A stretch of DNA of 45,697 nucleotides from Candidatus Methanomethylophilaceae archaeon (GTDB lineage: Archaea; Thermoplasmatota; Thermoplasmata; Methanomassiliicoccales; Methanomethylophilaceae), in contig SKGM01000019.1 in NCBI GenBank assembly GCA_007117455.1, forward strand, positions 1-45,697. The letters are read 5' to 3'. Shown piece by piece: positions 1 through 45,697 of this stretch (positions within the stretch are counted from its first letter, which is position 1; every line of letters begins with the position of its first letter). The position numbers and the translations under genes were made by a program. The notes under the pieces were generated by a model. That model saw only the letters and a list, made by a program, of their open reading frames with translations, searched no databases and was not told the origin of the DNA.

Positions 1-185
1 AAATATATGAAGCCGTAGAGGAACACTTTGTTGCCGAAATTTTTGGTCCGGATATCCCTAGCGGTTTGAAACAGATCGGACATCTGCTTTGGATCATCCA
101 CAGAAAGCAGCTTCACAATCTCATCGTAGTCAGGCGACTCCCCTTCGAGGGAGCGAGTGAGGATCTCATCCACCGAGTCTATCAT
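1..185 (-). CDS. pylB: Methylornithine synthase PylB, 5' part (runs off window start)
   Basis: Only the first 61 codons are present; the gene continues past position 1. PylB is a radical SAM enzyme that rearranges lysine to 3-methylornithine, the first step of pyrrolysine synthesis. The visible N-terminus begins MIDSVDEILTRSLEG and ends near NKVFLYGFIY, which resembles the PylB N-terminus just before its radical SAM cysteine motif (the motif itself lies outside the window). The start ATG at 183-185 lies 11 bases after the pylS stop, which fits co-transcription as pylT-pylS-pylB. Identification rests on this short stretch plus gene order. Confidence 0.8.
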   Translation of the reverse strand, partial: MIDSVDEILTRSLEGESPDYDEIVKLLSVDDPKQMSDLFQTARDIRTKNFGNKVFLYGFIY

Positions 186-196
186 GGGATGGCTCC

Positions 197-1024
197 TCAT
201 ATGTCGATCCTGATGCCGTTCTGATACACCAGATTCCTGCCTACTCTCCGTACGCTGTCCTTTCTCCCTTTCAACATCAGGAGCCTTTCCAATCCGAACC
301 CGACGCCACACCAAGGCTCCTCAATGCCATGGCTGGCATCCAGTTCATGCGGTCCAGTTGCAGCTGAAGCCACCTCTTGGCCCTCGATCTCCACATCAAT
401 CGTTGATTTGTAGACGTCTGATTCACATTCACTCAATTCATAATCCAGGCCGATGCAATCCATTATTCTGGAGATCAGATCTTTGATCTCTGACGAAGGG
501 TCGCCATCCGGCCCCAGGACGACTGCGTTCAACATAGTGAACTCTGCCATATGGGAGCCGCTCCTGCTCTCCTTTCTATAGCATGGACCGATCTCAAATA
601 ATTTGACAGGGCCCCTAAGGGTACGGCGCATATGTGCCATAACGGTATAGAGGTTCGGGGCCAGCATGGGGCGCATGCACCTCTTATCATCTATGTGGAA
701 CACCTGTTTGAAAAGCGGATGCTCCTGACCTATGCCCATTTTATCCAAAGCATTTGTCGATATTATCGTGGGAGTCTTCACTTCTATGAATCCTGATTCA
801 ACCAGCAGTGAAGCAAGGTCAGCCTCCATCGCTGAGAGTATATGTCTGCTGGGTGCAGTGGCCATATCCCTGATCGCCCCTTGGATGGCTTTTGTGCTCA
901 TATTGATACAGTGCTGGAATGTGGTCTGCCTGCGGTTCCGCGAATCAAAGTGAATCCCAGTCTCGCGGATTCCAAGTTCCCGCAACCTCTGTACCTGTGC
1001 GGGGGTGTAGGTTAGAGGCGCCAT
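197..1024 (-). CDS. pylS: Pyrrolysyl-tRNA synthetase, delta-N type
   Basis: Class II aminoacyl-tRNA synthetase that charges tRNA-Pyl with pyrrolysine. The 275-residue protein is only the catalytic domain. It lacks the separate N-terminal tRNA-binding domain of Methanosarcina PylS and has the length of the Methanomassiliicoccales form. Visible motifs include the motif 2 stretch FEIGPCYRKES, the active-site segment EFTMLNAVV and the C-terminal motif 3 GVGFGLERLL. A longer reading begins at a GTG (1031-1033), but that GTG is part of a strong ribosome-binding site GGGAGGTG, and the ATG at 1022-1024 follows it at normal spacing, so I place the start there. It sits 24 bases downstream of pylT and 11 bases upstream of pylB. 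No pylSn gene is seen in the window. Confidence 0.95.
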   Translation of the reverse strand: MAPLTYTPAQVQRLRELGIRETGIHFDSRNRRQTTFQHCINMSTKAIQGAIRDMATAPSRHILSAMEADLASLLVESGFIEVKTPTIISTNALDKMGIGQEHPLFKQVFHIDDKRCMRPMLAPNLYTVMAHMRRTLRGPVKLFEIGPCYRKESRSGSHMAEFTMLNAVVLGPDGDPSSEIKDLISRIMDCIGLDYELSECESDVYKSTIDVEIEGQEVASAATGPHELDASHGIEEPWCGVGFGLERLLMLKGRKDSVRRVGRNLVYQNGIRIDI

Positions 1025-1048
1025 ACTATGCACCTCCCATTATGTTGT

Positions 1049-1118
1049 TGGCGAGGGGCCCGGGAATTGAACCCGGCTGCTTTGGCTGTAGAGGCCTAGC
1101 GATCCCAGATCGCCCCCC
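1049..1118 (-). tRNA. pylT: tRNA-Pyl (anticodon CTA), amber suppressor
   Basis: The reverse strand folds into a 70-base tRNA with encoded CCA. The acceptor is GGGGGGC paired with GCCCCTC (one G-U pair), with G as discriminator. The D-arm is GATC-TGG-GATC with only a 3-base loop, and no base separates it from the acceptor or anticodon stems. The anticodon loop is CTCTACA with CTA at 1089-1091. The anticodon stem is broken into 3+3 pairs by a 1x2 internal loop (A1097 opposite A1082-A1083). The variable region is 2 bases and the T-arm is CCGGG-TTCAATT-CCCGG. Small D-loop, missing linkers and a split anticodon stem match what is known of Methanomassiliicoccales tRNA-Pyl. C at position 37 differs from the A usual in tRNA-Pyl. 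Confidence 0.93.
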
Positions 1119-1733
1119 ATCTGTATGATCTGCGATATCAGACGCGTTATTGACCCCATAGGGCCATGGTTTCGTTAGTGCCATTTTAGGAACTTGATAA
1201 ACACCAATCAAAACCATCGGATCAATCCTCTTTCGATTCAGCTATATCGCTCTAAAGATTTTCTTATGTTTATAAAATCCAATACTTTCATCACAATAGC
1301 AATTGAAAATATTGTGAAAACATTCGTTCTGTTTTTCTTCAGAATGACTGATGTCATTGCAAAGCCCCGGAACAACGGGATCTTCTTTCCTTGATGTTAC
1401 AGGGTCAAACATGTTATCAATTTTTAGTACTTAGATAATTGGTATATAAAGATAATTGTTTAGTAAACGCTCTTAAGTAAATATATATTTAAACTTTATT
1501 GTTAGGTCCAATCCGTTGATAATTATGATATATAATATTAAGTGTTCAATCAATGGATGATTAATCCATCCAAATACCATTATAAATACATGTTTTGACA
1601 TCAACCGTGAATATTTCCGACTAGTTGGAATTTTCCGGGTTGGATTCACTCCCAAGCCGTAAGCCAGACAATTTTTCTAAGATTTCTGAACACTAAGATC
1701 CGGTTATTGTTACAGATTCATCTCACCGATGGT

Positions 1734-1755
1734 GTTGGATGAATCGGCATCCAAC
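1734..1755. promoter_or_regulatory. Perfect dyad upstream of the mtmC TATA box
   Basis: GTTGGATG and CATCCAAC form a perfect 8-base inverted repeat around a 6-base centre. It ends 17 bases before the TATA-like run at 1773-1782, the usual position of an archaeal activator site. Related half-sites occur further upstream (GTTGGAA 1624-1630, GTTGGATT 1639-1646, CATCCAAA 1567-1574). The dyad and half-sites are seen directly; binding by a regulator is inferred. Confidence 0.5.
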
Positions 1756-1765
1756 CAAAACCTTC

Positions 1766-1782
1766 GCTCGACAAATATATAT
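1766..1782 (+). promoter_or_regulatory. BRE/TATA promoter of mtmCB
   Basis: The sequence CGACAAATATATAT gives a purine-rich BRE-like stretch directly followed by a TATA box (AAATATATAT, 1773-1782). Transcription would begin about 25 bases downstream, near 1801-1806, leaving a leader of about 180 bases before mtmC. A second, weaker TATA-like run at 1917-1926 is an alternative that would give a much shorter leader. Confidence 0.5.
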
Positions 1783-1812
1783 CACACTATGGTAATTACA
1801 AATGCACATGTA

Positions 1813-1866
1813 GGAGACAGAGTCGTTGGACAAATACGACCATGGGAGGTCGAGTCCCTGTCTTAG
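1813..1866 (+). promoter_or_regulatory. Predicted structured RNA in the mtmC leader (three-way junction)
   Basis: The bases fold by eye into a closing stem AGACA (1815-1819) with TGTCT (1859-1863), enclosing two hairpins: GTCGT (1822-1826) with ACGAC (1836-1840), and GGGA (1844-1847) with TCCC (1855-1858) around GGTCGAG. It lies 10-15 bases after the predicted start site, so it would be at the 5' end of the mtmCB mRNA. The last arm resembles a tRNA T-arm but there is no D-arm or acceptor end. It may be a leader regulatory element, a small RNA or a tRNA relic. Confidence 0.4.
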
Positions 1867-1935
1867 TTCATTTAGTGTAAACTTTAATCCATCATAATTA
1901 AATATCATTATCCTCAGTATATTTTTCAGCGTCTC

Positions 1936-1964
1936 CCAAAGCCCTCTGCAACAGTCGGCTTTGG
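1936..1964 (+). promoter_or_regulatory. 8-bp hairpin just before the mtmC ribosome-binding site
   Basis: CCAAAGCC (1936-1943) pairs perfectly with GGCTTTGG (1957-1964) across a 13-base loop. The ribosome-binding site GGAGG begins about 8 bases later and the ATG is at 1984. The 5' flank (CTCCCAA) could alternatively pair imperfectly with the TTGGAGG that contains the ribosome-binding site, so the element could switch translation on and off. The stem is seen; the switching role is inferred. Confidence 0.45.
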
Positions 1965-1983
1965 TGCGCTTGGAGGATAGTAG

Positions 1984-2622
1984 ATGAGTAAAGAACAGAT
2001 ATTTGCGGACCTACGGAAGTCTATCGAGACATGGGACGTAGATCTGGCCGAGGTCGCCACAAAAGCGGCGATCGAAGCTGGGATCCCAGCGGCCGAGATA
2101 GTTGACAGTGGTCTGGCAAAAGGGATGGAAGTGATCGGGGACAGATTCGATAAGGCGGAGATATTCCTGCCTCATGTCCTCGGTGCATCCAAAGCCATGG
2201 AGAAGGCTTTGGAGATACTCGCCCCCACCCTTTCGTCAGAGGACTCTTCCTATCGGGGCACTGTCATCATGGGCACGGTCCTTGGGGACATCCATGAGAT
2301 AGGCAAGAACGTATGCTGTGCGATGCTAAGGGGGGCAGGATACAAGGTATTCGACCTCGGACCAGACACTTCTGTGGAGGATTTCTTGGAATCCGTCGAG
2401 AAGGAGAAGGCCGATGTGGTAGGAGGCTCCGCCCTAATGACCACCACCCTGATGGTCCAGAAGGACCTTGTTGATGCAGTAAAGGAGGAGAACGTAGCCG
2501 TCAAGACCATCTTCGGAGGAGCTCCATGCACTCAGGAATGGGTTGACGAGATTGGCGGGGACGGTTATTCAGAGAATGCAGCTGAATGTGTCCAATTGGT
2601 CAATAGGTTGCTAGGAAAGTGA
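1984..2622 (+). CDS. mtmC: Monomethylamine corrinoid protein
   Basis: Small cobalamin-binding protein that takes the methyl group from monomethylamine via MtmB and passes it to a coenzyme M methyltransferase (MtbA, not in this window). The N-terminal half (about residues 1-85) is the helical methionine-synthase-type cap domain; the C-terminal half is the Rossmann-like B12 domain. The motif GDIHEIG places the cobalt-ligand histidine at residue 104, and GGAPCTQEW lies in the later B12-binding part. Length 212 residues is normal for the family. A strong ribosome-binding site GGAGG precedes the ATG. It overlaps or abuts mtmB. Assignment to the monomethylamine branch rests on the adjacent mtmB, since MtbC and MttC are close paralogues. 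Confidence 0.9.
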   Translation: MSKEQIFADLRKSIETWDVDLAEVATKAAIEAGIPAAEIVDSGLAKGMEVIGDRFDKAEIFLPHVLGASKAMEKALEILAPTLSSEDSSYRGTVIMGTVLGDIHEIGKNVCCAMLRGAGYKVFDLGPDTSVEDFLESVEKEKADVVGGSALMTTTLMVQKDLVDAVKEENVAVKTIFGGAPCTQEWVDEIGGDGYSENAAECVQLVNRLLGK

Positions 2623-2627
2623 TAGAT

Positions 2628-4013
2628 ATGGCAGCACAGAGACCTATGAGCGTTTGCGACGTCTATGATAGATTCCTGAAAGGGGATAAGATGTCGGAGA
2701 GCGACTGGGATTACAAGATAATCCCGATGAACGCGGCAGAACTGAAAGCAAAATACAAACTCGACTTCGGTAGGAACATAGTGCCTGAGGACAAGGAGAT
2801 GGCAGACAGGCTCTTCCAGGCAGGAATGGAGATGCTGGTCAAGACCGGTTTCTACAACTGCGACATGAAGAGGGTCGCCAAGTTCACTGAAGAAGAGATA
2901 TGGGAAGGAATCAAGAGCACACCCACCAGCCTTGTACTCGGAGAGTACCGGGATGCGGTGAAATTCGAGCCCCGTAAGGGCAACTCGTCGAAAAAACCAG
3001 TCATACAGGGCGGACCGACAGGTGCGCCCGTCTCCGAAGATGTTTTCGTGCAAGTGATGCAGAGCTATGCCCAAGAGGCCATAGTCGACACGCTTGTCAA
3101 CGGTGTCATGTCCACCATAGAGGGCAGACCTGCCACCACCAACACTCCCTGGGAGATCAAGGCGACTATGGCTGAGCTCCGTGCTCTGAAAGAGGCGAGG
3201 GTCCGTGCCAACAGGCCTTACATGGCCATATAGGGACCTGAGACGCCGCTATCCGTAGCGGGACGTCTCGCAGCTGACCTGGTCCATTCCGGCATGAGGC
3301 CATGCGACTCCCACGAGTGTTCCCAGCTCAATGAGCTAAAACTCGACGGGGCTGCACTGAACATGCTGGCTGGCTGGACCGCCAACGGCAACACCATAAT
3401 GATGGAGCAGATGCCGATCTTCGGAGGATACTGCGGAGGCGTGGAGGAGACCGCGATCTGCGACACAGCCACGCACATAGCATCCTTCGCCTTCCTGAGC
3501 GCCAACTACCACCTGGACGGACCTATTCACATCAGGTGGGGGAACACAACGGCGAGAGAGACCATGCAGATAGCCGCACACACTGCGGCTGCGATGGACC
3601 AGAACACAGACCTCCTGATCGCAAACCAGTACTATCCAGTAGCTGGTCCGTGCACTGAGATGTGTCTTCTGGAAACTGCGGCCCAGGCGATGTCCGACAC
3701 CGCATCAGGAAGGGAACTCCTCTCCGGGTCTGCTGCCGCCAAAGGTGTCGCGATGGATAAGACCACAGGCATGGAGGCACGCATAATGGGAGAGGCTGCG
3801 AAAGCCACTGCTGGGATGGCCATCGAAGAGGTCAACCCCATCATAGAGGCCCTTGTGAGCGGCTATGAGCCCCATTATGCCAAGGCACCATCGGGCAAGC
3901 GCTTCCAAGAGTGCTATGATGTCCTTAGTGTCAAGCCCAAAGAGGAGTACCTGACACTGTATGACGGAGTCGTTCAGAAGTTGAGGGACCTCGGCCTGGA
4001 CATCAAGAACTGA
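2628..4013 (+). CDS. mtmB: Monomethylamine methyltransferase with in-frame amber (pyrrolysine) codon
   Basis: Transfers the methyl group of monomethylamine to MtmC. The reading frame is interrupted by a single TAG at 3231-3233, read as pyrrolysine at residue 202, the position known in Methanosarcina barkeri MtmB. Both halves match the family: QGGPTGAPVSEDVF before the codon, and GPETPLS, MPIFGGY, LDGPIHIRWGN and GPCTEMCLLE after it. The full length of 461 residues ends at TGA. An RNA hairpin directly follows the amber codon (separate entry). ATG 2628 follows a purine-rich AGGAAAG; a GTG at 2619 overlapping the mtmC stop is a possible alternative. A gene caller ignoring Pyl would split this into two false ORFs (ends at 3233, restart near 3294). 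Confidence 0.96.
3240..3269 (+). promoter_or_regulatory. PYLIS-like hairpin after the mtmB amber codon
   Basis: Starting 6 bases after the TAG, GAGACG+CCGCTA pairs with TAGCGG+CGTCTC around a TCCG loop. This gives 12 base pairs with one 2-base bulge (3262-3263). It is within the coding sequence. A stem-loop at this site (PYLIS) has been described for Methanosarcina mtmB; its importance for amber read-through is debated in the literature. Confidence 0.7.
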
Positions 4014-4015
4014 AC

Positions 4016-4045
4016 AAAACCCCCTTTCATTTTTTTATTATTTTA
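4016..4045 (+). terminator. C-rich/T-run terminator after mtmB
   Basis: AAAACCCCCTTTC is followed by a run of seven T and further T-rich sequence, with no hairpin needed. It begins 3 bases after the mtmB stop. Similar elements follow three other genes in the window. Confidence 0.6.
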
Positions 4046-4256
4046 TCAGGGACCGGAAACAATACCTGGCATAAATCCAATCGTGATGGTGACTGAAATC
4101 ACTAACATTGACAGTGTGCAATCTGCTTTCCCACCAATTCCATGGGTTGCGAGAATGTATTAAATATCCTTGAACAGGCTAAAACCATCATATTGCGGGG
4201 CCATTCAGTTCAGGACGCATCCCGTTCGATGGGCCCCAAGATGGGAGGTGAGTGTA

Positions 4257-4892
4257 TTGGAGTACGGTCTTTACGTGATCACGGACCAGATAGCGGCCAC
4301 GGGCAGAAGCCATGCCCACATAGCCCAGAAATGCATGAAGAACGGTGCTGATGTTCTGCAGCTCAGGGATAAGACCCTCAGCAAGGAGGAGCTTTTGACT
4401 GCCGCCAAGGAGGTACATGACATCACTGCAGGCAGCAGGATGGCCCTGATAGTCTGTGACGACCTTGAAGCAGCTCTCAGCTCGGGTGCGGAGGGCCTTC
4501 ATATCTATGAGTCCGATCTCGATGTGTCCGAGGTCAGGTCCAAGTGTCCGGACGGGTTCGTTATCGGGGTGTCGGTGAGTGACCTCGACAGCGCCGTGGA
4601 GGCAGAGGATAAGGGGGCTGACTACATCATATGGGGTCCGTTGTTCCCAAGTTACCTGGAGGACCTTGGGGAGCTGAAGGAGCTCGAAGAGCTTAGAAGC
4701 CTCCGGGAGGCGGTGTCCATACCCATCGTCGCGATCGGTGGCATCAAACTGTTCAACGTCTCCGAGACTCTAGCCGCCGGCGCCGACGGCGTGGCGGTTA
4801 AGACCGGGGCCCTACATCAGCGTGACATAGGTGAGGCCGTGGACCTTTTGGCCAAAGCGGTTTCCTCCCAGAAGAGAACTGGTGGACACTGA
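4257..4892 (+). CDS. thiE: Thiamine-phosphate synthase family protein (ThiE/TenI-like)
   Basis: TIM-barrel protein that, if a true ThiE, joins the thiazole and pyrimidine phosphates to make thiamine phosphate. Motifs seen in order: YGLYVITD, DVLQLRDK, an aspartate-rich strand VCDDLEAAL, IGVSV, GADYIIWGPLFPS, IPIVAIGGI, GADGVAVKTG. It is divergent where ThiE normally has an HLGQxDL stretch: here it reads GLHIYESDL. TenI (thiazole tautomerase) is the main alternative. A TTG start at 4257 is chosen because a strong ribosome-binding site GGGAGGTG ends 6 bases upstream; longer readings lack a ribosome-binding site. Length is 211 residues, normal for the family. It stands alone with no other thiamine gene nearby, and I saw no TPP riboswitch upstream. 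Confidence 0.75.
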   Translation: MEYGLYVITDQIAATGRSHAHIAQKCMKNGADVLQLRDKTLSKEELLTAAKEVHDITAGSRMALIVCDDLEAALSSGAEGLHIYESDLDVSEVRSKCPDGFVIGVSVSDLDSAVEAEDKGADYIIWGPLFPSYLEDLGELKELEELRSLREAVSIPIVAIGGIKLFNVSETLAAGADGVAVKTGALHQRDIGEAVDLLAKAVSSQKRTGGH

Positions 4893-4964
4893 CGCGTCAA
4901 TAAGTCTCCATCCTGGCGATGGTGTCGCTCTAGTTCCGTGGGACTTCCCGTTGGAGGTCTGGCC

Positions 4965-5588
4965 TCAGGCCCGAGTTATGGCTCCTATCAGCTGACTTAC
5001 AGAGACCAAGGCCTCATCCTCATCCTTACCCACACGGTCAGCGAATGCCTCTATCTTGGTACGGTACAGGGCATATTCAGCCTCTGAAAGGCCATCCTTC
5101 TTCTCATCCAGCTTAACCATGGCGAAGTTCAGGGATTTTCCCAGTGGGGAGTCACCATATCCTTTGGCGGCCTTCTTCCCTCCCTTTTTGGATTTGGCGC
5201 CTTTTCCCTTTTTCGCTGCTGGAACTTTCTTGGCTTCCTTCCCCTTCTCCGAAACATCGGATTCAGTCTTTTCGGCGACAGGTTCTTGAGTCACCGGCTC
5301 AGGTTCAATATCCTCATCTATAACAGGTTCCGTGGCCTCTTCGATTATGGGTTCAGAAACAGGGGCCTCCTCGATCACCGGTTCGGGAGTATCCTCAATC
5401 GTAGGTTCTGGACTTTCTTCGACCGCTGGCTCGGACACAGGGGCCTCCTCGATGACCGGTTCGGGAGCCTCCTCCGCCACCGGCTCGTAGACATCATCCA
5501 CGATGGGATCCGGGAGCGGACCCTCTTCCACTTTTCCCTTACCTTTCAACCCAGCAAGGGCAGATTTGATTTTTTGCAGCAACGACAC
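4965..5588 (-). CDS. Hypothetical protein with acidic Pro/Glu repeats and Lys-rich segment
   Basis: I do not recognise a family. The protein has four parts: a short basic helix (LLQKIKSALAGLKGKGK), about 75 residues of Pro/Glu/Val repeats (EEAPVSEP occurs twice, PEPVIEE-type units several times), a very basic Lys/Ala/Gly stretch, and a C-terminal helical region of about 60 residues (from about GYGDSPLGKSLNF). No signal peptide or membrane segment is visible, so it is probably cytoplasmic. The start is uncertain: GTG at 5588 sits 5 bases after a GGTGA element, while GTG at 5597 gives 3 more residues (210 total). The repeats are also nearly identical at DNA level, suggesting recent expansion. 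Charge-segregated, low-complexity proteins of this kind may bridge nucleic acids or proteins, but that is speculation. Confidence 0.7.
   Translation of the reverse strand: MSLLQKIKSALAGLKGKGKVEEGPLPDPIVDDVYEPVAEEAPEPVIEEAPVSEPAVEESPEPTIEDTPEPVIEEAPVSEPIIEEATEPVIDEDIEPEPVTQEPVAEKTESDVSEKGKEAKKVPAAKKGKGAKSKKGGKKAAKGYGDSPLGKSLNFAMVKLDEKKDGLSEAEYALYRTKIEAFADRVGKDEDEALVSVSQLIGAITRA
5359..5467. repeat. 31-bp direct repeat inside the Pro/Glu protein gene
   Basis: Two copies of a 31-base unit (5359-5389 and 5437-5467) differ at one base and are 78 bases apart in register. They encode the repeated PEPVIEEAPVS-type block. This is an in-frame coding repeat. Confidence 0.8.
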
Positions 5589-5812
5589 GTCAGTCACCCT
5601 GAGTAAAAAAGAATCATGGTATTATTAATAGGGAACACTAAAACCATCGTTAAGGGTTTGGATAAGGGCCAGGTTTTGAAGTCTTGCATAATTGCATCCC
5701 CGCCCCCCAAACTGAGTATGGGAGGTCATCAGAGCAGTCCTGCATGTAAAGCTCAGCGACTAGAAGGGAAAGCCCAGGCAGAAGGACAGAATCGAATAGC
5801 GGAACATTGACG

Positions 5813-5830
5813 ATATTGGGAAATTATTAT
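5813..5830 (+). promoter_or_regulatory. Candidate promoter of the SDR gene
   Basis: A BRE-like GGGAAA followed by TTATTAT lies about 25-30 bases upstream of a GTG at 5855, which would make a nearly leaderless transcript. The rest of 5598-5812 shows no gene I can support. Confidence 0.35.
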
Positions 5831-5854
5831 CCATCAACAGGGATATGGAATATC

Positions 5855-6778
5855 GTGTCAGCAAACCCCGAACCGGGCATTGTCAAGACGGCCATCGTCA
5901 CCGGGGCAGCAGGAGGTCTGGGCCTAAGGATGTCCGAGCTATTGAGTGCCACAGGCCACCGGGTCATCATGGCGGATGTCGATATCGAGGGATGCCGTGT
6001 GGAAGCAGAGAGGTTATCCGATGATGGAGGTGAGACGGAAGCCCTCTTTCTGGACCTTGCCGACCTGAGGTCGGTGGAGGAATTCGCCTCTCGCTTTGAG
6101 TCGAAGGAACCGGTCTTGCACCTCCTGGTCAACAACGCAGGGGTCATGTGTCCGCCTATGGGAAGGACTGCTCAGGGATATGAGCTGCAATGGGGGGTCA
6201 ACCATCTGGGCCACTTCGCCCTTACCGGCCATCTGCTCAGCACACTTGCCCGGACTCCGGATTCGAGGGTTGTCACACAGACCAGCATCGTACACGACAC
6301 AGCGGACATCAACTTAGATAATCTGGACTCCAGGGTCGATCACGATCCATGGAAGGCCTATAAACAGAGCAAACTAGCGGTTTTACTATTCTCCTTGGAG
6401 CTGCAAAGGAGGCTAGACCATCACCTGCTCGATCATCCTCTGAGTGTGGCCTGCCACCCTGGTCTCGTGGATACAGGCCTTTATAGAAACAGTCGCCTCA
6501 TGCGTCTGTTCTTGAAGCCCTTCATGCACGGATTGGATGCAGGTGCGGCGCCGGCAATGGTTGCTGCCACATGTCAGGACATCCGCGGCGGCGACCTGAT
6601 AGGTCCGGATGGTTGGAGAGGATTCAAAGGCGCTCCCAAGAAATGCGAACCATTGGGCCGGGGCGGGGACCTGACCCTGGCTTCAAAAGTCTGGAATATT
6701 TCCAAGGAGATGACCGGCATAGATATGGATTCTATATTGGAAGATATTTCCGTCATGACTTCTGATCACATTAGATAG
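5855..6778 (+). CDS. Short-chain dehydrogenase/reductase (retinol/protochlorophyllide reductase-like)
   Basis: NAD(P)-dependent oxidoreductase of the classical SDR family; substrate unknown. The cofactor motif TGAAGGLG is near the N-terminus, followed by NNAGVM, the NHLGHF stretch, a catalytic serine region (TQTSIVHDT) and the active-site YKQSK (Tyr-x3-Lys). A conserved HPGLVDTGLYRN loop follows. The C-terminal extension to about 307 residues is typical of retinol-dehydrogenase-like SDRs. The start is uncertain: the frame is open from a TTG at 5807, but GTG 5855 fits a candidate promoter at near-leaderless spacing and places the cofactor motif close to the N-terminus as usual. It ends in TAG, one of five amber-terminated genes here; read-through would add only about 8 residues before TAA. 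Confidence 0.8.
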   Translation: MSANPEPGIVKTAIVTGAAGGLGLRMSELLSATGHRVIMADVDIEGCRVEAERLSDDGGETEALFLDLADLRSVEEFASRFESKEPVLHLLVNNAGVMCPPMGRTAQGYELQWGVNHLGHFALTGHLLSTLARTPDSRVVTQTSIVHDTADINLDNLDSRVDHDPWKAYKQSKLAVLLFSLELQRRLDHHLLDHPLSVACHPGLVDTGLYRNSRLMRLFLKPFMHGLDAGAAPAMVAATCQDIRGGDLIGPDGWRGFKGAPKKCEPLGRGGDLTLASKVWNISKEMTGIDMDSILEDISVMTSDHIR

Positions 6779-6820
6779 TTTTATGTATGCCATTTATTAT
6801 AAAAAAATGGAAGGATTGGG

Positions 6821-7846
6821 ATGTGGGCTTTGAAGAATAGGTCAGCGGTATCACCTGTTATTGCAACGGTCATGATGGTCGCTGTGACGTTGGTCTTATC
6901 CGCGGTTCTTCTGGTCATGGTCATGGCCATGATGGATGGCTCCGACCCGACCCCGGTGGCAGTCCTTGATGTGAAGGCATCATCATCGGAGGGAGAATAT
7001 GAGATATCTGTAAAAGCCATCACATTCCGGATCCCGGGTGATCAGGTGAAGGTCCGGGTCAACGGTGATGAATCCCCCAATCCGCTCTCCCAATACTCCT
7101 CTCAGAATGGACATGACGGGTCATCATATTCCTGGACACCAGCGATGGATACCTCTCAATTGGCAAGGGGTTTAATCATCGAGCTCCGACTCACACAGTC
7201 AATGGAAGGGTCTTCCGTGAAATTCGATTTCGTACGGACGAACGGTGCCTTGATAGGCTCTATAAGCTTCCACCCATCCTCACAGGCGCCTCCCTCCATA
7301 ATCGATATGGATAATGCGACCTGGGAAAATGGGGATCCTGCTGGATTCCCATTGGTCTTCGACAGCTCCGAACAGAGTTTTGTCACCGTTCCTCGCAACA
7401 ATGTGGAAGACCCTGCGACCTATCTGCGTATCGAGGCGGTGGTCGAGCTCCATTCACCGCCATCGGAGCAGATCCCGCATGCGGCCATATTGAACATCGA
7501 CGGTGATACCGGATACCGGCTCCAGATAAGCTCTGAATATTTCACTTTCGGAATGACCCACTCCCAATATTTCGTCAGGTCTAATGGATGGGGTGACGCT
7601 CCATACTATCTCTATCCACAAGCAGACGTCAAATACACCGTATGGTGCATAGCCGATCTCGACTCCAATACCATGAGCATCTGGGTCAACAATACCGAGG
7701 GATTGATGGTGATGGCAGGGGAAAGGAGCGACCTCACAGACCTGCCCGATCTCCGTATCGACCGTGATTGGACCATAGGTGCATGGCATAACGATGAACG
7801 GTATTTCCATGGGAAGGTCCACAGTCTGGACATCGTGGTCAGATGA
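6821..7846 (+). CDS. Archaeal type IV pilin-like protein with LamG-like C-terminal domain
   Basis: The N-terminus (KNRSAVSPVIATVMMVAVT) is the archaeal class III signal peptide and pilin helix, normally cut by a prepilin peptidase near the SAVSP motif and used as the assembly and membrane segment. A surface segment of about 100 residues follows. From about residue 180 to the end there is a beta-rich region with LRIEAVVEL, GYRLQISS, YTVWCIADLDSNTMSIWVNN and YFHGKVHSLDIVVR, which looks like a LamG/concanavalin-like carbohydrate- or protein-binding fold. It would be an extracellular adhesin or minor pilin tip. ATG 6821 follows GGAAGGATTGGG. No pilus ATPase or membrane platform genes are nearby. 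The LamG call is from pattern only. Confidence 0.75.
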   Translation: MWALKNRSAVSPVIATVMMVAVTLVLSAVLLVMVMAMMDGSDPTPVAVLDVKASSSEGEYEISVKAITFRIPGDQVKVRVNGDESPNPLSQYSSQNGHDGSSYSWTPAMDTSQLARGLIIELRLTQSMEGSSVKFDFVRTNGALIGSISFHPSSQAPPSIIDMDNATWENGDPAGFPLVFDSSEQSFVTVPRNNVEDPATYLRIEAVVELHSPPSEQIPHAAILNIDGDTGYRLQISSEYFTFGMTHSQYFVRSNGWGDAPYYLYPQADVKYTVWCIADLDSNTMSIWVNNTEGLMVMAGERSDLTDLPDLRIDRDWTIGAWHNDERYFHGKVHSLDIVVR

Positions 7847-8010
7847 CTAGTCCCCTTGCCATGTTGAAAGCACCGTTTAGAGACTCAGTATGAAAGTTGA
7901 TAAACGATTATTACAATAGTACCAACGGTGTCTCCATCAGGTGGTAAGCCCCGGACCGGATGTTTAACAACGTCCCAAGATCCGAAGGCCGCATCTGATC
8001 AGAGTGCCGG

Positions 8011-9012
8011 ATGCAGGAAGACGTGATTCAAATGAGGGAAATGGCATTTGAGGTGTTGGAACTACTCGAGGACGCAGGAAAGGCCATGTCCGAGCAGGAG
8101 ATGGCGGAGAGGCTCTCATTCGATGCTGAACAGGTAAAGGCATCGATCAACGAGCTCGAGCGCCTCGGGTATTCGTTCTCGGTCAGCGAGGATGGCCTCG
8201 TCACCCTTGGTAAGCGGAGTGAACGTATCCTGCCGTATGAATTGGACAAGAAGCTCCGGACCCGTTTCGTGGGCAAGGACGTGCGCTATTCCGACAGCAT
8301 ACCATCAACCTTGGCGGCAGCCAAGCGTTTGGCTATGGATTCCGATCCTGAGAAATTGCACGGTACGGTCGTGGTCTCCGAACAGCAGACTGGAGGGGTG
8401 GGAAGACTGGGTCGTTCCTGGGCTTCACCGCCTGGAGGCATATGGGCCACCATAATCATCCGTACCCAGTTACCCGTGGAACGTCTGTTCATGGTCACCA
8501 TGGCCGGCTCATTGGCGATCGCCCGCGCCATACGCAGGGAGTACGACCAATTGGCGCTGATCAAGTGGCCCAATGACATATTCATAGGTCCTAAGAAGGT
8601 GGCAGGTCTGCTCCAGGAGGTTTCAACCGATGGGGAGAAGGTCAACCATGTCCTTCTGGGTCTGGGGATCAATGCCAACGTCGACCTGAGCGAGCTTCCG
8701 GACGAGGTGCGCAGCATAGCGACCTCCCTGCATGAGCAGGTGGGGGAGCCCGTTGACCGTTCCAAGTTCCTGGCAAGGGTCTTGAAGGAGTTCGAGCTAC
8801 GCTTGCTGCAACTCGAGAGCGGGGAGTATGAGACCATAGTCCGGGAGTGGAAGAGTCTGTCCCTCACCCTCAATCGCCGGGTCCACGTCAAGACCATGAC
8901 CAAGTCTTACAAGGGCGAGGCGATAGACATCGACAACCACGGGGCCTTGGTCATACGCAAGGACAACGGGAAGGTGGAGAAGGTCATAGCAGGCGATCTG
9001 TTCCAGCTATGA
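8011..9012 (+). CDS. birA: Bifunctional biotin--protein ligase / biotin repressor
   Basis: Attaches biotin to carrier proteins (here most likely PycB) via biotinyl-AMP. The first about 65 residues form a winged-helix DNA-binding domain (MSEQEMAERLSFDAEQVKASINELERLGY), so it may also repress transcription when charged with biotinyl-AMP. The ligase core shows the biotin-binding loop GGVGRLGRSWASP, the catalytic KWPND, GLLQEV and GLGINAN; the C-terminal SH3-like cap ends in GDLFQL. The start ATG 8011 has a weak ribosome-binding site; internal starts at 8023 (GTG) and 8032 (ATG) are possible. It sits directly upstream of the biotin importer and pyruvate carboxylase. I found no convincing dyad operator in this block. 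Confidence 0.92.
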   Translation: MQEDVIQMREMAFEVLELLEDAGKAMSEQEMAERLSFDAEQVKASINELERLGYSFSVSEDGLVTLGKRSERILPYELDKKLRTRFVGKDVRYSDSIPSTLAAAKRLAMDSDPEKLHGTVVVSEQQTGGVGRLGRSWASPPGGIWATIIIRTQLPVERLFMVTMAGSLAIARAIRREYDQLALIKWPNDIFIGPKKVAGLLQEVSTDGEKVNHVLLGLGINANVDLSELPDEVRSIATSLHEQVGEPVDRSKFLARVLKEFELRLLQLESGEYETIVREWKSLSLTLNRRVHVKTMTKSYKGEAIDIDNHGALVIRKDNGKVEKVIAGDLFQL

Positions 9013-9030
9013 GGCCGCGACCCTCCCCTC

Positions 9031-9046
9031 ACCTATATCTATATTA
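9031..9046 (+). promoter_or_regulatory. Candidate promoter of bioY operon
   Basis: CTATATCTATATTAG lies 35-50 bases upstream of the bioY start and within the short birA-bioY gap. Transcription would begin near 9063-9068. Confidence 0.4.
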
Positions 9047-9080
9047 GTCCGTCCTGCTTGCTGGCACCGGAGTGATGTGG

Positions 9081-9587
9081 ATGAGGATGGAGAACCGTGC
9101 CACGCTACTGTCCTACAGTGCGACCTTCATAGCCCTGATAGCCGCAGGCAGTTGGATATCGATACCTTTCATACCCGTACCGTTGACCCTGCAGACCCTC
9201 TTCGTGCTGCTGGCGGGTGTTGTGATGAGGCGGTATGCCGTGGTGCCTGTGGCCTTGTACCTGGCTCTCGGAGCTCTGAACCTGCCGGTGTTCCATAACG
9301 GCACTGCGGGCGTGGGCATCCTGCTGGGCCCCACCGGCGGATATCTGATCGGCTTCCTGCCCGCGGCTTTGATAGCCGGTCTGGCCTATGAGAGCAGGAG
9401 CGAACTGGTCCGGATAGGGGGATTGGTCTTGGCCAGTCTGTCGATATATGTGGCGGGGGTGTCATGGCTCTCCTATTCCGCCGGGATACCTCTGATCGAA
9501 GCGACTGTGCTGGGCATGCTACCCTTCGTCCTCGGCGATGCGGTGAAGCTTTACGCCGCCTACGCCATCGGGAAGAGGTTGGAATGA
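9081..9587 (+). CDS. bioY: Biotin transporter substrate-binding subunit (ECF S-component)
   Basis: Membrane protein that captures biotin for an energy-coupling-factor importer. Of about 168 residues, most lie in six hydrophobic segments. BioY signatures visible: IPFIPVPLTLQTLFVLLAG near the N-terminus, YLALGALNLPVF, and GPTGGYLIGF. GGAG at 9069-9072 is 8 bases from ATG 9081, which I choose; ATG 9075 and GTG 9072 are less well spaced. Its stop overlaps the start of the next gene (ATGA), so the S-component and the ATPases are translationally coupled. No biotin synthesis genes are in the window, which fits reliance on imported biotin but does not prove it. Confidence 0.93.
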   Translation: MRMENRATLLSYSATFIALIAAGSWISIPFIPVPLTLQTLFVLLAGVVMRRYAVVPVALYLALGALNLPVFHNGTAGVGILLGPTGGYLIGFLPAALIAGLAYESRSELVRIGGLVLASLSIYVAGVSWLSYSAGIPLIEATVLGMLPFVLGDAVKLYAAYAIGKRLE

Positions 9588-10252
9588 TCAGCATCAAGGC
9601 TCTGAGACACCATCTTCTGGACATACCGGACTTGACCCTGGACACACACAGCATCGCGGTGATCGGACACAACGGTGCAGGCAAGACCACACTGTTGGAG
9701 GTCCTGGCGGGGATGGACAGGCCCTTGGCGGGAGATGTGCTCATAGATGGGATCGAGCCTTGTAAGCGGAGGGTGGGTTGGGTGGGTGAGTTCCCCGACC
9801 GTACCATGCTCTTCTCCAAGGTCTATGATGAGGTGGCATCCTCCTTTCGGTTCACCAAGGTCGACGCGGAGGAGACGGACAGGGAGGTGAAATCCGCCCT
9901 CGCACTCCTCGGTAAGGAGGGGTTGATAGACCGCAGCACACGCAGCCTGTCAGGAGGGGAGAAGGCCCTGGTGGCCTTCGCCGCCGCTATAGCCAACCGT
10001 CCGGACATCCTGATACTGGATGAGGTCGACAGTCACCTGGATGAAATCAGTTCGGAGATCATTGATGACGCGGTGTCCGCCTCGGGTCTGCCGGTGGTGT
10101 ACTGCACTCAGGACATGGACCGGGCTGCCAAGGCGGAGACCGTGGTGCTCATGGAACGGGGACGTGTGAGCTCCTGCGGGACCCCCTCCGAGGTTTTCAC
10201 CGACATGGAGGGCAGCTGCCTGTACCCCAGCATATGGAGGTTGGGCCTGTGA
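9584..10252 (+). CDS. ecfA1: ECF transporter ATPase 1 (biotin importer)
   Basis: ABC ATPase that powers the BioY-EcfT importer. Motifs: Walker A GHNGAGKTT, signature LSGGEKA, Walker B ILILDEVDSHLDE; the Q-loop region is atypical (WVGEFPDRTMLF, with no clear glutamine), and the switch histidine position reads YCTQDMD. A Gln at the H-loop is unusual and would weaken or alter hydrolysis in this subunit, suggesting an asymmetric ATPase pair. ATG overlaps the bioY stop. The 222-residue length is short but complete. Confidence 0.88.
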   Translation: MISIKALRHHLLDIPDLTLDTHSIAVIGHNGAGKTTLLEVLAGMDRPLAGDVLIDGIEPCKRRVGWVGEFPDRTMLFSKVYDEVASSFRFTKVDAEETDREVKSALALLGKEGLIDRSTRSLSGGEKALVAFAAAIANRPDILILDEVDSHLDEISSEIIDDAVSASGLPVVYCTQDMDRAAKAETVVLMERGRVSSCGTPSEVFTDMEGSCLYPSIWRLGL

Positions 10253-10938
10253 GGCTGGAGGCGGACATCGAGGTGGGGCGGGGCGATTTCCGATTGAGTT
10301 GCCAAGTAGCGTTCGGCAGGGGGGTGCATCTGATCAGCGGCCCGATCGGCAGCGGCAAGAGCACCATGGCCTCCGCCTTGGCATCCCTCATAGGTTATGA
10401 AGGGCGCATAACGAAGGAGGGGATAGGGAGTGCGACCATGTCCCTCCAATTCCCGGAGTACCATGTCACCGCAGCATCGGTCCGGGACGAGGTCCTCTCA
10501 TGGGGCCTTGACCCTCGGGATGTGATAGGGAGGGCGGGCCTTGAAGGCAGGGAGGATACCGACCCCTTCAAACTGAGCCGGGGCCAATTGAAGCGTCTCA
10601 ATCTGACCTGCATGCTATCACTGGAACCGGACCTCCTACTGTTGGATGAGCCATTCAGCTCCTTGGACTGCAGGGTCAAGGCGCTGATATGTGAATCCAT
10701 CGAGGCAAGGGAAGGGATCACGTTGGTCTTCACCCATGAGCGTTCGGTCCTTCCGAGGGTGGACACCATATCCCACATCGAGGATGGCGTCCTGGAGCAT
10801 CATGGTGCAGTCCCGGACGCCATATATCGCTGGAGGTCACCACCGCCCTACCTGCGTAGGACCCTGGATGCCGATGTGCTTCCGAAGAACATCAGACTCG
10901 AGGATTGCATGGAGGCGTTATGCGCGACCCGAGGCTGA
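10249..10938 (+). CDS. ecfA2: ECF transporter ATPase 2 (biotin importer)
   Basis: Second ABC ATPase of the importer, pairing with the previous gene. Motifs: Walker A GPIGSGKST, Q-loop SLQFPEYH, signature LSRGQLKRL, Walker B LLLLDEPFSSLD, and H-loop VFTHERS with the canonical histidine. The LQFPE variant of the Q-loop is typical for EcfA proteins. The start is GTG at 10249, overlapping the previous stop as GTGA and preceded by GGAGG at 8-base spacing; an in-frame ATG at 10234 would lie upstream of that site. Length is 229 residues. Confidence 0.88.
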   Translation: MRLEADIEVGRGDFRLSCQVAFGRGVHLISGPIGSGKSTMASALASLIGYEGRITKEGIGSATMSLQFPEYHVTAASVRDEVLSWGLDPRDVIGRAGLEGREDTDPFKLSRGQLKRLNLTCMLSLEPDLLLLDEPFSSLDCRVKALICESIEAREGITLVFTHERSVLPRVDTISHIEDGVLEHHGAVPDAIYRWRSPPPYLRRTLDADVLPKNIRLEDCMEALCATRG

Positions 10939-11549
10939 GGATATCAGCCACCATACTGCTCTCAGCTGGGGCCTTCATTAGCACCCCCGGGGCCATATTG
11001 GCCCTTCTATGGTGGTTGCTCTTCACCCCGAGGCTGAAGGCGGTGCCCAGCCCGCGGGTGCTATTGGGAGTGGTGTTGATGATAACCATCACCGCTCTGG
11101 TGTCAGAGGTCACCGGCGGCCTGGGTCTGGAATACCTGGTGCGGATGCTCCCCATACTGCTGATAGCCGCCTGGGCCTACAGCGACCGTCAGGAGAGCGA
11201 GCTGCTGGATGTATCCGTATGGTTGATGGGGAAGCGGATAGGTTTCGATATCGGTTTGACAGCTGAGATGGGACTCCAGAGTCTGCAGCTGGTCGGCAAC
11301 GACCTCGCCCAGGTACGTCAGGCAATGGCGATAAAGGGGATACCGTTCACCGTGCGAAGCGTGGTACCGGTGGCCATGAACATCGTTGTCAACCAGCTAC
11401 GGCGCACAGAGGAGGCGGCAAAACTCCTTACTGTCAGAGGCTACACCGCCGGAGGGGAGATAAATCCGCGGTTCGAGACCACGGGGCAGGATATTTTTCT
11501 GACTTCCATAGCTCTGCTTACGTTTTTCACATCTTTTCTAGCATTTTAG
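10920..11549 (+). CDS. ecfT: ECF transporter transmembrane subunit EcfT
   Basis: Membrane scaffold that couples the two ATPases to BioY. It has four to five hydrophobic segments and the cytoplasmic coupling helices; the segment RQAMAIKGIPF and the later EEAAKLLTVRGYT match the two Ala-Arg-Gly type coupling motifs (ARG-like: IKG and VRG). GGAGGCGTT directly precedes the ATG at 10920, so the longer TTG reading from 10905 is rejected. It overlaps the ecfA2 end by 19 bases. The stop is TAG immediately followed by TGA in frame, so an amber read-through would add one residue only. Confidence 0.85.
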   Translation: MRDPRLRISATILLSAGAFISTPGAILALLWWLLFTPRLKAVPSPRVLLGVVLMITITALVSEVTGGLGLEYLVRMLPILLIAAWAYSDRQESELLDVSVWLMGKRIGFDIGLTAEMGLQSLQLVGNDLAQVRQAMAIKGIPFTVRSVVPVAMNIVVNQLRRTEEAAKLLTVRGYTAGGEINPRFETTGQDIFLTSIALLTFFTSFLAF

Positions 11550-11565
11550 TGAAATTTTTTATACT
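11550..11565 (+). promoter_or_regulatory. Candidate promoter of pycBA
   Basis: GTGAAATTTTTTATAC gives a BRE-like GAAA and a TATA box right after ecfT. Transcription would begin near 11585, leaving about 45 bases before the pycB ATG. Pyruvate carboxylase can thus be expressed separately from the importer. Confidence 0.5.
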
Positions 11566-11628
11566 TGTATTGCAGATTTCTGCTGAAACAGTTTTTATGA
11601 AAATTTGAACCCCGCAGAGGTATCTCTC

Positions 11629-13362
11629 ATGTGTCCCAATGCAACTAAATTAAGGATTACCGACACCACCCTACGCGACGCCCACCAGTCTTTGATAGCC
11701 ACTCGGATGCGCACCGATGACATGATAGACCTGGCAAAATCCATGGATGACATGGGTTTCTGGTCATTGGAGGCATGGGGCGGTGCGACCTTCGACTGCA
11801 GCATGAGGTTCCTCGCCGAGGACCCTTGGGAGCGTTTGCGTAAGCTGAAGGAGGTACTACAAAAGACACCGATCCAGATGCTGCTGCGGGGACAGAACCT
11901 TGTCGGGTACCGCCATTACCCCGATGATGTGGTGGAGAAGTTCGTAGAGGCCGCACACCGGAACGGGGTCCAGATATTCAGGGTGTTCGATGCGCTCAAC
12001 GACATACGGAACATGAAGAAGTCCATGGTGGAGGTGAAGAATGTAGGCGCCCATCTGCAAGGCGCCATATCCTACACCACCAGCCCCGTGCACAGCAGCG
12101 CGACATTCATAGAGATGGCCAAGGAGCTCTACTCCTTGGACTGCGATTCCATAGCGATAAAGGACATGGCCGGACTCATAACCCCCCAGGAGGCGGTGGA
12201 TATAGTCACAGGCATAAAGGACGAGATGGACATAATGGTCTGTCTCCATTCACATTCCACAAGCGGCCTGGCACCGATGAGCTACCAGGCCGCGATCGAT
12301 GCGGGGGTCGACGTCGTCGACACAGCGATGTCCCCCTTCGCCTTCGGAACCTCCCAGCCCGCCACGGAGAGCATAGTTGCCGCGGTCGCAGGGACGCCCC
12401 GCGACAGCGGTCTGGACGTCAACAGCCTCAGGGAGGCCCGCAACCACTGTGTTAAACTAAGGGACAAGTACTGCGGCCTGATTGACCCCGTCTCCGAGAG
12501 GGTGGACTCCGACGTTCTGATATACCAGCTTCCAGGAGGTATGATATCCAACATGATATCGCAGCTCAAGGAGCAGGATGCCTTCGACAAACTGCAGGAC
12601 GTCTTCCAGGAGATACCCGAGGTACGGAAGGACCTGGGCTATCCGCCATTGGTCACGCCTACAAGTCAGATAGTGGGCACCCAGGCCATATTCAACATCC
12701 TCTCCGGAGGGGAGAGGTACAGCAACGTGACCAAGGAGGTCAAGGACTATGTTCTAGGCCTCTACGGCAAGCCCCCCAAGCCCATCGATGATGATGTGCG
12801 CCGGAAGATCATAGGGGATGCCGAGGTGGTCACCGTCAGACCGGCAGACCTCTTGGAGCCCATATACGAGAGCATGAAGAAGGAGGCTGAGGAGCTGGGC
12901 ATAGTCAAGAAAGAGGAGGATGTGCTCAGCTACATAATCTACCCCAGCATCGCCCCGTCCTTCCTGAAGGGTGAGAGGAAGTGCGAATGTCTGCCGCCCA
13001 AACCGGGAACGGCACCTACCGCCGGCACCATACCCGCAGCGATGGAGGTCGAGGTCGACGGGGAGATATTCTCGGTAAGGATTGTATCCGTGGACGGTAC
13101 CGCGTCCGCAGCGCCTTCCGCTGCTGACAACGCACCCCGCGGGGACGTCCCTGGCGGTGTGAAGAGCAACATGACCGGGATGGTGCTCAAGGTCCCGGTA
13201 GCCCGTGGGGCCACCGTGAAGAAGGGCGACACCTTGGTTATACTGGAGGCCATGAAGATGGAGAACCCCATCAACAGCCCCCGGGACGGTACCGTGAAGG
13301 ACATCTTCGTTGACAACGGGGACGTCGTCTCCAGCGGCGATGTGCTCATGGTGGTGGACTGA
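11629..13362 (+). CDS. pycB: Pyruvate carboxylase subunit B (carboxyltransferase + biotin carrier)
   Basis: Transfers carbon dioxide from carboxybiotin to pyruvate, giving oxaloacetate. N-terminal TIM-barrel carboxyltransferase (about residues 1-290: TDTTLRDAHQSL, EAWGGATFD, RGQNLVGYRHYPDDVV, IAIKDMAGL, CLHSHSTSGLAP) carries the metal-binding histidines HSH. The middle is the PYC_OADA domain. The C-terminal biotinyl domain has EAMKMEN with the biotin lysine at residue 543 of 577, after an Ala/Pro-rich linker. ATG 11629 is chosen because AGAGGT lies 7 bases upstream; TTG 11605 is open but lacks a ribosome-binding site. It is followed 14 bases later by pycA. Oxaloacetate decarboxylase alpha is similar, but the adjacent biotin carboxylase and lack of membrane subunits favour pyruvate carboxylase. 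Confidence 0.93.
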   Translation: MCPNATKLRITDTTLRDAHQSLIATRMRTDDMIDLAKSMDDMGFWSLEAWGGATFDCSMRFLAEDPWERLRKLKEVLQKTPIQMLLRGQNLVGYRHYPDDVVEKFVEAAHRNGVQIFRVFDALNDIRNMKKSMVEVKNVGAHLQGAISYTTSPVHSSATFIEMAKELYSLDCDSIAIKDMAGLITPQEAVDIVTGIKDEMDIMVCLHSHSTSGLAPMSYQAAIDAGVDVVDTAMSPFAFGTSQPATESIVAAVAGTPRDSGLDVNSLREARNHCVKLRDKYCGLIDPVSERVDSDVLIYQLPGGMISNMISQLKEQDAFDKLQDVFQEIPEVRKDLGYPPLVTPTSQIVGTQAIFNILSGGERYSNVTKEVKDYVLGLYGKPPKPIDDDVRRKIIGDAEVVTVRPADLLEPIYESMKKEAEELGIVKKEEDVLSYIIYPSIAPSFLKGERKCECLPPKPGTAPTAGTIPAAMEVEVDGEIFSVRIVSVDGTASAAPSAADNAPRGDVPGGVKSNMTGMVLKVPVARGATVKKGDTLVILEAMKMENPINSPRDGTVKDIFVDNGDVVSSGDVLMVVD

Positions 13363-13376
13363 AGGGGGTCCTGAAC

Positions 13377-14858
13377 ATGGCTTACTTCGACAAGATACTC
13401 ATCGCCAATCGCGGCGAGATAGCGATAAGGGTAATCCGGGCCTGCCGTGAGCTGGGCATCGAGACCGTGGCCATATTCTCCGAACCAGACAAGAACGCCC
13501 TCCATGTCAAATACGCCGATGAGGCCTTCTGCGTCGGTGAGGCCCATCCCCGCCATAGCTATCTGAACAAGGAGAGGATCCTGGAGGTCATCAACCAATC
13601 GGGAGCCGAAGCGGTCCATCCGGGTTACGGGTTCCTGGCGGAGAACGCCGAGTTCGCCAAGATGATCGAGGATTCGGGAGCGACCTTCATCGGGCCTCCG
13701 TCGAAAGCCATTGAGATCATGGGTTCCAAGATCGGCAGCAAGAAGATGATGCGGGATGCTGGCGTCCCGGTGCTGGGAGGCACCGAAGGAGGCGTCAGCA
13801 CCTTTGATGAGGCGCAGCAGATAGCCGCGGAGATAGGCTATCCGGTCATTACCAAGGCCAGCGCCGGAGGTGGCGGCATCGGCATGCAGATAGTGCATTC
13901 CGAGGATGAGCTGGAGGAGGCCATAGAGAAGGCGATGAGGATCGCCGGATCGGCCTTCGGGGATGCAACGGTTTTCATCGAGAAGTATCTGGAGAATCCG
14001 AGGCATATCGAGGTGCAGGTCCTTGCTGACAAACACGGGGATGCCATCCACCTGTTCGAGAGGGAATGCTCCATACAGAGGCGTTACCAGAAACTGGTGG
14101 AGGAGGCCCCCTGCCCCATAATGACCGAGGAGCTCCGTGAGGCGATAACCAGTTCGGCCCTGACCGTGGCCGAGACCGTTGGCTACACCAACGCTGGAAC
14201 AGTCGAATTCCTCTACGCTGACGGTGAGCATTTCTTCATGGAGATGAACACCCGTCTCCAGGTGGAGCACACCATAACCGAGATGATAACCGGTGTGGAC
14301 CTGGTCAAACAGCAGTTGGCCATAGCATCCGGTGAACCGTTATCCTTGAAGCAAGGGGATATCAAAATCAACGGTCACGCCATAGAATGCCGGGTCAACG
14401 CTGAGGATCCGATGAACGATTTCAACGCCGACCCGGGGAAGATCCTCCGCTACCGCTCACCTGGTGGTCCAGGGATTAGGGTGGACTCCGGTGTGCATAT
14501 GGGTTACACCATACCTGCACAGTACGACTCCATGGTCTCCAAGCTATGCTCTTGGGGTCAGGACAGGGACGAGGCGATACAGAGGATGCGCCGGGCCATC
14601 TATGAGTATGTGATACTGGGGGTCAAGACGACCCTGCCTCTCCATTATGCGATAATGAACAACCGCGCCTACATCAAGGGCGACACCCACACCCACTTCC
14701 TGCAGGAGCAGGACATACTATCCAAGCTTCAGCTGTACATGGAGGACGAGGAGTCCCGCATGCAGACCCTGGCGGAATCCTTCCGCCAGAGCAAGGAGAT
14801 CGCCGCCATAACGGCTGCCGTGGATGTATACGTTCGGAGCAACCAGCCCAAACAATGA
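13377..14858 (+). CDS. pycA: Pyruvate carboxylase subunit A (biotin carboxylase)
   Basis: ATP-dependent biotin carboxylase that charges the biotin on PycB with bicarbonate. It has the three-part ATP-grasp fold: N-terminal domain KILIANRGEIAIRVIRACRE, central glycine-rich lid KASAGGGGIGM, and catalytic EMNTRLQVEHTITE in the C-terminal half. HPGYGFLAEN and FIGPPSKAIEIMGSK are also standard. Length 493 residues is normal for the free subunit. Like other methanogens, the enzyme is split in two subunits. Confidence 0.95.
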   Translation: MAYFDKILIANRGEIAIRVIRACRELGIETVAIFSEPDKNALHVKYADEAFCVGEAHPRHSYLNKERILEVINQSGAEAVHPGYGFLAENAEFAKMIEDSGATFIGPPSKAIEIMGSKIGSKKMMRDAGVPVLGGTEGGVSTFDEAQQIAAEIGYPVITKASAGGGGIGMQIVHSEDELEEAIEKAMRIAGSAFGDATVFIEKYLENPRHIEVQVLADKHGDAIHLFERECSIQRRYQKLVEEAPCPIMTEELREAITSSALTVAETVGYTNAGTVEFLYADGEHFFMEMNTRLQVEHTITEMITGVDLVKQQLAIASGEPLSLKQGDIKINGHAIECRVNAEDPMNDFNADPGKILRYRSPGGPGIRVDSGVHMGYTIPAQYDSMVSKLCSWGQDRDEAIQRMRRAIYEYVILGVKTTLPLHYAIMNNRAYIKGDTHTHFLQEQDILSKLQLYMEDEESRMQTLAESFRQSKEIAAITAAVDVYVRSNQPKQ

Positions 14859-14915
14859 GCGGACATCTGCGACAATGAAATAAGAGATGATGACGTTCCA
14901 TGTGCAAGGCCGGGG

Positions 14916-16184
14916 GTGGTCATTCTGGGAATCGATGAGATAAAGGAAAGGGCAGCACAGAGCAAGCACCGCGAAAACCCGTTCGTGAAGAAGATATGGA
15001 ACCTGATAAACGACCCAAAACTGTTCCAGATGAGCGCCGATGAACTCGCCGCTCTCAGAAAGGAACTGATGCGGGGTTCCTTGGCGTTCTTCCGTGACAA
15101 TTCCGACTACTATGCCAACCTCTTCGAGAGACTGGATATAGATCCTGAGACGGCGGAGAGGGAGGACCTCGTCAAGCTCGTCGTTCCTGCCGACATGTTG
15201 CGTGGAGGCGGTCAGGAGCGTTTCGTGATCGATGAGGTCGACGAGGGTGGCGAGCATTTCCAATCCAGCGGCACCACCGGAAAGGCCCCGGTCAAGATAT
15301 ACCGAAGCCCCTTGGACCTGGCCATAATGGTCAAGGCCAACGCTGACCTGTTCGAGTACGCATACGGCCATGAGCTGGAGGAGAACAAGGGGCTGGCACT
15401 CTTCATGGCCGCCCCCGAGCTCCGTAACATGCTGAGTTTCGTCGCATTCGTCGAGCTGGCATTGGAGTCCAAAGGCATCGAGTTGCTGTATGGGATGAGC
15501 ATGCGCGAGGCCGAGGAGGGTGAGACGGTATGGCAGCGACTCCAGCCTGACAAGAAGAACATCCTCAAATTCCTGAAGAGCAAGGATGAACCCAAGCTTT
15601 TCTTCACCGCTCCTGCTGGCGTCTACCTGATGTCCAAGCGGTTCAATGAGATGAGCAACCTCAAGCGAGAGGTCTCAAAGATCATAACCCGTGCACCGCC
15701 CGTGAATCTGGGCAAGGGAGGGGTTATAGTGACTGGCGGCGGATCGAAAGGTTTCGTCGACCTGCCGCCGTATGCCGAGATGGCCGAGGGCGCCCGTAAC
15801 TATTTCAAGGCCCTCTCCCGCAGCGGGGATGGTGTGGAAGCGCCGTTCATGGACGTCCTCGGTATGACCGAGACCCTGACCGCACTCATAGACCAACATG
15901 GGATGATGGGGAAGGTGCCCCATCCCCTTTCCGAGGTGTTCCTGGTCGATCCCAAGACATTCGAGCTCATCGACGAGCCCGAAAAGGAGGGTCTGATATG
16001 CATCTACAACCCCTTCGTCACCACCTGGTTGGAGGCCTTCTTCCCCGGGGACATCATGATGTACCATACCTCCGACCGTTATTACGGCAAGGAGTTCGAG
16101 TTCGGAAGGAGACTCACGGTGAAGGAGGGTTGGGACCTGCAGCGGGCATGTGGCGGAACCCTTGAGGAACTTATGGAGGACTGA
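14916..16184 (+). CDS. LuxE-like acyl-protein synthetase / acyl-activating enzyme
   Basis: Member of the adenylate-forming superfamily close to LuxE, which activates a carboxylic acid as acyl-AMP and holds it as a thioester. The phosphate-loop motif is FQSSGTTGKAPVKIYRSP at about residue 110; VTGGGSKGF and DVLGMTETLTAL match the later adenylation motifs, and FPGDIMMYHTSDR the hinge region. A lone cysteine near the C-terminus (Cys412 of 422, in QRACGGT) is placed like the acyl-carrying cysteine of Vibrio LuxE (Cys364). Start is taken as GTG 14916, with a GGGGGTGG-type stretch around it, and is uncertain. It is two bases upstream of the LuxC-like gene. Substrate unknown. It is not evidence for light production: no luciferase is present. 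Confidence 0.78.
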   Translation: MVILGIDEIKERAAQSKHRENPFVKKIWNLINDPKLFQMSADELAALRKELMRGSLAFFRDNSDYYANLFERLDIDPETAEREDLVKLVVPADMLRGGGQERFVIDEVDEGGEHFQSSGTTGKAPVKIYRSPLDLAIMVKANADLFEYAYGHELEENKGLALFMAAPELRNMLSFVAFVELALESKGIELLYGMSMREAEEGETVWQRLQPDKKNILKFLKSKDEPKLFFTAPAGVYLMSKRFNEMSNLKREVSKIITRAPPVNLGKGGVIVTGGGSKGFVDLPPYAEMAEGARNYFKALSRSGDGVEAPFMDVLGMTETLTALIDQHGMMGKVPHPLSEVFLVDPKTFELIDEPEKEGLICIYNPFVTTWLEAFFPGDIMMYHTSDRYYGKEFEFGRRLTVKEGWDLQRACGGTLEELMED

Positions 16185-16186
16185 GC

Positions 16187-17635
16187 ATGCACAAACCCTA
16201 CTGTCCTGGACACAAGATAACCTTCGATGAGGACCAGAAGACCCCGGAGATTGACAGGATCTCCATGGACACCATACTTTCCAAGGCCGACCGTCTGCAG
16301 AGGGAAGCCGCAGCAATCCCGCTCTCGGTCCGACTGAAGACCATCGAGGAGATGGGGAAGGCCTGGAAGCGGAAATGGGAGTCCGGTGAGCTTAAGGAGG
16401 TCGCGGAGAACCTGGCCATGAACACCGGCTACTCGCCCGAGGTCATAAAATTGGAGATGGCCTTCGTCTCCGAGGTCCTTGATCCCGTGAAGATGATGAA
16501 GAACCTCGATTCCACCCTCCGCGGCGGAGCGGAGTCGTTGGAGAGGATCGTTGAGATCGCCGACGGTGAGCATATCCGGAACCACCCTTGCGGTCCGGCG
16601 CTGATCATCAGCTCCGGTAACTCCCTGGTGCCCCCGTTCATACCCACCATCAGCTCCCTGATGACCGGAAACGTCACAATCCTCAAGCCCTCATTGGCCA
16701 ACTATGAGGCGGTCGTCGCTGTCATAAGCACTTTGGAGGAGGCGGTGGAGAAGACCGGCGCCAAGCCTCTGCTGGACCTGTTGGTGGTCAGCTACATGTC
16801 CCATAACAGCCCCTTGCTGGACTATCTACTGAGCAATGCGAGGATCGGTGTGGTCAACTTCTGGGGCGGCGATCCCGCCCGAGGGGAGGTCTCCGCCAAG
16901 GTCGCCAGCAACCCCCACATGCCGCGCTACTTCGCCAACGGCCCCCTGACTGGATTCGGTGTCATAGACAAGGACAGTGCCACCGATGAGGCGGCCCACG
17001 GTCTGGCATTGAACATACTGCTATACGACCAGCAGCTGTGCTCCTCTCCCACCCAGGCCGCCTTCATCGGTCCGATGGATGCGGCGAAGTCATTCTGTGA
17101 AAAGGTGTCCAAACACCTGGATGAGATCGGCCGGAACATGCCGATGGGGATATCCCACGACGGCGCCTTCATACTGCAGTGCGCCAGGAAGTATGTGCAG
17201 TTCGCGGGGGCGAAGATATTCTCCTCCGATGACCTGCAGAACATGTGGACCATCTCCTTGTCCGAGAGCGTGAGCGACCTGGACGATGCCAGCCAATCCT
17301 ATGGACCACTGGCATTCCATAACCGGCGTCGTTTCCTGGAAGTGGTCCGTGTGGACGATGCGGAACAGGTCATAGAGTTGATCAGCGACCTTCCCATGAA
17401 CAACGCCTACCGGGGGGCGGACAAGGTCCAGACCGTCGGTCTGGCCCTCAGTAAAGTGAACCTTGGGTCTGTGGTCCCGATGCTCCCATCCACGGGGGCC
17501 TATAGACTGGTGCCGATAGACGACATGTTCATGCGCAGTCCTCTGGAACCATACGACGGCATGGACATGGCCAAGCTGTTCACCTATGGCGTCTATCTCC
17601 GTGACAGGTCATTGGGCCGAGAGGTGCTGCGTTGA
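16187..17635 (+). CDS. LuxC-like acyl reductase (aldehyde dehydrogenase fold)
   Basis: NAD(P)H-dependent reductase expected to turn an acyl thioester into an aldehyde. It is an ALDH-superfamily protein: cofactor-binding stretch IISSGNSLVPPF and ILKPS, WGGD loop, and the catalytic cysteine in YDQQLCSSPTQ at residue 285, close to the Cys286 known for Vibrio LuxC. The first about 100 residues hold a LuxC-type helical segment; a short N-terminal stretch MHKPYCPGH with Cys/His is unusual. Length is 482 residues, typical for LuxC. It starts 2 bases after the LuxE-like stop and overlaps the next gene by TTGA, so the three genes form one translational unit. Confidence 0.8.
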   Translation: MHKPYCPGHKITFDEDQKTPEIDRISMDTILSKADRLQREAAAIPLSVRLKTIEEMGKAWKRKWESGELKEVAENLAMNTGYSPEVIKLEMAFVSEVLDPVKMMKNLDSTLRGGAESLERIVEIADGEHIRNHPCGPALIISSGNSLVPPFIPTISSLMTGNVTILKPSLANYEAVVAVISTLEEAVEKTGAKPLLDLLVVSYMSHNSPLLDYLLSNARIGVVNFWGGDPARGEVSAKVASNPHMPRYFANGPLTGFGVIDKDSATDEAAHGLALNILLYDQQLCSSPTQAAFIGPMDAAKSFCEKVSKHLDEIGRNMPMGISHDGAFILQCARKYVQFAGAKIFSSDDLQNMWTISLSESVSDLDDASQSYGPLAFHNRRRFLEVVRVDDAEQVIELISDLPMNNAYRGADKVQTVGLALSKVNLGSVVPMLPSTGAYRLVPIDDMFMRSPLEPYDGMDMAKLFTYGVYLRDRSLGREVLR

Positions 17636-18624
17636 AGGTACTGGTCACTGGAGCCACCGGTTTCCTGGGCGGCCACATGTCGGAGGCTCTGATCGACCAG
17701 GGCTTCGATGTGGCCGCCATGATACGCCCCAGCAGCGACACCCATCTGCTCGAGAAGCTGGGAGTCGAGCTCCGGGAAGGACATCTGGACCAGCCCGATT
17801 CCCTCAAGGAGGCCGTCAGAGGGGTGGACGCGGTGCTCCACCTGGCCGCCTATTACACCTTCTCCGGGAAATGGGAGACCTACCTGAAGATCAATGTGGA
17901 GGGCACCGAGGCTCTCCTGCGGGCCTGCCTCGCCGAAGGTGTCGGCCATTTCATCTACTGCTCATCGACCGAGGCCATGGGGCCGGTGGAGAGCATACCT
18001 GCGGATGAGGGGAGTCCCTTGAACCCCGCTTTCGATTATGGTAGGTCCAAGATGATGGCCGAGGAGGTCGTGCGAAACTACGCCTCCAACGGCATGGCAT
18101 GCACCATCCTGAGGCCCTCTGGGATATACGGGCCCAGGAACGTGAATGACGTGTCCTATTGGTTCATAACATCCTTCGCCAACAGCATCGCGTCAAGATT
18201 CATGATAGGTGATGGTCGGAGACAGGTCCAGTTCGTCCATGTGGACGATGTGGTCCAGGCACACATCCTGGCGTTGAGGAAACGCGATGTGGCCGGGGGT
18301 GAGACCTACATCGTCAGCGAGGACCGCTCCTACTCCTATGGGGAGGTCTACGGCATGTTGGCGGAGATCCTCGGCAAGAAGGCCCCCCGCATCAAGCTCC
18401 CACCCTTGCTCGCCAAGATAATGATGGCCCCGGTCCAAGTAGTCAACCATATGCTACGGAGGGAGAACTTCATGTGGCGGATCAGCACCGTGGATGCTGT
18501 CACTAGTGACCGGAGCTATTCCGTGGACAAGATAATGGGTGATCTCGGATACTCTCCGCAACACAAACTACGTGACGGTCTGGAGGAGACCGTGAAGTGG
18601 TACAAAGAGAACGGGCACATCTGA
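17632..18624 (+). CDS. Extended SDR, NAD(P)-dependent epimerase/dihydroflavonol reductase-like
   Basis: Rossmann-fold enzyme of the extended SDR family. Cofactor motif TGATGFLGGH at the N-terminus, DAVLHLAAYY, CSSTEAMG, catalytic tyrosine in DYGRSKMMAE (Tyr-x3-Lys), RPSGIYGP and VHVDDVVQAH. It resembles 3-beta-hydroxysteroid dehydrogenase/DFR-like enzymes that reduce ketones or aldehydes or epimerise sugars. TTG at 17632 overlaps the LuxC stop (TTGA), and AGAGGTG lies 5 bases upstream. Coupling to the LuxE/LuxC pair suggests it acts on the aldehyde or on the same lipid or polyketide intermediate (inference). Length is 330 residues. Confidence 0.85.
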   Translation: MKVLVTGATGFLGGHMSEALIDQGFDVAAMIRPSSDTHLLEKLGVELREGHLDQPDSLKEAVRGVDAVLHLAAYYTFSGKWETYLKINVEGTEALLRACLAEGVGHFIYCSSTEAMGPVESIPADEGSPLNPAFDYGRSKMMAEEVVRNYASNGMACTILRPSGIYGPRNVNDVSYWFITSFANSIASRFMIGDGRRQVQFVHVDDVVQAHILALRKRDVAGGETYIVSEDRSYSYGEVYGMLAEILGKKAPRIKLPPLLAKIMMAPVQVVNHMLRRENFMWRISTVDAVTSDRSYSVDKIMGDLGYSPQHKLRDGLEETVKWYKENGHI

Positions 18625-18636
18625 TGCTTCAACAGT

Positions 18637-19500
18637 TCAACTTAGATAGCCCTTCTCGTAAAGGGTCTTCACTCCCATTGATATGAGGAAGAAGGCCGCC
18701 AGGGTGAGTACGATCGAGGCTCCGGGTGGAACGTTGTACGCTATTGCCAGTACCAGACCGAGCAGGGATAGGACCAGGGAAGAGGCCACCGCTAGGACCA
18801 TTATCTGCTTCAAGTCATTGCTGAACATGCTCGCCATCGCTGCCGGTATCGTCAGCAATGCGATCACAAGAACGATCCCCACTATGTTCATCACCATGAC
18901 CGAGGTCATGGCCACCAGTATGTACAGGAGCGTATTCATCAAGGTGACGTTTATCCCTGATATCCTAGCGTGAATCTCATCGAATGTGACAATCTGAAGA
19001 TCCCTATAGAAGAAAGCCCCCAAACCGAGGACCACCAGGATCATGACCAACATGAATTGGAGGTCCTGGGAGCTCACTAGCAGTACGTTGCCGAACAATA
19101 TGCTCTCATAGGATCGGACAACAACGACATTATGATCTGATAGGTTTATGAATAGGACTCCTAGGGCCATCCCCACCACCCATAGGACGCCTATGGTGGA
19201 ATCCTCTCTCAATCTCTTGTTGATTCTGGGAGATCCGATTATCAGGGCCGAGCCGATCGCGAAGAACAAGGCTCCGAGCATGGGGTCGAACCACGATATC
19301 AGGAAGACAGATTGGAGATAATAGGCGAACCCGACACCTCCGAATGTCGCATGGGCTATCCCTCCACTCACGAAAACGATCCTCTTCACGACCACATATG
19401 TACCTATGATGCCGCATAGTATGCTGGCCAGGATCGTCGCATAGAACATGTTCTGGATCAGGCTTATTGATAGTATCGATGCCCAATCAGTCATGGTCAT
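18637..19500 (-). CDS. znuB: Metal ABC transporter permease (ZnuB/MntB family)
   Basis: Membrane subunit of an ABC-3 family zinc/manganese (or other divalent metal) importer. About eight to nine hydrophobic segments; family landmarks are GTYVVVKRIVFVSGGIAHA near the N-terminus, FDEIHARISGI in the cytoplasmic coupling loop, and VVGIVLVIALLTIPAA-like LVIALLTIPAAMAS. Length 287 residues. Its start overlaps the upstream ATPase gene by 14 bases. Order on this strand: znuA-znuC-znuB. The 3' end faces the SDR gene 12 bases away. Confidence 0.92.
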   Translation of the reverse strand: MTMTDWASILSISLIQNMFYATILASILCGIIGTYVVVKRIVFVSGGIAHATFGGVGFAYYLQSVFLISWFDPMLGALFFAIGSALIIGSPRINKRLREDSTIGVLWVVGMALGVLFINLSDHNVVVVRSYESILFGNVLLVSSQDLQFMLVMILVVLGLGAFFYRDLQIVTFDEIHARISGINVTLMNTLLYILVAMTSVMVMNIVGIVLVIALLTIPAAMASMFSNDLKQIMVLAVASSLVLSLLGLVLAIAYNVPPGASIVLTLAAFFLISMGVKTLYEKGYLS

Positions 19501-20248
19501 GTTCTCCCAGGGTTCGGTGCGGGATGCCGTGGGCGAGGAGTTCCACCGGACAATGGTATCCCAATTCCATCATGTCCGGCGTAATCAAGGGCTCATCGTG
19601 CACTATCATCCTACGGTTGAGACAGGCGATCCTCTTGACCTGCGAGGACACCACCCCTATGTCGTGGGTTACTATCAATATTGAGACGAGATCATTGATG
19701 TTCTTGAGCGCATCATATATGCAATCCTTCATCTGGGGGTCGAGGCTTGCAGTAGGTTCATCGAGAAGGAGTATCTTAGGGTCGCCCGCCATCGCTCTGG
19801 CAAGAAGTGCCCTTTGGAGTTGTCCTCCTGATAACTCTGAAAGTGTGGTTTTGGAGAATTCGGATATACCGACGATATCCATAGAATCCTTGGCCTTCTC
19901 GCGATCGATGCGGCGATAAAGAGGTCTGTACCCCTTAGCGGCCCTGGTGCCCATCAGTACCACATCAAGGACGGTTATGGGGAACCTATTGTCAAAGTTT
20001 CCTTTCTGAGGCACATACCCTATTCTCCTGATGCCTTCATCAACACCCTGCCCGAATATTCTTATCGAACCTTCCAAAGGGGGTATTATGCCGAGTATGG
20101 CCCTTAGAAGCGTCGTCTTACCGCCACCGTTGGGACCTATAATGGCGAGGAAATCGCTTTCCTCGAGGTTCATGGTGACGTCTTCGATGACGACGTTCTG
20201 GCCATACCCGGCTGTCAGGTTTCTGATCTCTATGGGTGGATGCTCCAT
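19487..20248 (-). CDS. znuC: Metal ABC transporter ATPase (ZnuC family)
   Basis: ATP-hydrolysing subunit of the same importer. Walker A GPNGGGKTTLL, Q-loop YVPQKGNFDNRFP, signature LSGGQLQR, Walker B ILLLDEPTASLDP and H-loop VTHDIG are all intact. The Q-loop sequence with Phe-Pro is characteristic of Zn/Mn importers. 253 residues. It lies 16 bases downstream of znuA and overlaps znuB. Confidence 0.93.
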   Translation of the reverse strand: MEHPPIEIRNLTAGYGQNVVIEDVTMNLEESDFLAIIGPNGGGKTTLLRAILGIIPPLEGSIRIFGQGVDEGIRRIGYVPQKGNFDNRFPITVLDVVLMGTRAAKGYRPLYRRIDREKAKDSMDIVGISEFSKTTLSELSGGQLQRALLARAMAGDPKILLLDEPTASLDPQMKDCIYDALKNINDLVSILIVTHDIGVVSSQVKRIACLNRRMIVHDEPLITPDMMELGYHCPVELLAHGIPHRTLGEHDHD

Positions 20249-20264
20249 CTTTCAGCCTCAGACC

Positions 20265-21155
20265 TCAGGAGGTCTGCCAGAAATCCTCCAAGGCATTAAT
20301 GAACTTTTCCAACTCATCCAACCATGTTAAGGACAGAGGGTTCGCAATGACTATGTCAATGTTCTTATCCTCGAACTCAGCCTTGATGGCAGAATTATCG
20401 TTAACGGGGTCGAAGGGCCTTACGAACATCTTTGTCAATGTCGCGTTCTGATTCTCAATGTAATCAACGAATTGGATCACGTTCTCAACCGTTAAATCAA
20501 TTGCAGCCTCACCTCTTGTAAGGTGCTGGATTGAGACTTCAGTGAGGTTGTAATCCTGAGCAAGATACTTCCATGCGGAATGGTACACAAGGAAATCATG
20601 GCCTGCTCTCGGGCCGAGCTTTAAATCCGCTAGGTCCTTTATCTCATTGACCCTCTCGACATAGCTGTTGAAACCGTCAATATAGTCCTGCTCGTTGTCA
20701 GGATCTAGTTCGATGAGCCCATTCTTGGTGTTGTTGGCCATTATCACCAAGTTATCCGGGGATGTCCACACATGGCCATCGCCTTCAATGAGTTCCAGAT
20801 GCTCGGACATCTTTATCATTTTAAGATTTTCAAGCTCTCCCTCTATTGTACCAAGATTGGCAGTCTCCCAACCCATCCCGGCTCCGATGTAGAAGTAGGC
20901 AGACGATTTGGCAGCACCTATGACCTGCGAGGGAGTCATGCCCTCAGGCACATGAGGGTCCTCGCCAGGCCTCACCATGTGCTCAGCTTTGACATGGTCA
21001 CCTCCTATCCATTCAACCATCTCCTTCTGCCAAGCCAATGTTACGGTGATGTGCATTCTGTCATCATCGTCAGAATCGCCTGTTAGGAGGACGACACCTC
21101 CGCCGAGTACAAGGGCACCGACAAGGATCAATGCTATGAGCTGAACCTGCTTCAT
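20265..21155 (-). CDS. znuA: Metal-binding lipoprotein-like periplasmic protein (ZnuA family)
   Basis: Extracellular metal-capturing subunit. The N-terminal MKQVQLIALILVGALVLGG is a signal/anchor helix without a lipobox cysteine, followed by an Asp-rich DSDDDD patch. Expected metal ligands are present: His in PGEDPHVPEG, His in GHVWTSPDN, His in VYHSAWKYLA; the acidic fourth ligand is probably the Asp in FDPVNDN or nearby. The His-rich loop of many ZnuA proteins is absent. I choose ATG 21155 because a TATA-like TTTTAATAATA lies 25 bases upstream, giving a leaderless message; ATG 21167 or TTG 21170 are alternatives. Family also carries manganese or nickel, so the metal is not settled. Confidence 0.88.
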   Translation of the reverse strand: MKQVQLIALILVGALVLGGGVVLLTGDSDDDDRMHITVTLAWQKEMVEWIGGDHVKAEHMVRPGEDPHVPEGMTPSQVIGAAKSSAYFYIGAGMGWETANLGTIEGELENLKMIKMSEHLELIEGDGHVWTSPDNLVIMANNTKNGLIELDPDNEQDYIDGFNSYVERVNEIKDLADLKLGPRAGHDFLVYHSAWKYLAQDYNLTEVSIQHLTRGEAAIDLTVENVIQFVDYIENQNATLTKMFVRPFDPVNDNSAIKAEFEDKNIDIVIANPLSLTWLDELEKFINALEDFWQTS

Positions 21156-21176
21156 AAATGAAATCATCAATGAAAT

Positions 21177-21207
21177 ATTATTAAAACATGATTAAGTCTT
21201 TAATAAT
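21177..21207. promoter_or_regulatory. Inverted repeat over the znuA TATA box
   Basis: ATTATTAAA (21177-21185) and TTTAATAAT (21199-21207) are perfect 9-base arms around a 13-base centre. The left arm coincides with the predicted znuA TATA box, where a bound repressor would block transcription. A second imperfect dyad (AATTTTTGA, TCAAAATT) follows at 21204-21227. The NikR-like gene is divergent from this site, so its product is the obvious candidate regulator (inference). Confidence 0.45.
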
Positions 21208-21297
21208 TTTTGACAATTTTTCAAAATTATTTAATAAGAGCTAACAAATAAGTCCAACTGGTCGGAAGAATCCGATTGAAAGGTCGTGAACAGAAAC

Positions 21298-21681
21298 ATG
21301 CCCGTTATCAGCATATCATTGAATGACAAGAACATCGAGGATCTCGACTCTTTGCAGGAGCAACTCGGCCTGAGCAACAGGAGTGAGGCCATCCGCCTCT
21401 GCCTTCGCTCGGCGGAGGCCGATCTGAAGGAGAAGATGGATCTGAGCGGCGAGGTGGAAGGGGTCCTCATAGTGGTCCATGACAAACACAACGATCTATG
21501 GCTGAACAATATCATCCATAGGAACGAGAGGATAATCAAGACTCATATGCATTCCCACTTGAAGGACCATAAATGCCTTGAGGTCCTCATAGTCCGGGGG
21601 GACTCGGAAGATCTGAAGGGCATGCTAGTGGATATTCATGGTAAAGGTGTGGCGGAATATGTCAAATTCGTGAGAGGATGA
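21298..21681 (+). CDS. nikR: NikR-like ribbon-helix-helix metal regulator
   Basis: N-terminal ribbon-helix-helix DNA-binding domain (PVISISLNDKNIEDLDSLQ..LGLSNRSEAIRLCLRSA) followed by an ACT-like metal-sensing domain. The sensing part keeps the NikR nickel ligands: THMHSH (His-x-His) and HKCLEVLIVRGD (Cys), plus an upstream histidine in NIIHRNERI. About 127 residues. ATG 21298 is used; GTG 21286 is possible and adds four residues. It is divergent from the Znu operon, suggesting it controls that importer in response to nickel or another metal. Autoregulation through the shared 21156-21297 region is plausible. Confidence 0.85.
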   Translation: MPVISISLNDKNIEDLDSLQEQLGLSNRSEAIRLCLRSAEADLKEKMDLSGEVEGVLIVVHDKHNDLWLNNIIHRNERIIKTHMHSHLKDHKCLEVLIVRGDSEDLKGMLVDIHGKGVAEYVKFVRG

Positions 21682-21698
21682 GGAACAAATATAATACT

Positions 21699-21712
21699 GG
21701 GTGATACCCAAT
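21699..21712 (+). terminator. Short hairpin after nikR
   Basis: TGGGT-GAT-ACCCA forms a 5-bp stem about 18 bases after the nikR stop. There is no long T-run, so its role as a terminator is uncertain. Confidence 0.3.
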
Positions 21713-21748
21713 AAACTTGATATCCATACACATAAACTTTCATGGTAG

Positions 21749-21768
21749 TTTGGAAAGCCGTTTCCAAA
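21749..21768. promoter_or_regulatory. Perfect dyad upstream of the antiporter genes
   Basis: TTTGGAAA and TTTCCAAA form a perfect 8-base inverted repeat around GCCG. CCGTTT recurs at 21758-21763 and 21772-21777, with its complement AAACGG at 21791-21796. The cluster lies 70-90 bases upstream of the antiporter TATA box (21840-21848), so it may be an operator; alternatively it ends the nikR transcript. Confidence 0.4.
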
Positions 21769-21837
21769 AGACCGTTTGAATACATTTCTGAAACGGAGAT
21801 GAAACAAATATCACTCCTTGGATAATTAGACAAAAGA

Positions 21838-21850
21838 TGCATATATATCT
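21838..21850 (+). promoter_or_regulatory. TATA box giving leaderless antiporter mRNA
   Basis: GCATATATATC is centred about 22-25 bases before ATG 21866, so the transcript should start at or next to the start codon. No ribosome-binding site precedes that ATG. Confidence 0.5.
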
Positions 21851-21865
21851 TCATTATTGAGCGAA

Positions 21866-23236
21866 ATGATAACGTTGTCTCTAATGGTGGATGTTGGAAA
21901 TCTATTGAGTTCGCTCTTCGCACCGATCATGGATGCTCCACTATTGGAGGCAGTACTGATCCAGATATTCGTCGTTTTCCTCTTGGCCCGTGTATTCGCA
22001 GAGGTTTTCGTTCGATTGGGTATTCTCTCACAGGTCGGTGAGATAATGGCCGGCATAACAATCGCCAACCTGGCCATCGGAGGCTTCACTCTCGCTGAAG
22101 GTCTGGGGATAGCTTGGCACCCCACCGAACCTTCAGTCTATCATGAGATATTCGAAGTCCTTGCCAATCTAGGTGTGATATTCCTCCTTTTCACCGTGGG
22201 CATGGAGACCAAATTCTGCGATCTCAAGGCGGTCGGGAAGACATCATTCACTGTGGCTATCCTGGGAGTAATAATACCATTCGTACTGGGCTTCGGATTG
22301 ATAGTGGCTTTTGACACATTCATACTCCACGACCCAAACTGGCTCGTCCATGCACTCTTCATGGCCGCGGCGATGGTGGCAACCTGTATAGGTATGACTG
22401 CCAGAGTGTTGAATGAGATGGGGGTCATGGATACCATCGAGTCCAAGATTATCGTCGGTGCGGCGGTGGTGGATGACATCCTGACCATGATAGTTTTAGC
22501 GATGGTTGTGAGCATTTTCGCCGCTCAGCAATCCGGTTCCGGAATCGACCTCATCGGTATGGGTTCCAGTATCTTGGTGGCGGTTCTTTTCGTGGCCGTC
22601 ATCATGCTGCTTTGCTCACATGGCATACCTAAGGCTACTGAGTTGAAGAGGTGCCGTCTGACTGAGAAAGGAGTCAGATGCCAAGAGAGGGATTGGCCTT
22701 GGAACATAGACCCTTTCCCCTTGGCAGCCGCCACCTGTCTAGGTCTATCCGCCTTGGCGTCCATTATAGGCCTCGCATCCATAATCGGGGCCTTCTTGGC
22801 AGGTATGTTGTTCGCTGAATACGCCCAAGAACGCCTGGAGGCAAAATTCAAGGGGATAAATGCGTTCCTAGTCCCGTTATTCTTTGTTTATGTGGGTATG
22901 AGGGTGCAGCTGACAGGCTTCGGAGACATGATCCTGCTGACCTTCGTGGTTATCATACTCGCCATAGCAGGGAAATATGTGGCAGGTTACCTGGGAGTCA
23001 TATGGACCGACAAGTCTTTAGGCCGCAAGGAGGCGAACATAGTCGGTATAGGTATGTCCCCCCGTGGGGAGGTCGGAATAACTGTGGCATACATGGGTCT
23101 CACGGCCGCTGCCATAACCCAGGAGATGTACACCGTGGTGGTGTTCATGTCCATCGTGACCGCTATGGTGGCCCCACCTTGGATGGCGAGAGCCTTCGAA
23201 GGGAAATACGGTCGGCTCAGAGGGACGGTAAATTGA
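21866..23236 (+). CDS. Cation:proton antiporter, CPA2/Kef-NapA type, copy 1
   Basis: Integral membrane protein with about 12-13 hydrophobic segments, expected to exchange Na+ or K+ for protons. The transport core includes GEIMAGITIANL, LGVIFLLFTVGMETK, AAMVATCIGMTARVL and the paired acidic residues in GAAVVDDILTM; an Asp-Asp pair is typical of electrogenic Na+/H+ members. GMSPRGEVGITVA near the C-terminus is also conserved. A hydrophilic loop of about 30 residues between membrane segments has CRLTEKGVRC (Cys-x8-Cys), shared with the second copy. No TrkA-N/RCK domain follows. ATG 21866 is chosen from the promoter spacing; TTG 21857 is also open. 456 residues. Confidence 0.9.
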   Translation: MITLSLMVDVGNLLSSLFAPIMDAPLLEAVLIQIFVVFLLARVFAEVFVRLGILSQVGEIMAGITIANLAIGGFTLAEGLGIAWHPTEPSVYHEIFEVLANLGVIFLLFTVGMETKFCDLKAVGKTSFTVAILGVIIPFVLGFGLIVAFDTFILHDPNWLVHALFMAAAMVATCIGMTARVLNEMGVMDTIESKIIVGAAVVDDILTMIVLAMVVSIFAAQQSGSGIDLIGMGSSILVAVLFVAVIMLLCSHGIPKATELKRCRLTEKGVRCQERDWPWNIDPFPLAAATCLGLSALASIIGLASIIGAFLAGMLFAEYAQERLEAKFKGINAFLVPLFFVYVGMRVQLTGFGDMILLTFVVIILAIAGKYVAGYLGVIWTDKSLGRKEANIVGIGMSPRGEVGITVAYMGLTAAAITQEMYTVVVFMSIVTAMVAPPWMARAFEGKYGRLRGTVN

Positions 23237-23324
23237 AATATCAAAGGTACCGCCGAGGCTAAAAATGTCGGTGTTCGACCGAAATCCTATTATAGCCAAT
23301 CTATTATGAAAGCGAGGTGAGACC

Positions 23325-24695
23325 ATGTCCTTCATGAACGACATAGGAGACGCGCTTTTCGATATCTTCGAGCCGTTCGCTGCAGAATCCCTGCCCCTTT
23401 TGGAGGCGGTTCTGATACAACTTTTCATAATCTTCCTTCTAGCCAGGATATTCGCCGAGCTCTTCATGAAATTCGGCATGCTTGGCCAGGTAGGGGAGAT
23501 CGTAGCCGGTATCCTTCTAGCCAATCTGGTTATCGGCGGATTCACATTGGCACAGGGATTGAACATAGATTGGGATCCGGTGCATCCCAGTGTTTATCAT
23601 GAGATATTCGAGGTCATCGCCAATCTGGGCGTCATCTTCCTGTTGTTCGCTGTAGGTATGGAGACCAAGATATGCGATCTACGTGCAGTGGGCAAGACTG
23701 CGACGTGGGTCGCTGTTCTAGGCGTCATCATACCTTTCGTTTTCGGTTTCGGACTGGTCTTCGCTTATGAAGTCTATTACAAGCCTCACCCCGACTGGTT
23801 CATTCATGCACTCTTCATGGCTGCAGCGATGGTCGCCACCTGCATAGGTATAACGGCGCGTGTGTTAACTGAGCTGGGAGTCATGGACACCATCGAATCG
23901 AAGATAATCGTTGGCGCCGCAGTCGTTGACGACATACTGGCAATGATCATATTGGCCATAGTCGTCGCTGTTGCAGGTTCCGCCATGAATGGCGGGGGAG
24001 GGGTGGACATATTCGGTATCGCATCCACCGTCGCCATCGCACTGCTGTTCGTCATCTCCATCCTCCTGCTCTGCACGGGCATACCGAAGGCCAAGGAGTA
24101 TCAGTTGTGCCGCATGACTGAGAAGGGCATAGTCTGTCAAGACAGGGACTGGCCACTGCGCATAGAGCCCTTCCCGTTGGCCATGCTGACCTGTCTGGGA
24201 CTTTCCGCGATGGCGATATCGCTGGGACTGGCAGCCATCATAGGAGCTTTCCTGGCGGGAATGCTCTTCGCGGAATTCGCACATGGGCAGCTGGAGAGCA
24301 AGTTCAAGGGCATCAACGCCTTCCTCGTGCCCTTCTTCTTCGTCTATGTGGGAATGCGCGTCGAGCTGGCCGGTTTCACCGAGATCCTCGGACTCGCTGT
24401 CGGAACGATCATCCTCGCCATAGTGGGCAAGTACCTCGCCGGATACCTCGGCGTCATCTGGACCGACAAGTCCCTGGGTAAGAAGTCCGGTGACATTGTC
24501 GGTATAGGTATGTCTCCCCGTGGAGAGGTCGGCATCATCGTTGCAGCCATCGGTCTGACCGCTGGAGCGATATCCCGTGACATGTATACCGTCGTGGTCT
24601 TCATGTCCATAATAACCGCGCTCATCGCACCACCCTGGCTGGCTAAGTCCTTCAAGAGGAAGTACGAGGACGATGCCGCCAAGATGCTCGACTGA
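23325..24695 (+). CDS. Cation:proton antiporter, CPA2/Kef-NapA type, copy 2
   Basis: Paralogue of the preceding gene, aligned end to end with it. Conserved features are the same: GEIVAGILLANL, LLFAVGMETK, CIGITARVL, GAAVVDDILAM, GMSPRGEVGI, and the loop CRMTEKGIVC with Cys-x8-Cys. The periphery differs (MSFMNDIGDALF N-terminus; Lys/Asp-rich C-terminus). GAGGTGAGACC directly precedes the ATG at 23325, so it is translated from its own ribosome-binding site while copy 1 appears leaderless. The 88-base gap has no clear TATA box, so it may be co-transcribed. 456 residues. Confidence 0.9.
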   Translation: MSFMNDIGDALFDIFEPFAAESLPLLEAVLIQLFIIFLLARIFAELFMKFGMLGQVGEIVAGILLANLVIGGFTLAQGLNIDWDPVHPSVYHEIFEVIANLGVIFLLFAVGMETKICDLRAVGKTATWVAVLGVIIPFVFGFGLVFAYEVYYKPHPDWFIHALFMAAAMVATCIGITARVLTELGVMDTIESKIIVGAAVVDDILAMIILAIVVAVAGSAMNGGGGVDIFGIASTVAIALLFVISILLLCTGIPKAKEYQLCRMTEKGIVCQDRDWPLRIEPFPLAMLTCLGLSAMAISLGLAAIIGAFLAGMLFAEFAHGQLESKFKGINAFLVPFFFVYVGMRVELAGFTEILGLAVGTIILAIVGKYLAGYLGVIWTDKSLGKKSGDIVGIGMSPRGEVGIIVAAIGLTAGAISRDMYTVVVFMSIITALIAPPWLAKSFKRKYEDDAAKMLD

Positions 24696-24700
24696 GCACC

Positions 24701-24728
24701 AAACCCCCTTCCCATTTTCATTTTTCCT
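24701..24728 (+). terminator. C-rich/T-run terminator after antiporter 2
   Basis: AAACCCCCTTCCC is followed by two T-rich runs. It starts 6 bases after the stop codon and resembles the elements after mtmB, btuF and porB. Confidence 0.55.
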
Positions 24729-24854
24729 TACAATAAGGAACGATTGCCGCGCTTTTTGTTTACTTGGTCATTTCCCAAAATGGAGTCCAATGACCATTTA
24801 GTAAATGATTCAAAAATAACACTTCAGATCGAAGTAAGTTAAGAAATGGACGGT

Positions 24855-25019
24855 TCAGACCGGCCAGATGGAACTCGAGATAATCACCGTCAGCGACAGG
24901 ATTATCCCGGCGGCGATCACGAAGTAGGGACTGATCTTGAGTGAACTGTCATCGTCCGTGTCGAAGTAACAGACCAGACCAGCTGAGGACTGAAAACCCT
25001 CATTCTTCTTCTTTGCCAT
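24855..25019 (-). CDS. secG: Preprotein translocase subunit Sec61-beta (SecG, archaeal)
   Basis: Small third subunit of the archaeal SecYE-beta protein export channel. MAKKKNEGFQSSAGLV followed by YFDTDDDSSLKISPYFVI and one C-terminal membrane helix ending at WPV is the family pattern; 54 residues. The longer open frame (to 25088) is rejected because ATG 25019 gives the family N-terminus. On the minus strand ATTTATAG about 25-30 bases upstream makes the message probably leaderless. A Cys (GLVCYF) sits where many homologues have Arg. Confidence 0.9.
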   Translation of the reverse strand: MAKKKNEGFQSSAGLVCYFDTDDDSSLKISPYFVIAAGIILSLTVIISSSIWPV

Positions 25020-25091
25020 CGTTATGCCACAAATTGTCCTCGCTATAAATACATTTTCGAACCATAGGAAGAACAGGACGTGCATCATCTC

Positions 25092-25109
25092 CCGACAAAC
25101 AATTTATAT
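25092..25109 (+). promoter_or_regulatory. lysS promoter with extended BRE (CCGACAAAC) and TATA
   Basis: CCGACAAACAATTTATAT contains a TATA box about 30 bases before ATG 25137. The first 13 bases are identical in the hisS promoter (32052-32064), and close matches occur upstream of the CBS-ParB gene and mtmC. Confidence 0.6.
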
Positions 25110-25136
25110 GAACCAGGTATACCAGCGATTGATAGC

Positions 25137-26684
25137 ATGCATTGGGCAGACGTGATCGCCAAGGAATTGATGTCCAAACAGGACAGCAATCTGATTTCCG
25201 CAGGAATAAGCCCCACAGGTTCCATACATGTGGGTAGCCTCAGGGAGGCAGTGACCGCTGAGGCGGTACGTAAAGCCCTGGCGGACAAAGGCGCCGATGC
25301 ACGCATGATCTACCTGATCGACTCATACGACCCGTTGAGGCGTTGCTACGAGTTCCTGCCCGACAGCTTCGAGGATGAGGTGGGTAGGCCGATAAGTCAC
25401 ATACCCTGCCCCTACGGCTGCCATGACACCTATGCGGACCACTTCATCAAGCCCTTCATGGACTCCATGGACGGCATGGGCGTGAACTGTGAGATTTTCT
25501 GGACCCATGAACTCTACCAGAGGGGGGAGTTCGCCGAGACCATCGATGCCTCCTTCCAGAGGAGGGACAGGGTTCTGGAGATACTCAGCACTGTGACTGG
25601 CAGGGCCATGCCGGAGGACTTCCATGCCTTCAGTCCGCTCTGCAAATCGTGTGGCAGGTTCAGCACCACCCGCGTCACCGGTTATGAGTTCCCGTTCGTC
25701 AGTTATGTCTGCAAGTGCGGCATGGAGGACAAGGCGGACATCAGGAAGGGAGAGGGGAAACTGAGCTGGAGGCTGGAATGGCCGGCCAAGTGGAGGATAT
25801 TCGGCGTCACATGTGAGCCTTTCGGCAAGGACCATGCCGCAGCCGGAGGTTCCTATGATTCCGGGGTCAGATTGGTCAGGGAGGTATTCGATGCCGAACC
25901 CCCTTATCCGATACCCTATGAGTTCATCCAGCTGAAGGGCAAGGGTCAGATGCACAAGTCCACTGGGTCGGCGGTATCCGGTGTCGACGCCCTGAACATG
26001 ACACCTCCTTCGGTATTCAACTACACCATACTCAGGGTCAATCCTGAGCGTCACATAGATTACGATTCCGAGTTGGGAATATTGGACATGGTCGACGAAT
26101 ACGACCGTATCGAGAGGTCGTTCTTCGACGGAGATGCTACCGACAAGGAGGAGGACCTGGTCCGTGCCTATGAGCTGTCGCAACCAAATGGTCCCCGCAC
26201 CACGATGCCGGTGCAGATATCCTATCGGCATCTGGTCAACGTCGTCCAGGTCTCCAGGGACTTCAATGAGGTTTTGGAGACCTTGAAGCGCACCGATGAC
26301 CTTCGAGGTATAAGCATCGAGGAGCTCAAGACACTGGAGCAGAGGGTGGAATGCGTCAAGTACTGGTTGAACGCCTTCGCACCGGAATCGGTCAAATACA
26401 CGATATCAGAGGAGATGCCCGATGTGGATCTGGGCGAGGAGGAGAACAGGTTCCTTTCATCCCTGTTGGATAATCTCAGAGGGAGCGATTGGGACGGGGA
26501 CCTTATCCACAACACCGTCTATGAGACCGCCAAGGAGAGCGGTTTGGGGGCCAAGAAAGGATTCCAGACCCTTTACCGCATATTCATCGAGAGGCGCAAC
26601 GGACCAAGGATGGGCTACTTCCTGGCGACGTTGGACCGTGAGTTCGTCCTACAGAGGATTTCCGAGGCGGCTTCCAAGGTCTAG
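25137..26684 (+). CDS. lysS: Lysyl-tRNA synthetase, class I
   Basis: Charges tRNA-Lys. Class I type, as in many archaea: the HIGH-like motif is SPTGSIHVGSLRE near residue 30 and the KMSKS-like loop is KGQMHKSTGSAVSG, somewhat unlike the usual KMSSS form. A zinc-ribbon-like insertion carries CPYGCH and later CKSCGRF and CKCG cysteines. The C-terminal helical anticodon-binding part is complete; 515 residues. ATG 25137 is set by the promoter and the family N-terminus, not the earlier open frame from 25080. It ends in TAG (26682-26684), whose first bases are shared with the oppositely oriented top6A TAG. Amber read-through would add about 13 residues. Confidence 0.94.
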   Translation: MHWADVIAKELMSKQDSNLISAGISPTGSIHVGSLREAVTAEAVRKALADKGADARMIYLIDSYDPLRRCYEFLPDSFEDEVGRPISHIPCPYGCHDTYADHFIKPFMDSMDGMGVNCEIFWTHELYQRGEFAETIDASFQRRDRVLEILSTVTGRAMPEDFHAFSPLCKSCGRFSTTRVTGYEFPFVSYVCKCGMEDKADIRKGEGKLSWRLEWPAKWRIFGVTCEPFGKDHAAAGGSYDSGVRLVREVFDAEPPYPIPYEFIQLKGKGQMHKSTGSAVSGVDALNMTPPSVFNYTILRVNPERHIDYDSELGILDMVDEYDRIERSFFDGDATDKEEDLVRAYELSQPNGPRTTMPVQISYRHLVNVVQVSRDFNEVLETLKRTDDLRGISIEELKTLEQRVECVKYWLNAFAPESVKYTISEEMPDVDLGEEENRFLSSLLDNLRGSDWDGDLIHNTVYETAKESGLGAKKGFQTLYRIFIERRNGPRMGYFLATLDREFVLQRISEAASKV

Positions 26685-27781
26685 AGGAGTATACCCATCT
26701 GGGACAGCTTCTCTGGCAGGTAAGTGTCGGTGACGAAGTCCAGGCCGTACTTGGCCAGGGCCTGCTGTTCCGCCTTCTTCCCCATCTGGAGCATGGCCTC
26801 TATCTCCGACCGCCAGAACTCGTCATTGAACCTGGGGTCGTTCAGCTCGCTCTTCAAGGCCGCCACGTCCTGGTCGCTGAGCTTGTCGGCAGGAAGGTCG
26901 TAGTTCAGTATGTCGCTGCTGGTTATGCCCACGTACTCTGCGCTGGGGGTCGCCAGGTAGTCTGAGATGTGGGCGGTCTTGATCGCCCCATAGGCGATGG
27001 AGGCGAAGATGCGGAAAGACCAGGGGTCTCCATCGGTGAAAACCACCACCGGTAGCCCCATCTCCTCGTTCAGGCGTTTCATGAACCTCCGGGTGCTACG
27101 GGCCGGCTGTCCCTTGAGATGGACCAGTAGGGCATTGCTCTTTTCGTCGAAGGTGTTCTCCACCAGACGGTCGAACATACCTCCGGTCTCTATGGCGATG
27201 ACGAAATCCGCGCCAGCGGACTTCATCTCCACCTTCTCCTTCTCCACGTTGAAGGGGATGCTGTAACCGGAGTCCCCCACGTCATCGCGGCAGTTGATGG
27301 TCTTCCTCTTCCCTTTGCGGTCGGTCTCGATGAGGGTGAGGTCCCCCATGACCCGGGCCCCATCCTCCTCGGGACGGAGCTTGAAGTCCTCACGCATGCA
27401 ACGGCTTATGATCTCCAGATCCTCGGCCAGGAGATTGCTCTCATCCTGGGAGTGGAACTTGCCGTTCCCCCATCCCTCGGAGATGTAGTACATCTCCCTC
27501 AGGGTGGATGAGTGCTTGTTGTCTATCATGTCACGTATGAAGTCCACCATATGCAGGGTGCGCAGCATCAGGGTCGCCCCTTTGATGGTCTTCGCGGTGC
27601 GGTGTGCGGTCTGGTCTCCATAGGTCCAGACGTTCTTGCGCACGTCGAATTCGATGTTCTTCTTGGACCTCAGGGCGAGCTCCATCTGGGGGATGTCGCC
27701 CAGATCGATCTGGTCATAGACCGATTCCACTATCTGGAGGAGCTCCCTGACCGCCCTCTCATGTCTGTCAGTCGTCGTCAT
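26681..27781 (-). CDS. top6A: DNA topoisomerase VI subunit A
   Basis: Spo11-like subunit that cuts both DNA strands to relax supercoils and unlink chromosomes. The catalytic tyrosine is in [11 protein letters not shown] at about residue 97; the Toprim metal-binding acidic residues follow in [10 protein letters not shown] and [11 protein letters not shown]. 366 residues is normal. It overlaps top6B by 14 bases, in the order top6B-top6A on this strand. The stop is TAG, at 26681-26683 in plus coordinates, inside the CTAG shared with lysS. Confidence 0.95.
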
Positions 27782-29792
27782 TCAGGACCTCCTCCTCCAT
27801 CTCGTCCTCTTCCTCCTCGGGGAGGTTCTCGCTCTCACTGATCTCCATGCCTTTGATGCCCCAGTCACCTGGCAGCGGCTCAGCCCCCATGATCATGGTG
27901 GGGTTCAGGCCGGAGACGAACACATCCGACTCCCCGAACACATCCGACAGCTCCCCATCGAGCTGGAACTCCAATTCGAAGCAGGCTGATGGAGGGAGGT
28001 CCTCCATCTTCCAGGTGGTCTTCCCTTCCTCGGTGACCTCCACAAGGACGTCGGAGATGATCGTCTCATTCAGGCAGCTTTTGGGAAGTACGCTGTGCAG
28101 CATGAAACTCTTGGGACTCGTGGTGTAGTTGTAGATGTTGTAACGAACGGTCCTCAAACCCTTCTTCTCCATCATGGAGGAGGGTTCTATCCAGACCACG
28201 TTCATGATCTTGGTTATGGTGGAATCGAGACTGGGTACGGGCCTTCCCAGCATGGATGCGCTCTTCTCGGCTATCTCCGGTAATATCTGCTGCACCACGT
28301 CGAACTTAGCCCTGGTCTTCTTCTTCCTCTCCTTCTTGTTGAGGTGGCTCTTCAGGCTGCGGGCGCAGAGACGGAGGGCCAGGGCGACCTCCTTACCTAT
28401 CTCCTCCAGATTGGCCACCGCCTCCTTCCCCTCGGATGTGAAAGGCACCTTGGTGGAGGCTATGTGGATCATTATTATGGCAGGCCCGTATGGGATGCCC
28501 TTGCCTCCCCGCTGCTCCAGGCCGTATTTCCTCCAGTCGATGGACTCCACGGCCTTGGTGATGGCGCATGCCCCTTGTTGATAGAGCAGAGGGACCCGGT
28601 TGGCGAACCTCAGTATCGTCACCTGACCCTCGGAATGCAGCTCGCCCCCATACACGATGCCCGCCTCTATGACGAACGGGTTGCCGTTCGCGACCCTCGG
28701 GGCCCTGGTGACCGGAGGGGCGTAGTATTCCGGTCTGTTGCCCTCCAACACATGCTTCAATCCTTTCTTTATCAGATCCTCGCCGATGGGTGAGAGGCAA
28801 TCGGTGGGAGGTGCCATTATCTTGACCGATGAAACCGCATGCACCAGGTCGCGGACGTTCTCCCGATTCAGTGAGGATAGCCGCATGTCACCATTCAACT
28901 GGGAGAGCTGCAGGATCTCGTTGGCGACCCGGTCGCTTATCCTACTGAAGTCATTCTTCAGGAAGTTCTTCAGGGTCTTCTGCTTACTGTCCCTGGCCAG
29001 GCGCATCATGTCGCCTATCTCCAGGCCTTGGATGTGTGGCTTGACCTCCTTGGCCTTGGGGGGCAGGCGGGTGGTAGCCCTCTCGAAGACGTAGGTCTTG
29101 CCCTCCGGGTCCGAGTAGACGAGCTGGGCATGGGGGTTGACGATGGCGGTGTTCTTCAGGTATTCGAAGACCGACTGCTTGCCCTTCACGTACCTCCCGC
29201 GGATGTAGTACTCGATGCGGGTCCCATGTTCCTTCTCTGGCCATATGAATGGTTGGTCGTTTCTGACGTCCGGACGGTTCTTTTTGGTGTCTATGGTTAT
29301 GTCCATGCTCCAGGCGGTCTCCTCCTCTTCCACCTTGGACATTATCTTCGCCGGTTTACCGGTGGTTATGTTTCCGTACATGACGGTTGCGGATATGCCG
29401 ATGCCCTGCTGGCCGCGGGATTGTCTCTGCGCATGGAACCTCGACCCGAACAACAGTCTGCCGAAGACGTTCGGCATCATATGATGCACTATGCCCGGTC
29501 CGTTGTCCTCGATGACTATGCGGAACTCCTCTTCCTCATCGGTCCTCTCCACCGAAACCGATATGTCAGGCAGTACACCGGCCTCCTCACAGGCGTCAAG
29601 GGAGTTATCGACCGCCTCCTTGATCCCCATCAACAGTGCCTTGGAGCGCGAATCGAAGCCCAGTATGTGCTTGTTCTTCTCGAAGAACTCGGTTACGGAG
29701 ATCTCCTGCTGCTTCCCCGCCATGTCGTTCGCTATGGAACGTTTGCCCTTCTGGGCAGCAGCCTTGGGGTTCTTACCGTCATCTGAGTGCAT
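27768..29792 (-). CDS. top6B: DNA topoisomerase VI subunit B
   Basis: ATPase subunit that gates DNA passage. GHKL ATP-binding motifs are EAVDNSLDAC (N box), IEDNGPGI (G1) and SRGQQGIGIS (G2); the transducer domain follows with a switch lysine probably in RGGKGIPYGP or downstream. The C-terminal extension ends in a Glu/Asp-rich tail. Length of 674 residues is large but within the archaeal range. A TATA-like TTTTATTA about 25-30 bases upstream of ATG 29792 suggests a leaderless message. MHSDDGKNPKAAAQKGK gives a charged N-terminal extension. Confidence 0.95.
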   Translation of the reverse strand: MHSDDGKNPKAAAQKGKRSIANDMAGKQQEISVTEFFEKNKHILGFDSRSKALLMGIKEAVDNSLDACEEAGVLPDISVSVERTDEEEEFRIVIEDNGPGIVHHMMPNVFGRLLFGSRFHAQRQSRGQQGIGISATVMYGNITTGKPAKIMSKVEEEETAWSMDITIDTKKNRPDVRNDQPFIWPEKEHGTRIEYYIRGRYVKGKQSVFEYLKNTAIVNPHAQLVYSDPEGKTYVFERATTRLPPKAKEVKPHIQGLEIGDMMRLARDSKQKTLKNFLKNDFSRISDRVANEILQLSQLNGDMRLSSLNRENVRDLVHAVSSVKIMAPPTDCLSPIGEDLIKKGLKHVLEGNRPEYYAPPVTRAPRVANGNPFVIEAGIVYGGELHSEGQVTILRFANRVPLLYQQGACAITKAVESIDWRKYGLEQRGGKGIPYGPAIIMIHIASTKVPFTSEGKEAVANLEEIGKEVALALRLCARSLKSHLNKKERKKKTRAKFDVVQQILPEIAEKSASMLGRPVPSLDSTITKIMNVVWIEPSSMMEKKGLRTVRYNIYNYTTSPKSFMLHSVLPKSCLNETIISDVLVEVTEEGKTTWKMEDLPPSACFELEFQLDGELSDVFGESDVFVSGLNPTMIMGAEPLPGDWGIKGMEISESENLPEEEEDEMEEEVLNDDD

Positions 29793-29839
29793 CCGAGGAT
29801 ATGAAAGGATGGAACCCTAATAAAACTTGCCAGATTCCT

Positions 29840-30853
29840 TCAGTCCTCGAACTCCTCGCCACAGCCCGGGCAGGCCTCAGCATCCTCCGGCACCTCGGCT
29901 CCACACTCAGAGCAGACGAAAGTGTCCTCCTTCTCAGCGGGCGGGTCCCGGCTAGGCATCTGCGGCGGTACATATTGCGGTATCACCCTTCCACAGCCTG
30001 GGCAGGTCTCGGCGTCCTTGCTCAATGGAGCACCGCACTTGACACAAGGCCTCCCATCCCGCGGTGGTATGCGACCTTGCTCCTCCATCTTCTCTACTGC
30101 GCGGTCGATGTTGCGCCTCATCCACCATGAGATGAAGGCCAGGAAGAAGAACGGCATCCCGACCAGCACGAATATCTGATTGAAATTCTGACTCCAGTAG
30201 AACAACAATGCGTCCGAACCCTCGAGGGTCAATGGGCCAATGGCTATACTGGTCTCGAACTCCTCACCATTGTCATCCGCAGTGAAGAAGAAGAAATAGT
30301 TCTTCCCCTCCTTCAACTCAACCACGGCGCTGTGGATGTAGCCGCCCTCATTCTCATTCGTGGTGTTGCTCAGAGACTGGGTCTTGACCTCGTCACCCAT
30401 CCAAGCCTCCAGATAGACGGTCTTGATCTCTCCGATATGGACGGTCACGTTATCCAAGGGTCCGATCACCGTCACCTGGAAGGTGTAGTTGCCGTCCTCG
30501 GAGATGTCCGTCGGCGTCACCGTTCCCTGCAGCAACGGGCCACCATCTATGGATGCGACGCTGTCCGGGTTCTCATCGTAGTAGGCCAGGGTGAAAGTGA
30601 AGGCCACCGTGGACATGATGACCGTGAACGCAACCCCCCACATCAACATCCACTTCAGGTCCTTGAGGCCGAAGTTCTTGGGTATGATGTATCCGGCGAT
30701 GGCTATCAGGAGGGTGGCCATGCACAAGGTGCCGTCCCTCTCAGCCGTGAGGAGGAAGACGGACACCACAAGCGCCAGGGCGATACCGGTCGGGACGGCG
30801 TACTTGCTCTGCAAGAAGGTGAGCGCCTTACTCTCTGGAGGCTCCGCGGACAT
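29840..30853 (-). CDS. Membrane protein with two C-terminal zinc ribbons
   Basis: No named family recognised. About three membrane segments lie in the first 100 residues (AVPTGIALALVVSVFLL, MATLLIAIAGYII, WMLMWGVAFTVIMSTVAF), then an extracellular beta-rich domain of about 130 residues with NYTFQVTVIGPLDNV, a fourth membrane segment (IFVLVGMPFFFLAFISWW), and a cytoplasmic tail. The tail has two zinc-ribbon motifs: CVKCGAPL..CPGCGRV and CSECGAEV..CPGCGEEF. The layout suggests a sensor or scaffold with an outside binding domain. ATG 30853 is followed by MSAEPPESKAL. Divergent from the DRG GTPase gene. Confidence 0.8.
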   Translation of the reverse strand: MSAEPPESKALTFLQSKYAVPTGIALALVVSVFLLTAERDGTLCMATLLIAIAGYIIPKNFGLKDLKWMLMWGVAFTVIMSTVAFTFTLAYYDENPDSVASIDGGPLLQGTVTPTDISEDGNYTFQVTVIGPLDNVTVHIGEIKTVYLEAWMGDEVKTQSLSNTTNENEGGYIHSAVVELKEGKNYFFFFTADDNGEEFETSIAIGPLTLEGSDALLFYWSQNFNQIFVLVGMPFFFLAFISWWMRRNIDRAVEKMEEQGRIPPRDGRPCVKCGAPLSKDAETCPGCGRVIPQYVPPQMPSRDPPAEKEDTFVCSECGAEVPEDAEACPGCGEEFED

Positions 30854-30905
30854 TGTTCCCGGATATGCGGTTGAATCCTTAAACGTTGCCTTGGTTCGGA
30901 TGACT

Positions 30906-30916
30906 AATTTATATTG
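30906..30916 (+). promoter_or_regulatory. TATA box of the DRG GTPase gene
   Basis: AATTTATATTG centred about 36 bases before ATG 30948 predicts a transcription start near 30936 and a leader of roughly 10 bases. Confidence 0.5.
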
Positions 30917-30947
30917 TTGAAGGATTTCCCGATTGCGGAGCTGTCAA

Positions 30948-32051
30948 ATGGCCAAGACCATCGAGGAACAGATTCAGGAACTCGAGGACGAGATCGCCAA
31001 CACCAAGTACAATAAGGCGACCCAGGCCCACATCGGCAAGCTCAAGGCCAAGATCGCCAGGCTGAGCGCCGAGGTGGAGAAGAGGAGGTCCGCCAAGGGT
31101 CCGACCAAAGGGTACAGTGTTAAGAAGGCCGGAAACGCCACTGTCGCCCTCATAGGATTCCCCAGTGTGGGAAAATCCACTCTACTCAACCAGCTGACGG
31201 ATGCCAAGAGCGAGGTCGGTCATTACCACTTCACAACACTGGACGTTGTGCCCGGCGTGATGGAGCACAAACATGCCAAGATACAGATACTGGATATGCC
31301 CGGTCTCATCCGCGACGCCTCCCGGGGCAAGGGCCGTGGTAGAGAGGTGATCGCCGCCGCCCGCTCCGCTGATGTCATACTTTTCGTGGTGGATGTCTTC
31401 GACCCTCACCTGCAGGTCCTTTTGAAGGAGCTCGAGGATGCAGCCATTCGCCTGAACCAGGAGAAGCCTGACGTGGTCATAACCCCCTCTGACCGAGGAG
31501 GCATCACAGTACTCAGCACCATCAAGCTTACAAAGATCGATGAGGAGCTCGCCAAATCCATGGTCTCCGCCTTCGGTTATGTCAACGCCAATGTGGTCAT
31601 CCGCGAGGACATCGATGAGGATCAACTCTTGGACGTCCTGGCCGGTAACAGGGTCTACATCAAGGCGCTCATAGCGGTCAACAAGGTTGACCTGGTGGAT
31701 CCATCGCAACTCCCTGAGGTCTATGCCAGGCTACCCGACTTCGGGAAGGTCCCGGTATCCGCCCAGCACGGCACAGGGATGGAGGACCTTAAGGATGCGA
31801 TGTTCGAGACCATTGACCTCATAAGGGTCTACATGAAGCCCCAAGGTCAGGAGGCCGACCTCGATGAACCTTTGATAGTCCGGCGGGACAGCGAGATCGG
31901 TGACGTCTGCGACCAGATCCACCGCACATTCCGCCCCAACTTCCGTTATGCCAACATCTGGGGCCCCAGCGCCAAATTCCCAGGGCAGATGGTGGGCATC
32001 GACCACGTGGTCAAGGATGGCGATGTGATATCGATCATCGTCAAGCGCTGA
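30948..32051 (+). CDS. DRG-family (OBG superfamily) GTPase with TGS domain
   Basis: Ribosome-associated GTPase conserved in archaea and eukaryotes. An N-terminal coiled coil (residues about 1-55) precedes G1 GFPSVGKSTLL, a G2 threonine in HYHFTTLD, G3 DMPGLI and G4 NKVD; the helix-turn-helix insertion characteristic of DRG lies around LLKELEDAAIRL. The C-terminal TGS domain ends IVKR. 367 residues. The ATG at 30948 is chosen over an upstream TTG. Cellular role in archaea is not established; eukaryotic DRGs help stalled ribosomes. Confidence 0.93.
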   Translation: MAKTIEEQIQELEDEIANTKYNKATQAHIGKLKAKIARLSAEVEKRRSAKGPTKGYSVKKAGNATVALIGFPSVGKSTLLNQLTDAKSEVGHYHFTTLDVVPGVMEHKHAKIQILDMPGLIRDASRGKGRGREVIAAARSADVILFVVDVFDPHLQVLLKELEDAAIRLNQEKPDVVITPSDRGGITVLSTIKLTKIDEELAKSMVSAFGYVNANVVIREDIDEDQLLDVLAGNRVYIKALIAVNKVDLVDPSQLPEVYARLPDFGKVPVSAQHGTGMEDLKDAMFETIDLIRVYMKPQGQEADLDEPLIVRRDSEIGDVCDQIHRTFRPNFRYANIWGPSAKFPGQMVGIDHVVKDGDVISIIVKR

Positions 32052-32069
32052 CCGACAAACAATTAATAC
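32052..32069 (+). promoter_or_regulatory. hisS promoter with extended BRE (CCGACAAAC) and TATA
   Basis: CCGACAAACAATTAATACC starts one base after the GTPase gene stop. Its first 13 bases equal those of the lysS promoter. Transcription would begin near 32088, so the hisS message is essentially leaderless. Confidence 0.6.
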
Positions 32070-32090
32070 CCTCTTCTTAATCTCCAAGTG

Positions 32091-33338
32091 ATGATACAGC
32101 GTCCGCGTGGGACCAGGGACTTCCTCCCTGATGAGATGGAGCGTCGCAGGCATTATGAATCCCTGTTGCGGGAGGTCTGCCGCACCCATTGCTTCCGGGA
32201 GGTGGCCACGCCGATATTCGAGAACACCGAGCTCTTCACCGCCAAATCCGGGCCCAACATCGTGGACGAGATCTATTCGTTCCAGGACAAGGGGGGAAGG
32301 GAGATATCCCTGAGGCCTGAGCTCACCGCCGCGGTGATGCGGTTGTTCATCAACGAGATGAGTAACCACGCCCGCCCTTTGAAACTCTTCTACTTCGGTC
32401 AGTGCTTCCGTTATGAAAGGCCGCAGAGCGGCCGTTACCGGGAGTTCTTCCAGTTCGGGGCGGAGATCATCGGTGCACCCAACGCCGAGACCGATGCCGA
32501 GGCGATAGCCCTGGCACACTCGATGGTCAAAGCTCTGGGACTGAAGGAGTACGTGCTCCGTGTAGGGCATATCGGTATTCTACGGGGCGAGTTACGTTCC
32601 ATGGGAATCGCCGATGCGGACATGGCAGAGATACTCCAGAAGTTGGACAAGAAGTCGTACGATGAGGCGGCACCCCTATTGCGCCGGCACGGCATAGATG
32701 ATGATGGAATGACATCCCTCTTCGAGAAGACCCAGCTCACCGGAGGTAAAGAGCTCCTGCCGGGCATAGAAGGGGAGCCTGGCGAGTACCTCCGGGAACT
32801 GTTCGGATTCTTGGAGGCATACGGTGTCGATGATGTCCTGGTGGACATAGGGACGGTCCGCGGGCTCGATTACTACACGGGCGTGGTGTTCGAGATCGAG
32901 GCGCCAGGTCTGGGGGCGGAGAAGCAGGTCTGCGGCGGGGGGTCTTACACCCTGTCCGAGGTACTTGGCGGCGAGCCGGTGTTCTCCACCGGTTTCGCCA
33001 TCGGATTCGACCGTATCCTCTTGGCTCTGGAGAAGGAGGACCATCCTTATACGGCAAGGGTCCCGGACGCTTTCGTGATCGCTGCCAGTGAGGACGTAAG
33101 GCCGGAAGGTCTGCGCATAGCTTCCATGCTGCGGCAAGCAGGCCTGGGGGCCGATGTGGACCTCATGCGCCGAAAGGTCTCGAAGGCGATGAAGGCAGCG
33201 TCCTCCAGCGGTGCGCGCTATGTGGTAATAGTGGGAAGCAAGGACCTGGCTCAGGGAGGGGTCACCGTTCGTGACATGCAGAGCGGCGACCAGGAACTCG
33301 TACCCCTCGATGGACTGGTGTCACATCTCCAGAGCTGA
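32091..33338 (+). CDS. hisS: Histidyl-tRNA synthetase
   Basis: Class II synthetase that charges tRNA-His. Class II motif 1 region RPRGTRDFLPDEM, motif 2 FYFGQCFRYERPQSGRYREF, the histidine motifs GLDYYTGVVFE and CGGGSY, and motif 3 GFAIGFDRIL are present. The C-terminal anticodon-binding domain begins at about residue 325. 415 residues. ATG 32091 is preceded by GTG 32088; promoter spacing cannot separate the two. The 3' end overlaps the convergent RNase HI gene by 18 bases. Confidence 0.95.
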   Translation: MIQRPRGTRDFLPDEMERRRHYESLLREVCRTHCFREVATPIFENTELFTAKSGPNIVDEIYSFQDKGGREISLRPELTAAVMRLFINEMSNHARPLKLFYFGQCFRYERPQSGRYREFFQFGAEIIGAPNAETDAEAIALAHSMVKALGLKEYVLRVGHIGILRGELRSMGIADADMAEILQKLDKKSYDEAAPLLRRHGIDDDGMTSLFEKTQLTGGKELLPGIEGEPGEYLRELFGFLEAYGVDDVLVDIGTVRGLDYYTGVVFEIEAPGLGAEKQVCGGGSYTLSEVLGGEPVFSTGFAIGFDRILLALEKEDHPYTARVPDAFVIAASEDVRPEGLRIASMLRQAGLGADVDLMRRKVSKAMKAASSSGARYVVIVGSKDLAQGGVTVRDMQSGDQELVPLDGLVSHLQS

Positions 33339-33740
33339 CTTGCCGTCCAGTGCGGCATTCAGCAGGGCATCCGCCCGGGTTATCATCGGATCGTCCCTGC
33401 GGACGTGACGGTAACGGACCTTGGGGATCTCACCTGAAAGGGCCATCGCATCGTCCCTCAACCGCCTTAGGTTCGGTGCCTTGACCCTGAACTCCCCTCG
33501 CATCTGTTTTATCACCAGTTCGGAATCCATGACGAACTCCGCCTCCTGGGCACCGTAGGATGCGGCCATGTTGATGGCGGCTATCAGGCCTCGGTATTCA
33601 GCTTCGTTGTTGGTCGCGACACCGATACACTCCGCCTTCTCATAGAGCACGAAACCATCCTCTTTGCAGGCCACCACGGCGAATGCGGCAGGTCCAGGAT
33701 TACCTCGGGCCCCGCCATCGGAATAGAGGACCATCCTCAT
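33321..33740 (-). CDS. rnhA: Ribonuclease HI
   Basis: Cuts RNA in RNA-DNA hybrids. The four metal-binding acidic residues are present: Asp8 in YSDGGARGNPGP, Glu in NNEAEYRGL, Asp in VMDSELVIKQM and Asp in TRADALLNAAL. At 139 residues it is the short archaeal/Bacillus YpdQ-like form without the basic handle of E. coli RNase HI. It starts 9 bases after panD stops, so the two are probably co-transcribed, and it runs tail-to-tail into hisS. Confidence 0.92.
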   Translation of the reverse strand: MRMVLYSDGGARGNPGPAAFAVVACKEDGFVLYEKAECIGVATNNEAEYRGLIAAINMAASYGAQEAEFVMDSELVIKQMRGEFRVKAPNLRRLRDDAMALSGEIPKVRYRHVRRDDPMITRADALLNAALDGKSALEM

Positions 33741-33749
33741 GCGAACACC

Positions 33750-34088
33750 TCATTGGTCGATGGGTAGGTTGTCATCATCTAGGACGATGACCTTGGCGTC
33801 CAATGGTGAGTCTGTCAACTCATAGCCGAGGATTATGACCTTGTCATCAGGCTGGGCCAGCCTAGCAGCGGCACCGTTTATGGCGATGATGCCACTACCG
33901 GCCTCTCCTTCTATAGTATAAGTCTCGAAACGAGCACCGTTGTTGATGTTGACAACGTGCACCTTCTCACCCGGCCATATGTCCACAGCGCGCATCAGGT
34001 CGGAGTCGATGGTGATGCTGCCAACGTAGTCGAGCCTGGTCTCAGTGACCTTGGCCCTATGAATCTTACCGCGGAGCATCCATCTCAT
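33750..34088 (-). CDS. panD: Aspartate 1-decarboxylase, pyruvoyl type (PanD)
   Basis: Makes beta-alanine for coenzyme A. The proenzyme self-cleaves between Gly and Ser in [10 protein letters not shown] to form the pyruvoyl group. Other family features: [13 protein letters not shown] at the N-terminus, [16 protein letters not shown] and INGAAARL. 112 residues. Most methanogens use a different PLP-dependent aspartate/tyrosine decarboxylase, so the bacterial-type PanD suggests transfer from bacteria (inference). Located just upstream of RNase HI in the same direction, with no other CoA gene near. Confidence 0.93.
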
Positions 34089-34217
34089 GTATTGTCCATC
34101 GGGGAGGAATAGATTAAACTTTCTGTCCTATCCTCTGCTTGGTGTTTTCAGTAACACCCATGTAAATATTTTTATGCCTAACATGTGTTCCAGTGAGCAT
34201 CCAAGGCAGGAATCGAC

Positions 34218-35411
34218 ATGATGCAGAAGGTTTTGGCACTGTTGTGCGTGTTGATCATGGTATCCGCCGGCGCCCTCATCCTCATCAGGGGTACGGAAGG
34301 CTACGACCTCAAAGTTGATGACATAACCGTCGGAGGCGATACCAATATCACGATCAGCAACGCAATATTCTCCCAAGAGAGATTGGAAGGGGACCACGAG
34401 GTTATCGTGGAGATAGCTGGAAAGGTCTACGAGGACACATTGACATTCAACGACGGTTCAGCGTCATTCAATGGGATAGGCCCCTTCGATGAGGTGGGTC
34501 AGTATGATGTCAGGGTCACCTTGAACGACCGTGTGAAATTATCCAAGCTCAATGTATATCTCTACATGGTCACGGACGACCGCGGTAAGGACGTGGGATT
34601 CTTCGACTATCCTGAGACCATAGTCTCATTGGGAAAGGCCTTCACCGAGATCCTGTTCGAACTGGACCGCGGTGACCGGTTGGTAGCGGTCGACGGTTTC
34701 AGCATGGACCTCAAAGATGAGGATCCCGACAAATACTCGTCTCTCAAATCAGCTGAGTACCTCGGAACATTCTCATCCTCCTGGGACAGTGAGAAGATAG
34801 CCAGTTTGAATCCTGACCTGGTGATTCTGCACGATTACACATGGGGAGCCTATCCGCAGCTGATGGCCCATCTGGAGGGATTCAACATCAAGGTGCTGGC
34901 CTATTTCCCCTCCTCATACGATGAGGTGGTGGAGCTGGTAGGTAGGTTCGGAGTACTGATGAACAACACCGATGCCTCCGATTCACTCCAGACCTACATG
35001 ACCGATGTCAAGGCCGAGGCTGTCGCCAAAACCTCCGGTCTCGATGAGAGTGAAAAGAAAAGGGTATACGCTGAACTGAGGAACTCGCGCACTGTGAACA
35101 ACGGTTCCCTGATGCATGAGCTCATCACTACTGCAGGAGGAATCAACGTGGCTCAGAACGATGATGCTCCCAGCACCTATTTCGCCGACGTTGAGACGCC
35201 GATAGCGATGAACCCTGACATCATAGTGCTAGAGGATGCCCACCCCAAGAGCAGTGCCCAATACCGTGCAGACTTCGGTATACCAGAAGGTGTGGAGATA
35301 CACCGTTTCACCAACACCTACCTGAACTACAGTCCAAGTCTGGCCGAGGGCATGATCGAGATGGCGGAGACTCTATACCCTAGCAAGAACTTCGACTGGC
35401 CGTCGAGGTAA
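34218..35411 (+). CDS. btuF: ABC transporter substrate-binding protein, BtuF/FecB type
   Basis: Extracellular binding protein of a corrinoid, heme or ferric-siderophore importer. An N-terminal anchor helix (MMQKVLALLCVLIMVSAGALIL) lacks a lipobox. Residues about 28-115 form an extra beta-rich domain (LKVDDITVGGDTNITISN, HEVIVEIAGKVYEDTL), and the class III binding fold begins near RGKDVGFFDYPETIVSLGKAFTEIL and ends near PSLAEGMIEMAETLYP. 397 residues, larger than bacterial BtuF because of the extra domain. ATG 34218 and 34221 are equivalent. A corrinoid role would suit a methanogen with MtmC, but iron cannot be excluded. Confidence 0.82.
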   Translation: MMQKVLALLCVLIMVSAGALILIRGTEGYDLKVDDITVGGDTNITISNAIFSQERLEGDHEVIVEIAGKVYEDTLTFNDGSASFNGIGPFDEVGQYDVRVTLNDRVKLSKLNVYLYMVTDDRGKDVGFFDYPETIVSLGKAFTEILFELDRGDRLVAVDGFSMDLKDEDPDKYSSLKSAEYLGTFSSSWDSEKIASLNPDLVILHDYTWGAYPQLMAHLEGFNIKVLAYFPSSYDEVVELVGRFGVLMNNTDASDSLQTYMTDVKAEAVAKTSGLDESEKKRVYAELRNSRTVNNGSLMHELITTAGGINVAQNDDAPSTYFADVETPIAMNPDIIVLEDAHPKSSAQYRADFGIPEGVEIHRFTNTYLNYSPSLAEGMIEMAETLYPSKNFDWPSR

Positions 35412-35432
35412 ACCCCTTCCTTTTTATCCTTT
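35411..35432 (+). terminator. C-rich/T-run element between btuF and btuC
   Basis: AACCCCTTCCTTTTTATCC immediately follows the btuF stop and matches the element after porB almost exactly. Because btuC continues 20 bases later in the same direction, it may end part of the transcripts and give more binding protein than permease. Confidence 0.5.
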
Positions 35433-35451
35433 ATTACATCACAGGTGAAGG

Positions 35452-36501
35452 ATGAACAATCCCGATGGCATAGAGAAAGGGGTCGAGCTCTTCCGCAACA
35501 GGTCCGTTCGTTGGGCCCTCTCACTCCTAGGTCTAATATTCATTCTATTCCTGGTGATTCTGCTCTCACTATCCCGAGGGGCATTGGATATCACATTCCT
35601 CGGAGTCATAGACGTTCTGTTCGGTGGAGGCACGGATATTGAGAGAAGGGTAGTTTGGCAGCTACGATTCCCAAGAGTGGTAATGGCATTGACCGTAGGG
35701 GCGGGCCTGGCGGTTTCCGGGGTGGCGATGCAGGGCCTGTTCAGGAACCCCATGGCTTCCCCATTCATACTCGGACTCTCCTCCGGGGCAGCATTCGGCG
35801 CCGCTCTCGCCATGGTATTCGGTATAGCATTGCTACCAGGATACCTGGCCATACCATCGATGGCTTTCGCATTCTGCCTGCTAACCCTGTTGCTCGTTTA
35901 CAACATCGCCAAAGTCGGAGGCAGAGTGCCCATTGAGACACTACTCCTCGCAGGTATCGCCGTGGGTGCGTTCTTCTCCGCCCTTGTCAATCTTATGACC
36001 TATCTGGCCGGTGACGATCTGCAGGGTATCGTATTCTGGATGATGGGAGACCTGACCCAGTTCGGCTGGGATAACGTGTACGTCGTTCTTCCCATGGTCA
36101 TTTTCGGTGCGTCGATCGTAATGTACTATTCCCGGGACCTCAACGCCATGATGCTGGGGGACAATCACGCACAGAATCTGGGGATCGAGGTCGGGAAGGT
36201 CAGGGTGCACCTATTGATAGCCTGTGCCATGGCCACCGCAGCAGCTGTGGCGTTCGTAGGTATAATCGGATTCGTAGGGCTGGTCATTCCCCATGTGATG
36301 CGGTTGATAGTAGGGCCGGACCATAGGATACTCGTCCCGACGTCCATATTGGCCGGGGGGATATTCCTATTGCTAGCGGACGTTCTGGCTAGATGGGTTC
36401 TCGCCCCACAGGTTCTACCGATCGGTATAATCACCGCCCTGATCGGAGCCCCATACTTCGTTTATCTGTTGCGCCGGAGGAGGAAGGAGGTGGGTTGGTA
36501 A
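35452..36501 (+). CDS. btuC: ABC transporter permease, BtuC/FecCD type
   Basis: Membrane channel of the same importer, with about ten hydrophobic segments. Family stretches: LRFPRVVMALTVGAGLAVSGVAMQGLFRNPMASP-type (AVSGVAMQGLFRNPMA), GLSSGAAFGAALA, LAGIAVGAFFSALVNL, AFVGIIGFVGLVIPH, and HRILVPTSILAGGIFLLLAD. 349 residues. GGTGAAGG precedes the ATG. Its TAA stop overlaps the ATG of the ATPase by one base. Confidence 0.92.
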   Translation: MNNPDGIEKGVELFRNRSVRWALSLLGLIFILFLVILLSLSRGALDITFLGVIDVLFGGGTDIERRVVWQLRFPRVVMALTVGAGLAVSGVAMQGLFRNPMASPFILGLSSGAAFGAALAMVFGIALLPGYLAIPSMAFAFCLLTLLLVYNIAKVGGRVPIETLLLAGIAVGAFFSALVNLMTYLAGDDLQGIVFWMMGDLTQFGWDNVYVVLPMVIFGASIVMYYSRDLNAMMLGDNHAQNLGIEVGKVRVHLLIACAMATAAAVAFVGIIGFVGLVIPHVMRLIVGPDHRILVPTSILAGGIFLLLADVLARWVLAPQVLPIGIITALIGAPYFVYLLRRRRKEVGW

Positions 36502-37286
36502 TGATAATGGAGGTCGACGGGGTCTCATTCGATTATGCCGGGAACCCGGTTCTGGATTCGGTGAGATTCAGGGTACGCAAGGGCGAGGTCCTGGGGATAC
36601 TGGGTCCGAACGGCTCTGGCAAGACCACCCTGCTGAAGATAATGAACCGGAACCTATCGCCGAAGGCAGGTTCGGTGGTGGTTGAGGACCGGGACATCGC
36701 CAGGATAACCAAGAGGGAGATCGCCCAGAGGATGGCGGTCGTTCCCCAGGGCGGTGAGATAAATTTCGCATTCACGGTGGCGGACATCGTACTCATGGGC
36801 CGCATGCCCTCCCTGGAGAGGTTCCAGATGGAGAGCGATGATGACCTGCGCATAGTTTGGGACGCCATGCAGAGGACCAAGGTGGACCATCTGGCGGACC
36901 GACCAATAAATCAGGTCAGCGGTGGCGAGAGGCAGAGGGCAATAATCGCCCGGGCCCTGGCGCAGATGCCCCATATCATCCTGATGGATGAGCCCACGTT
37001 ACACCTCGACGTCAACCATCAATTGGAGGTACTAGATCTCGTTTACGGCCTTTCACGGGACCAGGGGCTGACGGTGATCATCGTCTCCCACGACCTCTCC
37101 ATGGTTGCACGATACTGCGACCGTATCATACTCATTCATGACCACCGCATCGAGGCGGCAGGGAGGGTGGAGGATGTCCTCACCCCAGATAACATGAGGA
37201 AGGTGTTCAACATCGAGGCTGAATTGGACTACGATGAGCGGATAGATAAGAACGTTGTCAGCATCATCCGCCCTTGCCGTCAGTGA
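36501..37286 (+). CDS. btuD: ABC transporter ATPase, BtuD/FecE type
   Basis: ATPase of the importer. Walker A GPNGSGKTTLL, Q-loop VVPQGGEINFAF, signature VSGGERQR, Walker B IILMDEPTLHLDVNHQ and H-loop VSHDLSM. 261 residues, with a C-terminal tail of about 40 residues beyond the core. ATG 36501 overlaps the btuC stop and follows GGAGG; the upstream open frame to 36393 lies inside btuC and is rejected. Its 3' end overlaps the convergent kinase gene by 23 bases. Confidence 0.92.
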   Translation: MIMEVDGVSFDYAGNPVLDSVRFRVRKGEVLGILGPNGSGKTTLLKIMNRNLSPKAGSVVVEDRDIARITKREIAQRMAVVPQGGEINFAFTVADIVLMGRMPSLERFQMESDDDLRIVWDAMQRTKVDHLADRPINQVSGGERQRAIIARALAQMPHIILMDEPTLHLDVNHQLEVLDLVYGLSRDQGLTVIIVSHDLSMVARYCDRIILIHDHRIEAAGRVEDVLTPDNMRKVFNIEAELDYDERIDKNVVSIIRPCRQ

Positions 37287-38676
37287 CGAGTCGGTGACTG
37301 GTCAATGGCACATCCAACAGGAACGATGCCCCTTTGCCCAACTCGCCCTCCTCACTTATGGTGATATCGGTGATGCCGAGGATCTCCCGGGCCAGGAACA
37401 GTCCCATGCCGCTGTTGTTTCCGAACCCACGCTCGAACACCCTCTCCTTCAGACTCCCATCGATGCCGATGCCGTCATCCGAGAAAGCTATCCTCAGGGA
37501 GCCATTGCCCTTCTGTACTGAGACCTTGACTTCACTGACATCCCCGCCGTGCCTCTCGGTGTTATCGAGCAGGTTATGGAAAACCAATGAAAGCATCGGA
37601 TCCGCATACACTTCAATGCCTCCAAGACCTTCGTCCAGGACCACATTGAAAGGTCTGCCCGTACCTACGACATCATCAAGCAGGCTGCCCAGATTCTGCC
37701 AGCAGGAGGATCTGGTCCCGAGGTCCTGATAGGTCTTGGTGAACATCATCTGGTTGGACATCTTCACCACGGCCGATCCCAATTTCTCCAGGTATTCCGA
37801 TTCCGGGGGTTCGAGTTCCTTTCCTTGCTTTATCAACTCTACAAGCATGCCCATGACGGTCAGGGAGTTCAATATGTCGTGACGCGTTATCGAGGACAAT
37901 AATGCCATACGCCGATTGGTCTCGGTGAGGGCCCTCTCCGCGATCCTCATGTCTGTGATGTCATCGAGAGTGAGCAGTACCGATTCCTCATCCATCTTGA
38001 TCGTCGACACCCTCAGTATATGTTTCCGGAAACCACTATTATGACGTATGTTGAACTCACCCTCCACATTCATACGTGGTGACCCGTCCTTGAAGGTCTT
38101 GGACACCGAATTCCTTATCACACAATCCTTGCAGGGGCGGTTGGTGCCGCATCCCTTGCCATAAGTGGAATTGTAGCAACCGATCAGTTGTCCGCACCTG
38201 CCATCAGCCTCCATGATCTCCAGGTCCAGGAGTTCTTGACAAGCCTGGTTCACAATGGTGGCACGGACATCCTTGTCCACCAGTGCCATCGGTAGTGGCG
38301 AGAGGTCGAACATCCGGTCGTATCGCAATGGGACAGAGTATGTTCTTTCATCGCCATCGTCGTACTTGAGCAGATAGGCATTGACCCCGTTCAAGGATTT
38401 GGTGACCGGCCTCATGACGATCATCCCTCCGGGGGCTTGCAAGGTTGAACAGGGATCTGCAAATCTTCTGCTAAGGCCTAAGGCGAACTCCTCGAACTCC
38501 TCTGCGGTTGCTCCTAGATCGACGAGCCCAGTTGCAACAAGACAGTCCTCATCATAGAATATGATACGGCCTTCTGGATCCGTTATGCACAATAACATCT
38601 CGTTTTCTGGCACTGACATGTCGACTGCATGTTCATGAGATGATTCCAGATTGCCATCTTGTTTCCCATGCTGCAT
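37264..38676 (-). CDS. PAS-domain sensor histidine kinase
   Basis: Soluble sensor kinase; no membrane helices. An N-terminal region (about 1-115, MLLCITDPEGRIIFYDEDC) and a PAS-type domain (about 120-260) precede the kinase. The PAS domain has a cysteine-rich stretch CGQLIGCYNS followed by GCGTNRPCKDCVIRNSV, found in many redox- or metal-sensing PAS proteins. The phospho-acceptor histidine is in SITRHDILN, and the ATPase domain shows HNLLDNTERHG, FSDDGIGIDG and GMGLFLAREILG. 470 residues. No response regulator gene is adjacent. It runs convergently into btuD. Confidence 0.85.
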   Translation of the reverse strand: MQHGKQDGNLESSHEHAVDMSVPENEMLLCITDPEGRIIFYDEDCLVATGLVDLGATAEEFEEFALGLSRRFADPCSTLQAPGGMIVMRPVTKSLNGVNAYLLKYDDGDERTYSVPLRYDRMFDLSPLPMALVDKDVRATIVNQACQELLDLEIMEADGRCGQLIGCYNSTYGKGCGTNRPCKDCVIRNSVSKTFKDGSPRMNVEGEFNIRHNSGFRKHILRVSTIKMDEESVLLTLDDITDMRIAERALTETNRRMALLSSITRHDILNSLTVMGMLVELIKQGKELEPPESEYLEKLGSAVVKMSNQMMFTKTYQDLGTRSSCWQNLGSLLDDVVGTGRPFNVVLDEGLGGIEVYADPMLSLVFHNLLDNTERHGGDVSEVKVSVQKGNGSLRIAFSDDGIGIDGSLKERVFERGFGNNSGMGLFLAREILGITDITISEEGELGKGASFLLDVPLTSHRLVTDGKGG

Positions 38677-38766
38677 GTTAACCTATGGTAATCATTGAGC
38701 ATCTCGATGATAATCCTTTACATCCCACCATATAGAAGAATCGGATGTCCGAGAAAGGGTGGATGA

Positions 38767-38842
38767 TGGCGCCCCGGCCGGGATTTGAACCCGAGTCGAA
38801 AGCTCGACAGGCTCACATGATAGGCCACTACACTACCGGGGC
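38767..38842 (-). tRNA. tRNA-Asp (GTC)
   Basis: On the reverse strand a 76-base tRNA is complete, with GCCCCGG pairing fully with CCGGGGC, discriminator G and encoded CCA. The anticodon loop is CTGTCGA, giving GTC for aspartate. The T-arm is TCGGG-TTCAAAT-CCCGG. No intron is visible. Confidence 0.93.
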
Positions 38843-38909
38843 AGGTAATTTGTGAATACTGAACACATATATAACCATTGAGGTCTGTTTTCCCCTATGG
38901 CCAGGTCTG

Positions 38910-38926
38910 CCGACAAAGCATTTATG
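38910..38926 (+). promoter_or_regulatory. Promoter of the CBS-ParB gene with CCGACAAA element
   Basis: CCGACAAAGCATTTATG repeats the CCGACAAA box seen before lysS and hisS and leads into a TATA-like ATTTATG. Transcription would begin near 38948, 12 bases before the start codon. Confidence 0.5.
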
Positions 38927-38960
38927 AGTCGTCCGGTGGATTGAACGCTTGAGGTGCGGG

Positions 38961-39800
38961 ATGAAGAAGAAGCCAACTGTAGCCGACTACATGGTCAAGG
39001 ACGTGGTCTCGGTGGAGCCGAGTGTCAACGTTTACGATTGCAGCAAGATACTCATCAACACGCCGTTCGCCGGTCTTCCTGTGACCGAGAGAGGGCATCT
39101 CCTAGGTTTCATCACTGCCAAGGAGCTCCTGCGGAACACCCACCGCCCCAAGGCCAAGATAAGGGAGGTGATGCGCATGGGCACCGTGAGCGCCAACCCC
39201 TCCATGTCCTTGGACGATGCCACAAGGGTGATCTTCCGTTACAGCATCCGTAACCTCCCCGTTGTCGATGAGAAGATGAAGCTGGTCGGTATCATCTCCA
39301 ACGTAGACATCGTACGTTCCCATATAGAGAGGACCAAGCCGAACAAGGTCCGTATGCTCAAGACCTTCCTGGAGAAGCAGCATGGTCTGCATGTCACCAT
39401 GTACGATGGCGATGTGAACATCTCTGACCTAAGGCCCACTCAGAAGGAGGTTTTCCGTGATGAGCTCATAGGTCGGCAACATGAGATCAACCGGGGCCTG
39501 GTGGAGCCGCTGATAGTTATCAAGCGCCGCACCCATCATCTTCTGGTCGACGGACACCACCGTGCCCTGGCCGCGAAGCAGATGGGTCTTTTGGAATTCT
39601 CCGCCATCATCCTGGAGCCCGATGTGTTCGATATCCAATTGGGCATGGAGAAGACCGCTGAGCAGTGGGGTATCAGGAGCCTCGACGACATAAACATAAT
39701 CGAGGGCTCAAAGCATCCTTTCGTGGAGATAACCACGCGGCTACTCGGCAAGGACGATGAGAAACTCGAACCTGTCGCACCCACGGACGATAAGGAGTAG
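38961..39800 (+). CDS. Two CBS domains fused to a ParB/Srx-like domain
   Basis: Residues about 1-125 are a CBS pair (MVKDVVSVEPSVNVYDCSKIL, GLPVTERGHLLGFIT, RNLPVVDEKMKLVGIISNVDI), usually an adenine-nucleotide sensor. Residues about 150-230 form a ParB-like nuclease/CTPase-type domain with PLIVIKRRTHHLLVDGHHRALAAKQMG. The combination occurs in several methanogens; the function is not known to me. GAGGTG lies 4 bases before ATG 38961; TTG 38949 upstream is rejected. 279 residues. Ends in TAG, with about 20 sense codons before the next in-frame stop. Confidence 0.85.
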   Translation: MKKKPTVADYMVKDVVSVEPSVNVYDCSKILINTPFAGLPVTERGHLLGFITAKELLRNTHRPKAKIREVMRMGTVSANPSMSLDDATRVIFRYSIRNLPVVDEKMKLVGIISNVDIVRSHIERTKPNKVRMLKTFLEKQHGLHVTMYDGDVNISDLRPTQKEVFRDELIGRQHEINRGLVEPLIVIKRRTHHLLVDGHHRALAAKQMGLLEFSAIILEPDVFDIQLGMEKTAEQWGIRSLDDINIIEGSKHPFVEITTRLLGKDDEKLEPVAPTDDKE

Positions 39801-39801
39801 T

Positions 39802-39888
39802 ATCAGACCTTATCGGTACCGACTCTCTGTCCACTTGAGTTTGAGTCAGGGACGATGGTCTGATTGGGAAAAGATGGGGCTGTGCCCC
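39802..39888. promoter_or_regulatory. Structured region between convergent CBS-ParB and ppsA
   Basis: ATCAGACC (39802-39809) pairs perfectly with GGTCTGAT (39857-39864), enclosing the palindrome TCGGTACCGA (39813-39822). A separate GGGGC-TGT-GCCCC hairpin (39876-39888) follows, then AAAAA on the plus strand and, reading the other way, TTTTC. It probably forms the 3' ends of both transcripts. Confidence 0.45.
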
Positions 39889-39918
39889 GAAAAATGGTGA
39901 AATGGTTTCAGCGCCAGC

Positions 39919-42219
39919 TCAAGAGCGGTCGCGCAGGTCCCTGAGGCCTTCCAGTATGACCTTCTGCTCAACCGAGGCGATCATCGATTTGGTTTTGATG
40001 ACCGTGTCCGGGTTCAGGGATATGCTGTCTATGCCCTCACGCACCAGGAACTCGGTGAACTCCGGGTAGACCGAAGGACCTTGACCGCAGATGCCGACCG
40101 GCTTACCCTTGGAATGGGCGACCTTGATGAGGTGGGCGATGGCCCTCTTGATCCCCTCACTGCGCTCATCGAAGTATCCCATGCGTCCCAGTATGTCCGA
40201 GTCGCGGTCCGCCCCCATGATCAGCTGTGTCAGGTCGTTGGACCCTATGGAGAAGCCATCGCAGTAATCACAGAACTCCTCGGCCATGAAGATGTTCACC
40301 GGTAGCTCCGCCATGAGGTATAGCTTGAAGTCGCGGGAGCGCTTCAGGCCGACATCGCTGAACATCTCGGCGATGGTGTCCAGTTCTTCAGTGTTGCGCA
40401 CGAACGGCAGCATGACCCAAAGGTTCCGGAGCCCCATCTTCTCGCGCACCTTCTTGATGGCCCGCAGCTCGCACATGAACGCCGCCCGGTAGTTGTCCGA
40501 GGCGTATCGGGAACAGCCCCTCCATCCGATCATCGGATTGGCCTCCACGGGTTCGAACTCCGCACCTCCCTTCATGTCCCGGTACTCATTGGTCTTGAAG
40601 TCCGAGGTCCTCAGGATGACCGGGCGCGGATAGAAGGCGCGACAGACGGTGGCTATACCTTCCGCCAAGCGGTCCTCGACCTCAGTCGCACGACCCTCTT
40701 TGACCATCGCCATCGGGTGCTCGCCGATGTATCCCGTGAAAAGGAACTCGATCCTCATCAGACCGACCCCGTCCACTGGTAGCTCCGAGACCTCCTCGGC
40801 CTTCTGAGGTATGGCCAGGTTAACCATGACCTTGGTCCCGGTGACCGGGGCGCTGGGCATGTATACCGCCCGACCGTTGTCAGACTCGTCCTTCTTCTTG
40901 CTCAGGTCGCCCTCGTAGACGGTTCCAGTGGTCCCATCCACAGTTATCATCATCCCGTTCTGCAGGACCTGTGTGGCATCGCCTGTGCCCACCACACAAG
41001 GGGTCCCCAACTCACGGGAGACGATGGCGGCATGGCATGTCATCCCACCCTCATTGGTGACTATCGCGCCAGCGCGTGTCATCGCCGGGACCATGTCCGG
41101 CATGGTCATTGATGTGACCAGGATGTCCCCGTCCTTCACCTCGTCCAGGCTCATGCTCTCCTCGAAGAGTTTGACCTTTCCGGCGGCGACGCCGGGGCTG
41201 GCTCCGAGTCCAGTTGTGAGTATATTCGCACCCTCCATGCTGCCACCTCCGTTCTTGGCCCCGTTGCCCAATGTCGTGATCGGCCGGGCCTGGACTATGA
41301 ACAGGTCGCCATTCTCCACGCACCATTCAACATCCATGGGTTTGTCATAATGAATCTCGATCTGCTTGCCGTATTCCGCCAGTTCTATGATGTTGGCGTC
41401 AGCCAATTTCTGGGCCTCTGCCAGGTCCGGGGTGACGTCGGATTTGATGGTGTTGCCATCGGGACCCTTTTTGTACATCCAGGACTGCTTGGAGATCCTC
41501 TTGTTGAGTATCTTCTTGTGGAATTTGTCCACGGTGTAGGTGTCTGGCGTCACCTCCCCGCCGACTATGGCCTCCCCCAGTCCGTAGCCTGCCTCGATAA
41601 GGATGTGGGTGCCCTCGGTGCCTGGATCGACCGTGAACATGATTCCGGAGACCTCGGAGTTAACCATCTTTTGCACCACGACAGCGAGTTTGACATCGGA
41701 GTGGTCGAAACCCTGCCTCTCCCGATAGGAGATGGCGCGGGCGGTGAACAGGGAGCTCCAGCACTTACGCACCTTGTCCAAGAGATCCTCCTCGTCGAAC
41801 ACATTGAGGTAGGTGTCCTGCTGGCCAGCGAAACTGGCCTCGGGCAGGTCCTCCGCAGTTGCGCTTGATCGCACGGCCACGAAGCCCTTTTCCCCCTTCT
41901 TGAACATAGAGCGGAAGGACTTCAGGATCTCTTCCTTCAAGTCCTTGGGGATCTCGTATTCATCAAAAAGGGACCTTATCTCCACCGAAGCATCGGTGAG
42001 GCTCTGGTCAGACCCTTTGTCGATGCTGTCAAGCACCTCGTAGATCCGGTCCAGCAGGCCTGTGCCCTCCATATAGTAGTCATATGCGACTGTGGTAAGA
42101 ACGAACGCGGGGGGGACTGGGAAACCAGCATTGTCCAGTTCACCCAGGTTCGCTCCTTTGCCACCGACATATGGGATGTCGTCTACGCTCAACTCCCCTA
42201 TTTCAGCGATCCTTTTCAT
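39919..42219 (-). CDS. ppsA: Phosphoenolpyruvate synthase (pyruvate, water dikinase)
   Basis: Converts pyruvate and ATP to PEP, AMP and phosphate, the entry to gluconeogenesis. The N-terminal ATP-binding domain has YVGGKGANLGELDNAG and FVAVRSSATAEDLPEASFAGQQDTYLN-type motifs. The central swivelling domain has the phosphohistidine in GGMTCHAAIVSRELGTPCVVG. The C-terminal barrel has GVGLMRIEFL, GFSIGSNDLTQL and the catalytic cysteine in VGICGQGPS. 766 residues is normal. ATG 42219 begins MKRIAEIGELSVDD. It faces the por operon head to head across a 360-base control region. Confidence 0.96.
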   Translation of the reverse strand: MKRIAEIGELSVDDIPYVGGKGANLGELDNAGFPVPPAFVLTTVAYDYYMEGTGLLDRIYEVLDSIDKGSDQSLTDASVEIRSLFDEYEIPKDLKEEILKSFRSMFKKGEKGFVAVRSSATAEDLPEASFAGQQDTYLNVFDEEDLLDKVRKCWSSLFTARAISYRERQGFDHSDVKLAVVVQKMVNSEVSGIMFTVDPGTEGTHILIEAGYGLGEAIVGGEVTPDTYTVDKFHKKILNKRISKQSWMYKKGPDGNTIKSDVTPDLAEAQKLADANIIELAEYGKQIEIHYDKPMDVEWCVENGDLFIVQARPITTLGNGAKNGGGSMEGANILTTGLGASPGVAAGKVKLFEESMSLDEVKDGDILVTSMTMPDMVPAMTRAGAIVTNEGGMTCHAAIVSRELGTPCVVGTGDATQVLQNGMMITVDGTTGTVYEGDLSKKKDESDNGRAVYMPSAPVTGTKVMVNLAIPQKAEEVSELPVDGVGLMRIEFLFTGYIGEHPMAMVKEGRATEVEDRLAEGIATVCRAFYPRPVILRTSDFKTNEYRDMKGGAEFEPVEANPMIGWRGCSRYASDNYRAAFMCELRAIKKVREKMGLRNLWVMLPFVRNTEELDTIAEMFSDVGLKRSRDFKLYLMAELPVNIFMAEEFCDYCDGFSIGSNDLTQLIMGADRDSDILGRMGYFDERSEGIKRAIAHLIKVAHSKGKPVGICGQGPSVYPEFTEFLVREGIDSISLNPDTVIKTKSMIASVEQKVILEGLRDLRDRS

Positions 42220-42296
42220 GGTTCAACCCCGTTCTGAGTCGGTCCGCTTGGCGGCACCGTGCACGACGCCGAATCGGCGCCGTATCCTACTCGATA

Positions 42297-42319
42297 TCAA
42301 TAATCGGTTAAATTATTGA
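42297..42319. promoter_or_regulatory. Inverted repeat over the predicted ppsA TATA region
   Basis: TCAATAAT (42297-42304) and ATTATTGA (42312-42319) are perfect 8-base arms with a 7-base centre. On the minus strand the site contains AATAATTTAA, a possible ppsA TATA box 80-100 bases before the start. It is a candidate operator for a regulator of the pyruvate node. Confidence 0.4.
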
Positions 42320-42467
42320 TTACTATGTTATCGTTATTGCAACATGGGTAAAATTGTTTTCCGTCACCTACTGGTTTATTGGTAGCAAATCTAAGACCTG
42401 AAACTACAACCTATAAATCCTTTCTGCGTATAAAGGGGATATATTCCTAAGATAATCTGTAAAACGT

Positions 42468-42535
42468 ACCTTTGATACGAATAACCTCGAAAAGGCACAA
42501 ATACATTGACTGTTTATCGAAGGAAAATCAAAGGT
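42468..42535 (+). promoter_or_regulatory. Long inverted repeat in the por leader
   Basis: ACCTTTGAT (42468-42476) and ATCAAAGGT (42527-42535) are perfect 9-base arms 50 bases apart. If transcription starts from the TATA boxes near 42415 or 42432, both arms lie in a leader of 120-150 bases and can form a hairpin ending about 46 bases before porC. Confidence 0.4.
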
Positions 42536-42580
42536 TTTATTATTTCAAACGACTTTCAGAACGGAAACGAGGGATTAACT

Positions 42581-43138
42581 TTGAAGATGGAACTACGTTG
42601 GCATGGAAGAGGCGGCCAAGGCGTCGTCACCGCCAATGAGATTCTCGCAGAGACGGCCATAACCGAGGGGAAGTACGTCAAGGCGTTCCCCGAGTTCGGC
42701 CCAGAGCGGATGGGTGCCCCCATAAGGGCGTTCACCAGGATCTCCGAGAATCCCATTAGGGTGCACAGCCAGGTCTATGAGCCCGACATCGTGGTGGTAA
42801 TAGACCCCACTTTGATCGGTAGCATCAATGTCCTCGAAGGCCTGAAGGAAGACGGCTTCGTGTTGGTGAACTCCCCGGCCTCGCCGAAGGAGTTGCAGCA
42901 ACAGTTGGGTACGGATGTGGAGGTCCACACCGTCAACGCCACCAAGATATCCACTGAGGAGCTTGGTAAGCCGATGGTCAACACCGCCATGATCGGGGCC
43001 CTCACAAAGGTGTCACCGATGGTCGGTTATGAGGCTCTTGTTGACACCCTGACAGACAAATTCACTGGTAAGCTGCCGGACAAGGTCATCGTCAAGAACA
43101 TCAGTTGCCTTAAGAGAGCATATGAAGAGGTGCAGTGA
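42581..43138 (+). CDS. porC: Pyruvate:ferredoxin oxidoreductase, gamma subunit
   Basis: Subunit that binds coenzyme A. Begins with ELRWHGRGGQGVVTANEILAE, the family N-terminus; FPEFGPERMGAPIRAF follows. About 185 residues. Two starts are possible: TTG 42581, 7 bases after GAGGG, or ATG 42587, with spacing 13. I list the TTG. Reading frames extending to 42506 are rejected. First gene of porC-porD-porA-porB; PorC stop and PorD ATG are adjacent. Confidence 0.9.
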   Translation: MKMELRWHGRGGQGVVTANEILAETAITEGKYVKAFPEFGPERMGAPIRAFTRISENPIRVHSQVYEPDIVVVIDPTLIGSINVLEGLKEDGFVLVNSPASPKELQQQLGTDVEVHTVNATKISTEELGKPMVNTAMIGALTKVSPMVGYEALVDTLTDKFTGKLPDKVIVKNISCLKRAYEEVQ

Positions 43139-43420
43139 ATGTCCAAGATGAACGTGAAGGAGCTGTTGCCCGGTGGAATGATAATCGAACCTGGTAGCGC
43201 CATCAATTTCGAGACTGGGGACTGGAGGTCATCCCGCCCCATACTGGAGAGGGAGAAGTGCATCGACTGTCTCACCTGTTGGATATACTGCCCCGATGAC
43301 AGTGTGCTGACCAAGGACGGTAGGATGGAAGGTTTCCGTTATTCGCATTGCAAGGGTTGCGGCATCTGTGCCCGCGTCTGCCCGAAGGATGCGATCCGCA
43401 TGGAGCCGGAGGGAGTGTGA
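43139..43420 (+). CDS. porD: Pyruvate:ferredoxin oxidoreductase, delta subunit (ferredoxin-like)
   Basis: Carries two [4Fe-4S] clusters that pass electrons to ferredoxin. The two motifs are CIDCLTCWIYCP and CKGCGICARVCP, each Cys-x2-Cys-x2-Cys-x3-Cys. 93 residues. GAGGTG lies within the end of porC and the ATG directly follows its stop, so translation is coupled. Ends 4 bases before porA. Confidence 0.95.
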   Translation: MSKMNVKELLPGGMIIEPGSAINFETGDWRSSRPILEREKCIDCLTCWIYCPDDSVLTKDGRMEGFRYSHCKGCGICARVCPKDAIRMEPEGV

Positions 43421-43424
43421 TCAT

Positions 43425-44582
43425 ATGAAGATTGGTATCAATGGTGATTCGGCCATAGCATTGGCCTGGAAGCAGATCGATCCAGATGTCTGCGCAGCGT
43501 ATCCGATCACACCTCAGACCATCATAGTGGAGAGGTTCTCCGACTTCGTTGCCGATGGGGAGGTGGAAACCGAGTTCGTGACCACCGAGTCCGAACACAG
43601 TGCCATGACGGTCTGCATAGGCTCAGCCTCGGCAGGGGCAAGGACGGTCACCGCCACCGCATCCGCGGGAATGGCATACATGTGGGAGATGATAGGGATC
43701 GCATCCGGTATGAGGCTCCCGATAACCATGGCCGTGGCAAATAGGGCATTGAGTGCCCCATTGAACATCCACTGCGACCATAGTGATGTGATGTCAACCC
43801 GTGACACTGGATGGATTCTGCTGTTCGCGGAGAATGTCCAGGAGGCCTATGACAACGCCATAATGTCCATGAGGATCGCTGAGCATGAGGATGTCAGGCT
43901 CCCGGTGATGCATAACCTCGATGGTTTCATCCTGACCCATGCGATAGAGAGGATGACGACCCTGGACACCCATGCAGTCAAGGATTTCGTGGGAGAGTAC
44001 AGGACCAAGCACAGCCTCTTGGACATTAAGAATCCCATAACCCATGGTGTGATGGACCTTCAGGACTACTACTTCGAGCACAAGTACCAGCTCGTTGAGG
44101 CCATGGAGAGGTCCAAGGCTGCTATCGACGAGGTGTTCGAGGACTTCGCGAAGATCAGCGGTCGGAAGTATGAGATGTTGGAGGCCTACCGCTGTGAGGA
44201 TGCTGAGTATGTGACAGTGGTCATCGGCTCGACAGCAGGTACCATGAAGGAGACGGTCGACCTGCTCCGTGAGGAAGGCCATAAGGTCGGTGTGATAAAG
44301 GTCCGTGTGTATCGTCCCTTCCCGACTGAGAGGTTCAAGGAGCTGTTGGCAGGAAGGAAGAAGGTCGCCGTCATGGACCGCCATGTGAGCCTCGGTTCCG
44401 CAGGTCCGATGTTCAATGAGATCTGCGCATCCGTGATCGACCTGGAAGACTCCCCTGAAGTCGTGAATTACATCTACGGCCTAGGCGGTAGGGACGTCCC
44501 GGTCAGCGACCTCAAGGAGGTCTATATGAACATGATCGAAGGAAAGTGCAACAAGGTCAATTTCCTGGGGGTGAGGCTGTGA
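43425..44582 (+). CDS. porA: Pyruvate:ferredoxin oxidoreductase, alpha subunit
   Basis: Catalytic subunit shaping the thiamine-diphosphate site with PorB. Landmarks: GDSAIALAWKQIDPDVCAAYPITPQT at the N-terminus, TTESEHSAMTVCIGSASAGARTVTATAS, and a C-terminal transketolase-type domain with KVRVYRPFPTE and VMDRHVSLGS. 385 residues. The ATG at 43425 lies 4 bases after porD and follows GGAGGGAG; the earlier frame to 43368 is within porD. In methanogens the complex links acetyl-CoA to pyruvate (carboxylating direction). Confidence 0.95.
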   Translation: MKIGINGDSAIALAWKQIDPDVCAAYPITPQTIIVERFSDFVADGEVETEFVTTESEHSAMTVCIGSASAGARTVTATASAGMAYMWEMIGIASGMRLPITMAVANRALSAPLNIHCDHSDVMSTRDTGWILLFAENVQEAYDNAIMSMRIAEHEDVRLPVMHNLDGFILTHAIERMTTLDTHAVKDFVGEYRTKHSLLDIKNPITHGVMDLQDYYFEHKYQLVEAMERSKAAIDEVFEDFAKISGRKYEMLEAYRCEDAEYVTVVIGSTAGTMKETVDLLREEGHKVGVIKVRVYRPFPTERFKELLAGRKKVAVMDRHVSLGSAGPMFNEICASVIDLEDSPEVVNYIYGLGGRDVPVSDLKEVYMNMIEGKCNKVNFLGVRL

Positions 44583-45523
44583 AGCTGTCACTCAAGGAAC
44601 TGTCCAAGTCCGAGCAGAGACTGACCCCTGGTCACCGCCTTTGTGCAGGATGCACAGAGGCGATAATCGCCCGCCAGGTGCTGATGGCGACTGAGAAGCC
44701 CGTGGTCATTGCCCAGGCGACGGGTTGTTTCGAGGTCTCGACCACCATCTTCCCCTACACCGCCTGGAACGTGCCTTGGATCCACACCGCCTTCGGCAAC
44801 GCCGCCGCTACCTGCGCTGGTGTGGAATCGGCATACCACGCCCTCCGCCGAAAGGGCAAGATCAAGGATGACATACGCTTCCTGGCCTTCGCCGGTGACG
44901 GTGGTACGTACGATATCGGATTCCAGGCTCTCAGCGGTGCCTTGGAGAGGGGTCACCAGATGATGTATGTGTGCCTGAACAACGAGGCGTACATGAACAC
45001 CGGCATCCAGAGGTCGGGGGCAACCGCGCACGGCGCGGCCACGACGACCTGTCCGGCAGGGAGCTGCATACCTGGTAAGGAGCACCACCCCAAGGACCTG
45101 ACGATGATCGTCGCTGCCCACGACCCCTCATACGCAGCGCAGGCCGCACCCCACAACTGGAAGGACCTCATCACCAAGGCTAACAAGGGCTTCGAATGCG
45201 GTGGACCGGCGTTCCTGAACGTCATAGCCCCCTGCCCCCGTGGCTGGAGGTATGAATCAGATGGCGCCATTGAGCTGTCCAGGCTCGCGGTCGACACTTG
45301 CGTTTGGCCCCTGTATGAGTACGAGAACGGCAAGTTCTCCCTCACCAGCGACAGCCTTAGGATAGCCGAGGGCAAGAAGGACAAGCTCCCCGTCAGGGAC
45401 TGGTTGGAGTCCCAGGGAAGGTTCAAGCACCTTACCAAGGACAAGTGGATGGACACCGCGGATTCGATCCAGGAGTACATCGACAACAAGTGGGAGCGCC
45501 TGCTCAAGCTGTGCAAGCTATAA
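44579..45523 (+). CDS. porB: Pyruvate:ferredoxin oxidoreductase, beta subunit
   Basis: Binds thiamine diphosphate and one iron-sulfur cluster. The cofactor motif is AGDGGTYDIGFQALSGALERG followed by NNEAYMNTG; cluster cysteines are in CAGCTEA near residue 22 and a later cysteine (TTCPAGSC or CPRGW). GTG 44579 overlaps the porA stop (GTGA), with GGGGGTG just upstream; the longer reading from 44546 is rejected. 314 residues. A T-run terminator follows. Confidence 0.95.
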   Translation: MKLSLKELSKSEQRLTPGHRLCAGCTEAIIARQVLMATEKPVVIAQATGCFEVSTTIFPYTAWNVPWIHTAFGNAAATCAGVESAYHALRRKGKIKDDIRFLAFAGDGGTYDIGFQALSGALERGHQMMYVCLNNEAYMNTGIQRSGATAHGAATTTCPAGSCIPGKEHHPKDLTMIVAAHDPSYAAQAAPHNWKDLITKANKGFECGGPAFLNVIAPCPRGWRYESDGAIELSRLAVDTCVWPLYEYENGKFSLTSDSLRIAEGKKDKLPVRDWLESQGRFKHLTKDKWMDTADSIQEYIDNKWERLLKLCKL

Positions 45524-45535
45524 ACACCTTAACAA

Positions 45536-45555
45536 AATCCCTTCCTTTTTTATCC
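45536..45555 (+). terminator. C-rich/T-run terminator after porB
   Basis: AAATCCCTTCCTTTTTTATCC lies 12 bases after the porB stop and matches the element after btuF in order and length. Confidence 0.6.
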
Positions 45556-45582
45556 TACGAATAAAAGGATATGAATGAAAGT

Positions 45583-45697
45583 GGCTGACGGCGCCCCAAG
45601 GTTCCCATGCGCTCGCGCAACACAGTACCGCCAGGGACGCGGGCGGGCTTAACTACCGGGTTCGGAATGGGACCGGGTGTGACCCCGCCGCTATGGC
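45583..45697 (-). rRNA. rrf: 5S ribosomal RNA, 5' end cut by window
   Basis: On the reverse strand the sequence beginning GCCATAGCGGCGGGGTCACA and containing CCCGGTCCCATTCCGAACCC and GTAGTTAAGCCCGCC is 5S rRNA. The 3' helix ends GCCGTCAGCC at 45583, within a couple of bases. The first roughly six bases, which pair with this 3' end, lie beyond the window. No 16S or 23S sequence is present here. Confidence 0.93.

Follow-up and report, generated by a model that had tools for sequence, protein, structure and literature searches.

A LuxE-like, LuxC and SDR gene trio shared by archaeal lineages: a candidate route from carboxylic acid to alcohol

Three closely packed genes that encode an acyl-activating enzyme resembling LuxE, an acyl reductase of the LuxC family and an extended SDR are not confined to Methanomassiliicoccales: the trio recurs in many archaeal lineages, including several deep branches. 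In bioluminescent bacteria, LuxE and LuxC make the fatty aldehyde used by luciferase, and the two proteins are mainly linked to light production and to some bacterial glycan islands (flagellin or O-antigen). What is new here is an archaeal, luciferase-free and SDR-coupled version with strict co-inheritance, for which we found no paper in the open-access literature. The trio is genuine and more widespread than the first-pass annotation of this DNA could reveal, and most likely it takes an acid to an aldehyde and then to an alcohol by LuxE/LuxC logic. This reading is built on what was observed: a shared gene order, the family assignments, catalytic residues that do not vary, strict co-occurrence and joint loss.

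Layout, distribution and loss of the trio

The window, that is, the whole stretch of 45,697 nucleotides analysed, carries the three genes intact and co-oriented (14916-18624, + strand). The LuxE-like gene (14916..16184, +; an ORF of 422 aa with a GTG start) is separated by 2 bases (GC) from the LuxC gene (16187..17635, +; an ORF of 482 aa with an ATG start), whose likely ribosome-binding site, a GGAGG read in the sequence at 16175..16179 (+), lies inside the end of the LuxE-like gene. The SDR gene (17632..18624, +; an ORF of 330 aa) begins with a TTG that overlaps the LuxC stop codon (TTGA). This tight coupling and the protein motifs had been described in the first-pass annotation and match the ORFs; its claim that the three genes are translated together is supported by the gap and the overlap. 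Among six genomes of the same genus, pairwise dN/dS is 0.03-0.10 for the LuxE-like gene, 0.05-0.21 for the LuxC gene and 0.06-0.17 for the SDR gene. All three are therefore working genes under purifying selection, not chance ORFs. The window genome belongs to Methanomassiliicoccales, and its genus relatives are MAGs titled Methanomassiliicoccaceae or Methanomethylophilaceae; membership of Methanomassiliicoccus is not implied.

Scanning one genome per species with exact peptide patterns, we obtained 47 loci, all of them archaeal by record title, bearing in mind that MAG titles can be wrong. They are found in Methanomassiliicoccales, Methanomethylicia (including Methanosuratincola), Brockarchaeota, Nitrososphaeria, Thermofilales, Zestosphaera, Sulfolobales, Odinarchaeia, Archaeoglobales, Methanofastidiosia and others. 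No contig named M. luminyensis is among the loci retrieved with these patterns. Within Methanomassiliicoccales the trio is patchy, and it is missing from most genomes of the most sampled family of the order. We found no plasmid or viral homologues of the LuxE-like protein, bacterial chromosomes being covered by the pattern-based scan only. A search for the luciferase family (PF00296) found no member in the 16 triad genomes searched, with controls detected, in agreement with the absence of luciferase noted at first pass.

The order LuxE-like, LuxC, SDR is kept in 39 of the 42 named loci with enough downstream contig. In the class of the window, strong matches to the LuxE-like protein occur in 15 of 300 genomes; the LuxC subfamily has an identical distribution, and 14 of these 15 genomes also carry the SDR subfamily, the exception (G252) having a diverged LuxE-like/LuxC pair. 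The idea that the three genes travel together thus extends well past the stretch on which it was proposed. In Thermoproteota, the phylum of Methanosuratincola, 25 of 349 genomes carry the LuxE-like gene; the LuxC subfamily accompanies it in 23 of these 25 and occurs in none of the 17 LuxE-negative genomes tested, while the two LuxE-positive genomes devoid of LuxC turn out to have decayed loci. Tree distances are correlated between LuxE-like and LuxC proteins (r = 0.90), LuxE-like proteins and SDR (0.73) and LuxC and SDR (0.79), values that kinship of the sequences tends to raise. Thermoplasmatota sequences cluster as a single group in the LuxE tree, on which the phylum labels require no more than the minimum possible number of changes; frequent transfer between phyla has therefore left no clear trace.

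Several lineages have lost the trio, and LuxC is gone every time. The remains differ from one genome to the next: a LuxE N-terminus with a stop and an SDR C-terminus (G057), a disrupted SDR C-terminal half flanked by the same genes (G042), a LuxE with scraps of SDR (G527), or a frameshifted and truncated LuxE with nothing else of the trio (L113); in G059 the whole block has disappeared between acetolactate-synthase-like and UbiA genes. A further genome, G419, one of the two Thermoproteota exceptions above, keeps LuxE only, with RASG replacing RACG at its C-terminus, so that Cys412, the cysteine discussed below, is lost. LuxC is missing at the examined locus in every case of loss, and throughout the available genome sequence in G419 and G527. 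Because of these natural losses, related strains with and without the trio can be paired for a comparison of their metabolites or lipids. Together with the strict co-occurrence and the spread over archaeal lineages, repeated loss suggests that archaeal metabolism includes an aldehyde or alcohol not yet described.

Family relationships of the three proteins

The second protein is a member of the LuxC family. It matches PF05893 with 110.8 bits (cut-off 21) over profile positions 5-393 of 401, and when its family profile is compared to the PDB, the sole match below 0.001 is 7xc6_A (E = 1.1e-18), the LuxC subunit of the LuxC-LuxE complex of Photobacterium phosphoreum. The same chain is the best PDB match of its AlphaFold2 model (pLDDT 90, TM 0.77), ahead of all ALDHs. 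The predicted nucleophile, Cys285 in the motif QLCSSP, is invariant in 29 homologues and falls within the region matched to 7xc6 LuxC. The archaeal system thus resembles the luminous complex in having both subunit types, adjacent to each other, and a LuxC with a catalytic cysteine. However, the window protein reaches only 65.5 of the 750 bits set as cut-off for the NCBIfam equivalog of LuxC long-chain fatty acyl-CoA reductase (NF052251), and the substrate identity of luminous LuxC is therefore not transferable.

Is the first protein closer to LuxE or to the phenylacetate-CoA ligase PaaK? Its motifs SSGTTGKAP (117-125), GMTE (316-319) and GD (378-379) are of the ANL type, and its model displays the ANL adenylating fold, with PaaK-type ligases, which also share its N-terminal motifs, at the top of the Foldseek matches (TM about 0.6) and low confidence for the last 15 C-terminal residues. 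The window protein has no Pfam match below 0.001 and none to PF04443, which leaves it below the curated LuxE cut-off; only three of its 35 homologues match this family, with a best E-value of 1e-5. Nevertheless, a profile built from the 35 homologues matches LuxE best in the PDB (7xc6_E, 5e-5, versus 0.16 for PaaK). In profile-profile comparison with a small LuxE alignment from other archaea, composed of PF04443-positive sequences, the E-value is 5.9e-16 over 330 columns; the alignment reaches the C-terminus and places Cys412 on the LuxE cysteine (RxC). The corresponding comparison with PaaK gives 2.3e-9 and ends at column 334 of 457, before the PaaK C-terminal domain, so that the profiles favour LuxE over PaaK by about seven orders of magnitude in E-value.

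The two families also part at the C-terminus. Only about 20 residues lie beyond the hinge region of the archaeal protein, which, like 7xc6_E, is without the ANL C-terminal domain and carries a C-terminal cysteine; PaaK has the domain and lacks the RxC motif. In luminous bacteria, the C-terminal cysteine of LuxE carries the acyl group. We propose from the alignment that Cys412 (codon at 16149..16151, +, within RACGG) would be the acyl carrier of the archaeal enzyme. It stands in the motif QRACGG and is invariant among the 35 homologues. Its loss in the LuxC-less genome G419 is a single case that fits a role in acyl hand-over. Since both the profile and the cysteine tests favour LuxE while PF04443 is unmatched, we call this protein LuxE-like and do not count it as a PF04443 member.

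The main competing reading would make the pair a PaaK-type CoA ligase and a CoA-acylating aldehyde dehydrogenase, interconverting acid and aldehyde through free acyl-CoA, perhaps with aromatic acids. The Foldseek ranking speaks for it, as does the sole, weak NCBIfam match of the LuxE-like protein, to FlxY, a putative acyl-CoA ligase. We nonetheless consider it rather unlikely, given the missing PaaK domain, the profile scores, a window LuxC nearer to LuxC than to ALDH, and an otherwise invariant cysteine lost in a genome that is also deprived of LuxC. The first-pass annotation had named assignment to PaaK and plain aldehyde dehydrogenase, or neighbours not conserved together, as grounds for giving up its reading; our comparisons put LuxC nearest to LuxC and the LuxE-like protein nearer to LuxE, in a trio that is conserved.

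The third protein presents the Rossmann motif GATGFLG and an intact YxxxK site (YGRSK, 136-140), whose Tyr136 and Lys140 are invariant in 29 homologues. Its nearest named families are extended SDRs of the HpnA, OleD and SdmB types, but it stays well short of each NCBIfam cut-off (188.8 of 367.65 bits for HpnA, TIGR03466; 142 of 580 for OleD; 139 of 600 for SdmB), and the gene context differs. Among solved structures, it is closest to 3wj7, deposited as a putative oxidoreductase, which aligns along its entire length with an E-value of 1e-47 and ranks ahead of all epimerases. Reduction of an aldehyde by the SDR is plausible. In G252 and in locus L094, the LuxE-like and LuxC genes are present with no adjacent SDR, and the SDR may therefore be dispensable for the reaction.

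Candidate pathway and neighbouring genes

We lean towards the view that the trio is an archaeal branch of LuxE/LuxC carboxylate-reductase chemistry equipped with a dedicated SDR, leading from acid to aldehyde to alcohol. The LuxE-like enzyme would use ATP to adenylate a free carboxylic acid, then load the acyl group onto Cys412. From there the group would pass to Cys285 of LuxC, where NAD(P)H-dependent reduction would yield an aldehyde. The SDR, which would be made right after LuxC through overlapping translation, could finally convert the aldehyde to an alcohol, or act on a neighbouring carbonyl. The reactions themselves, their direction and the SDR step are what we infer from the observed features. 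The likeliest guess for the substrate is a hydrophobic acid, isoprenoid or fatty, because characterised LuxC and LuxE act on long-chain acyl groups, and HpnA, OleD and SdmB belong to lipid pathways. More tentatively, the trio may be an ancient three-enzyme pathway specific to archaea, found in groups as far apart as Thermoplasmatota, Thermoproteota and Odinarchaeia, that turns a carboxylic acid into an alcohol for a lipid or cofactor new to archaea. In contrast to the LuxC-LuxE systems of luminous bacteria, the archaeal one comes with a dedicated SDR as third gene and, in the genomes searched, no luciferase-family gene, has a LuxE-like member under the PF04443 cut-off and, in the collections searched, was found as a trio only in archaea.

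No neighbouring gene is common to the trio loci across phyla, and none names a substrate. In some Methanomassiliicoccales, the trio is followed by genes for a MenA-like UbiA prenyltransferase and a radical-SAM protein. However, such UbiA homologues are common throughout the order whether or not a genome has the trio, no close one exists in three genomes that have the LuxE and LuxC of the trio (G044, G047 and G252), and the UbiA-radical SAM pair persists where the trio is deleted. We thus rejected these genes as general pathway partners. With UbiA free of the trio and no neighbour shared across phyla, the neighbourhood identifies no substrate and leaves the polyol-lipid idea, discussed below, unsupported. 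Nor is any glycosyltransferase, ACP, aminotransferase, kinase or lipid gene conserved beside the archaeal trio.

The last observation bears on the proposal that the LuxE-like and LuxC proteins supply the aldehyde or acyl donor with which a sugar or surface glycan is decorated, the SDR then being a sugar epimerase or dehydratase. LuxE and LuxC do act outside bioluminescence in the flagellin glycan islands of Aeromonas, where they accompany an ACP, a 3-oxoacyl-ACP reductase, an AMP ligase and glycosyltransferases (PMC7874193), a like cluster (LuxE, LuxC, AMP ligase and a FabG-like gene) exists in a related archaeon (L219), and the SDR superfamily is rich in nucleotide-sugar enzymes. Yet the partner genes of the islands are not conserved at the archaeal loci, the L219-type LuxE and LuxC are different, PF04443-positive sequences, and the SDR aligns better with 3wj7 than with any epimerase. 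We regard a glycan role as improbable. A comparably small chance is left to salvage of exogenous isoprenoid or fatty acids into alcohols, then phosphorylated into lipid precursors: the patchy distribution and repeated loss fit such a conditional function, the rest being inference, but no conserved kinase lies nearby. Least probable is the suggestion made at first pass, that the trio makes some part of a membrane lipid, such as the unusual butanetriol or pentanetriol backbone of Methanomassiliicoccus tetraethers, since its one favourable sign, the UbiA and radical-SAM genes after the trio in several Methanomassiliicoccales, is independent of the trio, which is itself rare in the most sampled family of the order, present in many archaea outside it and flanked by no conserved lipid gene. 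The earlier reading therefore stands for LuxE-like, LuxC-like and SDR genes occurring together in the absence of luciferase, and falls for polyol tetraethers.

The genes for pyruvate carboxylase subunits B (11605-13362, +) and A (13377-14858, +), the latter ending 57 bases upstream of the trio, provide context only, as this adjacency was observed only in the genus of the window. Glutaredoxin and ferredoxin-thioredoxin-reductase-like (FTR) genes adjoin the trio in Methanomethylicales; FTR stays at the decayed loci L214 and L215 and is thus not trio-specific. An ABC-2 exporter pair lies close to the trio in neighbourhoods of three kinds; given how common ABC genes are, this carries no weight. 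Finally, the LuxC-related ORFs of about 820 aa seen in gut relatives belong to another system, LuxE plus a LuxC-AMP-binding protein, and are not a version of the trio.

Further genes beside or apart from the trio

A MenA-like UbiA prenyltransferase lies tail-to-tail with a divergent radical-SAM protein, whose nearest family is TIGR03961, at four loci (L033:13813-15568, L226:1296-3051, L228 and L229). This pair is kept in Methanomassiliicoccales irrespective of the LuxE-like/LuxC/SDR trio and could belong to a quinone- or lipid-type pathway.

In the window, a zinc-type ABC uptake set, convergent with the trio, and an adjoining NikR-like regulator (21286-21681) occupy 18637-21681; besides ZnuA (20265-21170), the set comprises ATPase and permease ORFs. 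By eye, two mutually similar membrane proteins in tandem (21857-24695) look like cation/proton antiporters.

Other LuxE/LuxC arrangements

The genome G252 carries a diverged LuxE-like/LuxC pair (L220:6647-9614), with which no SDR was found. Its LuxE-like protein is about 44-50% identical, and the pair possibly represents a second subfamily. In Methanomassiliicoccus sp. (G044), the trio shares its genome with a cluster of LuxE, LuxC, AMP ligase and FabG-like genes (L219:6080-9954), similar in make-up to the bacterial glycan-island type.

Another LuxE/LuxC system, distinct from the trio, was seen in Methanomethylophilaceae-type genomes and a relative (L205:4742-10108, L206:4484-9857 and L207:4664-10011). 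It combines a LuxE of the PF04443 type with two fusion proteins: one of ~820 aa that joins LuxC to an AMP-binding domain, and one that joins a MATE transporter to a HATPase domain. Upstream of these genes lie anti-sigma-like ORFs.

Putative pyrrolysine-type genes at the window start

Named by eye, a tRNA-Pyl(CTA) (1049-1121, minus strand) adjoins a PylS-looking ORF (197-1033, minus strand); nearby on the plus strand are a corrinoid-protein-looking ORF (1984-2622) and a putative monomethylamine methyltransferase (2619-4013). The latter contains one in-frame TAG, at residue 205, and would yield a 464-aa protein if this codon were read through.
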